From Gemmatimonadota bacterium (GTDB lineage Bacteria; Gemmatimonadota; Gemmatimonadetes; Gemmatimonadales; Gemmatimonadaceae), in the NCBI GenBank assembly GCA_016871855.1, contig VHBQ01000002.1, positions 57,836 through 121,835 on the forward strand: 64,000 bases of DNA, read 5' to 3'. The notes beneath the pieces are model-generated. The model searched no databases. It was given only the letters and a program-made list of their open reading frames with translations, and was not told the DNA's origin. Positions 1-64,000 of this stretch are shown here, in pieces; within the stretch, counting starts at the first letter, position 1, and each line of letters opens with the position of its first letter. The translations under genes and the position numbers were made by a program.

Positions 1-731
1 TCGGCGCCGAGCGCGGCCGCCCGGCGCACGTCGTCCGCGTGCCGCACCCCGCTCTCGTACACGGCGATCCGCTCGCCCGGCACGAGCCGCAGCAGCCGCT
101 CCGAGACCGCGTCGTCGATTTCCAAGGTCTCCAAGTTGCGGTTGTTCACGCCGATAATGGCGTTCGGCACGCCGAGTGCCAACTCCAGTTCCGCTTCGCG
201 TCGCACTTCGATGAGTGGCTCGAGTCCCCAGGAGCGCGCGGCAGCGGCCAGGGCGAGCAGCCGCGCTGGCGGGAGCGCACGCGCTATGAGCAACACACCG
301 CTCGCGCCGGCCGCGCGTGCTTCGATCAGCTGCACCTCATCGACCAGGAAGTCTTTGCGCAGCAGCGGTATCTCCACCGCGGCGCGCGCCGCGCGCAAGT
401 CATCGAGTGAGCCACCGAACTCCGTCGGCTCGGTCAGCACCGACAACGCCGCGGCGCCACCTGCGGCGTACGCCGCGGCGCGCGCGCCCGCGTCGAGCGA
501 GGCGTCGAGGACGCCCTTGCTGGGGGAGGCTCGCTTGAGTTCGGCGATCACCGTCACGTGCGGCTGGTCGAGCGCCGCCCGGAGGGACGGCGCCGGCGCC
601 ATCGCCGTTGCCTGATCCTCGAGCGCGCGCCACCTCGCCCGCGCGTCGCGCGCCCGCTCGACCGATCGCGCGGTCAAGCGTCCGAGTGGCCCGTCAGGGG
701 CGTTCCAAGAGGTCTGTTGCGCTTCGGCCAA
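1..731 (-). CDS. trpC: Indole-3-glycerol phosphate synthase (C-terminus off the window edge; start uncertain, possible TTG at 731)
   Basis: Minus-strand translation reads ...VTVIAELKRASPSKGVLDASLD...PLLRKDFLVDEVQLIEARAAGASGVLLIARAL...IIGVNNRNLETLEID..., typical IGPS motifs. It is not in the ORF list because it lacks an ATG and is truncated. Confidence 0.88.
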   Translation of the reverse strand, partial: MAEAQQTSWNAPDGPLGRLTARSVERARDARARWRALEDQATAMAPAPSLRAALDQPHVTVIAELKRASPSKGVLDASLDAGARAAAYAAGGAAALSVLTEPTEFGGSLDDLRAARAAVEIPLLRKDFLVDEVQLIEARAAGASGVLLIARALPPARLLALAAAARSWGLEPLIEVRREAELELALGVPNAIIGVNNRNLETLEIDDAVSERLLRLVPGERIAVYESGVRHADDVRRAAALGA

Positions 732-813
732 TCTTCGGCTACCGTTACTTCGGGGTTTGTTCGCTCGTCGAGATCTCAGTACTCCCGTCGCACCCTCAAC
801 TGGACACCGCCGC

Positions 814-1426
814 CATGCCGCTCACCAAGCGCCAGCGCCAGATCCTCGACTACCTGCAGGGCTATCAGGGGGCGCACGGCTACGCCCCGAGCTTCGAGGA
901 GATCGCCGAGCAGTTCAACTATAACTCGCTGGCGACGGTGCACGAACACCTGACGAATCTTGAGCGGAAGGGCTACATCAAGCGCAGCTACAACGAAAGC
1001 CGCGCGATCGAGATCCTCCCGTCCGAGGTTTTCGCGCCGTCGGTTGAGCTGCCGCTGCTCGGCGCGGTGGCGGCGGGCACGGCCATTGAACACACCACGC
1101 CCGGCGAGACCGTCGCCGTGCCGGAGGACTTCGTGCGGCGCGGCGGGTCGCACTACGCCCTGCGCGTGCGCGGCAACTCAATGGTCGACGACCATATCGC
1201 GGATGGCGATCTCGTCGTCATCAACCAGCGACAGTCGGCGGACAACGGTGAAATGGTGATCGCGATGCTCAACGGCCACGCGGCCACCGTCAAGCGCTAC
1301 TTCCGCGAACGCGACGGCCGCATCCGCCTCCAGCCGGCGAACGAGACGCTTGCCCCGATGTATTTCGATCGGACGGACGACATCCGCATCGAGGGAGTCG
1401 TCGTCGGCGTGATGCGTCGGTACTAG
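814..1426 (+). CDS. lexA: LexA repressor
   Basis: MPLTKRQRQILDYLQGYQGAHGYAPSFEEIAEQF HTH; Ala-Gly cleavage region (GAVAAGTA); Ser in GNSMVDDHI; Lys in TVKRYF. The listed ORF is longer (608), but homology begins at 814. Confidence 0.95.
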
Positions 1427-1451
1427 CCATCGGGCTGGCGCTCGACGCTTT

Positions 1452-1482
1452 CAGAAACGGCCGGCACACGCCGGCCGTTCTG
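1452..1482. terminator. Bidirectional hairpin terminator between convergent lexA and trpD
   Basis: Inverted repeat cagaaacggccggc-acac-gccggccgttctg between the two stop codons. Confidence 0.7.
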
Positions 1483-1485
1483 CTT

Positions 1486-2520
1486 TCAGCGCGGACGCCC
1501 CGCCTCGCGGCGAAGCCGCTCCAGCGCCTCCCGCCCCGCCCCGGCACGCAGTGCGTCGCGCGCGACGCCGAGCGCCGATACGTAGTCGCTGGTCCGGCCG
1601 CTCGCATAGATGGCGGCGGCGGCGTTGAGCGCCACCGCCGCTGCGGCCCCCGCTCGACCGCGGCCGGCGATCACGTCCTCGACAATCAGCGCATTCTCAG
1701 CCGGCGCGCCGCCCGCCAGGTCCTCCACCGTCGTGGGAGGCAGACCGAGCCGCTCCGGCTCCACCATCCACGAACGCGCTTCTCCGTCGACCAATTCCAG
1801 CACGGTGGTCGCGCCAAGCGGGGACACTTCGTCGAGGCCCGGCGCCCCGTGCACTACGAGGCTGTGCACCGTCCCCAACGCCTGCAGCGCGCCGCCGAGG
1901 AGCCCGAGTCGACGCGCGTCCGCGACGCCGATGACCTGGCGCCCCGCGCGCGCGGGGTTGGCGAGCGGACCCACGAGATTCATGATGGTCTGGATTGCCA
2001 GGTCGCGGCGCACCGGGCCCACGTGGCGCATCGCGGGGTGCATCGCCGGTGCGAACATGAACACGATGCCGGCCCGGTCGAGCACGTCGCGCATCCGCTC
2101 CACGGGTAGGTCAATGCGCACGCCCAGCGCCTCGAGCACGTCGGCGCTTCCCGAGCGGGACGTGAACGACCGATTGCCGTGCTTCGCCACGCGTACGCCC
2201 ACGCCCGCGGCGACAAGCGCCGCGGCCGTCGAGATGTTGAACGTGGTGACCGTGCCACCGCCCGTGCCGCACGTGTCCACGAGATCGTGCGGCGCCTCGA
2301 CGTCGAGCGCTTGCATCGCGCCTCGCAGCGCACCCGCGACCCCAGCGAGCTCGTCCGGCGTCTCACCCTTGACGCGCAGGCCCATGAGGAGCGCGGCGAC
2401 CTGCGCATCCGTACCCTCACCGCGCATCACGGCCCCGAACGCTTCCGCCGCTTCGTCGCGGCTCAGCGATTCGCCCGCCGCGAGGCGGCGGATGGCGGCG
2501 TGCACCGCGGCGTGTATCAC
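1486..2520 (-). CDS. trpD: Anthranilate phosphoribosyltransferase
   Basis: VDTCGTGGGTVTTFNISTAAALVAAGVGVRVAKHGNRSFTSRSGSADVLEALGV motif. Confidence 0.96.
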   Translation of the reverse strand: MIHAAVHAAIRRLAAGESLSRDEAAEAFGAVMRGEGTDAQVAALLMGLRVKGETPDELAGVAGALRGAMQALDVEAPHDLVDTCGTGGGTVTTFNISTAAALVAAGVGVRVAKHGNRSFTSRSGSADVLEALGVRIDLPVERMRDVLDRAGIVFMFAPAMHPAMRHVGPVRRDLAIQTIMNLVGPLANPARAGRQVIGVADARRLGLLGGALQALGTVHSLVVHGAPGLDEVSPLGATTVLELVDGEARSWMVEPERLGLPPTTVEDLAGGAPAENALIVEDVIAGRGRAGAAAAVALNAAAAIYASGRTSDYVSALGVARDALRAGAGREALERLRREAGRPR

Positions 2521-3813
2521 GCGATGCGATCCAGCAGGCGCTCCGGCAGACGCGCTTCGAGGGCGATGAGCGAGATGACCAGGCCGAGGATGCGCACCCG
2601 CTCCACATCCTCCTCGACAAACAGGCCGCGCTGGGCGCGATTCGTCAGGTTCACCACGCCAACCAGCTCATCGCGGTAGACGAGGGGAAAGGAGATGAAC
2701 GAACCGGTGGTCAGGTACTCGTCACGCAGCAGCGGCTGCGCCTGCTCGTCCGACGCGTCCACCACCAGGAGCGGCTGGCGGCTCGCCGCCACGCGCCCCG
2801 CGACCCCGGAGCCCACCGTGATGCGCGAGCCGTCGCGCACGTGCGGCGCCAGTCCACGGGACGCCGCCAGATAGAGCGTGTCTGGTTCCGGCGCGCGAAG
2901 GAAGAGCGAGCAACGCATGGCGCGCATGTCGTCGCCGACGAGGGCGAGGAGACCGTCGGCGAGCTTGCGCGGATCGCCATGGTGCGACGCCTGCTCGAGC
3001 ACCCGGTCCAGCAGGTACAGCGTGCGGGTGCGCTGCCGCAGCGCCTCGCCGCGCCGATGCAGCTCGATGTGCGCCTGCTCCAGCTGGCCAACCGCGGCCG
3101 TGACCTGCTGTTCAAGCGCGCGCAGTCGCGCCGCGGCGCGGCGCGTCTCCTCCGCGGCGCGCGCCGCCTCGCGCTCTTCTCGGACCTTCTGTCCCGCCCG
3201 GGCGGCCTCCGCCGCACCCTGCGCCATGTGCAGCTGCTGCTGCAAGTCGGCGAGTCGAGCGACGTACTCGCCGTGCACCCGCTGGGTCACATCCTCGAGC
3301 GTGCGCGCCGCCTCCGCCCGCGCGTCCTGCTCGGCGAACCGCGCGTGCGCTAGGTCGAAGAGCGCGGCGAGCGCCCCCGCTCCCTCGACCGCCCGCGCGC
3401 CAAAGACGCGCCGTGGTTCCTGCAGGGCGAGCAACGCGACGAGTTCGCCGTCCACGCGGATCCCGCGCACCGCCAGTTCGGTGGGCTCCCCGAGCGGGGG
3501 CAGGTGCAGCATCCGCGCGAAGGCGTCGGCATCCTCGCCAACGTCCACGAACGTGCCGCCGGCCACGATCCGCTCAACGACGCGCGTGGGAAACTGCGCG
3601 ATCGCCACGTCGAGCGAGGACCGCACGACGCGACCGCGCTCGGTGCTCACGCACGCCACGATCAGACGGTTGCGGGCATCCACCGGCAGGTACGACGCGC
3701 TCGCCGATCGGTCGTGCTCGGCAAGGCCTTCGCAGAACGCCACGAAAGCCGCATCCAGGTTGGGTGCGGCGGCAAGGGCGTGGGCGAGTGAAACCAGGCT
3801 GGATTCGAGCACG
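2517..3813 (-). CDS. GAF-domain protein with central coiled coil (start approximate)
   Basis: C-terminal GAF-like sequence (LYLAASRGLAPHVRDGSRITVGSGVAGRVAASRQPLLVVD...FISFPLVYRDELVGVVNLTNR). Stop overlaps the trpD start. The N-terminal extension to 4181 overlaps truA and is unlikely. Confidence 0.75.
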
Positions 3814-3973
3814 CGGCAGCGGGACCGGAACGAGCGGCGCAACGCGGCGCGCGGCCCGGATTGGCCGGCGCGCGTGCGTGCCGGAACGTGAGTGCTACGT
3901 CGTGCTATGTCAATCGGTTGGGCCGCGTCGGCTTTGCTTGATTGGGCCCGTGCCACCGGGTATGTTTTTCCCA

Positions 3974-4747
3974 ATGTCGGGACGCGTGCTCCAACTCGTG
4001 ATTCACTACGATGGCACCGACTTCTCCGGATGGCAGGTGCAACCGGACGCGCGTACTGTACAAGGGACCCTCGAATCGGTGCTGGCGCGGCTCTGCGGCG
4101 CACCGGTTCGGGTGACCGGCGCCGGTCGCACGGACGCGGGAGTGCATGCCCGCGGTCAGGCGGCGGGCGTGGAGGTACCACCGCACTGGACGCCGGACCG
4201 GCTCAGGCATGTGCTCAACGCGCAGCTGCCCGGCGATGTCTATGTGGCGGCGGCGCACGAGATGCACCCGGAGTTCCACGCGCGGTACAGCGCGACCAGT
4301 CGGCGGTATAGCTACACGGTGGGTGTTGACGAGACGGCCCGTTCGCCCTTCCGGCAACGCTGGGAGTGGCCCGTGCCGAAACCCATCGACAGCGACGCGC
4401 TGGCGTGGTGCGCGACCGCCCTGCTCGGGGAGCATCAGTTCTTCGGCTTTGCGGTGCGCGGTACGGCGCCAGAGAGTGACGACCATCGCTGCGAGGTGCG
4501 CCTCGCACGCTGGCGCGCGGTGCCGGGCGGCCTGGTCTTCGACGTGGAGGCCAACCGCTTCCTGCACCACATGGTGCGCTTCCTCGTCGGCACGATGATC
4601 GAGGTCGCGACCCACCAGCGCCAGCGCGAGGAGTTCGCCGCGTTGATCGCCGCCGCATCGAACGACGAGGTATCCCCGCCGGCTCCGGCCTGCGGGCTGT
4701 GCCTTGAACAGGTCACCTATCCGCCCGCCCTCTACCGAACCGCCTGA
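3974..4747 (+). CDS. truA: tRNA pseudouridine synthase A
   Basis: LVIHYDGTDFSGWQVQPDARTVQGTLE...VTGAGRTDAGVHARGQ. Confidence 0.95.
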   Translation: MSGRVLQLVIHYDGTDFSGWQVQPDARTVQGTLESVLARLCGAPVRVTGAGRTDAGVHARGQAAGVEVPPHWTPDRLRHVLNAQLPGDVYVAAAHEMHPEFHARYSATSRRYSYTVGVDETARSPFRQRWEWPVPKPIDSDALAWCATALLGEHQFFGFAVRGTAPESDDHRCEVRLARWRAVPGGLVFDVEANRFLHHMVRFLVGTMIEVATHQRQREEFAALIAAASNDEVSPPAPACGLCLEQVTYPPALYRTA

Positions 4748-5412
4748 TGCGCATCTTCCTCGCTTCCGTCTCCCGCGACGACGTCCGCTGGGCGTTCGCC
4801 GCCGGGCTGATCGACGGCATCGTCGCCACCCCGGCGGTCATCGCGTCGCAGCTGCCCAACGCTGATCCGCGCGAACTGGTGCAGGAATTGTCCGCCGCCG
4901 TTCCGCTCCCCATCATCGCGTCGGCGCGCGCCGTCAACCGCGACGAGCTCTACAAGGGCGCGCGCGAACTCACCCGCCTCGCCGAGCAGGTGATCGTTGC
5001 CGTGCCGCTGGTCGAGGACGCGCTCCCCGCGATCAAGCGCCTCAGCGCGGAGGGCGTGCGCGTCGCCGCCACCCTGGTGCACAACGCAGCGCAGGCCGCG
5101 CTCGCCGCCAAGGCCGGCGCCTCCGTGGTGACCATCGCCGTCGACGCGGCCGCGCATGTGGGCGACGACCCGACGCTCGCCATTTCCGAGTCGCGCGTCG
5201 TCTTCGACCGCTTCGGCTTCGAGTGCGACATCATCGCCGCCGGGCCGGCGAGCGCGCGCGCCTTCACCGACGCGATGACCGCTGGCGCCGACGGCGCCGT
5301 GCTGACCACGGACGTCCTGAAGGCCCTGCTCCAGCATCCGCTCACCGACCGCGGCTTCGACCGCTTCCTCGGCGAGATCAGCCGCCGTCCCAAGCCCCGC
5401 CGCCCGCGATGA
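4747..5412 (+). CDS. Transaldolase / fructose-6-phosphate aldolase family protein
   Basis: MRIFLASVSRDDVRWAFAAGLIDGIVATPAVI...KRLSAEGVRVAATLVHNAAQAALAAKAGASVVTIAVDAA. Confidence 0.78.
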   Translation: MRIFLASVSRDDVRWAFAAGLIDGIVATPAVIASQLPNADPRELVQELSAAVPLPIIASARAVNRDELYKGARELTRLAEQVIVAVPLVEDALPAIKRLSAEGVRVAATLVHNAAQAALAAKAGASVVTIAVDAAAHVGDDPTLAISESRVVFDRFGFECDIIAAGPASARAFTDAMTAGADGAVLTTDVLKALLQHPLTDRGFDRFLGEISRRPKPRRPR

Positions 5413-6809
5413 GCGTGCGCCACCTCACTCCGCTGATCTGCGCCGTCCTGCTGGCGTGTGAAGGGGCGTCGCCCGCGCAGACCGCCGCGCAGGGTCTGAC
5501 CGCCCGGCGCGAGGCCAATGCGCAGATCGACCAGTCCCGGCGATCGGCGATCACCGAGGCCGTGGCGCGCGTCGCGCCGGCCGTCGTTACCGTGCAGACG
5601 GAGACGGTATTCCGTTCGCCGGTGGATCCCTTCGCCTTCTTCTTCGGCGGCAACCAGGGCGGCACACAGACCCGCTCAGGTATCGGCTCGGGTTTCATCA
5701 CGCAGTCCAACGGCGTGATTGTCACCAATGCGCACGTTGTCTCGGGGGCGTCGAACGTCAGCGTGGCGCTGCGCGACGGCACGACATATCCGGCGAAGGT
5801 GGTCGGCATCGATGAGCAGAACGACCTGGCCGTGCTCAAGATCGAGGCGCGTGGCCTCCCCACGGCGCCGCTCGGCACGTCGCGCGACCTGATCATCGGC
5901 GAGTGGGTGGTGGCGATTGGCAACCCATACGGCTTCCTGCTCGGCAACTCCGAGCCGTCGGTGACCGCCGGCGTCATCAGTGCCACGGGCCGCAATCTCG
6001 TCGGGCAGAGCGCCGGGCAGGGCGTCTACGTCGACATGATCCAGACCGACGCCTCCATCAACCCCGGCAACTCGGGCGGCCCGTTGATCAACGCGGCCGG
6101 CGACGTGATCGGCGTCAACAGCTCCATCTACACGCCCACGGGAGGATCAGTCGGGCTGGGCTTCGCCATTCCCATCGATCGCGCCAAGCGCGTCACCGAA
6201 GATCTCGTGGCGCACGGCACGGTGCGTCGGCCATGGATCGGGGTGAAGATCGAGATCCCGCAGCAGAACAACCGCGATGCCTTGCGCGGCGGGGCCGTCA
6301 TCCGCTCGGTAACGCCGGGCTCGCCCGCCGCCAGCGCCGGGCTCGTCGCCGGCGACGTGATCGTGCAGTCGCGCGACCGCGCCGTGCGCAACGCGTACGA
6401 CTGGGAGGCCGAACTGCTCGAGATGCGCGTCGGCGAGGAGGCCGAGGTGCGCATCCGGCGCGGCGGTCGCGAACGCCGCCTGAATGTGCGCGTCGCCGAC
6501 CTCCCCGAGGTCGCGGCCCAGAAAGTCGCCGTGCTGAAGGAGATCGAATTGGTCTCGCTGACCCCGGCGATTCGCTCGGAGCGTGGCGTGCGCAGCGGCT
6601 CCGGGGCGGTCGTGTACCGCGTCTCCGCGCGCGTCACCGAGGAACTGGGGCTGCAGGCCGGCGACGTGATCGTCCAGGTCAACCGCACCGCCGTCACCGA
6701 CGCGCAGCACGCCGGACGCCTGCTCGAAGGCATGACCGGTCGTGGCCCCATCCGCATGATCATTGAGCGCGCCGGCTTCCTCTATCCGATCGACTTCCAG
6801 ATTCGATGA
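5409..6809 (+). CDS. HtrA/DegP-type serine protease with PDZ domains, secreted
   Basis: Signal peptide; TNAHVV (His), NDLAVLKI (Asp), NPGNSGGPLIN (Ser); PDZ-like SPAASAGLVAGDVIVQ and LGLQAGDVIVQVN. Confidence 0.93.
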   Translation: MSVRHLTPLICAVLLACEGASPAQTAAQGLTARREANAQIDQSRRSAITEAVARVAPAVVTVQTETVFRSPVDPFAFFFGGNQGGTQTRSGIGSGFITQSNGVIVTNAHVVSGASNVSVALRDGTTYPAKVVGIDEQNDLAVLKIEARGLPTAPLGTSRDLIIGEWVVAIGNPYGFLLGNSEPSVTAGVISATGRNLVGQSAGQGVYVDMIQTDASINPGNSGGPLINAAGDVIGVNSSIYTPTGGSVGLGFAIPIDRAKRVTEDLVAHGTVRRPWIGVKIEIPQQNNRDALRGGAVIRSVTPGSPAASAGLVAGDVIVQSRDRAVRNAYDWEAELLEMRVGEEAEVRIRRGGRERRLNVRVADLPEVAAQKVAVLKEIELVSLTPAIRSERGVRSGSGAVVYRVSARVTEELGLQAGDVIVQVNRTAVTDAQHAGRLLEGMTGRGPIRMIIERAGFLYPIDFQIR

Positions 6810-8242
6810 CCGACTACGCGACGTGGAGCAGCCCGCTGGCCGAGCGCTACGCCTCGGCGGCCATGATGCAGCTGTGGTCGCCCGCGTCGCGCTACGGGCT
6901 ATGGCGCCGGCTCTGGCTGGCGCTGGCCGAGGCCGAGCAGGCCCTCGGCGCCGACATCGCCGACGCAGCGCTTGGCGACATGCGCGCCCATCTCGACGAC
7001 ATCGACTTCGCGGCGGTCGCGGCGTACGAGAAGCGCTTCCGCCACGACGTGATGGCGCACGTTCACGCGTTCGGTGACGCAGCGCCCGCGGCGCGCGGAG
7101 TGATTCACCTCGGTGCCACGTCAGCCTTCGTGACCGACAACGCCGACCTGATTCTGATGCGCCGCGGCCTTGAGTTGCTCCGCGCGCGCGTCGTGGCCCT
7201 GTTGCGCACGCTCTCGACGTTCGCCGCGCAGTGGAAGAACGAGCCGGCACTAGGCTACACGCATCTCCAGCCCGCCCAGCCCACGACCGTCGGCAAGCGC
7301 GCCACGCTGTGGATGCAGGACCTCGTCCTCGACCTTGCCGACCTCGACCACCGCATCGCGACGCTGCCGCTGCGCGGCGTGAAGGGGACCACGGGAACGC
7401 AGGCGAGCTTCCTGGCCATCTTCCAGGGCGACCACGCCAAGGTGCGCGAGCTCGACCGCCGCGTCACACGCGCCATGGGGTTCGAGCGCTCGCTCAGCGT
7501 GACCGGCCAGACCTACACGCGCAAGCTTGATGCGCACGTGTTCGACGTGCTGGCTGGCCTCGCGGCGAGCGCCGCCAAGTTCGCGTCCGACCTGCGCCTC
7601 CTGCAGGCCTTTGGCGAGATCGAGGAGCCGTTCGAGAAGGAGCAGATCGGCTCCTCGGCGATGGCGTACAAGCGCAACCCGATGCGCAGCGAGCGCATCA
7701 ACTCGCTCAGCCGCTTCGTACTCTCGCTCGCCCCCAACGCGAACCAGACGCACAGCGTGCAGTACTTCGAGCGCACGCTCGACGACTCGGCCAATCGCCG
7801 ACTCTCGATTCCCGAGGCGTTCCTCGCCACCGACGCGCTGCTGATCCTGATGGAGAACGTCGCGAAGGGGCTTGAGGTGCACCCGGCGCGCATCCGTCGC
7901 CGGCTGGCAGACGAGCTCCCGTTCATGGCGACCGAAGAGCTCATCGTGCGCGCCGTTCAGGCCGGCGGCGACCGCCAGCAGATCCACGAGGTGATCCGCG
8001 TCCACAGCATCGCCGCGGCGCGCGCGATGAAGGACGAGGGGATCGCCAACGACATGCTCGATCGGCTGGCCGCCGACCCCGCGTATCCTGTCCCCATCGC
8101 CGACCTGCGTGACGCGCTCGACCCCGCGCGTTTCACCGGCCGCTCGGCGCAGCAGGTCACGGAGTTCCTGGCCGAGGTGGTCCAGCCGCTGCTCGATGCC
8201 GTCGGCGCCGTGCGCGCCACGGACGAAGAGGTGCGCGTATGA
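6806..8242 (+). CDS. purB: Adenylosuccinate lyase
   Basis: [17 protein letters not shown] signature; fumarase/aspartase superfamily motifs. Confidence 0.95.
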
Positions 8243-9171
8243 CCCCGACGCTGGTGGGTCGCACGGAACTTCCCCTCCCCTGCGTGCGCCGCGGCAAGGT
8301 GCGCGACGTGTACGCCATCGGTGACGACCGGCTCTTGCTCGTCGCCAGCGATCGGGTGAGCGCCTTTGACGTGGTGATGAATGAACTCGTGCCGTTCAAG
8401 GGCGCGGTGCTGACGCAGATCACGGCCTGGTGGCTGCGCCAGTTCGAGACCGAGATCGCGCACCACATGCTCAGCGTGGACGCGGACGAGATCGTCGCCG
8501 CCACCCCCGCACTCCGTCCCCACGTTGACCAGTTGCGCGGTCGCGCCATGCTCGGCCGCCGCACCGACGTCTTCCCGATTGAGTGCGTGGTCCGCGGGTA
8601 CATCAGCGGCTCCGCCTGGAAGGAGTATCAGGCGACGCGCACGCTGGCCGGCGAGGCGCTCCCCGACGGCCTGTTGGAGAGCTCGCCTTTCCCCCGCCCG
8701 GTCTTTTCGCCAGCGACCAAGGCGGAGTCCGGCCACGACGAGAACATCACGGTGTCGCGCATGCGCGAGGTCGTAGGCGCAGAGGTGGCCGAGACGCTCG
8801 AGCGGCTGGCCCGGCGCGTGTACGAGCGCGGCCGTGACGTCGCCGCCGCCCGCGGGATCATCATCGCCGACACGAAGTTCGAGTTTGGACGCGCGCCGGA
8901 CGGCCGCATCCTGCTCATCGACGAGGTGATGACCCCCGACAGTTCGCGCTTCTGGCCTTCCGACCAGTACGCGCCTGGGCGCGTGCAGCCCAGCTTCGAC
9001 AAGCAGCCCCTGCGGGACTGGCTCGACGGCGAGCGCCGCGCGGGCCGCTGGGACGGCAACGCACCGCCGCCTACCCTACCTCCCGAGGTGGTCGCCGCCA
9101 CGAGCGCGCGCTACCTCGACGCCTTTCGCCGGATCACCGGCGCCCCTCTCGACACGAGCGCGCTGTCATGA
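8239..9171 (+). CDS. purC: SAICAR synthetase
   Basis: [58 protein letters not shown]. Confidence 0.96.
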
Positions 9172-9815
9172 GATTCGCCCGCGAAGGCCTGCCGTTCATG
9201 TGGACCGCCGCGTTGCTGGCGCTGGCCGCCGTCGCGGCGACGCTCCGCTGGCCGCGACCCGCGATGATCGCCGGCTCCACGATCCTCGTCCTGCTTGCCA
9301 TCTGGGTCGCGTACTTCTTCCGCGATCCTGAGCGCACGGGAGAACGCGGCCCGCACTTGGTCATCGCCCCTGCCGACGGCAAGGTGGTCCAGGTGGTGGA
9401 AGTGGATGAGCCCGCGTTCATGCACGGGCGCGCCCTGCGCATCGCCATCTTCATGAACGTCTTCAGCGTGCACGTGAACCGGTACCCGGTGAGCGGTCGC
9501 GTGACGTACACGCACTACAATCCCGGCAAGTTCATCAATGCCGCCGAGGACAAGGCGTCGCTCGAGAACGAGCAATCCTCCGTGGGCATCGGGGCGGGCG
9601 CGCACCGCGTGCTCGTGCGCCAGATCGCCGGCCTCGTGGCCCGCCGCATCGTGACGTACAGCCGACCCGGCGACACCGCGGAGCAGGGCGCGCGCTTCGG
9701 CCTGATTCGCTTCGGGTCCCGCGTGGACGTCTACCTGCCCCTCACCAGCACGCCGCGCGTGAAGGTGGGCGACCACACCTCAGCCGGCACCACTGTCATC
9801 GCGGAGCTTCCCTGA
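9168..9815 (+). CDS. psd: Phosphatidylserine decarboxylase proenzyme (short form)
   Basis: [28 protein letters not shown]...[16 protein letters not shown]...[13 protein letters not shown] (GS processing site). Confidence 0.94.
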
Positions 9816-10732
9816 TGCGACGCCCCACGCTCCCTCGCCCGTCGCTCGTGATGCTCCCCAACGGCTTCACGCTCGGCAGTCTGTTCTTCGGCATCTTCGC
9901 CATCGTCGCCGCCTCGCGCGGCGAGCATGTCCGCGCCGGCTGGTACATCGTCACCGCCGCCTTCTGCGACATGTTCGACGGACGCATCGCCCGTGCGACG
10001 AACACCGGCAGCCCGTTCGGCGAACAGCTGGACTCACTGGTCGACGCCATTTCCTTCGGCGTCGCGCCGGCGTTGATGATGTACTTCGCCGAGCTCAACC
10101 ACACCGGATGGGACTGGATCTTCGTCTGGCTGTACGTCGCCTGCGCGGTGATGCGCCTCGCGCGCTTCAACGTGGAGCAGGCCGGCAAGTCGAAGCTCTT
10201 CTTCCAGGGGCTCCCGAGCCCGGCGGCCGGCGGCACGCTCGCCACGTACTACTGGTTCTCGCAGACCTCGCTGTACCAGGAAACGGTCATCGGCGACCTC
10301 CCGTGGCAGTCCATCCTGCGTTTCCTGATGGTGACGCTGGCCTTCCTGATGATCAGCAACGTGCCGTACCCGGCCTGGCCGCGGTTCTCCCTGCGCAACT
10401 GGTACGGTGCCTTCGGCGTGCTCGTCTTCATCGCCGTCATCTTCGGCATCATCTTCCTGCCCAAGGAGTTCTTCTTCCCGCTTGGCGTCGCGTACGTCCT
10501 GACCGGGATCTTCGTCGCCATCGTCCGCGGGCTGTTCGACATGCCCTCGCCGTTCCAGAGCAGCGATGACGAAGACGAGGACGAGTTGGGCGCCGCCGTC
10601 GCGCCCGCCGCCGCTGCCGTATCCGGGGCATCCCGCCGCCCCGATGACCACCACCGTCGCCGCCGTCGCCACCGGTCACGCGGAGAGCGCGGCGGCCCAG
10701 ACCAGGGCGCGCCCGAGGGCCCCACGCCGTGA
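9815..10732 (+). CDS. pssA: CDP-diacylglycerol--serine O-phosphatidyltransferase with low-complexity charged C-terminal tail
   Basis: CDP-alcohol phosphatidyltransferase motif CDMFDGRIARATNTGSPFGEQLDSLVDAISFG; multiple TM segments. Confidence 0.93.
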   Translation: MRRPTLPRPSLVMLPNGFTLGSLFFGIFAIVAASRGEHVRAGWYIVTAAFCDMFDGRIARATNTGSPFGEQLDSLVDAISFGVAPALMMYFAELNHTGWDWIFVWLYVACAVMRLARFNVEQAGKSKLFFQGLPSPAAGGTLATYYWFSQTSLYQETVIGDLPWQSILRFLMVTLAFLMISNVPYPAWPRFSLRNWYGAFGVLVFIAVIFGIIFLPKEFFFPLGVAYVLTGIFVAIVRGLFDMPSPFQSSDDEDEDELGAAVAPAAAAVSGASRRPDDHHRRRRRHRSRGERGGPDQGAPEGPTP

Positions 10733-10986
10733 AGTCCTTCCACGTCAGCGTTCACATCGTCCCGCGCAAGGGACTGCTCGACCCGCAGGGTAAGGCCGTG
10801 GCCGACGCGCTGCACACGCTCGGCTTCCATGCCGTCGCCGACGTCCACGTCGGGCGGCATCTCATCATCGAGACCGCGGCCGCCGACGCCGCCGCCGCCG
10901 AGGCGGCCGTCCGCGACATGTGCGGCCGCCTGCTCGCCAACCCGGTCACCGAGGACTTCGAGATCGCCGGAGTGAGCGCCGCATGA
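10729..10986 (+). CDS. purS: Phosphoribosylformylglycinamidine synthase subunit PurS
   Basis: Small protein [23 protein letters not shown]...[15 protein letters not shown] start overlapping the pssA stop. Confidence 0.93.
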
Positions 10987-11675
10987 AGTTCGGCATCGTC
11001 AGTTTCCCCGGCTCCAACTGCGACGACGACGCGGTCTTCGCGGCCACGGAAACGCTTGGTCAGCCCGCCGCGAAGCTCTGGCACAAGTCGCACGACCTCG
11101 AGGGGAGCGACGTCATCATCCTCCCCGGCGGCTTCTCCTACGGCGACTACCTGCGGGCCGGCGCCATCGCCCGGTTCTCGCCGATCATGCGCGAGGTCGC
11201 TGCGCACGCCCAGCGCGGCGGACCGGTGATTGGGATCTGCAACGGCTTCCAGATCGCCTGCGAGGCCGGACTCCTCCCCGGCGCGTTGATGCGCAACGCC
11301 GGCCTCCAGTTCCTCTCCATGCCGGTCACCATCCGCGTGGAGAACACGGCCACGCGCTGGACGTCGCTCTGCCAGGAGGGCCAGCGCCTCACGATGCCCA
11401 TCGCCCATGGCGAGGGACGCTATACCGTGGACGCCGCCACGCTCGAGCGCGTCGAAGGCGAAGGCCTCGTGGTCTTCCGCTACGTCGACGCCGCGGGCGA
11501 GGCAACCGAGGCCGCCAACCCCAACGGATCGCTCGACAACATCGCCGGGGTGCGCAACGCCGCCGGCAACGTCGTCGGGCTCATGCCGCACCCCGAGCGG
11601 GCATTGGACCAGCTCCTCGGGTCCGCCGACGGACGAGTCATCTTTGAGTCCGTTCTCGCTGCTGTGCACGCCTGA
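10983..11675 (+). CDS. purQ: Phosphoribosylformylglycinamidine synthase subunit PurQ
   Basis: [13 protein letters not shown]...[21 protein letters not shown]...GLMPHPERA. Confidence 0.96.
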
Positions 11676-11686
11676 CCACGACTGCC

Positions 11687-12070
11687 ATGACACGCTTCCT
11701 CCTCCTCCTGACACTCGCCGCCTCGCCGCTCACCGCGCAGGCCGTCGTTGATCCTGGCATGTCGAAGGCGCAGGTCGTCGAGCGCCTCGGCGCGCCAGCC
11801 TTCGAGCGGACTGCCGGCAGCGCCTCCTTTCTCTTCTACCAGAACGGATGCGAACGGACGTGCGGCATGCACGACGTGGTCGTGCTCGAGAAGGGCGCCG
11901 TCGTGGACGCAGTCTTCCGCTCAGCGAAGCGCCGCTACAGCGGCTCGAGTTCATCGCCCCGCATGATTCCCGCCGCCGAAGCCATCAAGGCGCGCCCCAC
12001 CAAGCCCGCCGATGCCGACGCGCCGATCACGATCCAACTCCAGGGGCGCAAGCCCGCCGGCGGCGCCTGA
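11687..12070 (+). CDS. Small secreted protein, SmpA/OmlA (BamE)-like fold predicted
   Basis: Signal peptide; [30 protein letters not shown] resembles the BamE/SmpA motif. Confidence 0.55.
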
Positions 12071-12115
12071 GCGCGACGACCGCCTGACCGATTCCACCCC
12101 CCACCCGGCACGATC

Positions 12116-12478
12116 ATGACTGACCATCGCTCGTCGCACCGCCCCGATGACTTCAAGCCGCCCCATCCGGCCGACTTTCGCAAGCCGCGCACGGAAGACG
12201 AGTACTTCCTGAAGCTCGACGCCGAGCTGATCAAGGCGCATCGCGCGCGGCTCGATGCCGAACGGGAGCGCGCCGAGCGGCATGCCACGCACAACCACTG
12301 CCCCAAGTGCGACGGTGTCCTGCAGGAGACCCGGCACGGCCACATCATGATCGACGTCTGCCCCAAGTGCAAAGGCGTCTGGCTTGACGCCGGCGAGATG
12401 GAGATGATCGAGCACGTGAAGGAGTCGAACGTCGGATCGTTCTTCAGCGACCTTCTCAAGGGCCTCAGCCAAAAGTGA
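12116..12478 (+). CDS. zf-TFIIB-type zinc ribbon protein
   Basis: [35 protein letters not shown], CxxC...CxxC with WLDxGE signature. Confidence 0.85.
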
Positions 12479-14784
12479 CCGCAACTCCTCGCCCCGGCGA
12501 TCCCGTCATCACCCCCGCGCTCGTCGCGGAGCACGGCCTCACGCCCGACGAGTTCCAGCGGCTGCGCGCCATGCTTGGCCGCGAGCCGACCTTCACGGAA
12601 CTCGGCATCATCTCCGCGCTGTGGAGCGAGCACTGCTCGTACAAGCACTCGCGCCCGGTGCTGAAGACCCTGCCGACGCAGGCGCCCTACGTCCTGCAGG
12701 GGCCGGGGGAGAACGCTGGCGTCATCAGCATCGGCGACGGCCTGGCCATCGCCTTCAAGATCGAGTCGCACAACCATCCGTCGGCGGTCGAGCCGTATCA
12801 GGGCGCCGCGACGGGCGTGGGCGGCATCCTGCGCGACGTGTTTACGATGGGCGCGCGCCCCATCGCGATGCTTAACTCGCTGCGCTTCGGCTCGCTGGAC
12901 ACGCCACGCGTGCGGTACCTGGTCGGTGGCGTCGTGAAGGGGATCGGCGATTACGGCAACTGCGTGGGCATTCCCACCGTCGCGGGCGACGTGATGTTCG
13001 ACGCGGCGTATGAGGGCAACCCGCTCGTCAACGCGATGTGCGTCGGCCTCTTGCGCGAAGAGGAGCTGATCCGCGCCAAGGCCGAGGGCGTGGGCAATCC
13101 TGTCATCGCCGTGGGGGCGCGCACGGGGCGCGACGGCATTCACGGCGCCTCCTTCGCGTCCGAGGACCTCAGCGACGAGAACGAGGCCAAGCGGCCGCGG
13201 GTGCAGGTGGGGGATCCGTTTACTGAGAAGCTGCTGCTCGAGGCCTCGCTGGAACTCATCAACAGCGGCCACATCGTCGCCATCCAGGACATGGGCGCCG
13301 CCGGGCTCACCTCGTCATCGGCGGAGATGGCCGAGCGTGGCGAGGTCGGCGTCACTATCGACGTGCGCAAGGTGCCGCAGCGCGAGCAAGGGATGACGCC
13401 CTACGAAATCCTGCTGAGCGAGTCGCAGGAACGCATGCTCGTGGTGGCCAAGCAGGGCCACGAAGAGGCCGTCAAGGCGATCCTCGCGAAGTGGGATCTG
13501 AACGCCGAGGTCATCGGACACGTCATCGCCGAGCCCGTCTATCGCGTCACTGAGGGCGACCACGTCGTCGCCGAGTTCCCCGGCACGCGGCTCGTGACCG
13601 ACTGCCCGCAGTACCATCCGGAGGCGCGCGAGGCGCCGGAGGCGGTGGCGCGCCGCGCGCAGGATGTGCTCGCCGTGCCTGAGCGGCTGGAGGAAGCCGA
13701 TCCGGCCTGGACGCTGACGCGGCTGCTCGAATCGCCGACCATCGCCAGCAAGCGCTGGATCACCACGCAATACGATTCCACGGTCCGCACGAGCACGGTG
13801 ATGGGGCCCGGCGACGGCGACGCCGCCGTCATTCGCATTCGCGGCACGCGCAAGGCCGTCGCCCTGAAGACCGACTGCAACGGTCGCTATGTCTACCTCG
13901 ACCCGCGAGTCGGCGGTCGCATTGCCGTGGCTGAGGCGGCGCGCAACGTTGCCTGCGTCGGCGCGCGCCCGATGGCCATCACGAACTGCCTCAACTTCGG
14001 TAATCCCAAGAAGCCCGAAGTCTTCTTCCAGTTCCGCGAGGCGGTCTACGGCATGGGCGACGCCTGCCGCGCGCTCGGTACGCCGGTCACCGGCGGGAAC
14101 GTGTCGCTCTACAACGAGAACCCGCAGGGCGCCGTCTACCCGACCCCGACGATCGGCATGGTGGGATTGATCCCCGACGTTGCGCACGTGACGCGGGCCT
14201 CCTTCAGCGCGCCCGGGCAGGCCATCGTCCTGCTGGGCGACAACACGGCGGAGCTCGGCGGCAGCGAGTACCTCGCTTGGATACACGGCATCGTGGCTGG
14301 CGCACCGCCCGCCTGCGACCTCGAAGCCGAGCGGCGGCTCATTGATGCGCTGCTTGAAGCCATCGGCGCCGGCCACGTCGCCTCCGCCCACGACTGCGCG
14401 GAAGGCGGTCTGGCCGTGGCGATCGCCGAGTGCTGCATAGCGAGCCAGACCGCGCCACTCGGCGCCCAGGTGGACCTGTCCGCGTGGGCCGCCCTGCCCT
14501 TGCGCGCGCTGCTCTTTGGCGAGGCACAAGGACGCGTCGTGCTGTCCACCGCCAACGCCGAGGCCGTGCTCGCCATCGCGCGCGCGCATGGCGTCCCGGC
14601 CACGGCCATCGGCACCGTGCGCACGGCGAGCGCAGGACTGATGCTCACCGTCGGCGCACGCACCATTCGCGCGAGTCTCGCGACGCTCGGCGATGCCTTC
14701 CACGGCGCGCTGCCCCGCGCCATGAGCCGCGCCGCCGCTGAGGTGGTCGTCGAGAAGCCGGCGGCGGCTGGAGGAGCGCGCTGA
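12475..14784 (+). CDS. purL: Phosphoribosylformylglycinamidine synthase subunit PurL
   Basis: [26 protein letters not shown]...[27 protein letters not shown]. Confidence 0.97.
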
Positions 14785-16160
14785 TGTGCGGCATTTTCGG
14801 CATCACCGGCCAACCCGACGCGGCCCGCGTCACGCACCTCGGCCTCTACTCCCTGCAGCACCGTGGGCAGGAGTCGGCCGGCATCGTGGCGGTATCGGCG
14901 GACGGCGACGCCGCCACCGTGCGCAAGATGGGGCTGGTCTCCGACGGCTTCGACGAGGACCGCATCGAGGCGCTGCACGGCCCCACCGCCATCGGCCACA
15001 CGCGGTACTCCACCGCGGGCACCAGCAGCATCGAGAACGCGCAGCCGGTCTTCGTGCGCTTTCGCGGCGGGCATATTGCGCTCGCGCATAACGGCAACCT
15101 GACGAACGCGGTCGAATTGCGCGCCGCGCTCGAGGCCGAGGGGTCCATCTTCGCCTCGTCGATGGACAGCGAAGTGATCGTCCACCGGATCGCCAAGTCC
15201 CGGGCCGGGCAGCCCGCGGCCCAGTTGTCGGAGGCGCTGCAGGGGCTGGAGGGGGCGTTCTCCCTGGCCGTCGTGATCGGGACCACGTTGCTCGCCGCGC
15301 GCGATGCGCATGGCTGGCGTCCGCTGTCCATCGGGCGGCTGGGCGATGCCTGGGTGTTCGCCTCCGAGACGTGCGCGCTCGACATCGTCGGCGCCACGCG
15401 CGTGCGCGACGTCGCCGCCGGCGAGATCGTGTACGTCGAGGACGGCGAGTTGCGCAGCCACCGCTTCGCGGAGCCAGCCGCCCTGCACCGCTGCGTCTTC
15501 GAATACATCTACTTCGCGCGCCCGGACAGCCAGGTCTTCGGCGGGTCCGTGGATCGCGCCCGCCGCGCCCTCGGCCGCCAACTGGCCAAGGAGCAGCCGA
15601 CGCCCGGCGCCGATATCGTCTTCGCGGTGCCCGACTCGTCCAATGCGGCCGCGCTCGGCTACGCGGAAGCCTCCGGCCTGCAGTTGGAGCACGCGCTAAT
15701 CCGCAATCACTACGTCGGCCGCACCTTTATCCAGCCGACGCAGGCGGGGCGTGACGCGAAGGTGAAGGTCAAGTACAACGCGGTGCGCGAAGTGCTGGAG
15801 GGGCGCAGTGTGGTGATGGTGGACGACTCGATCGTCCGCGGCACCACGACGCGCGGCCTCGTGGCGCTCCTCCGCGGCGCGGGGGCACGCGAAGTCCATA
15901 TGCGCGTCTCGTCGCCCCCGATCACCGGCCCGTGCTACTACGGCATCGACACGCCGGAGCGCGAGCAACTCATCGCCGCCAAGATGCAGATTGGCGAGGT
16001 GGCGAGCGCCATTGGCGTTGACTCACTGGGCTACCTCTCGCTCGAGGGGTTGCTCCATGCAGTGCCGGACGGCCCGGATGGCTTCTGCCATGCGTGCTTC
16101 TCCGGGCAGTACCCCACACGGCCCCCCGTGGACATCAAGCGGTACCGATCGGGCAGGTAG
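14784..16160 (+). CDS. purF: Amidophosphoribosyltransferase
   Basis: MCGIFGITG (Ntn Cys); ENAQPVFVRFRGGHIALAHNGNLTNA; VVMVDDSIVRGTT PRPP site. Confidence 0.97.
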   Translation: MCGIFGITGQPDAARVTHLGLYSLQHRGQESAGIVAVSADGDAATVRKMGLVSDGFDEDRIEALHGPTAIGHTRYSTAGTSSIENAQPVFVRFRGGHIALAHNGNLTNAVELRAALEAEGSIFASSMDSEVIVHRIAKSRAGQPAAQLSEALQGLEGAFSLAVVIGTTLLAARDAHGWRPLSIGRLGDAWVFASETCALDIVGATRVRDVAAGEIVYVEDGELRSHRFAEPAALHRCVFEYIYFARPDSQVFGGSVDRARRALGRQLAKEQPTPGADIVFAVPDSSNAAALGYAEASGLQLEHALIRNHYVGRTFIQPTQAGRDAKVKVKYNAVREVLEGRSVVMVDDSIVRGTTTRGLVALLRGAGAREVHMRVSSPPITGPCYYGIDTPEREQLIAAKMQIGEVASAIGVDSLGYLSLEGLLHAVPDGPDGFCHACFSGQYPTRPPVDIKRYRSGR

Positions 16161-16194
16161 CGCGCTCGGGACGTACTAACGGAGAGATGGATCT

Positions 16195-18858
<2,664 letters not shown>

Positions 18859-18869
18859 CAGGAACTCCG

Positions 18870-18903
18870 ATGGGGCGCGGCCGGCGTCGGCCACGCCCCA
18901 TCG
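18870..18903. terminator. Hairpin between ppdK and the convergent fusion gene
   Basis: gatggggcgcggccggcgtcggccacgccccatc inverted repeat. Confidence 0.65.
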
Positions 18904-18931
18904 CCCGGCGTTGCCGGGTCCCCTGGCCAGC

Positions 18932-20542
18932 TCAGCTGGCCAGGGACTTCGAAAGCACTCGCGCGAGGTGCTCGGCCATCGGCGCCACGGCGTCCTCCTC
19001 GAACGCTCCCATGAAGGCCGTTTGCATCCACTGCCGCGCGCGCAGGTAGCCGCTCTCCCAGCTGAGCGCGAAGCCGGCGTTCAGCAGGCGCGCGGCCAGT
19101 TCTGAGGTGTCGCGCGCCGAACCCGCCTGCCACGTTGCCACGGCAGGCGAAGCGTCCGGACCGCGCACGAGCGGCAGGTGGCCACCGGCTTCCATCCGTT
19201 CACGCAGAACGCGATCGGCACGCGCGATGGCGGCGTAGCGCGCAGGCCAGTCCGTCGAGGAGACGGCGGTCGCCAGCGCGCCTACGAGCAACGACGACTG
19301 TGTGTACGGCACGCCGTCGCCGTCCAGATACCGCGCCAGATCGAGATACCGCGGCAGCGAGTCGTCGCCTGGCATCGGGGGTTCGTCGCAGCAGACCAGC
19401 GAGAGTCCCGCGACAGCGCCGAGGGCCTTTCCGCTCACGGCCGAGGCAAGCGCCACGCCACGCAGACTCATCGGCACCGTCCCGACGCTCGACGCGGCGT
19501 CGAGCGCGAGCCGCGCGCCCACTGCCTGTCCCGCGTCGCGCAACGCGTTCACGCTGTTCAGCATCCCGGTGCTCGTCTCATGGTGGACCATCCAGATCCA
19601 CCCAGCGCGCACCCGGCGCGCGGCCTTCACCACGCGGTCCATGGGCAGCGGCGATCCCCACGGCACGCGCACCGCCTCGTGATCGATGCCGTGCCGCCGC
19701 GCGTGGTCGAGCAGGCGCTCGCCGAGTTCCCCGTTTGAGCAAACCACCGCTGGCGCGCCGTCCCGGGCGATCTGGGCCGCGATCGCGTCGTTGGCGAGCG
19801 TGCCCGATCCCGCGAAGATCGCCACGTGCCGCGCGTCGATCAGCGCGGCCAGCGACCGGCGAATCTGCGCCAAGTCCTCGGCGAACGACGGCGACCGATG
19901 CGATCGCAGCGGTGACACGACGCGCGCACGGACCTCCGGCGAGAGTGGCACCGGCCCCGTGAGAAACGAGGCCGGCTCCGCGCGACGCTCGCTGGTGAGG
20001 CCGAGGAACGACCCGGCGTGCGCCACCGCGGATTCCTTGGTCACGTACATGGGCTGGTACGCCGCCTCCTCCGTCCCGACGAGTGGGCCAAAGGGGACGA
20101 ACCCCATGTGCGTGTACAGCTTGAGTTGGCGCGTCGTCGCCGAGATAACACCGGTATCGAACCCGCGCGTCACCGCCTCCTCCACCAACCGCGTCAGGAG
20201 GGCGCGCAGGACGACCCCATGCCGGTATTCCGGCTCCACGGCGAGCAGTCGGATCTCGCAGGGCGTGCGGCCCGGCGGCAGGTGCCGGTCGAGGTCCGGC
20301 AACTTCGCGTCCAAGGAGAACGGACGCTCCGTGCGCAGAGCGCACATGCCGACCAGTCGGTCGCCGTCTCGCACCACGATGAACGTCGAGACGCCCTCGA
20401 ACCGGTCAACGAGCCTGCCATCCGGACGTGGGGCGTGCTGCGGAATCTCTCCCGCGAAGGTCTGGTGGTTGAGCTGCCTTATGTCGTCAAGGTCCGCCTC
20501 AGTGGCGAGGCGCACTGTCAGGGCGGCACTAGCCTGGCGCAT
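18932..20542 (-). CDS. Two-domain protein: N-terminal GNAT-like acyltransferase fused to class-V PLP-dependent aminotransferase
   Basis: N-terminus VRLATEADLDDIRQLN...IRLLAVEPEYRHGVVLRALLTRLVEEAVTRGFD...LYTHMGFVPFG (GNAT); C-terminus IFAGSGTLANDAIAAQIA...MVHHETSTGMLNSV...LALDAASSVGTVPM...SAVSGKALGAVAGLSLV (class-V PLP Lys). Confidence 0.82.
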   Translation of the reverse strand: MRQASAALTVRLATEADLDDIRQLNHQTFAGEIPQHAPRPDGRLVDRFEGVSTFIVVRDGDRLVGMCALRTERPFSLDAKLPDLDRHLPPGRTPCEIRLLAVEPEYRHGVVLRALLTRLVEEAVTRGFDTGVISATTRQLKLYTHMGFVPFGPLVGTEEAAYQPMYVTKESAVAHAGSFLGLTSERRAEPASFLTGPVPLSPEVRARVVSPLRSHRSPSFAEDLAQIRRSLAALIDARHVAIFAGSGTLANDAIAAQIARDGAPAVVCSNGELGERLLDHARRHGIDHEAVRVPWGSPLPMDRVVKAARRVRAGWIWMVHHETSTGMLNSVNALRDAGQAVGARLALDAASSVGTVPMSLRGVALASAVSGKALGAVAGLSLVCCDEPPMPGDDSLPRYLDLARYLDGDGVPYTQSSLLVGALATAVSSTDWPARYAAIARADRVLRERMEAGGHLPLVRGPDASPAVATWQAGSARDTSELAARLLNAGFALSWESGYLRARQWMQTAFMGAFEEDAVAPMAEHLARVLSKSLAS

Positions 20543-20662
20543 GCAGAACCTCCGCTATGGGCGCAAGAAGCCTCCGGCCCGGCCGGAGACCTCCCCGAGA
20601 ATGCCTCCTTTAACGTAGCTTTCCGAAGCACCATCCACCACACGGTTTGGAGACCTTCTTAA

Positions 20663-21088
20663 ATGGATCGCAAGGCGGAAGCACAGTGGTTTGGCGACCT
20701 CAAGTCGGGCAAGGGCACGATGGCGGTCGGCAGCGGCGCGTTCAGTGGCCCGTTCTCGTTCATCAGCCGCTTTGAGGGCAGCAAGGATACCAACCCCGAG
20801 GAACTGCTCGGCGCGGCGCACGCGGGTTGCTTCTCCATGGCGCTGGCGAACTCGCTCGCGCAGGCGGGCCACCCGGCGACCAGCGTGAAGACGACCGCCG
20901 TGGTGAGCGCCAACAAGACCGAGGCCGGCTTTGCCGTCACCAACATCGCGCTTACCACACGCGGCGTGGTCCCGGGGCTGTCGAACGAGAAGTTCGTGGA
21001 GTTCGCGGAAGCGACCAAGACGGGCTGCATCGTGTCGCGGGCGCTGGCCGCGGTGCCCATGACGCTCGACGCGGCGCTCGAAGGGTAG
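20663..21088 (+). CDS. OsmC/Ohr family peroxiredoxin
   Basis: NPEELLGAAHAGCFSMALANSLAQAG...TKTGCIVSRAL, two-Cys OsmC pattern. Confidence 0.92.
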   Translation: MDRKAEAQWFGDLKSGKGTMAVGSGAFSGPFSFISRFEGSKDTNPEELLGAAHAGCFSMALANSLAQAGHPATSVKTTAVVSANKTEAGFAVTNIALTTRGVVPGLSNEKFVEFAEATKTGCIVSRALAAVPMTLDAALEG

Positions 21089-21159
21089 TCTCGACCGCGG
21101 CGCCCGCCTCCGAACAACGCGAGCGGCGGGCGCCGCGCCACCCACACGCGGGAGGCCTG

Positions 21160-21363
21160 GTGCAGTACGAGATCATCGCGCTCAACCTGCTGTACGCCAT
21201 CGCCGGCGTCGTGCTGATGTTCCTGAGCTACCGCGCCATCGACCGGCTCACGCCGGAGGTCAACTTCCCGGCGGAGCTCGGCAAGGGCAACGTCGCGGTG
21301 GCGATCTTCGTGGCGGCGATCTTCATCTCGATCGCCATGATCATCGGCAGCGCGCTGAACTGA
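21160..21363 (+). CDS. Small membrane protein, DUF350-like (GTG start)
   Basis: 67 aa with two hydrophobic helices, LLYAIAGVVLMFLSYRAIDRLTPEVNFPAELGKGNVAVAIFVAAIFISIAMII; overlaps the next start (TGATG). Confidence 0.65.
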   Translation: MQYEIIALNLLYAIAGVVLMFLSYRAIDRLTPEVNFPAELGKGNVAVAIFVAAIFISIAMIIGSALN

Positions 21364-22007
21364 TGCCCGGCTGGCGCACCCCGTGCCTCGCGGCGCTCGT
21401 CGTCGCAATGGGCGTGGCGGGGCCGACGACCGCACCGGCTCAGAGTGCCCCCGCCCAGGCGGCGCCGCTTCGTGGCGCCGCCAAGCGGCTCGCTGACCGC
21501 AACGCCAGTCGGTACGACGAGATCTTCCGGCGGTACACCAAGCGCTACTTCGGCCCCGGCTTCGATTGGCGGCTTTTCAAGGCGCAGGGCATGGCGGAGA
21601 GCGGCCTCGACCCTGACGCGACCAGCTACGTCGGCGCCCGCGGCATCATGCAACTGATGCCCGCCACCTATCAGGGCATCACGTCCCGGCGCCCGGAGTT
21701 TGGCGCCATCAACGACCCCGAGTGGAACATCGCCGCGGGGATCATGCACGATCGCTATCTCTGGAAGCTCTGGAGCGAGTCCATCAGCGAACGCGAGCGG
21801 CCGGCCTTCATGTTCGGCAGCTATAACGCCGGCGAAGGGACCATTCGTCGTGCTCGGCGTTCAGCCCTGGATCGTGTGGGCGCCGCCGAGGAATGGGCGC
21901 ACATCGAGGAGGTGGCGCCCACCGTGCCCCGCTGGCGCTACCGCGAGACGCTCGACTACGTGCGGAAGATCGACCGGTACTACGGCGACATTCGCCGGCC
22001 GCGGTAG
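21363..22007 (+). CDS. Lytic transglycosylase (SLT fold), secreted
   Basis: AQGMAESGLDPDATSYVGARGIMQLMPATYQGI; FGSYNAGEGTIRRA. Confidence 0.9.
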   Translation: MPGWRTPCLAALVVAMGVAGPTTAPAQSAPAQAAPLRGAAKRLADRNASRYDEIFRRYTKRYFGPGFDWRLFKAQGMAESGLDPDATSYVGARGIMQLMPATYQGITSRRPEFGAINDPEWNIAAGIMHDRYLWKLWSESISERERPAFMFGSYNAGEGTIRRARRSALDRVGAAEEWAHIEEVAPTVPRWRYRETLDYVRKIDRYYGDIRRPR

Positions 22008-22035
22008 CGGCGTACGACGCGGTCCCCCGCCCGGC

Positions 22036-22467
22036 TCAGTTCAGGTCGAGCTGTACCCAATCCACTCCGAAGTGCGCCAGAATCGCGTTCCGCTCCTCGC
22101 GCTCTTGCTCGGCGATGCTCGTGTACGGATGCTGGAACACCACTCGGCGCACGCCGCGACGCACCAGGGCGCGCGTACACGCCAAGCAGGGCTCGTGCGT
22201 CACGTACGCCGCGGCCACATGACCGTCGCAGAACCCCAGCGCGTTCTCCTCGGCGTGCGACGTGTGCAGGCAGCGCTGGCCCGGCTTGCAGGTCTCCGGC
22301 GTGCAGTGCGACATCCCTGGCAACGCCCCGTTGAATCCCGCCGACGCGATCCCGCCGTCGGGGCGCAGGAGCACCGCACCGACCTTCAGCCGGCAGCAGG
22401 TCCCCAGCCGGCTCAACTCGTTGGCCATGCGAAGGAACACTTCGTCTTTGAGCTCTTTGCGGTTCAT
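22036..22467 (-). CDS. ComEB-like / dCMP deaminase family protein
   Basis: HAEENALGFC and PCLACTRALVRRGVRRVVF zinc deaminase motifs (HAE...PCxxC). Confidence 0.88.
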   Translation of the reverse strand: MNRKELKDEVFLRMANELSRLGTCCRLKVGAVLLRPDGGIASAGFNGALPGMSHCTPETCKPGQRCLHTSHAEENALGFCDGHVAAAYVTHEPCLACTRALVRRGVRRVVFQHPYTSIAEQEREERNAILAHFGVDWVQLDLN

Positions 22468-22587
22468 GAATCGGCGTGAGAGAGACGCGAAGAAGATGGC
22501 CGCGTGACAGCGGCCGAGCAACGGGGTGATCGGTTGCGGCCACGGTCGCGCGTTGGCCCAGCAGGCGTCGCCTGCACACCGAGGACT

Positions 22588-22624
22588 CCACCGTCTACCG
22601 TCTACCGTCCACCGTCTGCCGTCA
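22588..22624. repeat. Heptamer array (CCGTCYA units), upstream of the deaminase and downstream of tmRNA
   Basis: ccaccgtctaccgtctaccgtccaccgtctgccgtca; 7-bp period. Confidence 0.85.
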
Positions 22625-22635
22625 ATCTCCCCAAC

Positions 22636-22670
22636 GCAAAACGGGCCGCGCATCGCGCGACCCGTTTTGC
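22636..22670 (-). terminator. tmRNA terminator, perfect A/T-flanked hairpin
   Basis: gcaaaacgggccgcgcatcgcgcgacccgttttgc inverted repeat ending in a T tract on the minus strand. Confidence 0.85.
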
Positions 22671-22674
22671 GGCA

Positions 22675-23034
22675 TGGAGGCGGGGAGAGTCGAACTCCCG
22701 TCTTGCACAGGATCATCCACAGCGTCTACGTGCGTAGCTCACCGATTGATGTTTCCGGCGGCTGGGTGGTGAGCGCCCGACCGACGGATGAGCCCTCTAG
22801 AGTTTCGCGCCGCCGTCGAGGACGTACGGCCGCGCTATCCCGGATTTGCGATACCTGACGAGCCGCCCCGGGAGGGCTTCCCACCAGGCACTGCTGGGGT
22901 AACGCCTAAGCGTTACGCAGCAAGAGCGAAGTTGTTGTTCGCAGTTAACGTTTCCCAGGCGGATTAACGAGGAACCCGAGGACCTCGGCACGCAGCCACG
23001 GAGCCACCTACACAATCGAAACCAGGTCGCCCCC
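22675..23034 (-). ncRNA. ssrA: Transfer-messenger RNA (tag ANNNFALAA)
   Basis: Minus strand 5' GGGGGCGACCTGGTTTCGA ... 3' GAGTTCGACTCTCCCCGCCTCCA; 7-bp acceptor stem (one G-U); tag ORF GCG AAC AAC AAC TTC GCT CTT GCT GCG TAA at 22942..22913. CCA is not encoded. Confidence 0.95.
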
Positions 23035-23076
23035 GACTACAGACCTAAATATAGCAGGCTTTCATACAATGGTGAC

Positions 23077-23208
23077 ATGGACCGAGGATCACGATGCAGG
23101 ATAACGACTTAGGAACCTGATGGTCGATCGCCAATCTCCATCCGCATTCGCAATCCTCAATCGCAATCCTCGGTCCAAGTCCTCAATCGCCGGCCTCGGT
23201 CCAACCCC
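23077..23208. repeat. Dispersed palindromic element copy 1 (AATCCTC/GGACCGAGGAT family)
   Basis: ggaccgaggat (23079-23089) is a perfect inverted match to atcctcggtcc (23166-23176); closely related sequence at 48511-48640. Confidence 0.85.
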
Positions 23209-24822
23209 TTAGTCACCAGCGACAACTTGATTCCGCCCCGCATGCTTCGCCGCGTACAACCGCTCGTCCGCGCGCTTGAACAGCGTGGCGCGTCCCGCGC
23301 TCCCCGCGTGGTACGTCGCCACGCCCATGCTCACGGTCACCTGCAGCGTGCGCCCCGCCTGCGGGACCTCCAGCGCCTGGATTCCCTGACGCAGTCGCTC
23401 CGCCAACTCCGCGGCTCCCTCGAGTGAGGTCTGCGGCAGGATGAGCGCCAGTTCTTCCCCGCCCAGCCGCGCGCAGACGTCCACCGAGCGCACTCCCTCG
23501 TGAAGCACACGGGAGACCTGCTGCAGCACGACATCCCCGGCGTCATGGCCGTGCGTATCGTTCACTCGCTTGAAGAAGTCGATGTCGCAGATCACGAGCG
23601 CGCACGAGCCGCCGAAGCGGTCCGTCTCGGCGAGCACGCGTTCGAGCTGCTCGTCGAAGTGGCGGCGGTTCCACAGTCCCGTCAACGCGTCAGTGCGCGA
23701 GCGGCGGCTGGCGTCGGCCAACTCCCACGCCGTTTCCAGCGCGTTGACGGCGAGCGCGCTAAGCACGCTCCCATTGCGGATCTCGAGCGCGCGCAACACG
23801 CCCGGGACCGACGCGCCGACGATGATCGCGCCGATCGCATCGCTCCCCCGCATCATCGGCAGAACCGCCAGCGAGCCTGCCACGACGCCGGCATCGTCGT
23901 CGCGCAGCACGCCGCCGCGGTCGGAGAGGAACCGTGCGTCTTCCCAGAACGACGCCGTCCCCTCCGAGCACGACACGCCGGCCACCGACGTCGCGGTCAC
24001 GCGCCCTTCGCGCAGGCTGTCGGGCGCCTGCTTGCTCGAGGCGGACACCAGGCCGCTCCGGGACTCCGCGTTCCACCGCAGCAGCATCGCGTACTCCGCG
24101 CCGGTGACTTCGACGGCGTAGTCGCAGAGCGCGCTTTCCAGCGCTTCGGGCTCATGCGCGCGCTGCAGGTCCCGCGCGATGCGCAGCAACGCGCGGGTGA
24201 ACTGGCTCTGCCGCGCCACCTCGTTGCGGGCCGCGAACAGGCTGGCAAGGCGTCCCACCTGCGCCGCGTGGCGCGGCATCCAGTCGCGCAGCGCGTCGCG
24301 CGCCGTGAGGAAGCGCTCGCTGGTGGCCAGCACGATGGCGCCCGCCGGCTCGCCCGACGCGAACCGCACCGGACAGATGGCGATCCGCGGCTCGCCATCC
24401 CGCCGTTCGAATCCGACCATCTGCTCGGCCGCCGACCACGTGACCAGCGCCCGCTCCGGGGCGGTGCCCCACGCCGTCGCGCGCGGCAGTTCACCCGCGG
24501 CCGAACTCGCGACGATCTCCAGCGTCTCCGTTTCGCCGCCCGCACGCCGCCACAGGGTGACCTCGCTCGCCCCGTGCTGTCGCGCGACGTCCACCAGATA
24601 AGGGCGCAACTCGTCGGCCAGTTCCTGCGCGTCGCGTTCGGCGAACATCGCGGCGTCGGCGCCGCGCAGGACCTGCAGCGCGTCAATCGGCGCCCGCGTC
24701 GGCGTGGGCGATGACTCCACGCGCTCCGCCTCCACCGCGCCGCGCCGGCGCGCACCGAGCCAGAACCCCGCCGCCACTCCCGCGGCGCTCCCGACCACGA
24801 CGAGCGCGAGCGCGCCGTCCAC
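23209..24822 (-). CDS. Diguanylate cyclase (GAF + GGDEF)
   Basis: RTDALTGLWNRRHFDEQL...DIDFFKRVNDTHGHDAGDVVLQ...ARLGGEELALILP (GGEEL active site). Confidence 0.93.
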   Translation of the reverse strand: MDGALALVVVGSAAGVAAGFWLGARRRGAVEAERVESSPTPTRAPIDALQVLRGADAAMFAERDAQELADELRPYLVDVARQHGASEVTLWRRAGGETETLEIVASSAAGELPRATAWGTAPERALVTWSAAEQMVGFERRDGEPRIAICPVRFASGEPAGAIVLATSERFLTARDALRDWMPRHAAQVGRLASLFAARNEVARQSQFTRALLRIARDLQRAHEPEALESALCDYAVEVTGAEYAMLLRWNAESRSGLVSASSKQAPDSLREGRVTATSVAGVSCSEGTASFWEDARFLSDRGGVLRDDDAGVVAGSLAVLPMMRGSDAIGAIIVGASVPGVLRALEIRNGSVLSALAVNALETAWELADASRRSRTDALTGLWNRRHFDEQLERVLAETDRFGGSCALVICDIDFFKRVNDTHGHDAGDVVLQQVSRVLHEGVRSVDVCARLGGEELALILPQTSLEGAAELAERLRQGIQALEVPQAGRTLQVTVSMGVATYHAGSAGRATLFKRADERLYAAKHAGRNQVVAGD

Positions 24823-24825
24823 GGC

Positions 24826-25581
24826 CTACACGCTCGGGGAGAGGATGCGCGCCGCGGCCACCGCGGCGCCGAAGCCGTTGTCGATGTTGCAGACGACAAC
24901 GCCGGCTGCGCACGAGTTGAGCATGGTGAGCAGCGCCGCCAATCCCTGAAAGCTCGCCCCGTAGCCGATGCTTGTTGGCACAGCGATGACCGGCACGCGC
25001 ACCATGCCACCGATCACCGACGGCAGCGCGCCGTCCATCCCAGCGACCACGACGATGACGCGCGCAGAGCGCAGGATCTCCTGTTGAGCGAGCACGCGAT
25101 GAATGCCGGCCACGCCGACGTCAGCCACGCGCCCCGCCGCGTGCCCAAAGGCCCGCAGCGTCACGAGGCACTCCTGCGCAACCGGGAGATCGCCTGTCCC
25201 CGCCGTCACGACGAGCGCGCCGGTCTCTGCCGGCGCTGCGGCCCCGTCGCGCCGCATGAGTACGGTGCACCCCAGCGCATCCACCTCCGCCGCTGGGAAC
25301 GCGACAGCCAGCGCGTCACGCATCGGCGCGTCCGCACGCGTCACCAGGAAACCGTCGCCATGCGCGGCCAGCCGCGCGCAGATCTGCAACGCCTGCTCCG
25401 GCGTCTTGCCCTCGCCGAACACCACTTCCGGGTAGCCCTGCCGCAACGCGCGGTGGTGGTCGATCTGCGCGAACTTCAGGTCCTCCACCGGCGCGGCATC
25501 GAGCTGCGCCAGCGCGTCCTCCACCGTGCGGCGCCCGGCGGCCACGTCGGCAAGCAAGGCTCGCGCGCGATCGCGAATCAT
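24826..25581 (-). CDS. larB: Nickel pincer cofactor biosynthesis protein LarB
   Basis: IDHHRALRQGYPEVVFGEGKTPEQ...TAGTGDLPVAQE...VVAGMDGALPSVIGGMVRVPVIAVPTSIGYGASFQGLAALLTMLNSCAAGVVVCNIDNGFGAA. Confidence 0.92.
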   Translation of the reverse strand: MIRDRARALLADVAAGRRTVEDALAQLDAAPVEDLKFAQIDHHRALRQGYPEVVFGEGKTPEQALQICARLAAHGDGFLVTRADAPMRDALAVAFPAAEVDALGCTVLMRRDGAAAPAETGALVVTAGTGDLPVAQECLVTLRAFGHAAGRVADVGVAGIHRVLAQQEILRSARVIVVVAGMDGALPSVIGGMVRVPVIAVPTSIGYGASFQGLAALLTMLNSCAAGVVVCNIDNGFGAAVAAARILSPSV

Positions 25582-26600
25582 GCCGCCGGCTCCACCGTCG
25601 CCGTCGCCGCGCCCTCGTGCCGCTCCCACTCATGCGCGAGGTACTCGTGGAAGATCCCCTCGACTTCGCCGAACGACGCCACGGCGTGGAGCTTCTTGCG
25701 CAGGGCCGCCGAGCCGGGGAGTCCGCGAACATACCAGCCGAGGTGTTTGCGAAACTCGATGGCCGCCCCTTCGGGGTCCCGCTCGTACTCCTGCACCATG
25801 CGCGCGTGATCGAGCGCGGCGGCGAAACGACCGTGGACGTCCGGCGCTTCGGGAACGGGCGTGCCGTCAATGAGCGCCCGCGCCTCCCGGAAGATCCACG
25901 GCTGGCCGAACGCCCCACGGCCGATCATCACCCCGGCACATCCGGTGTGCTGCCACAGGCGCAGCGCGTCGGCCGAGTGCTTGATGTCGCCGTTGCCGAT
26001 GACCGGAATGTCGAGCGCCTCCGTGACGCGCGCGATCTCATCCCAGTTGGCCGACCCGGTGTACATCTGCGTGCGCGTTCGCGCGTGAAGGGCAAGCATA
26101 CGGGCCCCGGCATCCTGGCAACGCAACGCGATGCCCACCGGATCGCGCAGCTCTTCGCTCCACCCGCTCCGAATCTTGACCGTCACCGGCAGATGTGTCG
26201 CCGCGGCTACCGCGCGGATCACGGACTGAACCAGATCAAGGTCGCGGAGACACCCCGACCCCCCGTTGCGGCGAACCACCTTCTTCACCGGACAGCCGAA
26301 ATTGATGTCGATGTAGTCGGGCTCGAACAACTCGGTCACGAGCCGCGCGGCGTCCCCCATGGCCGGGGGCTCGGCGCCGAAGATCTGCACCCCAATTGGC
26401 CGCTCGTCCGCCGAGAACTTGAGCTTGCCCAGGGTCGCCTCGTTCTCCCGGCGAATGCCCTCTGCCGAAAGGAACTCCGTCACGACCACATCCGCGCCAA
26501 AGCGGCGGCACAGGCGTCGGAATGGGGACTCCGACACCCCCGCCATCGGCGCCAGGAAGACAGGAACGTCCGAGGAAACCTGAAAGGGAAAACGGGGCAT
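25578..26600 (-). CDS. dus: tRNA-dihydrouridine synthase
   Basis: FLAPMAGVSESPFRRLCRRFGADVVVTEFLSAEG; YIDINFGCPVKKVVRRNGGSGCL; VIGNGDI. Confidence 0.95.
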   Translation of the reverse strand: MPRFPFQVSSDVPVFLAPMAGVSESPFRRLCRRFGADVVVTEFLSAEGIRRENEATLGKLKFSADERPIGVQIFGAEPPAMGDAARLVTELFEPDYIDINFGCPVKKVVRRNGGSGCLRDLDLVQSVIRAVAAATHLPVTVKIRSGWSEELRDPVGIALRCQDAGARMLALHARTRTQMYTGSANWDEIARVTEALDIPVIGNGDIKHSADALRLWQHTGCAGVMIGRGAFGQPWIFREARALIDGTPVPEAPDVHGRFAAALDHARMVQEYERDPEGAAIEFRKHLGWYVRGLPGSAALRKKLHAVASFGEVEGIFHEYLAHEWERHEGAATATVEPAA

Positions 26601-26645
26601 CCCAATCAACTTAATTGGAAGGCCAAGTCCGTGCAACAAAACGAT

Positions 26646-26674
26646 TTGACTTCATTCGCGCCGCGAGTTACCTT
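26646..26674 (+). promoter_or_regulatory. Candidate sigma-70-like promoter for ptsN
   Basis: ttgact - 17 nt - tacctt, 15 nt upstream of ATG 26690. Confidence 0.45.
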
Positions 26675-26689
26675 CGCCGTAGTAACGAC

Positions 26690-27166
26690 ATGCCTGTGCC
26701 TCCGGGGTCTCGAATGGAACTGCGCGAATTTTTTGCCGAAGATGCCGTCAAGCTCGATCTCGTCGGCACCACCAAGGACGACATCCTCAAGGAACTGATC
26801 GGCCTGCTCGGCCTCGACGACAAGAACGAGCAGATGCTGTTCAAGATGCTCAAGCGCCGCGAGAATCTCGGCTCCACGGGCATCGGCCGCGGCATCGCCA
26901 TTCCGCACTGCCGCTCGCTGGTGGTCAGCAAGCTGCGGGTGGCGTTCGGCAGGAAGCGGGACGGCATCGACTTCAAAGCGATGGACGGTCAGCCGGTCCA
27001 CTTCTTCTTCCTGATCGTCGCGCCGCCGCTCGAGGTTTCCAACCAGTATCTCCCCGTGCTCGGCAAGATCGCCCAGTTCTCGAAGGAACCCGATCTCCCC
27101 GACCGCCTCCTCAAGCTGACCCAGCCCGCGGAGTTCATGAAGCTCCTCGAGGAGAAGGGGATCTAG
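26690..27166 (+). CDS. ptsN: PTS IIA-like nitrogen regulatory protein (start 26690 or 26714)
   Basis: MELREFFAEDAVKLDLVGTTKDDILKELIGLL...GRGIAIPHCRS (active-site His). Confidence 0.88.
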   Translation: MPVPPGSRMELREFFAEDAVKLDLVGTTKDDILKELIGLLGLDDKNEQMLFKMLKRRENLGSTGIGRGIAIPHCRSLVVSKLRVAFGRKRDGIDFKAMDGQPVHFFFLIVAPPLEVSNQYLPVLGKIAQFSKEPDLPDRLLKLTQPAEFMKLLEEKGI

Positions 27167-27213
27167 CGGACACCGTCGCCGCGGTGCGCGCGGCGTTCGA
27201 TCGAGACGAGCTT

Positions 27214-27247
27214 CGGGCGGCGCGCGTCGGCGCGCCGCCCGTCTTTT
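27214..27247 (+). terminator. ptsN terminator
   Basis: cgggcggcgcg cgtcgg cgcgccgcccg tctttt. Confidence 0.75.
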
Positions 27248-27249
27248 CG

Positions 27250-28638
27250 CTAATGCCCCGCCCCGCCGTCTTCGACGCGAACGCGGGAGATGTCGCCGCG
27301 TAGCCGCCGCTGCACACGCCACGCCTGCAAGAGCGCCGCGACGATCAGCCCCGAGGTCAGCCCCCACCAGATCCCGGCCCCTCCCAAGCTCGTGCGGAAA
27401 CCGAGCCAGCCGGAGAGCGGCACGCCAATCCCCCAAAAACCCAGGAGATGGAGGAGCATCGGCACTTTCGTGTCGCCCGTGCCGCGGGCGAGCCCACTCG
27501 CGACCGCCTGCGTGCCGTCGAAGACCTGAAAGACGCCGGCGATCACGATCAGGCTGGTCGCCATCTGGCTCACCGCTGCGTCTGCCGTGAACCACCCAGC
27601 GATCGCGCCGGGGAACGAGAGCATGAGCAGGCCGCTGGTTGCCATGAAGCCCACGCCCAGCACCCACGCACCCGCCGCATGCCGCCGTGCCGAGGGCAGG
27701 TCGGCTCGGCCGACCGCCTGCCCAACCAGCGCCGCCGCCGCCACCGAGAAGCCCACCGGCACCATGAACGTGAGGGACGCAAGACTGAGCGCCACCTCGT
27801 GGGCGGCGAGTGGCACCGTCCCCAGCCAGCCGAACATCAACGTGGCGACGGCGAATGCGCCGGCTTCAAAGAACCACTGGAATCCGATGGGAGCGCCGAG
27901 TTGAACCGTGCGCCACAGCGGCCCCCACTCGAACGCCATGCGCCAAGATCCGGTCAGGTGCGGGCGCAGCGGCCCCCACCCGACGCCCAGCAGCGTGACG
28001 AGCATCACCCAGCGCGCGAGCACCGTGGACCACGCCGATCCGGCCACGCCCAGGGCGGGCGCGCCGAGGTTGCCGAAGATCAGCACCCAGTTGGCGGCCA
28101 CATTCACGACGTTCGCGACCACCACCGCCACGAGGACCGGCCGGACGCTGAGCATCGCCTGCATCGATTGCCGCAGCACAACGAAGACGAAGAACGGCAG
28201 CAAGCCCGCGGCGCTGATCTCCACGTACTGTCGGGCAAGCGGCACGACCTCACTGGGCTGTCGGAGCAGCAGGAGGGCCGGTCCGCTCGCGGTGAACGCC
28301 AGCGCCACCAGCACGCTGATCACGACAGCGAGCAGCACGCCACGCTGGATACCGCGCCGCGCCGCCGGCTGGTCGCCGGCGCCGATGGCCTGGGAGACCA
28401 CCGGGTCGAGCGCCATCAACGTCCCCATGCCGAGGATCGCGATGTTGTAGAAGTAGAAGTTGCCCAGCGCAACGCCGCCCAGCGCGTCGGCGGACAAGCG
28501 CCCGACCATCAGCGTATCCACGAACCCCATCGCCTGCAGCCCGACCTGCACCACCACCACCGGGGCGGCGATGCCGAGCATCTCGCGCAGTTCGGCGCGC
28601 GTGGGCCAGGAAAAGGAGCGCCGGTGCGCTACTCCCAC
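27250..28638 (-). CDS. MATE family efflux transporter
   Basis: Polytopic; [26 protein letters not shown]; repeated MATE halves. Confidence 0.92.
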
Positions 28639-30191
28639 TCGATCGTCGCCGGCGGCTTGGAGCTGATGTCGTACACCACCCGGTTGACGCCGCGCACCTC
28701 GTTGATGATGCGGTTCGAGATGCGGCCGAGCACATCCTGCGGAAACGCGAACCAGTCGGCGGTCATGCCGTCCGTGCTCGTCACCGCGCGCAGCGCGACG
28801 ACATTCTCGTAGGTCCGGCCGTCGCCCATCACGCCCACCGAGCGCACGGGGAGAAAGACCGCGAATGCCTGCCAGATGGCGTCGTACAATCCGGCCGCGC
28901 GAATCTCCTCGAGGTAGATGGCGTCCGCCTGCCGCAGCGTCTCCACGCTCTCGTAGTCCACCTCGCCCAGCACGCGGATCGCGAGCCCGGGTCCCGGGAA
29001 CGGATGCCGGCCGACCATCTCCTCGGGCAAGCCGAGTTCGCGTCCGACGTTGCGCACCTCATCCTTGAACAACTCGCGCAGCGGTTCGATGAGCGTGAAG
29101 GCCATGTCCGGCTTCAGCCCGCCTACGTTGTGGTGCGTCTTGATGGTCGCGCTTGGGCCGCCCTTCGCGCTCACCGACTCGATCACGTCGGGATACAACG
29201 TCCCCTGCACGAGGAACTCCGCCCCTTGGCCTTCGCGGGCGGCCGCTTCCTCGAACACGTCGATGAACGTATGGCCGATGATCTTGCGCTTCGTTTCAGG
29301 ATCTCGCACGCCAGCGAGCGCCCCAAGGAAACGGTCCTCGGCGCGCACGGTCACGAGCTTGATCCCCAGATGCCGCCCCATCGTGCGCTCCACCTGCTCA
29401 CGTTCGTGGAGACGCAGGAGCCCCGTGTCCACGAAGATGCACGTCAGTTGATCGCCGATCGCCTTGTGCACCAGCGCCGCCGCCACTGACGAGTCCACGC
29501 CGCCCGACAGCCCGCAGATCACATGGCGGTCGCCAACGAGCGCTCGGATCTTCGCCACCTCGATGTCGATGAAGTGACCCGGCGTCCAGTCTGGCGCGCA
29601 GCCGCAGACGCCGAACAGGAAGTTCTGGATGATCTCCGGGCCGCGCACCGTGTGCGCGACCTCGGAATGGAACTGGATAGCGTGAATCGGCTTCGACTGG
29701 TGCCGGAAGCCAGCGATCACCCGGTCCGAGCGTGCCGTGACGATGTACCCTGGCGGCGGCGCCTCCACGTGGTCGCCGTGACTCATCCACACGATGGTCT
29801 TCTCGCCCGCGTCGAACCCCGCGAACAGCCCAGCGGGCTCAACCACCTGCACGTCGGCGCGTCCGTACTCGCGCCCGCCGCCCGCCACCACCGCCCCACC
29901 CTCGGCGTGCGCGATCCACTGCATGCCGTAGCAGACGCCGAGAATCGGCGCCAACTCGAGGATGCCCTTCTCGAAGGCGGGCGCCCCATCGTCCGTGACT
30001 GAACTCGGCCCGCCAGACAGGATGATGCCCGAGGGATTCCACGCGCGAATCCACTCCAGTGAGCGCGTGGGCGGATGGATCTCGCAGTACACGTGCGCCT
30101 CGCGCACGCGCCGCGCGATCAACTGTGTGAACTGCGACCCGCAATCAAGAATCAGTATGCGCGACACGAAAGGCCCGTTGAGATCCGCCAT
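28629..30191 (-). CDS. guaA: GMP synthase (glutamine-hydrolysing)
   Basis: [61 protein letters not shown]. Confidence 0.97.
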
Positions 30192-30264
30192 CTGCCATCA
30201 GCCATCTGCCATCTGCCATCCGTCGTCTACCGTCCACCGTCCACCGTCTACCGTCCACCCTCTA
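30189..30264. repeat. Heptamer array filling the intergenic gap: CATCTGC units followed by CCGTCYA units
   Basis: ccatctgccatcagccatctgccatctgccatccgtcgtctaccgtccaccgtccaccgtctaccgtccaccctcta; runs from the guaA start codon to the stop codon of the upstream gene. Confidence 0.88.
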
Positions 30265-30771
30265 ACGCTTCCACTCCGCCCCATCAAGCTTGACAAACTC
30301 CACGTGTTTGGAGTCGAGATCGAGGATCGCCGCGCACGGCGCCCCATAGACCCACCCGCACGCCTCGCCGGGGCTCACGATCAGGGTCTCCCCCCGCATC
30401 TTCATCTCCTGGCGATGCGCATTGCTGTGCACGACCAGGGTATGCGCGAGCATGGACCGCTCCGTCACGTCGGCGAGGTCGTGCGTGAGCAGGATCTTGT
30501 GTTCGCCGATCTGGGTCGAGTGGGGTGCTTCGAACAGCTCGCACGCGAGGCACTGAGCGGCGTTCTGGCGGAGCCCCTCGCGATCCCCGTCGTTGCGGCC
30601 GAAGACGCCCACCATCGGTGCCGCGTCCTGCTGGAACGGCAGTAGCGAGAAGGGCGAGCAGAAATCCCCAGCGTGCAGGATCATCTCGACGCCGCGCACC
30701 TGGAACTCCCTCAGGAGCGCAGCCACCGCCGGCACGCGATCGTGGGTGTCGCTGATCAGTCCGATGCGCAT
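30262..30771 (-). CDS. YfcE/MJ0936-type metallophosphoesterase
   Basis: MRIGLISDTHDRVPAV...ILHAGDFCS...VFGRNDGDREGL...LLTHDL...VHSNAHR. Confidence 0.88.
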   Translation of the reverse strand: MRIGLISDTHDRVPAVAALLREFQVRGVEMILHAGDFCSPFSLLPFQQDAAPMVGVFGRNDGDREGLRQNAAQCLACELFEAPHSTQIGEHKILLTHDLADVTERSMLAHTLVVHSNAHRQEMKMRGETLIVSPGEACGWVYGAPCAAILDLDSKHVEFVKLDGAEWKR

Positions 30772-31988
30772 CACCCCTCCCTCCATTCCACGGTCTCGGC
30801 CTCGAGCCGGACCAGGTCATCCAGCGATTCACGGCGGGTGATCACGCCCCACCGCGTTCCGTCCACCAGCACCTCCGGAGCCCGCGGGCGCGTGTTGTAG
30901 GTCAGCGCCATCACGTAACCGTACGCCCCGGTCGTGTGTACCGCCAGCAGGTCACCAGGCCGGGCGTCGTCCATCTCCCGATCGCGCGCGAGGAAGTCTC
31001 CTGTCTCGCAGATCGGTCCGACCACATCCACCGTGGCCCTCGCCCCGCGCGGCCGCACCGCGTCGATGGCGTGGTACGCGTCGTAGTGCGACGGCCGCAG
31101 CAGGTCCGACATCCCGGCATCACAGATGACGAAATCGGTCCCGCCGCTCGGCTTCCGATACAGAACGCGCGTCAGCAGGATGCCGGACTCCGCCACCACG
31201 AAGCGCCCGGGCTCGACGATGAGCTCGAGCCCGAGCGAGCGCACGGCGGGGACGATCGTCTCGGCGAAGAGGGTCAAGTCGGGCGCCGCCTCGTCGTCGT
31301 AACGCGCGGGGAGCCCCCCGCCCGCGTCGAAGAAACGCAGCGGCGCGCCGCGCCCCTGCAACGCCCGCGCGAGGTCGCTCAGCCGCCGCACGCCGTCGGT
31401 GTACGGCGCCAGGGACAGCAGCTGCGAGCCCACGTGCATGTCGAGCCCCACGAGCTCGAGATGGGGCGACGCGAGCACCCGATCCGCCACACCGGGCACA
31501 TCCCCCCACGGAATGCCGAACTTGTGTCCGCGCGATCCCGTGGCGATGAACTCGTGGGCGTTGGCGACATGCACCTCGGGATTCACGCGAATCCCGACGC
31601 GCGCCCGCCTGCCCAGGGCTCGCGCCTCGCTCTCAATGACGTCCAGTTCCGCCGCCGACTCCACGTTGAGCAGAAGGATGTCGGCCTCGAGCGCAGCGCG
31701 AATCTCGTCAGCTCGCTTCCCGACCCCGCCGAAGATGATGTGCTCCGACGGAAAGCCGGCCCGCAGGGCGCGCATCAGCTCGCCACCCGACACGACGTCG
31801 GCGCGGCACCCTTCGGCGCGCAGCACCTGCAGCAGGCCGCGGCTGCTGTTGGCCTTCAGCGAGTAATGGATCCGATGCGGGATGCCGGCGAGCGCGCCGT
31901 CGAGCGCGCGGAAGCGCTCACGCAGGGCGTTCGCGCTGTAGACGTAGGCCGGCGTGCCCACCGCGGTCGCGATCGCCTCGAGCGGCAC
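30771..31988 (-). CDS. lysA: Diaminopimelate decarboxylase (start approximate, GTG 31988 suggested)
   Basis: HYSLKANSSRGLLQVLRAEGCRADVVSGGEL; DMHVGSQL; FDAGGGLPARY; CETGDFLARDREM. The longer ORF to 32552 overlaps proS antisense. Confidence 0.92.
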   Translation of the reverse strand: MPLEAIATAVGTPAYVYSANALRERFRALDGALAGIPHRIHYSLKANSSRGLLQVLRAEGCRADVVSGGELMRALRAGFPSEHIIFGGVGKRADEIRAALEADILLLNVESAAELDVIESEARALGRRARVGIRVNPEVHVANAHEFIATGSRGHKFGIPWGDVPGVADRVLASPHLELVGLDMHVGSQLLSLAPYTDGVRRLSDLARALQGRGAPLRFFDAGGGLPARYDDEAAPDLTLFAETIVPAVRSLGLELIVEPGRFVVAESGILLTRVLYRKPSGGTDFVICDAGMSDLLRPSHYDAYHAIDAVRPRGARATVDVVGPICETGDFLARDREMDDARPGDLLAVHTTGAYGYVMALTYNTRPRAPEVLVDGTRWGVITRRESLDDLVRLEAETVEWREG

Positions 31989-32032
31989 CCCGTCGCACCA
32001 CAGGGCGCCGTCCCGATGCTGGTACGGTCGCC

Positions 32033-33505
32033 CTAGTACGCTTTCGCCCACACGGCCTCGGCCTGCGACGGCGCGCCGCAACGAAGGCACGTGGCCGGCG
32101 CCTCCGCGCTGCGGAACTCCGCGTCCGGAATGCACCGGATGGTGGCCTTCGTCTCCTCCTTCACCTTCGCTTCGCACGCGTCGCTCCCGCACCAGCCGGC
32201 GTATACGAACCCGCCCGCGCCATCCATCAAGGCCTTGAACGCGTCGTAGGAAGGGATGCCGCGCACGCTGTTCGCCTCGCGGCGCTCCACCGCCGCGCGG
32301 AACATGTCCTGCTGGATCGTCTCGAGCAGCGCGGCGGCGGCCGCAGGCAGGCCGTCCATCGGGAGGCTCTGCTTGGCCCGCGTGTCGCGTCGCGCCGCGA
32401 AGACCGCCTGCTTCTCCAGGTCCTTGGGGCCCAGTTCGAAGCGCAGCGGGACGCCGCGCAGCTCCCACTCGTAGTACTTGGCGCCCGAGCGCATGCCATC
32501 GCGCAGGTCCACGTGCACGCGCAGGCGATCCGTCGCCCCGCGCCCGGTCCACTCCACCAGTTCCGCTTTCACCCGCAGCGCCGCCTCGGTGAGCCGCGCC
32601 TTCTCGTCGTCGTTCTTCCAGATCGGCACGATCACGATCTCGATCGGCGCCAGCCGTGGCGGCACCCGCAGGCCGATGTCATCACCGTGCGTCATCACCA
32701 GGCCGCCGATCAGGCGCGTGCTCACCCCCCACGAGGTGTTCCACGCGTGCGCCATCTGCCCGTTCTCGTCCTGGAACTGCAGCTCAAACGCCTTGGCGAA
32801 GTTCTGCCCCAGGTTGTGCGACGTCCCCGCCTGCAGCGCCTTGTTGTCCTGCATCATGGCCTCGATGCAGTACGTGCGCAGGGCGCCCGCGAACTTCTCG
32901 CTGTTCGTCTTCAGCCCGGTGATCACCGGCATGGCCATCCACTGCTCGGCGAAGGTGCGGTACACGCCCAGGATCTTGAGCGTCTCCTCTTCGGCCTCGT
33001 CGTGCGTCGCGTGCGCCGTGTGCCCTTCCTGCCAGAGAAACTCGAGCGTGCGCAGGAAGAGACGCGTGCGCATCTCCCAGCGCACCACGTTGGCCCACTG
33101 ATTGATGAGGATGGGCAGATCGCGATAGCTCTGCACCCACTTCGCGTACATGTGGTAGATGATCGTCTCAGAGGTCGGCCGCACCACCAGCGGCTCCTCG
33201 AGCTTCTTGCCCCCGCCGTGGGTCACCACGGCGCACTCGGGCGCGAATCCCTCCACGTGCTCCGCTTCCTTGTGCAGGAAGCTCTCCGGGATGAAGAGCG
33301 GGAAGTAGGCGTTCTGGTGTCCCGTCGCCTTGAACATGTCGTCCAGGGCGCGCTGCATGCGCTCCCAGATGCCATAGCCGTTGGGGCGAATGACCATCGA
33401 GCCCTTCACCGGCGAGTAGTCGGCCAGTTCCGAGCGCAGCACCAGTTCGTTGTACCACGCGCTGAAGTCCTCGGCGCGGGTCGTCAGCTTCTTGTCGTCA
33501 GCCAT
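32033..33505 (-). CDS. proS: Prolyl-tRNA synthetase, archaeal/eukaryotic-like (type 3) form
   Basis: [74 protein letters not shown]. Confidence 0.95.
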
Positions 33506-33516
33506 CGGTCGTGGAG

Positions 33517-34875
33517 TCAGTCTTCACGCGGGGCGGGCACCCCCGCCTCGGCGAGCGCGGCGAATCCGCGCTCGGGGTCCATCAGATCCTGCAGGGAGAT
33601 CTCCGTGCCGTCGCGGGCCGCCTCGCCGGGCGTGCGCGCCAGCGGGCGGACTTCGGCGCGCATCTCGTCGCGCACCACCATCAGCCACGCCGCGCCGGCG
33701 CGCTCCGCGGCCTTGATCTGCGCCGAGGACTTCTGCGTGCGCAGCTTCTCTTCGTTCAGCACGTACTCGGCCGCGTAGCCCAGGCGACGCAGCGTCGCCG
33801 CCGCTCGCAGCACGGCCGAAGGCGGCGACTGCTCCGTGCTGACCACCCAGAAGTCCGGTCCATCGCCGGCCGCGTCGTCGAACAGCCCACGGGCCTTCAG
33901 CAGTTCGCCGAGCACGACGTCGCCCATTCCGAACCCGAGCGCGGGAAGGTCCACGCCGCCCAGTTGGCCGAGCAGGTTGTCGTAGCGCCCGCCGCCGCAG
34001 ATCGCGCGCAGCTCCCCGCGCGCATCGAAGAGCTCAAACACGGTGCCGGTGTAGTACGCCAGCCCACGAACGATCGAGAGATCCACGTCCACCCAGGCAT
34101 CGAGACCGAGCGAATGCAGGTGGTCCAGGTACGTCCCGAACTGCGCGATCGCCGCGCGCGCCCCCTCCACGTGTCCGAAATCGCGCTCCAGATCGGCCAG
34201 CGATGAGACGTCCGCGAGCGCCATCACCTGCTCCACCTGGCGCGGCACCAACCCCGCGGCCTCGAGCTTCTCGCGCGACACCTCGTGCGGCTGGCGCTCG
34301 ACCTTGTCGAGCACGCCGTAGACCACGCCCCGCTGTCCGTCGGTCACGCCGATGGCGTCGAGAACGGCGTTCAGCAGGCGGCGGTCGCTCACCCGCGCAC
34401 GCACGTCCTGCGGCCCGAGTCCGAGTTCCCGCATGATGTCGATGGCCACGCCCAGCAGCTCCGCGTCGGCAAGGGCGCTGGGTTCGCCGACGATGTCCAC
34501 GTTCAGCTGGAAGTGCTCGCGCAGGCGCCCTCGCTGGGCGCGCTCGTAGCGGAAGAGCTGCGGAATCGAGAACCACCGGACGGGCTTGGGCAGTGCGTTC
34601 GCGCGCGCGGCCACCATGCGGGCGAACGTCGGCGTCATCTCCGGGCGCAGGGAGACGGCGCGGCCGCCTTTGTCCTCGAAGCTGTAGAGCTGCCCGACGA
34701 TCTCGTCCCCGCTCTTCGCGGTGTACAGCTCCAGGGGCTCCAGCGGCGGCCCGTCGTACTCCACGAACGAGTACTGGCGCGCCACCGCGCGCCACGCACG
34801 GAAGATCATCGTGCGGCGCGCGAGATCCTCAGGATAGAAGTCGCGGAAGCCGGGAAGCGGGCCCTTCGATGCCAT
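33517..34875 (-). CDS. hisS: Histidyl-tRNA synthetase
   Basis: [53 protein letters not shown]. Confidence 0.93.
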
Positions 34876-34943
34876 CCATATAAATTACCCGGACGTGGCA
34901 CGGCCCGGCAACCACGAATCGGAGGAAAATGCGCCCGCGGCGT

Positions 34944-36230
34944 CTACGGCGCGGGCAGCACGCCGAGGCGGACCATCGCATCGCCGACGGTGTGAAAACT
35001 CCCCGTCACGAGCACCGTCTCGCCTTCCTCCGTCGCCCGGGCCAGTGCCCGGTCGAAGTCGCGCACGACCTCGGCCGTCCAGCCGTTCGCGCGCGCGTGT
35101 GCCATGACCGCCGTGATGTCCCACGTGCGGCTCGGTGGGGACGTCGGCGTGTTCGTCAGAATGAACCGGTCCACGTGGGGCGCCAGCGCGGCCATCATCG
35201 CGGCCCAGTCCTTGTCGCTGAGCACGCTGAACAGCGCCACCACCGGCCGCGGCAGGCGTGTCTCGTCCAGCGTCCGGGCCAGCACGCGTGAGCCGTCTGG
35301 GTTGTGCGCCACGTCGAAGACGTGCTTGCCGACCTTGTGGAACCGTCCTGGGAGCGCGACGCGCGAAAGTCCTTCATCTACCGTCGCGGCGTCGGGGCGA
35401 AGGTCGTCCGGGAGTTCCTCGAGCATCGTCAGCGCCACCGCGGCGTTGTGCGCCTGATGGCGCCCCACGAGCGGCGTGCGGACCCGGCGCACCGTGTTGT
35501 CCCGGCGGAGCGTGAACTCCGTTCCGGTCGCCGACACGGTCAGTGACTCAATCGAGGACTCCGCGAAGACGGACCGCACCGGCGACGCGCCGTGCGCCAC
35601 GGCGTGCGAAACGAGCAGCGCGCGGATCCCGACCTCCGGCTCCCCCACGATAGCCGGCACGCCGCGCTTGAAGATCCCCGCCTTCTCGACCGCGATTTCC
35701 TCTCGCGTCGCCCCCAGATACTCGACGTGATCGATCTGGATGTTTGTGACTCCAGCCACGAGGGGACGCAGGACGTTGGTCGCATCGAGCCGACCGCCGA
35801 GCCCCGTTTCGATCACCGCGACGTCTACGCCGTCCTCGGCGAAGAACTGGAAGGCCATCGCGGTCGTGGCCTCGAAGAACGTCGCGCCGAGGCGCTCGAC
35901 CTCGGGCGTCCAGCGCGTCACCCAATCGACGATTCGATCGCTGGCGACCGGCGTGTCGTTCACGAGGAACCGCTCGGGAAAGTCCACGAGGTGCGGGGAG
36001 GTGTAGCGCGCGACGCGCAGGCCGCGCGCCTGCAGCACCGCGTCGAGCGTCGCGCACACACTTCCCTTCCCGTTCGTCCCGGCGACGTGCAGGGCGCGCA
36101 ACGAGGCGTGCGGATCGCCGAGCGCGCTCAGCAACGCCTCGACGCGCTCCAGTCCGAGCTTCCATTTGCCGGTCGTGCGCGCGTAGAGGAAATCGAGCGC
36201 GTCGTGGTACGTCTTTAGCGTCCTGGCCAC
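34944..36230 (-). CDS. folC: Folylpolyglutamate synthase/dihydrofolate synthase
   Basis: VAGTNGKGSVCATLDAVLQARGLRVARYTSPHLVDFPERFLVND. Confidence 0.94.
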   Translation of the reverse strand: MARTLKTYHDALDFLYARTTGKWKLGLERVEALLSALGDPHASLRALHVAGTNGKGSVCATLDAVLQARGLRVARYTSPHLVDFPERFLVNDTPVASDRIVDWVTRWTPEVERLGATFFEATTAMAFQFFAEDGVDVAVIETGLGGRLDATNVLRPLVAGVTNIQIDHVEYLGATREEIAVEKAGIFKRGVPAIVGEPEVGIRALLVSHAVAHGASPVRSVFAESSIESLTVSATGTEFTLRRDNTVRRVRTPLVGRHQAHNAAVALTMLEELPDDLRPDAATVDEGLSRVALPGRFHKVGKHVFDVAHNPDGSRVLARTLDETRLPRPVVALFSVLSDKDWAAMMAALAPHVDRFILTNTPTSPPSRTWDITAVMAHARANGWTAEVVRDFDRALARATEEGETVLVTGSFHTVGDAMVRLGVLPAP

Positions 36231-36245
36231 CGCACCCGTCCGGCC

Positions 36246-37109
<864 letters not shown>

Positions 37110-37168
37110 AAGAACGAAAGGTGATGCAGATCACATTCAACCGCAAGGAGTTAGGGGACGGGACCGTC

Positions 37169-37289
37169 CGGAACGGGGAGGGGGTAGAGGCGTGGGGACG
37201 AGGGCTGAGGAGGGTGAAGAGGGACGCGCCCCCTCGCACGTTCCGCTACCCCACCCTCGTCCCCTCGCCCCTACCCCCTCCCCGTTCCG
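37169..37289. repeat. Long inverted repeat, G-rich left arm / C-rich right arm
   Basis: Arms 37169-37204 (cggaacggggagggggtagaggcgtggggacgaggg) and 37254-37289, complementary with only a few mismatches. Confidence 0.88.
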
Positions 37290-37295
37290 CGCTGC

Positions 37296-38549
37296 TCAGA
37301 TGACCAGCGTATCCGCCGGCCCTCTCCCCTCGCTCGAGATGCGCCCCAGCATCCCCACGCTCAACCAGCACATCAACATGAACGACCCGCCATAGCTGAA
37401 GAACGGCAGCGGGATGCCCGTGATCGGCAGCAGGTTCAGCGTCATGCCGATGTTGACGACGATGTGCACGAACCAGGCGGAGACCAAGCCAAAGGCCACG
37501 AGACTGGGGAACGGATCCGCGGAACGCGCCGCGATGCGCACCGACCGCAGCAGCAGGAACAGGAAGAGCGCCAGCGCGATCGTCACGCCAAGAAAGCCCA
37601 GCTCCTCCCCGACCACGGGGAAGATGAAATCGGTGTGCTGCGCCGGAAGGAAGGCGAGACGCTTCTGGCTTCCCTGCGTGAACCCCTTCCCCAGCCACCC
37701 CCCCGACCCGATGGCGACCTGCGACTGGATGACGTGATAGCCCGACGCCTGCGGATCCGTAGACGGGTCGAGGAAGACGAGCAGTCGCTTCTGCTGGTAC
37801 GGATTCAGCCGGTCCCACAGGATCGGCGCGACGACGCCCGTCACGACATTGGCGAGCACGACGACCACGCCTTCCAACAAGTACGGCTTGTACCACAGCA
37901 CCAGCGCGATGAGCACCAGGAACCACGCCCCCCAGAGCCCGGTGCTGAACGCGAGCACCAGACTCACCACCGGGCTCGCGACAAGCACCAGCAACTGCCA
38001 CGAGGCCCCCGCCCAGAACAGCATCGCGAAGAAGATCCCGACGAAGACGATGCCCGTGCCCAGATCCGGCTGGCGCATGATCAGGACCCACGGCACGAAG
38101 ACGGCCAGCGCCGGCTGCCAAAGGTCGATCAGCGACTTCGGGGCCGTCTTCCTCGACGCGAGCAACCGCGCGAGCATCAGCACGACAGCGATTTTGGCCA
38201 GCTCCGACGGCTGGCCGAGCCGCACGCCGCCGATGGCCAGCCAACTCTTGGTGCTCGCCGCCGTTCCTGCCCCGGCGCCGATGAACAGGAGCAGGAAGAG
38301 GAGCACGAGCGAGCTGGCGTAGGCCGGGACGGTGACCCAGTCGAGGAAGCGCACCGAAGCCCGGCTGATGGCGTAGGCCACCGTCAGGCCGAGGACGAAC
38401 CACACGATCTGCTGCCGGTACACCTTGGCCACTGCCGTCGGCACATCGGTCTGCCCCGCGCTGTACACCATCGCGATGCCGAAGAGCGAGAGCGCGAGCG
38501 CGATGGCGACCAGCGTCGGGTCCGCCAGGCGGCGGCGCACGGGGGTCAA
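37296..38549 (-). CDS. rodA: Rod shape-determining protein RodA (SEDS)
   Basis: Polytopic SEDS; FVGIFFAMLFWAG...ERIA/LNLLPITGIPLPFFSYGGSFML. Confidence 0.94.
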   Translation of the reverse strand: MTPVRRRLADPTLVAIALALSLFGIAMVYSAGQTDVPTAVAKVYRQQIVWFVLGLTVAYAISRASVRFLDWVTVPAYASSLVLLFLLLFIGAGAGTAASTKSWLAIGGVRLGQPSELAKIAVVLMLARLLASRKTAPKSLIDLWQPALAVFVPWVLIMRQPDLGTGIVFVGIFFAMLFWAGASWQLLVLVASPVVSLVLAFSTGLWGAWFLVLIALVLWYKPYLLEGVVVVLANVVTGVVAPILWDRLNPYQQKRLLVFLDPSTDPQASGYHVIQSQVAIGSGGWLGKGFTQGSQKRLAFLPAQHTDFIFPVVGEELGFLGVTIALALFLFLLLRSVRIAARSADPFPSLVAFGLVSAWFVHIVVNIGMTLNLLPITGIPLPFFSYGGSFMLMCWLSVGMLGRISSEGRGPADTLVI

Positions 38550-40324
38550 TCGCCCTCCGTGCTCAATGCCTGCTCCGGCCGCACCCGCAAATAGTGCTCG
38601 ATGATCTTGGAGGCGATGCGCGCGGCCCGCGAGCCGTGGAGGCCGAACTCGAGCATCACCGCCACGACGATGCGGGCGTCATCCGCCGGCGCGAAGCCCA
38701 CGAACCAGGCGTGGTCGCGGTTCGGGTCGTGCGGGTTCTGCGCCGTGCCGGTCTTGCCCGCGAGCATCACCCCCCGCAGCTGCGAGGCCGCGGCCGTGCC
38801 GCGCTGCACCACGCCGGCCAGCGCCTTCTGCACGCCATCCAACTGCTCACTCTCGAGGCGGAACATCGGGACGTGCACGGCCTCGCCGCGGACGATGCGC
38901 GGCTGCGCCGCACGTCCATCCGTGGCCAGCGCCGAGTAGAAGCGCGCCATGTTCACCACGGTCTGGGAGTTCTCGCCCTGTCCGATGGCGAGATTCAGCG
39001 ACACGGCGTTGCTCCAGCCGCGCGCCCCGAACCGGCGGTTGTAGTACTCGACCGCCGGCGCGCTCGGAAACAGGGATCGCGTCTCCGATGGCAGATCGAT
39101 TCCCGAGCGCTCCCGCGCCCCCATCTCGATGCCGCCCGCGACGAGGCGCGAGAGCCCGATCTTGAGCCCGAGCTGATAGAAGTACACGTCGCAGGACACT
39201 TCGATCGCCTGCGCAAGCGTCACGTTGCCGTGCCCCTTCTTGTCCCAGCACTTGAACCGGCGGTTGCCGTACTGATATCCGCCCGCGCACGCCACCGGCA
39301 TGTGGTCGTCGAGGGCGACGAGGCCCTGTTCGATAGCCATCACGGCGGTCGCCAGCTTCCAGGTTGACGCGGGGGCGTACGTTCCCTTGATCGCCTTGTT
39401 GTACAGCGGGCGACGGCCGTCTTCGTTCAGGGCGCGCCAGTAGTCGGCGGGGATGCCGCCGATGAACCGGTTCGGGTCAAACGTGGGCGCCGAGTGCAAG
39501 GCAAGCACGGCGCCGGTCTTCGGCTCCATCGCCACCACGCCGCCGACCAGCGAGTCGCCGAAGATCTCCACGACGAACCGCTGGAGATCGAGGTCGATGT
39601 TGGTGTACAGGGGCGGCGCGGCCTCCGGCCGCAGATCCTGCCGCGCGCCCGCCTCGCGCACGACGCGCCCGCGCGCGTCCACCTCGACGAAGCGCGTCCC
39701 CTCCCGCCCGCGCAGCAGCGCCTCATACTGCCGCTCCAACCCGTCCTTGCCCACCTGCTGGCCGGCCTTGTATCCCGTGAACGTCGGGCTGGCCAGTTCA
39801 GCCTCGTTGATCTCGCCGGTGTAGCCGACGAACGCCGCCATCGCCGGCCCGTCGGGGTAGTAGCGCTTGGGCGAGCTCTGGATGATCAGCCCGGGGAACT
39901 CGACCCGATGCTCCTCGAGCACGGAGACCACGTCGAAGGACGCGTCGGGGAAGATCACGGCCGGGCGGTTCGGCGCGCGCCGGAACCGGCGCACCGCCTG
40001 GTTGACCTGCTCGGGCGAGAGCGGAATCGTGCCGGACAACCGCTGGAGCGCGGCGCGCAGTGAATCGACGCCCGGCGCAAGCAGCGACACCGAGTAGCCC
40101 GGGAGGTTTTCCGCGAGGATCAGTCCGTTGCGGTCGTAGATCACGCCACGCGGCGCCGGGAGCGGCACCTCGCGCAGGCGATTCTCCTCGGACTGCAGCG
40201 CGTACTGCGAATGCTGGAGCACCTGCGTGCGGAAGAACGACCCGGCCAGAAAGACGGTCGCGAGGAAGATCGCCGCGGAGGCGAGCCGCGCGCGCCGCTG
40301 GACGTCGTTCGGATGAAAGCTCAT
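38546..40324 (-). CDS. mrdA: Penicillin-binding protein 2
   Basis: APASTWKLATAVMA (SxxK); YFYQLGLKIG; AGKTGTAQNPH (KTG). Confidence 0.95.
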   Translation of the reverse strand: MSFHPNDVQRRARLASAAIFLATVFLAGSFFRTQVLQHSQYALQSEENRLREVPLPAPRGVIYDRNGLILAENLPGYSVSLLAPGVDSLRAALQRLSGTIPLSPEQVNQAVRRFRRAPNRPAVIFPDASFDVVSVLEEHRVEFPGLIIQSSPKRYYPDGPAMAAFVGYTGEINEAELASPTFTGYKAGQQVGKDGLERQYEALLRGREGTRFVEVDARGRVVREAGARQDLRPEAAPPLYTNIDLDLQRFVVEIFGDSLVGGVVAMEPKTGAVLALHSAPTFDPNRFIGGIPADYWRALNEDGRRPLYNKAIKGTYAPASTWKLATAVMAIEQGLVALDDHMPVACAGGYQYGNRRFKCWDKKGHGNVTLAQAIEVSCDVYFYQLGLKIGLSRLVAGGIEMGARERSGIDLPSETRSLFPSAPAVEYYNRRFGARGWSNAVSLNLAIGQGENSQTVVNMARFYSALATDGRAAQPRIVRGEAVHVPMFRLESEQLDGVQKALAGVVQRGTAAASQLRGVMLAGKTGTAQNPHDPNRDHAWFVGFAPADDARIVVAVMLEFGLHGSRAARIASKIIEHYLRVRPEQALSTEGD

Positions 40325-40809
40325 CCCCGCGGCGCCCCCATCACGGGCCGCGCGGCCAGGAAGACACCGAGCCCCACGACAGCCGTCACCGCCGCGGCCA
40401 TCGGGGACCAGAGCAGCGCTTGCGCGAGGAACTCGCTCGCCCCAAGGCGCCGCTCCGCCGCCAGGTAGATGAGGTCACCCAGCCACTTGCCGAGGAAGAC
40501 GAAGATGGCGTTCAGCAGCAGGTTGTCGGCGAAGAACGCCGCCTTCAGCTTCGACGCGGTAAACGCGATCAGGCTGAACGCCAGCGCCCCCGCGCCGAAC
40601 GCGCCGGGCGTCAGCGCATCGGACGTGATCCCCACGGCGAACCCGACCAGCGCCGCCACGCCCGGGCGCGCGCGCACCGCCACCAGCAGCACCGCGATCG
40701 CCAGGAAGTCGATCGACGCGCGCCAATCGAGCACCGGGCGCAGCGTGTAGTGCAGCACGACGAGCGCGACGAAAAGCAGCGCGAACCAAAGCCCACGAGC
40801 CGCATTCAT
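40321..40809 (-). CDS. mreD: Rod shape-determining protein MreD
   Basis: Small polytopic protein between mreC and PBP2; ATG at 40809. Confidence 0.85.
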   Translation of the reverse strand: MNAARGLWFALLFVALVVLHYTLRPVLDWRASIDFLAIAVLLVAVRARPGVAALVGFAVGITSDALTPGAFGAGALAFSLIAFTASKLKAAFFADNLLLNAIFVFLGKWLGDLIYLAAERRLGASEFLAQALLWSPMAAAVTAVVGLGVFLAARPVMGAPRG

Positions 40810-41795
40810 GGCCGGCCCTCCGGCGGCACCGCGGAATCCGGGCGCGGCTGCAGGGCCTGCAGCGAGTCGAGGCGCTTGCGCTCCGCTGTCGCCAACGAGT
40901 CGGCGCGGCGCCGCGCGAGCGAGTCGCCCGCCGACACCACGAGCCGCAGCGCGCTGTCCACCGCCGTCTGCCACGCCGTCGCGACGCCCTCCTTCGACCG
41001 CCGCGGCTGCAGCACCATCACCGACGTCGCGTCGGCCGGGCGCACGGCGGGACGCAGCAGGTAGCTGCGCGCCCAACCCTCCGCCGTGTTGATCTCGCTG
41101 AGCACCGTCCCCACCGGGATGCCACGGGGATACACCCCGCCGAGTCCCGCGCTCACGATCAGCGTCCCGGGCCGCAGCGCACTGCGGAACGCCACGCCGC
41201 GCAGCTCGAGCAGGAAGCGCGTCGCCCCCGAGCCCAGGTGCGGGTAGACGATGCCGAAGGACGAGCCGTCCGCCGACATCGCGCTCACACGAAAGTCCGG
41301 GTGCGGCCCGACGATCGCGACGGACGACCGCGCATCAACCCGCTCGATCATCCCCACAAGACCGTCGGGCGCGACCACCGCGCTGAACGGCTCGACGCCC
41401 TCGTCGCGTCCGACGGTCAGCGTCATCGTGTAGTCATCCCCCAGGCCGCGACCGTGCAGCGCCTCGGCCGGCACGAAGCCCCACTTGAGCGCCGCGCCCA
41501 GCCCGAGCAGGCGCCGCAGCCGCTCGTTCTCAGCGGCGACGACGTCTGCCTGCGAGGCCTCGAGGCGCACGCTGTCGGCGACCCGCACGGCCGCATCGTA
41601 GGCCAGCACTGCCCGCCGCGACACCTCGGCGCGCTCCTGCAGCGCGGCGAGCGGCACCACTACCGTCCCGCGCAGCGCACTGGCCACCGTCGACCGTGGC
41701 TCCGGAGGCAGGACGAGCGCGGTCAGGGACAGCAGCACGCAGGCGACGAGCATCGCCTGGTCTATCCGCGAGGAGGAGCGTGCCGGGCGCGGCAC
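40806..41795 (-). CDS. mreC: Rod shape-determining protein MreC
   Basis: DEGVEPFSAVVAPDGLVGMIERVDARSSVAIVGPHPDFRVSAMS; position in the mre cluster. Confidence 0.92.
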   Translation of the reverse strand: MPRPARSSSRIDQAMLVACVLLSLTALVLPPEPRSTVASALRGTVVVPLAALQERAEVSRRAVLAYDAAVRVADSVRLEASQADVVAAENERLRRLLGLGAALKWGFVPAEALHGRGLGDDYTMTLTVGRDEGVEPFSAVVAPDGLVGMIERVDARSSVAIVGPHPDFRVSAMSADGSSFGIVYPHLGSGATRFLLELRGVAFRSALRPGTLIVSAGLGGVYPRGIPVGTVLSEINTAEGWARSYLLRPAVRPADATSVMVLQPRRSKEGVATAWQTAVDSALRLVVSAGDSLARRRADSLATAERKRLDSLQALQPRPDSAVPPEGRP

Positions 41796-41801
41796 CGTGG
41801 G

Positions 41802-42845
41802 CTACGTCGAGAGGACCGACCAGTACTTCTCTTCGTCGTCGAGGATGCGCCCCGTGCCGCGCACCACGCACGTCAGCGGGTCCTCGTCGACATGGATCGG
41901 CAGGCCGGTCTCCTGCGTGAGCAGCACGTCGAGGCCGCGGATGAGCGCCCCGCCGCCCGTCATCACGATGCCGCGGTCCACAATGTCGCTGGCCAGTTCC
42001 GGCGGCGTGATCTCGAGCGCGCGCCGCACGGCGTCCACGATCTGCTGGATCGGCTGCTGCATCGCGTCGCGGATCTCCGCGCTGTGGACGCGCACCGTCT
42101 TCGGGATCCCCGACACGAGGTCGCGCCCCTTCACTTCCATCTCGCGCTCCTCGCCCATCGGAGCCGCCGACCCCACCTGGATCTTGATCATCTCCGCCGT
42201 CGGCTCGCCGATCAGCAGGTTGTAGACCGAGCGCATGAACTGCACGATGCTCGTGTCGATCTCGTCACCGCCGGTGCGGATGGACGTGTCGCTCACGATG
42301 CCGCTCAACGCGATGACCGCGATCTCCGTCGTGCCGCCGCCGATGTCAATCACCATGTTGCCCGTCGGCGTCTCCACCGGCAGACCCACGCCGATCGCCG
42401 CGGCCATCGGCTCGGCGACCATGAACACTTCCTTCGCGCCCGCGCCGAGCGCCGAGTCGCGCACCGCGCGCTTCTCCACCTCGGTGATGCCCGAGGGCAC
42501 GCAGACGATCACGCGTGGCTTCACGCGGAAGACGTGCTTCTCGATGATCAGCTCGAGGAAGTAGCGCAGCATCTTCTCGGTGACGTCGAAGTCGGCGATC
42601 ACGCCGTCCTTCATCGGGCGCACCGCGGTGATCCCCTCGGGCGTGCGCCCGAGCATGCGCTTCGCCTCAAGTCCCACGCCCTTGATCTTCTTCGTCTCGC
42701 GATCCATCGCGACCACGGACGGCTCGTTGAGGACGATGCCCTCGCCCTTCACGTACACGAGCGTGTTCGCCGTGCCGAGGTCAACGGCGATGGCGTTGGC
42801 GGGAAAGAGCGAACCGGAGCTGAGGAACGGAAGATTCCAGCGCAT
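41802..42845 (-). CDS. mreB: Rod shape-determining protein MreB
   Basis: IAVDLGTANTLVYVKGEGIVLNEPSVVA; MVIDIGGGTTEIAVIALSGIV. Confidence 0.97.
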   Translation of the reverse strand: MRWNLPFLSSGSLFPANAIAVDLGTANTLVYVKGEGIVLNEPSVVAMDRETKKIKGVGLEAKRMLGRTPEGITAVRPMKDGVIADFDVTEKMLRYFLELIIEKHVFRVKPRVIVCVPSGITEVEKRAVRDSALGAGAKEVFMVAEPMAAAIGVGLPVETPTGNMVIDIGGGTTEIAVIALSGIVSDTSIRTGGDEIDTSIVQFMRSVYNLLIGEPTAEMIKIQVGSAAPMGEEREMEVKGRDLVSGIPKTVRVHSAEIRDAMQQPIQQIVDAVRRALEITPPELASDIVDRGIVMTGGGALIRGLDVLLTQETGLPIHVDEDPLTCVVRGTGRILDDEEKYWSVLST

Positions 42846-42999
42846 CGAAGCTCACGCGCGACCGCGGCAAGCGCGGCCGGCTGGGGGCGACAACTATATA
42901 GGGCGGCGGACCGAAGAAAGTTAGGCGCCGTGTAGGAGGGCGACAAGTCGCGCCTCCTCCCCGCGCCCCGCCGCCCGCCCCCGCGCACCCGAAATGCAC

Positions 43000-43032
43000 C
43001 AGAGGGCCCGGCGCCCCGCGCCGGACCCTCTG
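43000..43032 (-). terminator. Hairpin downstream of ald
   Basis: cagagggcccggcgc ccc gcgccggaccctctg. Confidence 0.65.
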
Positions 43033-43038
43033 TTGTTT

Positions 43039-43075
43039 CTGTCGTTCTCTGTCGTTCTCTGTCGTTCTCTGTCTC
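43039..43075. repeat. 10-bp tandem repeat (TGTCGTTCTC x3+) abutting the ald stop
   Basis: tgtcgttctctgtcgttctctgtcgttctctgtctc. Confidence 0.85.
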
Positions 43076-44187
43076 TAGAGGAATTTCTCCGGCGACACAT
43101 ACTCCATCCCGAACGCTTCCGCCACGCCCTTGTACGTCACCTTGCCGTCAATGGCGTTCAGGCCCAGCAGCAGCGCGCGGTCGTCCTTGCACGCCTGCTT
43201 CCACCCCTTGTTCGCCAGCGTCAGCGCGTAGGGGAGCGTCGCATTGGTGAGCGCCAGCGTCGAGGTGCGCGGTACGCCGCCCGGCATGTTGGCCACGCCG
43301 TAGTGGATCACGTCGTCCACCACGTAGACCGGATCCTGGTGCGTCGTCGCCTTGATCGTCTCCACGCAGCCGCCCTGGTCGATGGCGACGTCCACGATCA
43401 CGGAGCCCTTCTTCATGAGCTTCAGGTCCTCGCGCCGAATCAGCTTCGGGGCCTTGGCGCCGGGGATCAGCACGCCACCGACCACCAGGTCGGCCGTCGA
43501 GATCGCCTCGAGGATGTTGTGCCGGTTGCTGTGGATCAGCGTCACGTTCGCCGGCATGACGTCGCTCAGGTAGCGCAGGCGCGGCAGCGACAGGTCGAGG
43601 ATCGTCACGTGCGCCCCCATCCCCGCCGCCATCTTCGCCGCGTTGATGCCGACGATGCCGCCGCCGAGCACCACCACGTGGGCGGGCGAAACGCCGGGGA
43701 CGCCGCCGAGCAACAGGCCGCGGCCGCCGTAGAGCTTCTCCAGGTACTTCGCCCCTTCCTGCGTCGCCATCCGGCCAGCGACCTCGGACATCGGAGTGAG
43801 CAGCGGCAGCTCGCCGTTGGGCAGCTCCACCGTCTCGTACGCGATGCAGGTTGCCCCGGACTTGAGGTGCGCCTTGGTCAGCTCCTCATCCGCCGCGAAA
43901 TGGAAATAGGTGAAGATCGTCTGCCCCTTCTTCATCCGCGGCCACTCGACCGCGATGGGCTCCTTCACCTTGATGATCATCTCGGCTTCCTTCCACACCT
44001 CGTCCGCGGTGTTGAGGATCTTCGCGCCCACAGCGACGTACTGCTCGTCGCTGAAGCCGCTCCCCTCACCGCCCGTCTTCTCGACGAAGACGGTGTGGCC
44101 CGCCGACACCAGCGCTTCAACGCCAGCCGGGACGCAAGCGATTCTGTTTTCGTTCGTCTTGATTTCCTTTGGGATGCCGATGCGCAT
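43075..44187 (-). CDS. ald: Alanine dehydrogenase
   Basis: [64 protein letters not shown]. Confidence 0.96.
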
Positions 44188-44332
44188 AGTATGATCGCGA
44201 GTTGAAAGGTCTAGGTAATGCAACGCTTAATTCTACCACAGGACCCGGAAAGCCGGACACTCGTTTTTCCCCTAGGCGGAGTCAGGCAAACTCCCGTGGG
44301 CCGTTCAGTGCGTGGCGCGGTTGCCTCTCGTC

Positions 44333-44394
44333 GCCCGTAGCCCGTCGCCCGTCACCTATCGCCCGTCTCCCGTCTCCCGTCTCCCGTCTGCCCC
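44333..44394. repeat. Heptamer array (CNCCCGT units) with a G-quadruplex motif on the minus strand
   Basis: cgtcgcccgtagcccgtcgcccgtcacctatcgcccgtctcccgtctcccgtctcccgtctgcccc. Confidence 0.88.
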
Positions 44395-45668
44395 TACGCC
44401 CCCGGCCCCAGGCTCACCACCGTCTGCCCGTCCGGATGGAAGAAATCCGTGCACACCGCGCGCACGTCGTCGGCGTGGATGCCGTCGATGCTGCGCAGCA
44501 CGTCGTCCAGCGGACGGAACGGCTCGTGGTAGAGCTCCACTGACGCCAGGCGGTACATCCGGGCGGCCGGGCTCTCCAGCCCCAGCGTGATCTGGCCCTT
44601 CAGTTGCTGCCGCCCCTGGGCCAGCTCGCGTTCGGGAATTCCCTCGTCCACCACGCGGCGCAGCTCCGCCTGCACGGCATCGAGGGCCGCCGCGCGGCGC
44701 TCCGGCGCGGTCCCGACATAGACGCCGTGGGCGCCGGAGTGCGAGTGGAAGCTCTGGAACGTGTACACGCTGTACGCGAGTCCAAGCTCCTCGCGGACCT
44801 TCTGGAACAGACGAGAGCTCATGCCGCCGCCCAGCAGCGTGTCGACGAGCATCAGCGCGTACCGGCGCTCGTCCCGGTGCGGCACCGTCGCCGATCCGAG
44901 CACCACGTGGCACTGCGCCCCGTCGCGGGCCACGTGCTTTCGCCGCGCCGGTTGAGGGCAGGCCGGCGGCTCGTGGAGCGGCGTGCCGTCACCGCCTGGC
45001 AGGTCGGCCCAACCGGCGTCGGACAGCACCTCGAGCAGGTGCTCGTGCGTCACGTTGCCCGCCGCTGACACCACCACGTGCGGCGGATGATACGCCCGCG
45101 CGTGCAGCGCACGCACGTCGTCGAGCCGCATCCCCCCCACCGTGTCGCGCGTGCCGAGGATGGAGTATCCCAGCGGGTGCGTCCCCCACAGCGCCTCATT
45201 GTGCAGCTCGAAGACCAGGTCGTCGGGGGTGTCCTCCACCATCGAGATCTCCTCGAGCACCACCTGCCGCTCGAGCCGCAGATCTTCCTCGCGCAGCAAC
45301 GGCCGGAACATCAGGTCGAACATCACGTCGGCTGCGACACTCAGGTGCTCGTCGAGCACCCGCGCCTGGAACGACGTGTGCTCGCGCGAGGTGTACGCAT
45401 CGAGCGACCCGCCCAAGGATTCGAGCGACAGCGCGATGTCGTGCGCGCTGCGGCGTTCCGTCCCCTTGAAGACGAGGTGCTCCAGCAGGTGGGAGACGCC
45501 CATCACCGCCGGCGCCTCGTGCACCGACGCGGCACGCACCCACGCGCCCAGCGCCACAGAGCGCACCCCCGGATAGAACTCCGAGAGCACCGTCAGGCCG
45601 TTCGGCAGCACGGTGCGCTGCACGCCGGCGCCGGATCGCGCGGAGGGGACTACAGGGGTCGCCGTCAT
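44394..45668 (-). CDS. M16 family zinc peptidase
   Basis: HLLEH (HxxEH) in GVSHLLEHLVFKGTERRS; VVLEEISMVEDTPDD. Confidence 0.94.
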   Translation of the reverse strand: MTATPVVPSARSGAGVQRTVLPNGLTVLSEFYPGVRSVALGAWVRAASVHEAPAVMGVSHLLEHLVFKGTERRSAHDIALSLESLGGSLDAYTSREHTSFQARVLDEHLSVAADVMFDLMFRPLLREEDLRLERQVVLEEISMVEDTPDDLVFELHNEALWGTHPLGYSILGTRDTVGGMRLDDVRALHARAYHPPHVVVSAAGNVTHEHLLEVLSDAGWADLPGGDGTPLHEPPACPQPARRKHVARDGAQCHVVLGSATVPHRDERRYALMLVDTLLGGGMSSRLFQKVREELGLAYSVYTFQSFHSHSGAHGVYVGTAPERRAAALDAVQAELRRVVDEGIPERELAQGRQQLKGQITLGLESPAARMYRLASVELYHEPFRPLDDVLRSIDGIHADDVRAVCTDFFHPDGQTVVSLGPGA

Positions 45669-45721
45669 CGCGGCAAATCAACGGCGTGGTACAAGCCCCC
45701 GCAACCCGAATGCACCATTGT

Positions 45722-45768
45722 TCCACCGTCCACCGTCCGCCGTCCACCGTCCACCGTCCACCGTCTAT
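45722..45768. repeat. Heptamer array (CCGTCCA units)
   Basis: tccaccgtccaccgtccgccgtccaccgtccaccgtccaccgtcta. Confidence 0.88.
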
Positions 45769-45775
45769 CAACGAC

Positions 45776-45803
45776 AAAGGGGACGGCTCATCGCCGTCCC
45801 CCT
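45776..45803 (-). terminator. pnp downstream hairpin
   Basis: aaaggggacggctcatcgccgtccccct. Confidence 0.65.
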
Positions 45804-45830
45804 CACCTGCCTCGTCCCGCGTCCGCTGGC

Positions 45831-48086
45831 CTACTTCCGCGGCCCGCGTCCGCGTCCGCCACGGCCGCCGCGGTGCTCCCCGCCCTCACGCGGCTTGTGC
45901 TCGCGCTTCGGCTCGGACTCGCCTTCGGCCGGCGCCGCAGCCGGCGCCGCGTACGCGTCGCCCTCGGCCGTCGGTGCGGCCGGCGCCGCCGCGTCCGCGC
46001 CCGGCTTCGGAATCAGGGCCTTCATGGAGAGGCGCAGGCGGCCGCGCTCGTCGCGCTCCACCAGCTTCACCGTCACCACTTCCCCCTTCTTCACCACGTC
46101 CTCGGGCTTCTCGACGCGCGTGTGGCGCATCTCCGACACGTGGAGCAGCGCTTCCGTCCCGGGCATGATCTCGATGAAGGCGCCGAACGCCGTCACGCTC
46201 TTCACCGTGCCCTGGTACGTCAGGCCCACTTCCGGCTCCGCCGTGATCGCCGCCACCATCTGGCGCGCACGCTCCATGGACTCGCCGCCCACCGCGGCGA
46301 TCGTCACCAGACCCGTGTCGTCGACCGTCACCTCGGCGCCAGTCTCGTCCTGGATGCCGCGAATGGTCTTCCCCTTCGGGCCAATCAGGTCGCCGATCTT
46401 CTCGGGGTTGATGTGCATCGTCACGATGCGCGGCGCCCACGGGCTCAGCTCGGCGCGCGGCGCGTCGATGGCCTTGCCCATCTCGCCCAGAATGTGCAGG
46501 CGCCCCTGCTTGGCCTGCGCCAGCGCCTCGGCCATGATCTTGAGGTCGAGCCCCTGGATCTTGATGTCCATCTGGATGGAGGTGATGCCATCCTTCGTGC
46601 CGGCCACCTTGAAGTCCATGTCGCCGAGGTGGTCCTCGGTGCCCAGGATGTCGGTCAGCACGGCGTACTTCTTCCCTTCCTTGATGAGCCCCATCGCCAC
46701 GCCGGCGACGGCGCCCTTGAGCGGGATGCCCGCGTCGAAGCAGGCCAGCGAACCGCCGCAGACCGTGGCCATCGAGGACGAGCCGTTCGACTCCAGCACG
46801 TCCGACACGATGCGAATCGTGTACGGGAACTCCGCGAAGTCGGGGAGCACGCCCTGCACCGCGCGCTCGGCCAGGTTGCCGTGGCCAATCTCGCGGCGGC
46901 TGGTGCCGCGCATCGGGCGCACCTCACCCGTCGAGAAGGGCGGGAAGTTGTAGTGCAGCATGAACGCCTTGGTGGTCTCCTTGGCGTCGTCGATGGAGTC
47001 CATCCGCTGCACATCGTTGGCCGTGCCGAGCGTCGCGGTGACGAGCGCCTGCGTCTGGCCGCGCGTGAACAGCGCCGACCCATGGGCGCGCGGGAGGACG
47101 CTCGTGTCGATGCTGATCGGGCGCACCTCGGTGGGCTTGCGCCCGTCCACGCGGAGCCCCGTGTCGAGCACCTGCGCGCGCAGCGCGTTGTACTCGAGGT
47201 CGCCGAGCACGCTGCCCACGAACGGCACCTGCTCCGGCGCGAGCGTCGCGGTCAACTCGGCCTTCACGGCGTCCTTCACCGCTTCGACCGCCTGAATGCG
47301 CGTGTGCTTCTCCTTCTGGTTGATCGCCGCCTCGATGCGGTCCTTGGCGGCCTTCGTCACCGCCGCGGCCACCTCGGCCGGCGTCTCGCTCTTGTCCCAC
47401 GCCATCTTCTCGACGGTCAGCTTGCCGAGCAGCTCTTCCTGCATCGCGATGAGCTCGCGAATGCCGCCCTGCGCGATGCCGAGCCCCTTCACCACGTCAT
47501 CCTCGCTGATCTCCAGCGCGCCGCCCTCGACCATCATGATCGAGTCCTGCGAGCCCGCGACGACGAGGTCCATGTCCGAGAACTCGAGCGCCTGGAACGT
47601 CGGGTTGACAACCCACTTCCCCTCGACGCGGCCGACGCGGACGCCGGCAATCGGGCCGGCCCACGGAATGCGGCTCGCGCTGAGCGCGAAGCTCGTCGCG
47701 AGGAGGCCCAGCACGTCGGCGTCATTCTCCTGGTCGGCGGAGATGACGTAGACGAAGACCTGCACCTCGTTCTGGAAGCCTTCCGGGAAGAGCGGGCGGA
47801 TGGAGCGGTCGATGATGCGCGCCGAGAGGATCTCCTCGTCGCGCGGACGCCCCTCGCGCTTGATGAAGCCGCCCGGAATCTTGCCGGCGGCGGCGGTCCG
47901 CTCGCGGTATTCGACGGTGAGCGGGAAGAACGGGAGCGTGCTCTTCTTGTCGCTCACGGTGACGGCGGCGAGGACCATCGTCTCGCCGAACTGGACGAGC
48001 GCGGAGCCGGCGGCCTGCTTGGCCATCCGTCCGGTCTCGAGGACGAGCTGACGGCCGGCGAAGGTCCGCTCAATGCGATGCATCAT
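45831..48086 (-). CDS. pnp: Polyribonucleotide nucleotidyltransferase with RGG-rich tail
   Basis: KH domain (INPEKIGDLIGPKGKTIRGIQDETGA) and S1 domain (GLTYQGTVKSVTAFGAFIEIMPGTEALLHVSEM). Confidence 0.97.
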   Translation of the reverse strand: MMHRIERTFAGRQLVLETGRMAKQAAGSALVQFGETMVLAAVTVSDKKSTLPFFPLTVEYRERTAAAGKIPGGFIKREGRPRDEEILSARIIDRSIRPLFPEGFQNEVQVFVYVISADQENDADVLGLLATSFALSASRIPWAGPIAGVRVGRVEGKWVVNPTFQALEFSDMDLVVAGSQDSIMMVEGGALEISEDDVVKGLGIAQGGIRELIAMQEELLGKLTVEKMAWDKSETPAEVAAAVTKAAKDRIEAAINQKEKHTRIQAVEAVKDAVKAELTATLAPEQVPFVGSVLGDLEYNALRAQVLDTGLRVDGRKPTEVRPISIDTSVLPRAHGSALFTRGQTQALVTATLGTANDVQRMDSIDDAKETTKAFMLHYNFPPFSTGEVRPMRGTSRREIGHGNLAERAVQGVLPDFAEFPYTIRIVSDVLESNGSSSMATVCGGSLACFDAGIPLKGAVAGVAMGLIKEGKKYAVLTDILGTEDHLGDMDFKVAGTKDGITSIQMDIKIQGLDLKIMAEALAQAKQGRLHILGEMGKAIDAPRAELSPWAPRIVTMHINPEKIGDLIGPKGKTIRGIQDETGAEVTVDDTGLVTIAAVGGESMERARQMVAAITAEPEVGLTYQGTVKSVTAFGAFIEIMPGTEALLHVSEMRHTRVEKPEDVVKKGEVVTVKLVERDERGRLRLSMKALIPKPGADAAAPAAPTAEGDAYAAPAAAPAEGESEPKREHKPREGGEHRGGRGGRGRGPRK

Positions 48087-48110
48087 GTGTGGTGTGTTCC
48101 GGTAGAACGC

Positions 48111-48141
48111 AAAACGCGCGGGCTGCTTGAGCGCCCGCGCG
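48111..48141 (-). terminator. rpsO-pnp intergenic terminator/attenuator hairpin
   Basis: Minus strand CGCGCGGGCGCTCAAGCAGCCCGCGCGTTTT. Confidence 0.7.
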
Positions 48142-48156
48142 ATGCGTTGCGTGGTT

Positions 48157-48417
48157 CTAGTAGCGCAGACCCAGGTCCGCGATGAGCTTGCGATAGCCTT
48201 CGACGTCCGTGCGCTTGAGGTAGTCCAGCAGGCGCCGGCGCTTGCCGACGAGCTTCAGCAGCCCGCGGCGGCCGTGGTGGTCCTTGGCGTGTGAGCGGAA
48301 GTGCTCCGTGAGGTAGTTGATCCGCTCCGTCATCACGCCGACCTGGACGTACGACGACCCCGTGTCGGTGTCGTGGCGGCGGTTCTTCACGACCGCCGGC
48401 TTCTTGTCAAAAGGCAT
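48157..48417 (-). CDS. rpsO: 30S ribosomal protein S15
   Basis: [46 protein letters not shown]. Confidence 0.97.
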
Positions 48418-48470
48418 TTCCTGGTTCCCTGCGTACTTCGGTGATTAGGCCTATTCCTTGGTAGCTTGGA

Positions 48471-48499
48471 AAAATAGCCCAGTACAACGTGTATGTAAA
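48471..48499 (-). promoter_or_regulatory. Candidate sigma-70-like promoter for rpsO
   Basis: Minus strand TTTACA - 17 nt - TATTTT upstream of rpsO. Confidence 0.5.
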
Positions 48500-48510
48500 G
48501 CCCCGGTAGG

Positions 48511-48642
48511 GACTTAGGAAATGGACCGAGGATTCCGATTCAGGACCCCGACCACGGAGGGAGATTGGCGATCCGAAGCGAATCGCCCATCGATGTCCGC
48601 AGTCGCAATCCTCAATCGAAATCCTCAGTCCAAGTCACAAAT
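48511..48642. repeat. Dispersed palindromic element copy 2
   Basis: Shares atggaccgaggat, gacttaggaa and tcgcaatcctcaatcg[a/c]aatcctc[a/g]gtccaagtc with the copy at 23077-23208. Confidence 0.85.
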
Positions 48643-48643
48643 C

Positions 48644-49831
48644 TTACCTAAACAAAGCAACGATATCGTTGAACATCACCACCGCGAACAGCGCCACGAT
48701 GGCCGCCAGCCCGATCCGCATCACGTTCTCGCGGGTCCGCACCGAGAACGGCGATCCCTTGATCGACTCGGCGATGGTCATGAGCACCTGACCGCCATCA
48801 AGGATCGGAATCGGCAGCAGGTTGAGCACGGCCAGGTTGATGCTCAGGAAGGCGATCAGCGCCCAGAGCGACTCGAGGCCGGTCCGCGCCGCGGCCACTG
48901 AGGTGCGGACGATCCCTACCGGCCCGGCCAGGTTCTTGACCGAGATCGATCCCTGCACGAGTCCGCCCACGACCGCGATGACCGACGTCCCCATGGCCCA
49001 TGTCGCCTGCCCACCAGCCGCGGTGGCTTCGAGGAGGCCGAGGCGATCGCGCTCCACACGGTCCATCGGATACGCCCCCACCCGGCCCACCATCACCTTC
49101 TTGCCGGTCGCGGCATCGGCGCCGGCCTGCGCCACGGGCGTCATCGTGAGCGAAAGCGGCGACCCTGCGCGCACGACCTCGAGCGTGATCGGCTTGCCCG
49201 CCGAGCGCGTGACTGTGTTGAGCAGGTCGCTCCACGTCTTGACCGGTTGACCATTGATCGCGGCGATCGAATCGCCCTTCTGCAAGCCGGCCGCCTTCGC
49301 CGGCATGTCCGCGACCACCGAGTCCACCACCGCCGGCACGTACGCGCGGCCGTAGTACGCGAAGACGCCGGTGGAGACCACGAGGGTCAGCAGCACATTC
49401 ATCGTCACGCCCGCCAGCATGATGGTCAGGCGAGCCCACAGCGGCTTGCTCTCAAACCAGCGATGCTCCGGCACCGGCTTCGGCCCGAAGGGGACCATGG
49501 CTTCCTCGTCCCAATCCGCAGGCCGGGCCTCCCCTTCCCCTGCACCTCGCCCTGCTCCCTTCCCCTGCACCTGTGATTCAGGCCTGCCCCCCTCAATCGC
49601 CGCCATCGTCTCATCATCGCGGCTCGCCATCCGCACGTATCCGCCGAGCGGGAACGCAGCCAGCACGTACTCGGTCTCGCCGCGGCGCTTCTTCCACAGC
49701 GCCGGCCCAAAGCCGATCGAGAAACGCGGCGCGTAGACCCCGGTCCATTTGGCGGCCAGGAAGTGCCCGAGCTCGTGGACAAAGATCACGAGCCCGAGAA
49801 CGAGAATCGGTGCAAGCCACGCTAGCGACAT
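48644..49831 (-). CDS. rseP: RseP-type site-2 membrane metalloprotease with PDZ domain
   Basis: VIFVHELGHFLAAKW (HExxH); GGYVRM; PDZ AKAAGLQKGDSIAAINGQPV; NLLPIPILDGG. Confidence 0.94.
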   Translation of the reverse strand: MSLAWLAPILVLGLVIFVHELGHFLAAKWTGVYAPRFSIGFGPALWKKRRGETEYVLAAFPLGGYVRMASRDDETMAAIEGGRPESQVQGKGAGRGAGEGEARPADWDEEAMVPFGPKPVPEHRWFESKPLWARLTIMLAGVTMNVLLTLVVSTGVFAYYGRAYVPAVVDSVVADMPAKAAGLQKGDSIAAINGQPVKTWSDLLNTVTRSAGKPITLEVVRAGSPLSLTMTPVAQAGADAATGKKVMVGRVGAYPMDRVERDRLGLLEATAAGGQATWAMGTSVIAVVGGLVQGSISVKNLAGPVGIVRTSVAAARTGLESLWALIAFLSINLAVLNLLPIPILDGGQVLMTIAESIKGSPFSVRTRENVMRIGLAAIVALFAVVMFNDIVALFR

Positions 49832-50958
49832 CCAAGCCTCTCTCTCACAGTTTCGCGCGCCGCGGCATCCGCGTGCCACAGCGCCTCCAGCGTCCCGCCG
49901 GGCAGTCCGGCATGCCGATCAAGCGCCGCCGCCACACCATCCGCGATCGCCCCGAACGCCACCCGCCCCTGCAGGAACAACGCCACAGCCTCCTCGTTGG
50001 CTCCATTGAACACGGCCGGCGCCGCCCCGCCCGCCCGCCCCGCGCGCATCCCAAGCCCAAGGCACGGGAAGGCGTCGTGCCGAACCGCCTCGAACGTCAG
50101 CCGGCCCGCCTGCACGGCGTCGAACGCGGGAATGCCGGCGTCCGCAATCCGCTCGGGGTGCGACAGCGCGTACAGGATCGGCAGCTCCATGGACGGCACG
50201 CCTAGTTGGGCCAGCACGCTCCCGTCGCGGAACTCGACCATCGAGTGCACGATGCTCTGGGGATGCACCACCACCTCGATCTGGTCGTACCCCAACCCGA
50301 ACAGGAAGTGCGCCTCGATCACCTCGAGCGCCTTGTTCGCCAGCGTCGCGCTGTCCACGGTGATCTTGCGTCCCATCGCCCAGGTGGGGTGGTTCAACGC
50401 GTCCGCGACGGTGGCGGCGCGCACGCGCTCGGCGGGCCACTCGCGGAACGGGCCGCCCGATGCGGTGATGATCAGGCGCTTCACGTCGGCGGCGCCGCGC
50501 GTTCCGAGGCACTGGAGGATCGCCGAGTGCTCGCTGTCCACCGGGACAATGAGGCCGCCGCCGCGCTGCGCAGCCGCCTCCACCAAGGCGCCGCCGACGA
50601 CGAGGGACTCCTTGTTCGCGAGCGCGACCCGCTTCCCCGCGCCGAGCGCGGCGAGCGTCGCGTCGAGACCGGCGGCGCCGACGATCGCGTTGAGCACCAC
50701 ATCCACATCAGGCCGTGTGGCGGCCTCCACCAGCGCGGGCGCCCCGCGACGCCACTCGGCGGGCGCGTCGCCATCCCCCTCGACGAGCGCCACGAACGGC
50801 GGCGCCCACGCCGCCACCTGCTCGCGCAGGAGCGCCACGTTGGCGTGCGCCGTCACCGCCCGCACCATGAAGCGGTCACGATGGCGCGCGAGCACGCGCA
50901 ACGCCGTCTTGCCGATGGACCCCGTCGAGCCGAGGATGGCGACGCCCGGCAGCTTCAT
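49822..50958 (-). CDS. dxr: 1-deoxy-D-xylulose 5-phosphate reductoisomerase
   Basis: VAILGSTGSIGKTALRVLARH; ANKESLVVGGALV; PVDSEHSAI; HPQSIVHSMVEFRDGSVLAQLG. Confidence 0.96.
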   Translation of the reverse strand: MKLPGVAILGSTGSIGKTALRVLARHRDRFMVRAVTAHANVALLREQVAAWAPPFVALVEGDGDAPAEWRRGAPALVEAATRPDVDVVLNAIVGAAGLDATLAALGAGKRVALANKESLVVGGALVEAAAQRGGGLIVPVDSEHSAILQCLGTRGAADVKRLIITASGGPFREWPAERVRAATVADALNHPTWAMGRKITVDSATLANKALEVIEAHFLFGLGYDQIEVVVHPQSIVHSMVEFRDGSVLAQLGVPSMELPILYALSHPERIADAGIPAFDAVQAGRLTFEAVRHDAFPCLGLGMRAGRAGGAAPAVFNGANEEAVALFLQGRVAFGAIADGVAAALDRHAGLPGGTLEALWHADAAARETVRERLGCR

Positions 50959-51812
50959 GCGGGGCGGTACACGAGGAAGAGGTCGAGCAGCACGTAGCCG
51001 AGTGGGAGCGTGAAGAGCAGCGAATCCACGCGGTCGAGCACGCCGCCGTGTCCGGGGATCAGCGTCGAGCTGTCCTTCACCTCGGCCTCCCGCTTGAACA
51101 TCGACTCGGCGAGATCGCCGACCTGCGCGGCCAGGCTCAGGCCCACACCGACGACCAGAATGCCCACGGGACGCAACGAGAGCTGCGCGAGCGGCGGCAG
51201 GATCCAGGCGGCGATCACCCACGTGGTGATCACGCTCGCGACGACAGCGCCATACGCGCCGGCCCACGTCTTTCCGGGACTCACCGTCGGCATCAGCTTG
51301 CGCCGGCCAAAAGCGCGCCCGGCGACGTACGCCCCGGTGTCGTTGAGCCACGTGACCACCACCGGCAACAGGACGAGCGCGGTGCCGCCGCGGGCGTCCA
51401 CCACGAACCCATGGTGGCGCAGGGCGTAGGCGAAGCTGAGCATCCCGCCCGTGTACACGATGCCGGTCAGCGTGGTGCCGATGGCCGCCATCGGGCCGCC
51501 CGCCGCACCGCGCGCGAAGAGCACCGCGGTCAGCAACGCGGGGACGAGCAGCGCGACCACGCTCACCGGCGGCACCCAGAAGCCGGTGAAGCGGGCGTGC
51601 ACGAGCACGGGGAGGATCGCGCTGAGCACGATGCCGGCGGTGCTCAGCGGACGCGCCCCGCGCGCCGCCGCGAGCCGGTAGAACTCCCACGCGGCCAGCG
51701 CTGACGCGACGGCCAGCAGCGTCACCAGCGCGGCGCCCCCCGCGTAGATGACGCCCACGACGATCGGAATGAGCACGATCGCGACCAACAGCCGCTTCGG
51801 GAACTCGCGCAC
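50955..51812 (-). CDS. cdsA: Phosphatidate cytidylyltransferase
   Basis: SPGKTWAGAYGAVVAS...DLAESMFKREAEVKDSSTLIPGHGGVLDRVDSL. Confidence 0.96.
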   Translation of the reverse strand: MREFPKRLLVAIVLIPIVVGVIYAGGAALVTLLAVASALAAWEFYRLAAARGARPLSTAGIVLSAILPVLVHARFTGFWVPPVSVVALLVPALLTAVLFARGAAGGPMAAIGTTLTGIVYTGGMLSFAYALRHHGFVVDARGGTALVLLPVVVTWLNDTGAYVAGRAFGRRKLMPTVSPGKTWAGAYGAVVASVITTWVIAAWILPPLAQLSLRPVGILVVGVGLSLAAQVGDLAESMFKREAEVKDSSTLIPGHGGVLDRVDSLLFTLPLGYVLLDLFLVYRPA

Positions 51813-51824
51813 GGGAATGATGGG

Positions 51825-52571
51825 TTACGCCGAGACGCGGCCGAAGCGGCGATCGCGGCTCTGGTAGTCGAGGATCGCCCGGAACAGCTCGTCGCGGCCA
51901 AAATCGGGCCACAGCACTGGCGAGATGTGCAACTCCGTGTAGGCCAGCTGCCACAGCAGGAAGTTCGAGATCCGCATCTCGCCCGACGTGCGGATCAGCA
52001 GGTCTGGGTCGGGCACACCGGCAGTGAACAGCCGTCCGCTGATCGCCGCCTCGTCCACCGCGTCCGGGGCCAGCCGGCCGGCGGCGACGTCCTCGGCGAT
52101 CTGCCGCGCCGCGCGCACCAGCTCGGCGCGAGACCCGTACGAGATGAACAGGTTGAGCAGGAGCTTCGAGTTGTGCGCGGTCTGCGCCATGACGCCGTCC
52201 ACCGCCGCGCGCTGCACGGGGCCGAGCCGGTCGAGGTCGCCCAGGAAGACCACGCGCACCCCCTGCGCCTCAAGCTCGCGGGCCTCCTTCTTGATGTACT
52301 CCTCGAGCAGGGACATCAGCGCGGAGACCTCGGCGGCCGGACGCTGCCAGTTTTCCTGGGAGAACGCGAACAGCGAGAGCACTTCCACGCCGGCCTCGAG
52401 CGCGGCCTCGACGACCGCGCGCACCGACTTCATCCCCTCCCGATGGCCGACCGGGCGCGGGAGCATCCGCTCCCGCGCCCAGCGTCCGTTGCCGTCCATG
52501 ATGATCGCGACGTGCCGCGGCATCGCGCCGTGGCCGCGGATGGCGGCGAGGAGTTCGTCGGCGGCGCCCAT
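51825..52571 (-). CDS. uppS: Isoprenyl (undecaprenyl) diphosphate synthase
   Basis: HVAIIMDGNGRWARERMLPRPVGHREGMKSVR; DLLIRTSGEMRISNFLLWQLAYTELH. Confidence 0.97.
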   Translation of the reverse strand: MGAADELLAAIRGHGAMPRHVAIIMDGNGRWARERMLPRPVGHREGMKSVRAVVEAALEAGVEVLSLFAFSQENWQRPAAEVSALMSLLEEYIKKEARELEAQGVRVVFLGDLDRLGPVQRAAVDGVMAQTAHNSKLLLNLFISYGSRAELVRAARQIAEDVAAGRLAPDAVDEAAISGRLFTAGVPDPDLLIRTSGEMRISNFLLWQLAYTELHISPVLWPDFGRDELFRAILDYQSRDRRFGRVSA

Positions 52572-52578
52572 GGCCCGC

Positions 52579-53133
52579 TCAGACCTCCATGATCTCGGCT
52601 TCCTTGGCCTTGCTGAGATCGTCGATCTTCTTGATGTAGTCGTCGTGCATCTTCTGGAGGTCCTTCTCGGCGTGCTTCACGTCGTCCTCCGAGACGCCCT
52701 CCAGCTTCTTCAGCAGGTCGCGGGCATGCGTGCGCGCGTGGCGCACCGCGATGTGCCCCTCCTCGACGTACTTGTGCACGATCTTCACCAGCTCCTTGCG
52801 GCGCTGCTCGTTCATCGCGGGGAGCGGGACGCGGATGAGCGTCCCCTGGATCGCCGGGTCGAAGCCGAGTCCGCTCTCGCGGATCGCCTTTTCGATGGCG
52901 CGGATCTGCCCCTTGTCGAACGGCGTGACGATCAGCGCGCGCGGCTCGGGCGCGTTCACCGTCGCCACCTGGTTCAGCGACACCAGGGCGCCGTACGCCT
53001 CCACCTTCACCGCGTCGAGCATGCTGGGCGCCGCCTTGCCCGAACGCACCGACGTGAACTCCCGCTTCACCGCCTCGACGCCCTTTTCCATGTGGGCGCG
53101 GCAGTCCTTCATGATGTCCGCAATTGCATTCAT
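52579..53133 (-). CDS. frr: Ribosome recycling factor
   Basis: [45 protein letters not shown]. Confidence 0.96.
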
Positions 53134-53846
53134 GAAACCAGGGTCCCCACCGCCTTGCCGCGGATCGCATCGGCCACGGCATCCGGCGTGTTGATGTTGA
53201 GCACGATCAACGGCAGCGAATTCTCCTTGCACAGCGTGATCGCCGTCTGATCCATCACGCCCAGCTCCTCGACCATCACGTCACGGTAGCTGATGCGATC
53301 GTACCGCGTCGCCTTCGGGTCCTTCTTGGGATCGGCGGAGTACACGCCGTCCACGCTGGTCGCCTTGATGATGACATCCGCCTTCATCTGGATGGCGCGC
53401 AGCACCGCTGCCGTGTCCGTGGAAAAGTACGGGTTTCCGGTGCCGCCGGCAAAGATGACGCACCGCCCCTTCTCCAGGTGGCGCAGCGCCCGGCGGCGAA
53501 TGTACGGCTCGGCGAGTTCCTCCATGCGGATGGCCGTCATCACCCGCGTGTCGAGCCCGTCGCGCTCCAGCACGTCCTGCAGCGCCAGCGCGTTGATGAC
53601 CGTGCCCAGCATCCCCATGTAGTCGGCGCTCACGCGGTCCATGCCCATGCGCGCGATCTGCGAGCCGCGCACGATGTTGCCGCCGCCGATCACCAGCGAC
53701 ACCTGCGCGCCCATCCCGTGGATGGCGCGTATCTGGTGCGAGAAGCGGGTTATCGTGTCGAAGTCGAACCCGAACCCCTTCTCTCCGGCGAGGGCCTCGC
53801 CGGAGAGCTTGAGCAGGATGCGCGGGTACTTCAGCGCCTCGGTCAT
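53130..53846 (-). CDS. pyrH: UMP kinase
   Basis: [20 protein letters not shown]...[40 protein letters not shown]. Confidence 0.96.
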
Positions 53847-53874
53847 GGTTGTCGCCCCTCGCCGCTGCTGGAGG

Positions 53875-54762
53875 TCAGCCTTCGCCCATCTTGAAGCGCG
53901 CGAACCGCACCACCGACGCGCCGGCGCCGGCGTTCGTGATGACCTGACCAATCGTCTTGCTGTCCTCCCGCACCCACGGCTGCTCGGTCAGCACGATCTC
54001 GCCGAAGAACTTGTTGATGCGCCCCTCGACCATCTTCTCGGCGATGTTCTGCGGCTTGCCGCTGGCCATCGCCTGCTCCACGAAGATATCACGCTCGCGC
54101 TTGACGATCGCGGGGTCCACGCCCGCGCGGTCCACCGCCACCGCCACCGCGGGCACGCCGGCGGCCACGTGCTCGGCGATCGTGTTGGCCAGCGCCGTGC
54201 CCGACTCGCCGCTGATCCCCGCCACCTCGACCAGCACGCCGACCTTCCCGTTGAAGTGCAGGTAGAAGCCCACCGCGCCGCCGGCCGGCGCGGCGAAACG
54301 CGCCACCTGCTTCAGGACGACGTTCTCGCCCGTCTTGGCCGAGGCCGCCTTCACCACCTCGCCCACCGTGCGGCCGGCCTCGGCATGCCACGGGGTCGCG
54401 AGGTACGCGCCGTCGGCGCCCACCTTCACCAGGCCGTCCACGCCGGCGTCCTTCGCCACCTGATCGCACATCTGCTTCGCGATCGCGATGAACTCGTCGT
54501 TGCGCCCCACAAAGTCGGTCTCGGAATTGATCTCGATCATCGCCGCCGCCGCGCCGTCCGGCGCGAGCCACGTCACGATCTGCCCTTCCGATGCAGCGCG
54601 GTCGGCGCGCTTCTCGGCCTTGGCGATCCCCTTCTTGCGCAGGATGTCCACGGCCGCGTCCATCGCGCCGCCGGCCTCCTCGAGCGCCTTCTTGCAGTCC
54701 ATCATGCCGGCGCCCGTACGGGCGCGAAGCTCGGCAACGTCCTTCGCGGAAATGGCAGCCAT
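53875..54762 (-). CDS. tsf: Elongation factor Ts
   Basis: [29 protein letters not shown]. Confidence 0.97.
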
Positions 54763-54796
54763 ATGTAGAACCTTCTCGCAATGCGTTCGGTGTGAA

Positions 54797-54826
54797 GACG
54801 CCGCCGGCTCGGCGGCCGGCGGCGTC
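54797..54826. other. rpsB-tsf intergenic hairpin
   Basis: gacgccgccggc tcggcg gccggcggcgtc. Confidence 0.6.
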
Positions 54827-54869
54827 GGGAAATTACGCGCGGCGCGGCGTGCTCACCACGCCGGTGCGA

Positions 54870-55799
<930 letters not shown>

Positions 55800-55911
55800 G
55801 GTGGTGCGTGTGCCTCTGGTGAGTTTAGTCGTCCCGCGGCTTCATCGCCCGGCAGGCCGGCGAACCGGAACCCTGCGCGAGCTCGACCACGGTGTGAGAT
55901 GAACAGCGACT

Positions 55912-55998
55912 GACGGTAGACGGTGGACGGCTGACGGTAGACGGTGGGAGTCACCGGGGTGGCGGAGACTACCGTCTACCGTCCACCGTCTACCGTCC
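55912..55998. repeat. Inverted pair of heptamer arrays (GGTAGAC/GGTGGAC)
   Basis: gacggtagacggtggacgg... (55912) and its reverse complement ...ccgtccaccgtctaccgtc (to 55998). Confidence 0.88.
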
Positions 55999-56008
55999 CG
56001 CGAAGCGC

Positions 56009-56401
56009 TTAGCGCTTCGAGAACTGGAACCGCTTACGCGCCTTCGGACGGCCCGGCTTCTTGCGCTCCACCGCACGGGCGTCGCGCGTCAGGAGGCCGA
56101 GGTCGCGCAGCTTGCGGCGGTGCACCTCGTCCACCTGGACAAGGGCGCGGGCGACCGCGAGACGGAGCGCGCCCGCCTGCCCGGTCACGCCGCCGCCGTC
56201 GATGTTGGCCTGCACGTCAAAGCGGCCGAGCGTATCGGTCGCCGTGAACGGCTGCTGGATGGCGGTCACGAGCACGGGACGCGGGAAGTAGTCGCCGAGC
56301 GTGCGCCCGTTGACGGTCCACTTGCCCGAGCCGGGCTTCAGATAAAGGCGGCACACCGCTTCCTTGCGACGGCCGATGGTATGAATGGTCTGGTCGGCCA
56401 T
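56009..56401 (-). CDS. rpsI: 30S ribosomal protein S9
   Basis: GRRKEAVCRLYLKPGSGKWTVNGR...RKKPGRPKARKRFQFSKR. Confidence 0.97.
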   Translation of the reverse strand: MADQTIHTIGRRKEAVCRLYLKPGSGKWTVNGRTLGDYFPRPVLVTAIQQPFTATDTLGRFDVQANIDGGGVTGQAGALRLAVARALVQVDEVHRRKLRDLGLLTRDARAVERKKPGRPKARKRFQFSKR

Positions 56402-56404
56402 TGC

Positions 56405-56854
56405 TTACTTCGCCTCGAGCGACGGGAAGGTGAGCGGGGTGGGCTGCTGGGCGGTGTGCGGATGCTCCGCCCCGGCGTAGACGCGCAGCTTCGTGCGCAG
56501 CTTGCCGCGCCCCAGCGCGTTCTTCGGCAGCATGCCGTGCACGGCCTTCTCGATGATGCGCTCCGGATGCGTGGCGAGCATCTTCGCGAACGGCGTGTAG
56601 AGCTCGTGGCCCATGTAGCCGGTGTGGCGGAAGTACTGCTTCTGCTCCGCCTTGCGGCCGGTGACCTTCACCTTCGCGGCGTTGATCACGATCACGAAAT
56701 CACCCGTGTCCATGTGCGGCGTGAACACCGGCTTGTGCTTGCCCCGAAGGATCTTGGCCACTTCGGTGGCGAGCCGCCCCAGGACCATCCCGCTGGCGTC
56801 CACGACGTACCAGCGATGTTCGATGTCCTTGGGTGTAGCGCTGTAGGTCTTCAT
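56405..56854 (-). CDS. rplM: 50S ribosomal protein L13
   Basis: [47 protein letters not shown]. Confidence 0.97.
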
Positions 56855-56968
56855 GTCTACCAAATGATGCAGCACTTCGACTGCAGTAGGACTTCGCCTC
56901 ACCGGTGCGGAATGCAACCCGGGTCTCGGCCGCCGCAAAGGGCTGTTTTCGGACAGACATGTAAGCTA

Positions 56969-57004
56969 GACAAGGACTTAGCCCCGGTCAAGGGAGTCCT
57001 TGTC
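56969..57004 (-). terminator. Inverted repeat upstream of rplM / downstream of the hypothetical gene
   Basis: gacaaggact ... agtccttgtc; 10-bp perfect stem. Confidence 0.5.
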
Positions 57005-57037
57005 GCTCAGAACCCGTCCGTTGCCTACCGCGGCTAG

Positions 57038-57940
57038 CTACCGCCCGCCCGCCGGACTCGGCGCTGACCATTTCGGCCCCGCCTCGCGCACGCGGTGAAG
57101 GGTCAGGAGCACGTCAGCCCCCGTGCCCAAGTCGGTCCGCCCTGAGTGCGTGAGCAACGGCTGCAGGACGTCCAGCATGCGATCCAGGTAGCGAACGGCG
57201 ACATCCGGGTTATTCAGCGCGAGTCCGACGCGCGTGAGGCACGAGAGCAGATCCACCTCGCCCTCCGCAGCAGTGACACCCATCGCCAGCTGCTCCTTTC
57301 GCGCCGCGGGGCTGCCCACGAAGGTCCGCGCGCGCACCAAAACGGCGCGCGCCGGCGCCGGATCGCTGCGCACAACGTCCAGCGCGTCACCGCAGTCGGT
57401 GGAGAGCTTGTACATCTCGCCGCGACCCGCGGCCGTGCCGGCGGCGCCCGGGTTAATGCGTGCGAGCAGCTGCGCCGAGGCCGTGTCCCCGAGAGAGCGC
57501 CACCCCTCGAGCAGCGCCTTGCCGGTCCACAAGTAGCCAGAGGGCGTGGCGAGTTCAAATGGCGCGTCCGCTCGATAGCGCCGAGAGAGCTGCACCTCCG
57601 CGCCGTTCTCGCGCACCATGCCGCGCTCAAGGAACTGGCGCAAGGCGAGATACGACTCGCGTTCGCCCAACTCGGCGAACTGGCGCATCACCGGCGCGAG
57701 GTCGGAGAGGTACACGAAGCCGTCGCTGCGCGTCATGCGCGAGGGATGCTTGGTTAGGCCGACCACGGTCCCGAAGTAGCGCTCCAGGATGAGCACCCGC
57801 TCCATCGAGGGCTCCAGCGCTCGACGCATGGCGGCCGCTGAGGGCGCGCTGGAGTTCGACGGCTGCGCCGCGGCGCCCGCCGCGACGGTGATGAACGCCG
57901 TGCATCCGGCGAGGGCGAGGCCGAAACGCGCGCGCATCAT
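57038..57940 (-). CDS. Hypothetical secreted protein
   Basis: Signal peptide (FGLALAGCTAFITVAAGAAAQ); no recognised family. Confidence 0.7.
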   Translation of the reverse strand: MMRARFGLALAGCTAFITVAAGAAAQPSNSSAPSAAAMRRALEPSMERVLILERYFGTVVGLTKHPSRMTRSDGFVYLSDLAPVMRQFAELGERESYLALRQFLERGMVRENGAEVQLSRRYRADAPFELATPSGYLWTGKALLEGWRSLGDTASAQLLARINPGAAGTAAGRGEMYKLSTDCGDALDVVRSDPAPARAVLVRARTFVGSPAARKEQLAMGVTAAEGEVDLLSCLTRVGLALNNPDVAVRYLDRMLDVLQPLLTHSGRTDLGTGADVLLTLHRVREAGPKWSAPSPAGGR

Positions 57941-58437
57941 GAAAGCTCCACGAGCACGGCGCCCTTCTCCACCGCCTGTCCCGGCTGCACCAGCACGGCC
58001 TTGACCGTCCCTGCGGTGGTCGCCCGCAATTCGTTTTCCATTTTCATAGCCTCCATGCTAATCACTCCCTGCCCCGCCGTCACCGCGTCACCGACGTCCA
58101 CATGCACGCGGACGATCAGCCCAGGCATCGGCGCCCGCACCGGCAGGGGCCCGGCGTGGACTGCCTGCTCCCCGGTCAGGTCGCGGATGGCGCGCGTCCG
58201 CTCGTCCAGGGCCTCGGCCTCAAATCGCCAGCCGTCCAAGCGGAGGGTGTAGCGGCCCCGTTCCGCGTGCCGAACCGCGACGACGCGATGCACCCGTTCG
58301 CCCATGCGCACCATGTGCACCGGCGTCCCTTCGACGTCGGCCAGATGGACGGGGTACGACGAACCGTTCACGCGGGCGGTCTCGCCGTCCAGTTCGACCT
58401 CAAGCCGCTCCTTCCCGATGTCCACGAAGTACTTCAC
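57937..58437 (-). CDS. Biotin carboxyl carrier-type protein (biotinyl domain)
   Basis: APMPGLIVRVHVDVGDAVTAGQGVISMEAMKMENELRATTAGTVKAVLVQPGQAVEKGAVLVEL; EAMKM biotinylation motif. Confidence 0.92.
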   Translation of the reverse strand: MKYFVDIGKERLEVELDGETARVNGSSYPVHLADVEGTPVHMVRMGERVHRVVAVRHAERGRYTLRLDGWRFEAEALDERTRAIRDLTGEQAVHAGPLPVRAPMPGLIVRVHVDVGDAVTAGQGVISMEAMKMENELRATTAGTVKAVLVQPGQAVEKGAVLVELS

Positions 58438-59669
58438 AGGCCCTCCGGCACCAGTTCGCACACGGTTTCCACGTGGGCGGTCTGGGGAAACATGTCAAAG
58501 CATTCTAGCGACTCCACCCGCCATCCGCGGAGGCGGGCCACGTCGCGGGCCAGCGTGGCGGGGTCGCAACTCACGTACACGACGGCGCGCGGGGTGGGGT
58601 CGCTTTCGGCAAGCGCGGCAGTCACCCTCTCGTGCACCCCGGTCCGCGGGGGATTCAGCAGGACGACGTCCGCCGGCAGGAGCGTGGGCAGCACGTCCTC
58701 CACCCGTGCATGCACGGCGGCGGACGGTGTGGCCAGGCGCGCCGCGCACACCGCGCTCGCATCGGCATCGAGTTCAATGGCGGTGACGACGACGCCCTGC
58801 GCGGCGAGTGATGCGGCCACGTCTCCCGTGCCGGCATAGCCGTCCACGACGGTGCGCGGCGCGTGTCGGCGCACGACGCGTTCGACGTGCGACGCTAGCG
58901 CCGCCGCCACCTCGGCGTTCACCTGCACGAAGGAGGCGCCGGCGTCACGGTGTGCTCGGCGGTCGAGAATCAGCCGGCGCCGCCCTTCGTCGTTCACCCA
59001 CCACGTCGCCGCCACTTCGGTCGCCGCCGCCGCAAACGCCTTGGCTTCGGGCCAGTGCGCCCCGCCCTCGATCACGAGGAGGAGGTCATCGCCCTCGCGT
59101 CGCATCGCCAGGCGCAGCGAGGAAACGTGGGGGAGCAGCGACGCCGCCTGCGCGAGCACGCGCTGCAATCCCGCCACGACGCCGGTCTCGGCGATCAGGC
59201 AATCGTCGAGCGCGAAGATCTCGTCCGGCGCCCCGGCGCGATGCAGCCCCGCGCGCCATCCGTCGGCCGTGCGCCGGGCCGCAAGCGTCAGTTTGCGACG
59301 GTAGCGCCACGGCTCGCCGGCGCGGTGCACCGGCGGCAGGGGCACGTCCCGATGGCCGATGCGTCCCAGCGCGTCGCGCACCACCTGCGCCTTGGCGGCG
59401 CGCTGCGCCTCGAGGGTCAGGTGCTGCAACTGACAGCCCCCGCAACGGTCGCGCAGGTAGTGGGGGCACACCGGCGCCACACGTCCCGGCCCTGCCTGCT
59501 CTACGCGCAACAGCGTGCCGCGTCCGAAGCGTCCCTTCGCCTGCACGCGCGCGCGGACGCGGTCGCCGGGGGCCGTGCGCGGGACGAAGACGACGAGGCC
59601 GTCGTGGCGCGCCACGCCATCACCGCCCGCGGCGATGGACGTGATGTCGAGGAGCATCTCCTCCGGCAC
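58434..59669 (-). CDS. 23S rRNA (uracil-5-)-methyltransferase, RlmD/RumA family
   Basis: TRAM-like N-terminus; Fe-S Cys cluster CPHYLRDRCGGCQLQH; VVLNPPRTGVHERV; YVSCDPATLARD. Confidence 0.93.
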   Translation of the reverse strand: MPEEMLLDITSIAAGGDGVARHDGLVVFVPRTAPGDRVRARVQAKGRFGRGTLLRVEQAGPGRVAPVCPHYLRDRCGGCQLQHLTLEAQRAAKAQVVRDALGRIGHRDVPLPPVHRAGEPWRYRRKLTLAARRTADGWRAGLHRAGAPDEIFALDDCLIAETGVVAGLQRVLAQAASLLPHVSSLRLAMRREGDDLLLVIEGGAHWPEAKAFAAAATEVAATWWVNDEGRRRLILDRRAHRDAGASFVQVNAEVAAALASHVERVVRRHAPRTVVDGYAGTGDVAASLAAQGVVVTAIELDADASAVCAARLATPSAAVHARVEDVLPTLLPADVVLLNPPRTGVHERVTAALAESDPTPRAVVYVSCDPATLARDVARLRGWRVESLECFDMFPQTAHVETVCELVPEGL

Positions 59670-59698
59670 GAATGGCTCAGCGCCGCATCACGCGCCGC

Positions 59699-61224
59699 TC
59701 ACGCGTCGCGCAGCCCTTGCTGCCGCGCGAGACGCGCCCACGGCGAAAGCTCCGGCCGCGACAGCTCGTCGGCCTTGCCGGCCGCGCCTCCTGCCGCGCG
59801 CGGCGAGCGCCGGCGGCGGTCGCGATCAGCGAGCAGGGCCGCGGCGATCGCCGCGGACTCCACCTGATCCCGCGGCACCGGCGCCGCGAGCAGCGAGTCC
59901 AACCGGCGCTCCAGCCACTGGATGTCGATGGCGCCGCGTTGGAACTCGTCATCCTCCATCACGCGCAGGTGGAACTCGCGCGAGGTCTCGATCCCCTGGA
60001 TGGTGAGTTCGTCGAGCGCGCGCCGCATCCGGGCGATCGCCTCGGCGCGCGTCGGCGCCCACACGATGAGCTTGGCGAGCATCGGGTCGTAGAACAGCGT
60101 GACTTCGCTCCCCGTGCCGACCCCGCTGTCCCAGCGTACGCCCGGGCCGCCGGGGAGGCGCAGGTAGTCAATGCGTCCGGTGCTCGGGAGGAAGCCGTTC
60201 GAGGTGTCCTCGCTGGTGATCCGGCACTCGATGGCCCAGCCACGCGGCTCGATCGCCGACGTGAACGGCAGGCGCTCGCCTCGGGCAATCCGCAGCTGCC
60301 ACTGCACCAGGTCGATGCCGGTCACCATTTCGGTCACGGGGTGCTCGACCTGGATGCGCGTGTTCATCTCGAGGAAGTAGAACTGCCCGTTGGGCGCGAG
60401 CAGGAACTCGCAGGTGCCGGCGTTCTGGTAGCCGGCCGCCTTCGCCACGCGCACCGCCGCCGCGCCCATCGCCTTGCGCAGCTCGGCGTTGACCGCCGGG
60501 CTCGGCGCCTCCTCGATCATCTTCTGGTGGCGGCGCTGCACCGAGCACTCGCGCTCGCCGAGCGACACGCAGCGTCTATGCTGGTCGGCGAGCACTTGGA
60601 TCTCGACGTGCCGAGGCCCCTCGATGTACTTCTCCACATAGACGGCGTCGTCGCCGAAGGCGTTCTTCGACTCCCGTCGCGCCGCCTCGAGCGCGCCGGC
60701 CATCGCGGCGGCGTCACGCACGACGCGCATCCCCTTGCCTCCGCCGCCGGCTGCCGCTTTCAGCAACACCGGATAGCCAAAGCGCTCCGCGATCGCCAGC
60801 GCTTCGGCCGCGTCGCGGAGCGGCTCTGTGGTCCCCGGCACCACCGGGACGTCGTGCGCCAAGGCCAGCGTGCGCGCCGCGATCTTCGATCCCATCGCGG
60901 CGATCGCCTCGGCTGGCGGACCGATCCAGATCAGCCCCGCCTCGCGCACCGCGCGCGCGAACCACTCCCGCTCCGAGAGGAAGCCGTAGCCCGGATGGAT
61001 GGCGTCGGCGCCGACTTCGCGGGCCACCGCGATGATCCGGTCTCCGAGCAGGTAACTCTCGCTCGACGGCGGCGGCCCGAGCCGCACCGCCTCGTCCGCC
61101 TCCCGCACGTGCGGCGCGCGCGCATCGGCGTCGGAGTACACGACCACCGACGGGATTCCCAACTCGCGGCAGGCGCGGACGACGCGCAGCGCAATTTCCC
61201 CGCGGTTGGCGATGAGGACCTTTT

Positions 61225-61228
<4 letters not shown>
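59699..61228 (-). CDS. accC: Biotin carboxylase subunit of acetyl/propionyl-CoA carboxylase
   Basis: [65 protein letters not shown]. Confidence 0.96.
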
Positions 61229-62775
<1,547 letters not shown>

Positions 62776-62831
62776 GGACTAGAAACAAACGCCGCGCGGG
62801 GTGGGGGGGAAGGTCGGGGGCTCGATCCTCA

Positions 62832-63000
62832 GTGCAGGGTGAAGGGAGCCGAGTGGGGTGCAGGGTGAAGGGAGCCGAGTGGGGTGCAGGGTGAAGGGAG
62901 CCGAGTGGGGTGCAGGGTGAGGGGAGCAGAGTGGGGTGCAGGGTGAAGGGAGCAGAGTGGGGTGCAGGGTGAAGGGAGCAGAGTGGGGCGCAAGGGGGCG
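62832..63000. repeat. 26-bp tandem array, about 6 copies (GGGTGCA GGGTGAA GGGAGCA GAGTG)
   Basis: gtgcaggg at 62832, 62858, 62884, 62910, 62936, 62962: exact 26-bp period. Confidence 0.93.
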
Positions 63001-63068
63001 GGGTGCAGTGTTTGGTGACGAGTACACGGAGCTGAGTGGGATGCCGGGTCCGCCGCCCCTCCTCCGTG

Positions 63069-63207
63069 CCCTGCACCACACTCCGCTCCCTGTTCCCTGC
63101 ACCCCACTCTGCTCCCTGTTCCCTGCACCCCACTCTGCTCCCTGTTCCCTGCACCCCACTCCGCTCCCTGTTCCCTGCACCCCACTCTGTTCCCTGCTCC
63201 CTGCACC
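63069..63207. repeat. 26-bp tandem array in inverted orientation to 62832-63000
   Basis: Repeated ccctgcaccccactctgctccctgtt, the reverse complement of the left-array unit with small changes. Confidence 0.93.
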
Positions 63208-63219
63208 TCGGCGCGCGAC

Positions 63220-64000
63220 TCAGCGCTCAAACCCCATCCCGTCCATAAGAACTGTCCCCGCCGCCGTCCGGTCGAAGACAAACCGCACGGCGCGCACCTG
63301 CGCGGCGCGGAAGCCGGGCACATCGCGTTCGAGGCGGGCCAACGGGATCGCATAGCGTGTCAGCACCTGATCGTAGTCGCGCGACGACGCGCCGAAGCGA
63401 CGCTCCGGTCGTCCCCACTTGTACAGTCGGATCGTCAGCGGCGGCGGCAGCGGATTGAGTTCGCTCAGCGCGACCGAGGCGGTGCGACCGTCGGCTGTCT
63501 CGAGCTCAACGCGAAAATCGAGAACGACCACGGAGTCGGCATCCCCCTTCTTCCGGCGCGCGGCGCTGTCACCGGCCGGCTCCTTCTTCGTGTCGCCTCC
63601 GCGCTTGGTGGCGCCGGACGCCTGCTTCGCGCTGTCGGAGGCCTGCGCGGAGTCTGGTGGACCGCGACGCAGCCAACCGGGGAGCCATCCCCAGCGTGAG
63701 GGACGCGGCATCGGCCCCACGGCGGGCGCGGTGTCGGCCGCCGCAAGCGGGCGCGGCGTGTCCTTCTCTGCCTGCACCTCGAAGACGAAGGTGCTCTGCG
63801 CGTCGAGCGACAGCGCCTGCGCCACGGAGTCCGTCCACTGCACGACATAGCGCGCGGTCGGCTGCCCCGCCTTGGGCTTCGCCCAGCCGAGGCGCACGAC
63901 GTGATTCTCGTACGGGCCGCCGCCGCGCGAGCGCATCGTCAACCCCAGCTCGCGCCAGGTGGCCAGCCCCTCACCGGCAATGCGCACGCCGCGCGAGGCG
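63220..64000 (-). CDS. Hypothetical protein, partial (N-terminus off the window edge)
   Basis: Open minus-strand frame to the window end with a Lys/Ala/Ser-rich central linker; family not recognised. Confidence 0.6.
   Translation of the reverse strand, partial: ASRGVRIAGEGLATWRELGLTMRSRGGGPYENHVVRLGWAKPKAGQPTARYVVQWTDSVAQALSLDAQSTFVFEVQAEKDTPRPLAAADTAPAVGPMPRPSRWGWLPGWLRRGPPDSAQASDSAKQASGATKRGGDTKKEPAGDSAARRKKGDADSVVVLDFRVELETADGRTASVALSELNPLPPPLTIRLYKWGRPERRFGASSRDYDQVLTRYAIPLARLERDVPGFRAAQVRAVRFVFDRTAAGTVLMDGMGFER

Follow-up and report, generated by a model that had tools for sequence, protein, structure and literature searches.

The closest described counterparts of the repeats reported here are the quadruplex heptads GGGAATC and GGGGA(C/T)T of Xanthomonas and Nostoc (Rehm et al. 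2015, PMC4692102). The G-rich strand of these repeats has its 5′ end mostly 0-50 bp from an ORF of either direction, convergent inverted pairs occur in Xanthomonas (70 in one genome), and the neighbouring genes are mostly the same in sister species while length and sequence vary; the repeats are generally not linked to mobile elements and have no known function (PMC4692102). Two further systems are looser parallels, more distant than the Rehm repeats. The TAACTGA heptad repeats of Beggiatoaceae are short tandem repeats that, like the arrays described below, lie directly at ORF edges with positions matching in close strains, but they sit mostly just upstream of starts, are not G-rich, have a 7-bp unit and have been proposed to act in translation (PMC4679880). 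The 49 dispersed GGGACCG four-heptad elements of Geobacter metallireducens share dispersal, G-richness and tandem units with our arrays and differ in occurring also inside genes and in their 7-bp unit (PMC2700814).

We analysed an inverted pair of G-rich arrays in the window, i.e. the whole 64,000-nucleotide stretch of DNA, together with the repeat family to which the pair belongs. With the Rehm repeats these arrays have in common the G-rich sequence, intergenic dispersal, a G-strand 5′ end that abuts an ORF, inverted pairs, mostly conserved neighbour genes with varying length and sequence, and the lack of a tie to mobile elements. The unit here is 26 bp with G-runs spaced 7, 7 and 12, against 7 bp in the Rehm repeats, and the heptad parse proposed in an earlier note on this DNA fits only part of it; because of this unit length we treat the arrays as a variant of the Rehm-type repeats and not as a member. 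They differ also in having species-specific unit dialects, in the replacement of one family by another at the same sites, in being frequent between divergent genes, where Rehm repeats are under-represented, and in all likelihood in the phylum of the host, whose genome probably resembles those of Gemmatimonadota. A search of the literature on repeats in Gemmatimonadota found nothing on such arrays.

Architecture of the Inverted Pair

The 444-bp gap between two genes (62776-63219) is mostly filled by the two inverted arrays, which are laid out with their neighbours as follows.

61225 to 62775, minus strand: carboxyltransferase gene (PF01039), start at 62775, downstream of the array pair
62776 to 62831, minus strand: leader of 56 bp, from the left array to the carboxyltransferase start
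62832 to 62992, plus strand: left array, 6.2 copies of the 26-bp unit GTGCAGGGTGAAGGGAGC[C/A]GAGTGGGG, G-rich on the plus strand
62993 to 63068, no strand: spacer (loop) of 76 nt separating the two arrays
63069 to 63207, minus strand: right array, 5.3 copies of 26 bp, G-rich on the minus strand
63220 to 63999, minus strand: upstream ORF, stop at 63220, cut by the contig end

Tandem Repeats Finder (TRF) gave a period of 26 for both arrays, with 97% match in the left and 94% in the right, and with an inverted-arm search it confirmed the array coordinates, unit, 26-bp spacing and inversion first claimed in the earlier note. The 5′ end of the right array, GGTGCAGGGAGCAGGGAACAGAGTGGGG, lies 12-13 nt past the stop of the adjoining minus-strand ORF, which has no Pfam match and has an orthologous ORF in four congeners (G001, G002, G006 and G009; the genome of the window is labelled G000, and G005 is a further array-bearing genome). 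The leader carries GCGTTTGTTT, found again upstream of the start in congeners. Next after the carboxyltransferase gene come a biotin carboxylase gene (59699-61228) and, further on, a biotin-carrier gene.

The capacity for a hairpin of more than 130 bp was borne out, with inverted arms at 62857-62995 and 63069-63207 that are 139 nt long, 84% complementary and 73 nt apart. Folded as RNA, the gap (62776-63219) has a minimum free energy of -315.5 kcal/mol, with a z-score of -16.6 against dinucleotide shuffles. This potential long hairpin arises because two arrays face each other, and since both arms are built from one unit family they pair automatically, so that compensatory changes cannot argue for conservation; on this ground we did not accept compensatory pairing as evidence that selection maintains the hairpin. 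The hairpin may serve as a transcript processing or pausing point, which the persistence of the family does not require. Rfam placed the pair below the gathering threshold; its matches were to miRNA precursors alone and often fell on both strands, which is what a long hairpin would produce.

Quadruplex potential had been noted on both strands. The arrays do present G-rich strands in both directions (G4Hunter +1.37 and -1.32), but neither holds a quadruplex motif with loops of 1-7 nt, and the three and two motifs that they contain appear only when loops of up to 12 nt are allowed. Across the family, 44/50 array starts match the four-tract quadruplex pattern with loops up to 12 nt, and 19/50 with loops up to 7 nt.

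A Dispersed Family Nearly Confined to One Genus

The G000 assembly (2.99 Mb, 159 contigs, 85.6% complete) contains the 26-bp unit at more than 40 places according to a DNA search. A sequence model built from 25 array starts gave 85 matches, several of them inside one array, and merging these by eye left about 50 intergenic sites. The typical copy is ~80 bp long (2.5-3 units) and consists of one GTGCAGGGARCAGGGARCAGAGTGGG-type unit, one or two GTGCAGGGKGAAGGGAGCAGAGTGGG-type units and a ragged G-rich tail. Inverted array pairs occur at about ten sites, and the window pair is the longest among the sites seen in G000; the feature is real, yet ordinary within its genome. A 25-base unit pattern matches 61 times in G000, 2-14 times in each of six congeners and once each in 4 of the ~140 further genomes of the order, in agreement with the DNA search, and plasmids gave no match to the repeat. 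The family is essentially restricted to its genus.

Dispersed intergenic repeats that sometimes form inverted pairs are familiar from REP/BIME elements, which are associated with RAYT transposases. The arrays resemble them in dispersal and in inverted pairs; they have neither a RAYT link nor a hairpin within the unit. A REP/RAYT- or MITE-like mobile element with the ends GGTGCAGGG...CCCTGCACC would account for very similar dispersed copies, a sharp conserved end and some copies in inverted pairs, but we consider it improbable. A Y1 (PF01797) transposase gene is broken in G000 and partial in G006, and none was found in G001, G005 or G009, all of which are rich in arrays; on this distribution we rejected a RAYT/Y1 link. 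A MITE is bounded by inverted repeats at both termini and flanked by a target-site duplication, and most copies here show one terminus and, by eye, no consistent target duplication. The recurrence of array positions across species, described below, also speaks against mobility. The broken gene lies at L089 (G000:C122:489-845), where a TAG stop interrupts a Y1-type transposase, the only one found in G000.

The window holds several other repeats. Inverted heptad arrays (GACGGTA)n and (CTACCGT)n share one gap at 55912-55997, with the stop of the following minus-strand gene ~11 nt away, in a geometry like that of the 26-bp pair with a different unit. A further inverted pair, GGAACGGGGAGGGGGTAGAGGCG.../...CCCCTACCCCCTCCCCGTTCC, lies at 37180-37295, and akin sequence occurs elsewhere in G001 and G006, including the orthologues of L045. 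Short tandem arrays with 7- and 10-bp units (e.g. ACCGTCY, CCCGTCK and CTCTGTCGTT) are present at 30183-30264, 44325-44393, 45722-45765, 22590-22623 and 43028-43074, several of which end precisely at the stop codon of the adjoining minus-strand gene (30261, 43074, 44393). A second ~26-bp family, CAATCGCAATCCTCGGTCCAAGTCCT, directly adjoins start or stop codons and is found at 23132-23208 and 48590-48643 as well as at L047, L053, L071 and L072. Other intergenic inverted repeats, of the TTACCACGGATTACGCGGATC...GATCCGCGTAATCCGTGGTAA type, were seen in G006 (L147, L149, L156).

Polarity at ORF Edges

Genes were called by a home-made codon-usage script trained on stretches of the genome DNA, and polarity was measured for 48 arrays as the distance from each array end to the next ORF. 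The median distance to an ORF is 6 nt for the end at which the G-rich strand has its 5′ terminus and 121 nt for the opposite end, and the former is closer in 39/48 arrays (p=1.5e-5). Between divergent genes, with starts on both sides and terminators not involved, this end is closer in all 12 (12/12, p=0.0005); between convergent genes there is no polarity (4/7, p=1). With the G-strand 5′ end anchored at the ORF, the sense strand is G-rich after stop codons and C-rich before starts.

Nine arrays begin right at a stop codon. TAG often precedes an array, but it accounts for 42% of the stops of called genes, and a stop-codon target preference was rejected (p=0.27). By eye, terminator-like hairpins lie 3′ of the array at L047, L058, L062, L065, L071 and L072, which places the array there between stop codon and terminator. 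The arrays themselves do not look like intrinsic terminators, i.e. a GC hairpin directly joined to a U-run, as solo arrays have no inverted arm and the hairpins are separate.

Retention of Sites and Turnover of Units

At the window site the same two genes enclose an inverted pair in G001, built of a different type of unit, GTGCAGGGGCAGGGGCACGGTGTA, and in G009 one with yet another unit sequence, GGGTGCAGGGTGTGGAAAGGGAAGGGG. In G006 a short C-rich remnant lies between the two genes, and in G002 both genes are present and the array is absent. These data bear on the concern, raised with the original description, that the region might be an assembly artefact or lack an inverted copy. The assembly is fragmented (159 contigs) and the site lies ~0.8 kb from a contig end, but independent congener assemblies, including that of G001 (30 contigs, 99% complete), show G-/C-rich inverted pairs there too and the family occupies many sites in G000, which makes an artefact extremely improbable.

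The comparison was extended to 19 more array sites of G000, whose neighbouring genes we sought in G001, G002 and G006 and located as far as possible. With loci chosen from G000 arrays, and some comparisons resting on one flank only, a G-rich array was present at 11/19 orthologous sites in G001, 6/16 in G002 and 11/16 in G006; among control intergenic regions the counts were 3/39 for G001 (Fisher p about 7e-5) and 5/39 for G006 (about 9e-5). Recurring arrays lie on the same strand in nearly every case, and L044, L064 and L070 again show facing pairs in at least one congener. At L043, L045 and L072 another G-rich repeat occupies the place of the array in G001, and several orthologous sites have no array though their genes are intact.

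The mean 6-mer Jaccard index is 0.30 between loci in G000, a value inflated because loci were picked for having a G000 array, 0.16 for the same locus across species and 0.15 for different loci across species; the arrays of G001 are themselves heterogeneous (0.13). Units at a shared locus thus resemble each other no more than units of unrelated loci do. Many boundaries again have a G-rich array on the same strand in congeners, with its unit sequence changed, lost or replaced.

Copy number was compared in the single near-relative pair available, L074 and a public contig, L077 (VGVB01000117.1), where the arrays align at 70/72 letters with a one-base gap and equal copy number, although the flanks are ~8% divergent. 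L077 is a 1285-bp contig labelled Gammaproteobacteria that carries the repeat of this genus next to a glucan phosphorylase-like gene ~92% identical to that of G000, and it is probably misbinned.

The earlier note had hinted at phase variation, in which slippage in the pair would switch the carboxyltransferase gene. Slippage of the long window copy is plausible, as arrays with 94-97% identity can slip and unit number varies between species. A family present at ~50 sites, congeners that keep, replace or lack the array, and the equal copy number of L074 and L077 do not support such a switch, which we regard as very improbable. The maintenance of G-rich repeats at many shared gene edges while their unit changes points instead to a version of the known gene-flanking class.

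Discussion

We propose, with a probability of about 0.6, that the window pair is an enlarged member of a dispersed family, specific to the genus, of G-rich minisatellites that are strand-polarised, embedded in UTRs and turned over by slippage and recombination. To account for the observed position, polarity and unit turnover of the arrays, we infer slippage, gene conversion and selection. The arrays would form part of transcription units, as G-rich tracts of 3′ UTRs before the terminator and as C-rich tracts of 5′ leaders, where replication slippage would lengthen and shorten them and recombination between copies would spread and homogenise the unit. Selection would keep the orientation least harmful to mRNA, such that no G-rich RNA stands just before start codons. 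In an inverted pair, a G-rich array anchored at the stop of the upstream gene would face an array in the leader of the next gene. The lack of polarity between convergent genes, the choice of loci by their G000 arrays and the heterogeneity of the G001 arrays count against this proposal.

The arrays could alternatively be functional elements in which a G-quadruplex, R-loop or hairpin in the UTR tunes mRNA decay, termination or translation and is kept by selection at given genes. The strand polarity, the fact that several species have a G-rich array at one and the same boundary and on one strand although its unit has turned over, the substitution of other G-rich families at L043, L045 and L072, and the matching placement rule reported in Xanthomonas and Nostoc are consistent with this idea. 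Against it stand the orthologous sites without arrays beside intact genes, including the window site in G002, the few GGG runs in G001-type units, and the failure of Rehm et al. to find a regulatory role for their repeats. We consider such gene-specific function rather doubtful, and a role of the arrays in mRNA stability or termination is possible.

The arrays are best described as a variant of Rehm-type G-rich ORF-flanking repeats, in which the retention of sites despite unit turnover stands out. Only tentatively, and as a reading less likely than not, we suggest that in this genus it is ORF edges and not repeat sequences that are inherited, with a polarised G-rich array staying in place while its unit is rewritten or swapped. 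If so, there would be either selection for G-rich 3′ and C-rich 5′ UTR tracts of any sequence or a genome-wide homogenising machinery; the latter would be gene conversion or a co-evolving binding protein, acting alike in unrelated phyla. The same odd placement rule, the G-rich strand leading away from the ORF, is seen with unrelated units in Xanthomonas, Nostoc and this genus, which suggests a common cause that species comparison can test. Where one sister species has an array at a gene edge and the other lacks it, the two form a natural pair in which any effects on transcription and mRNA decay can be compared.
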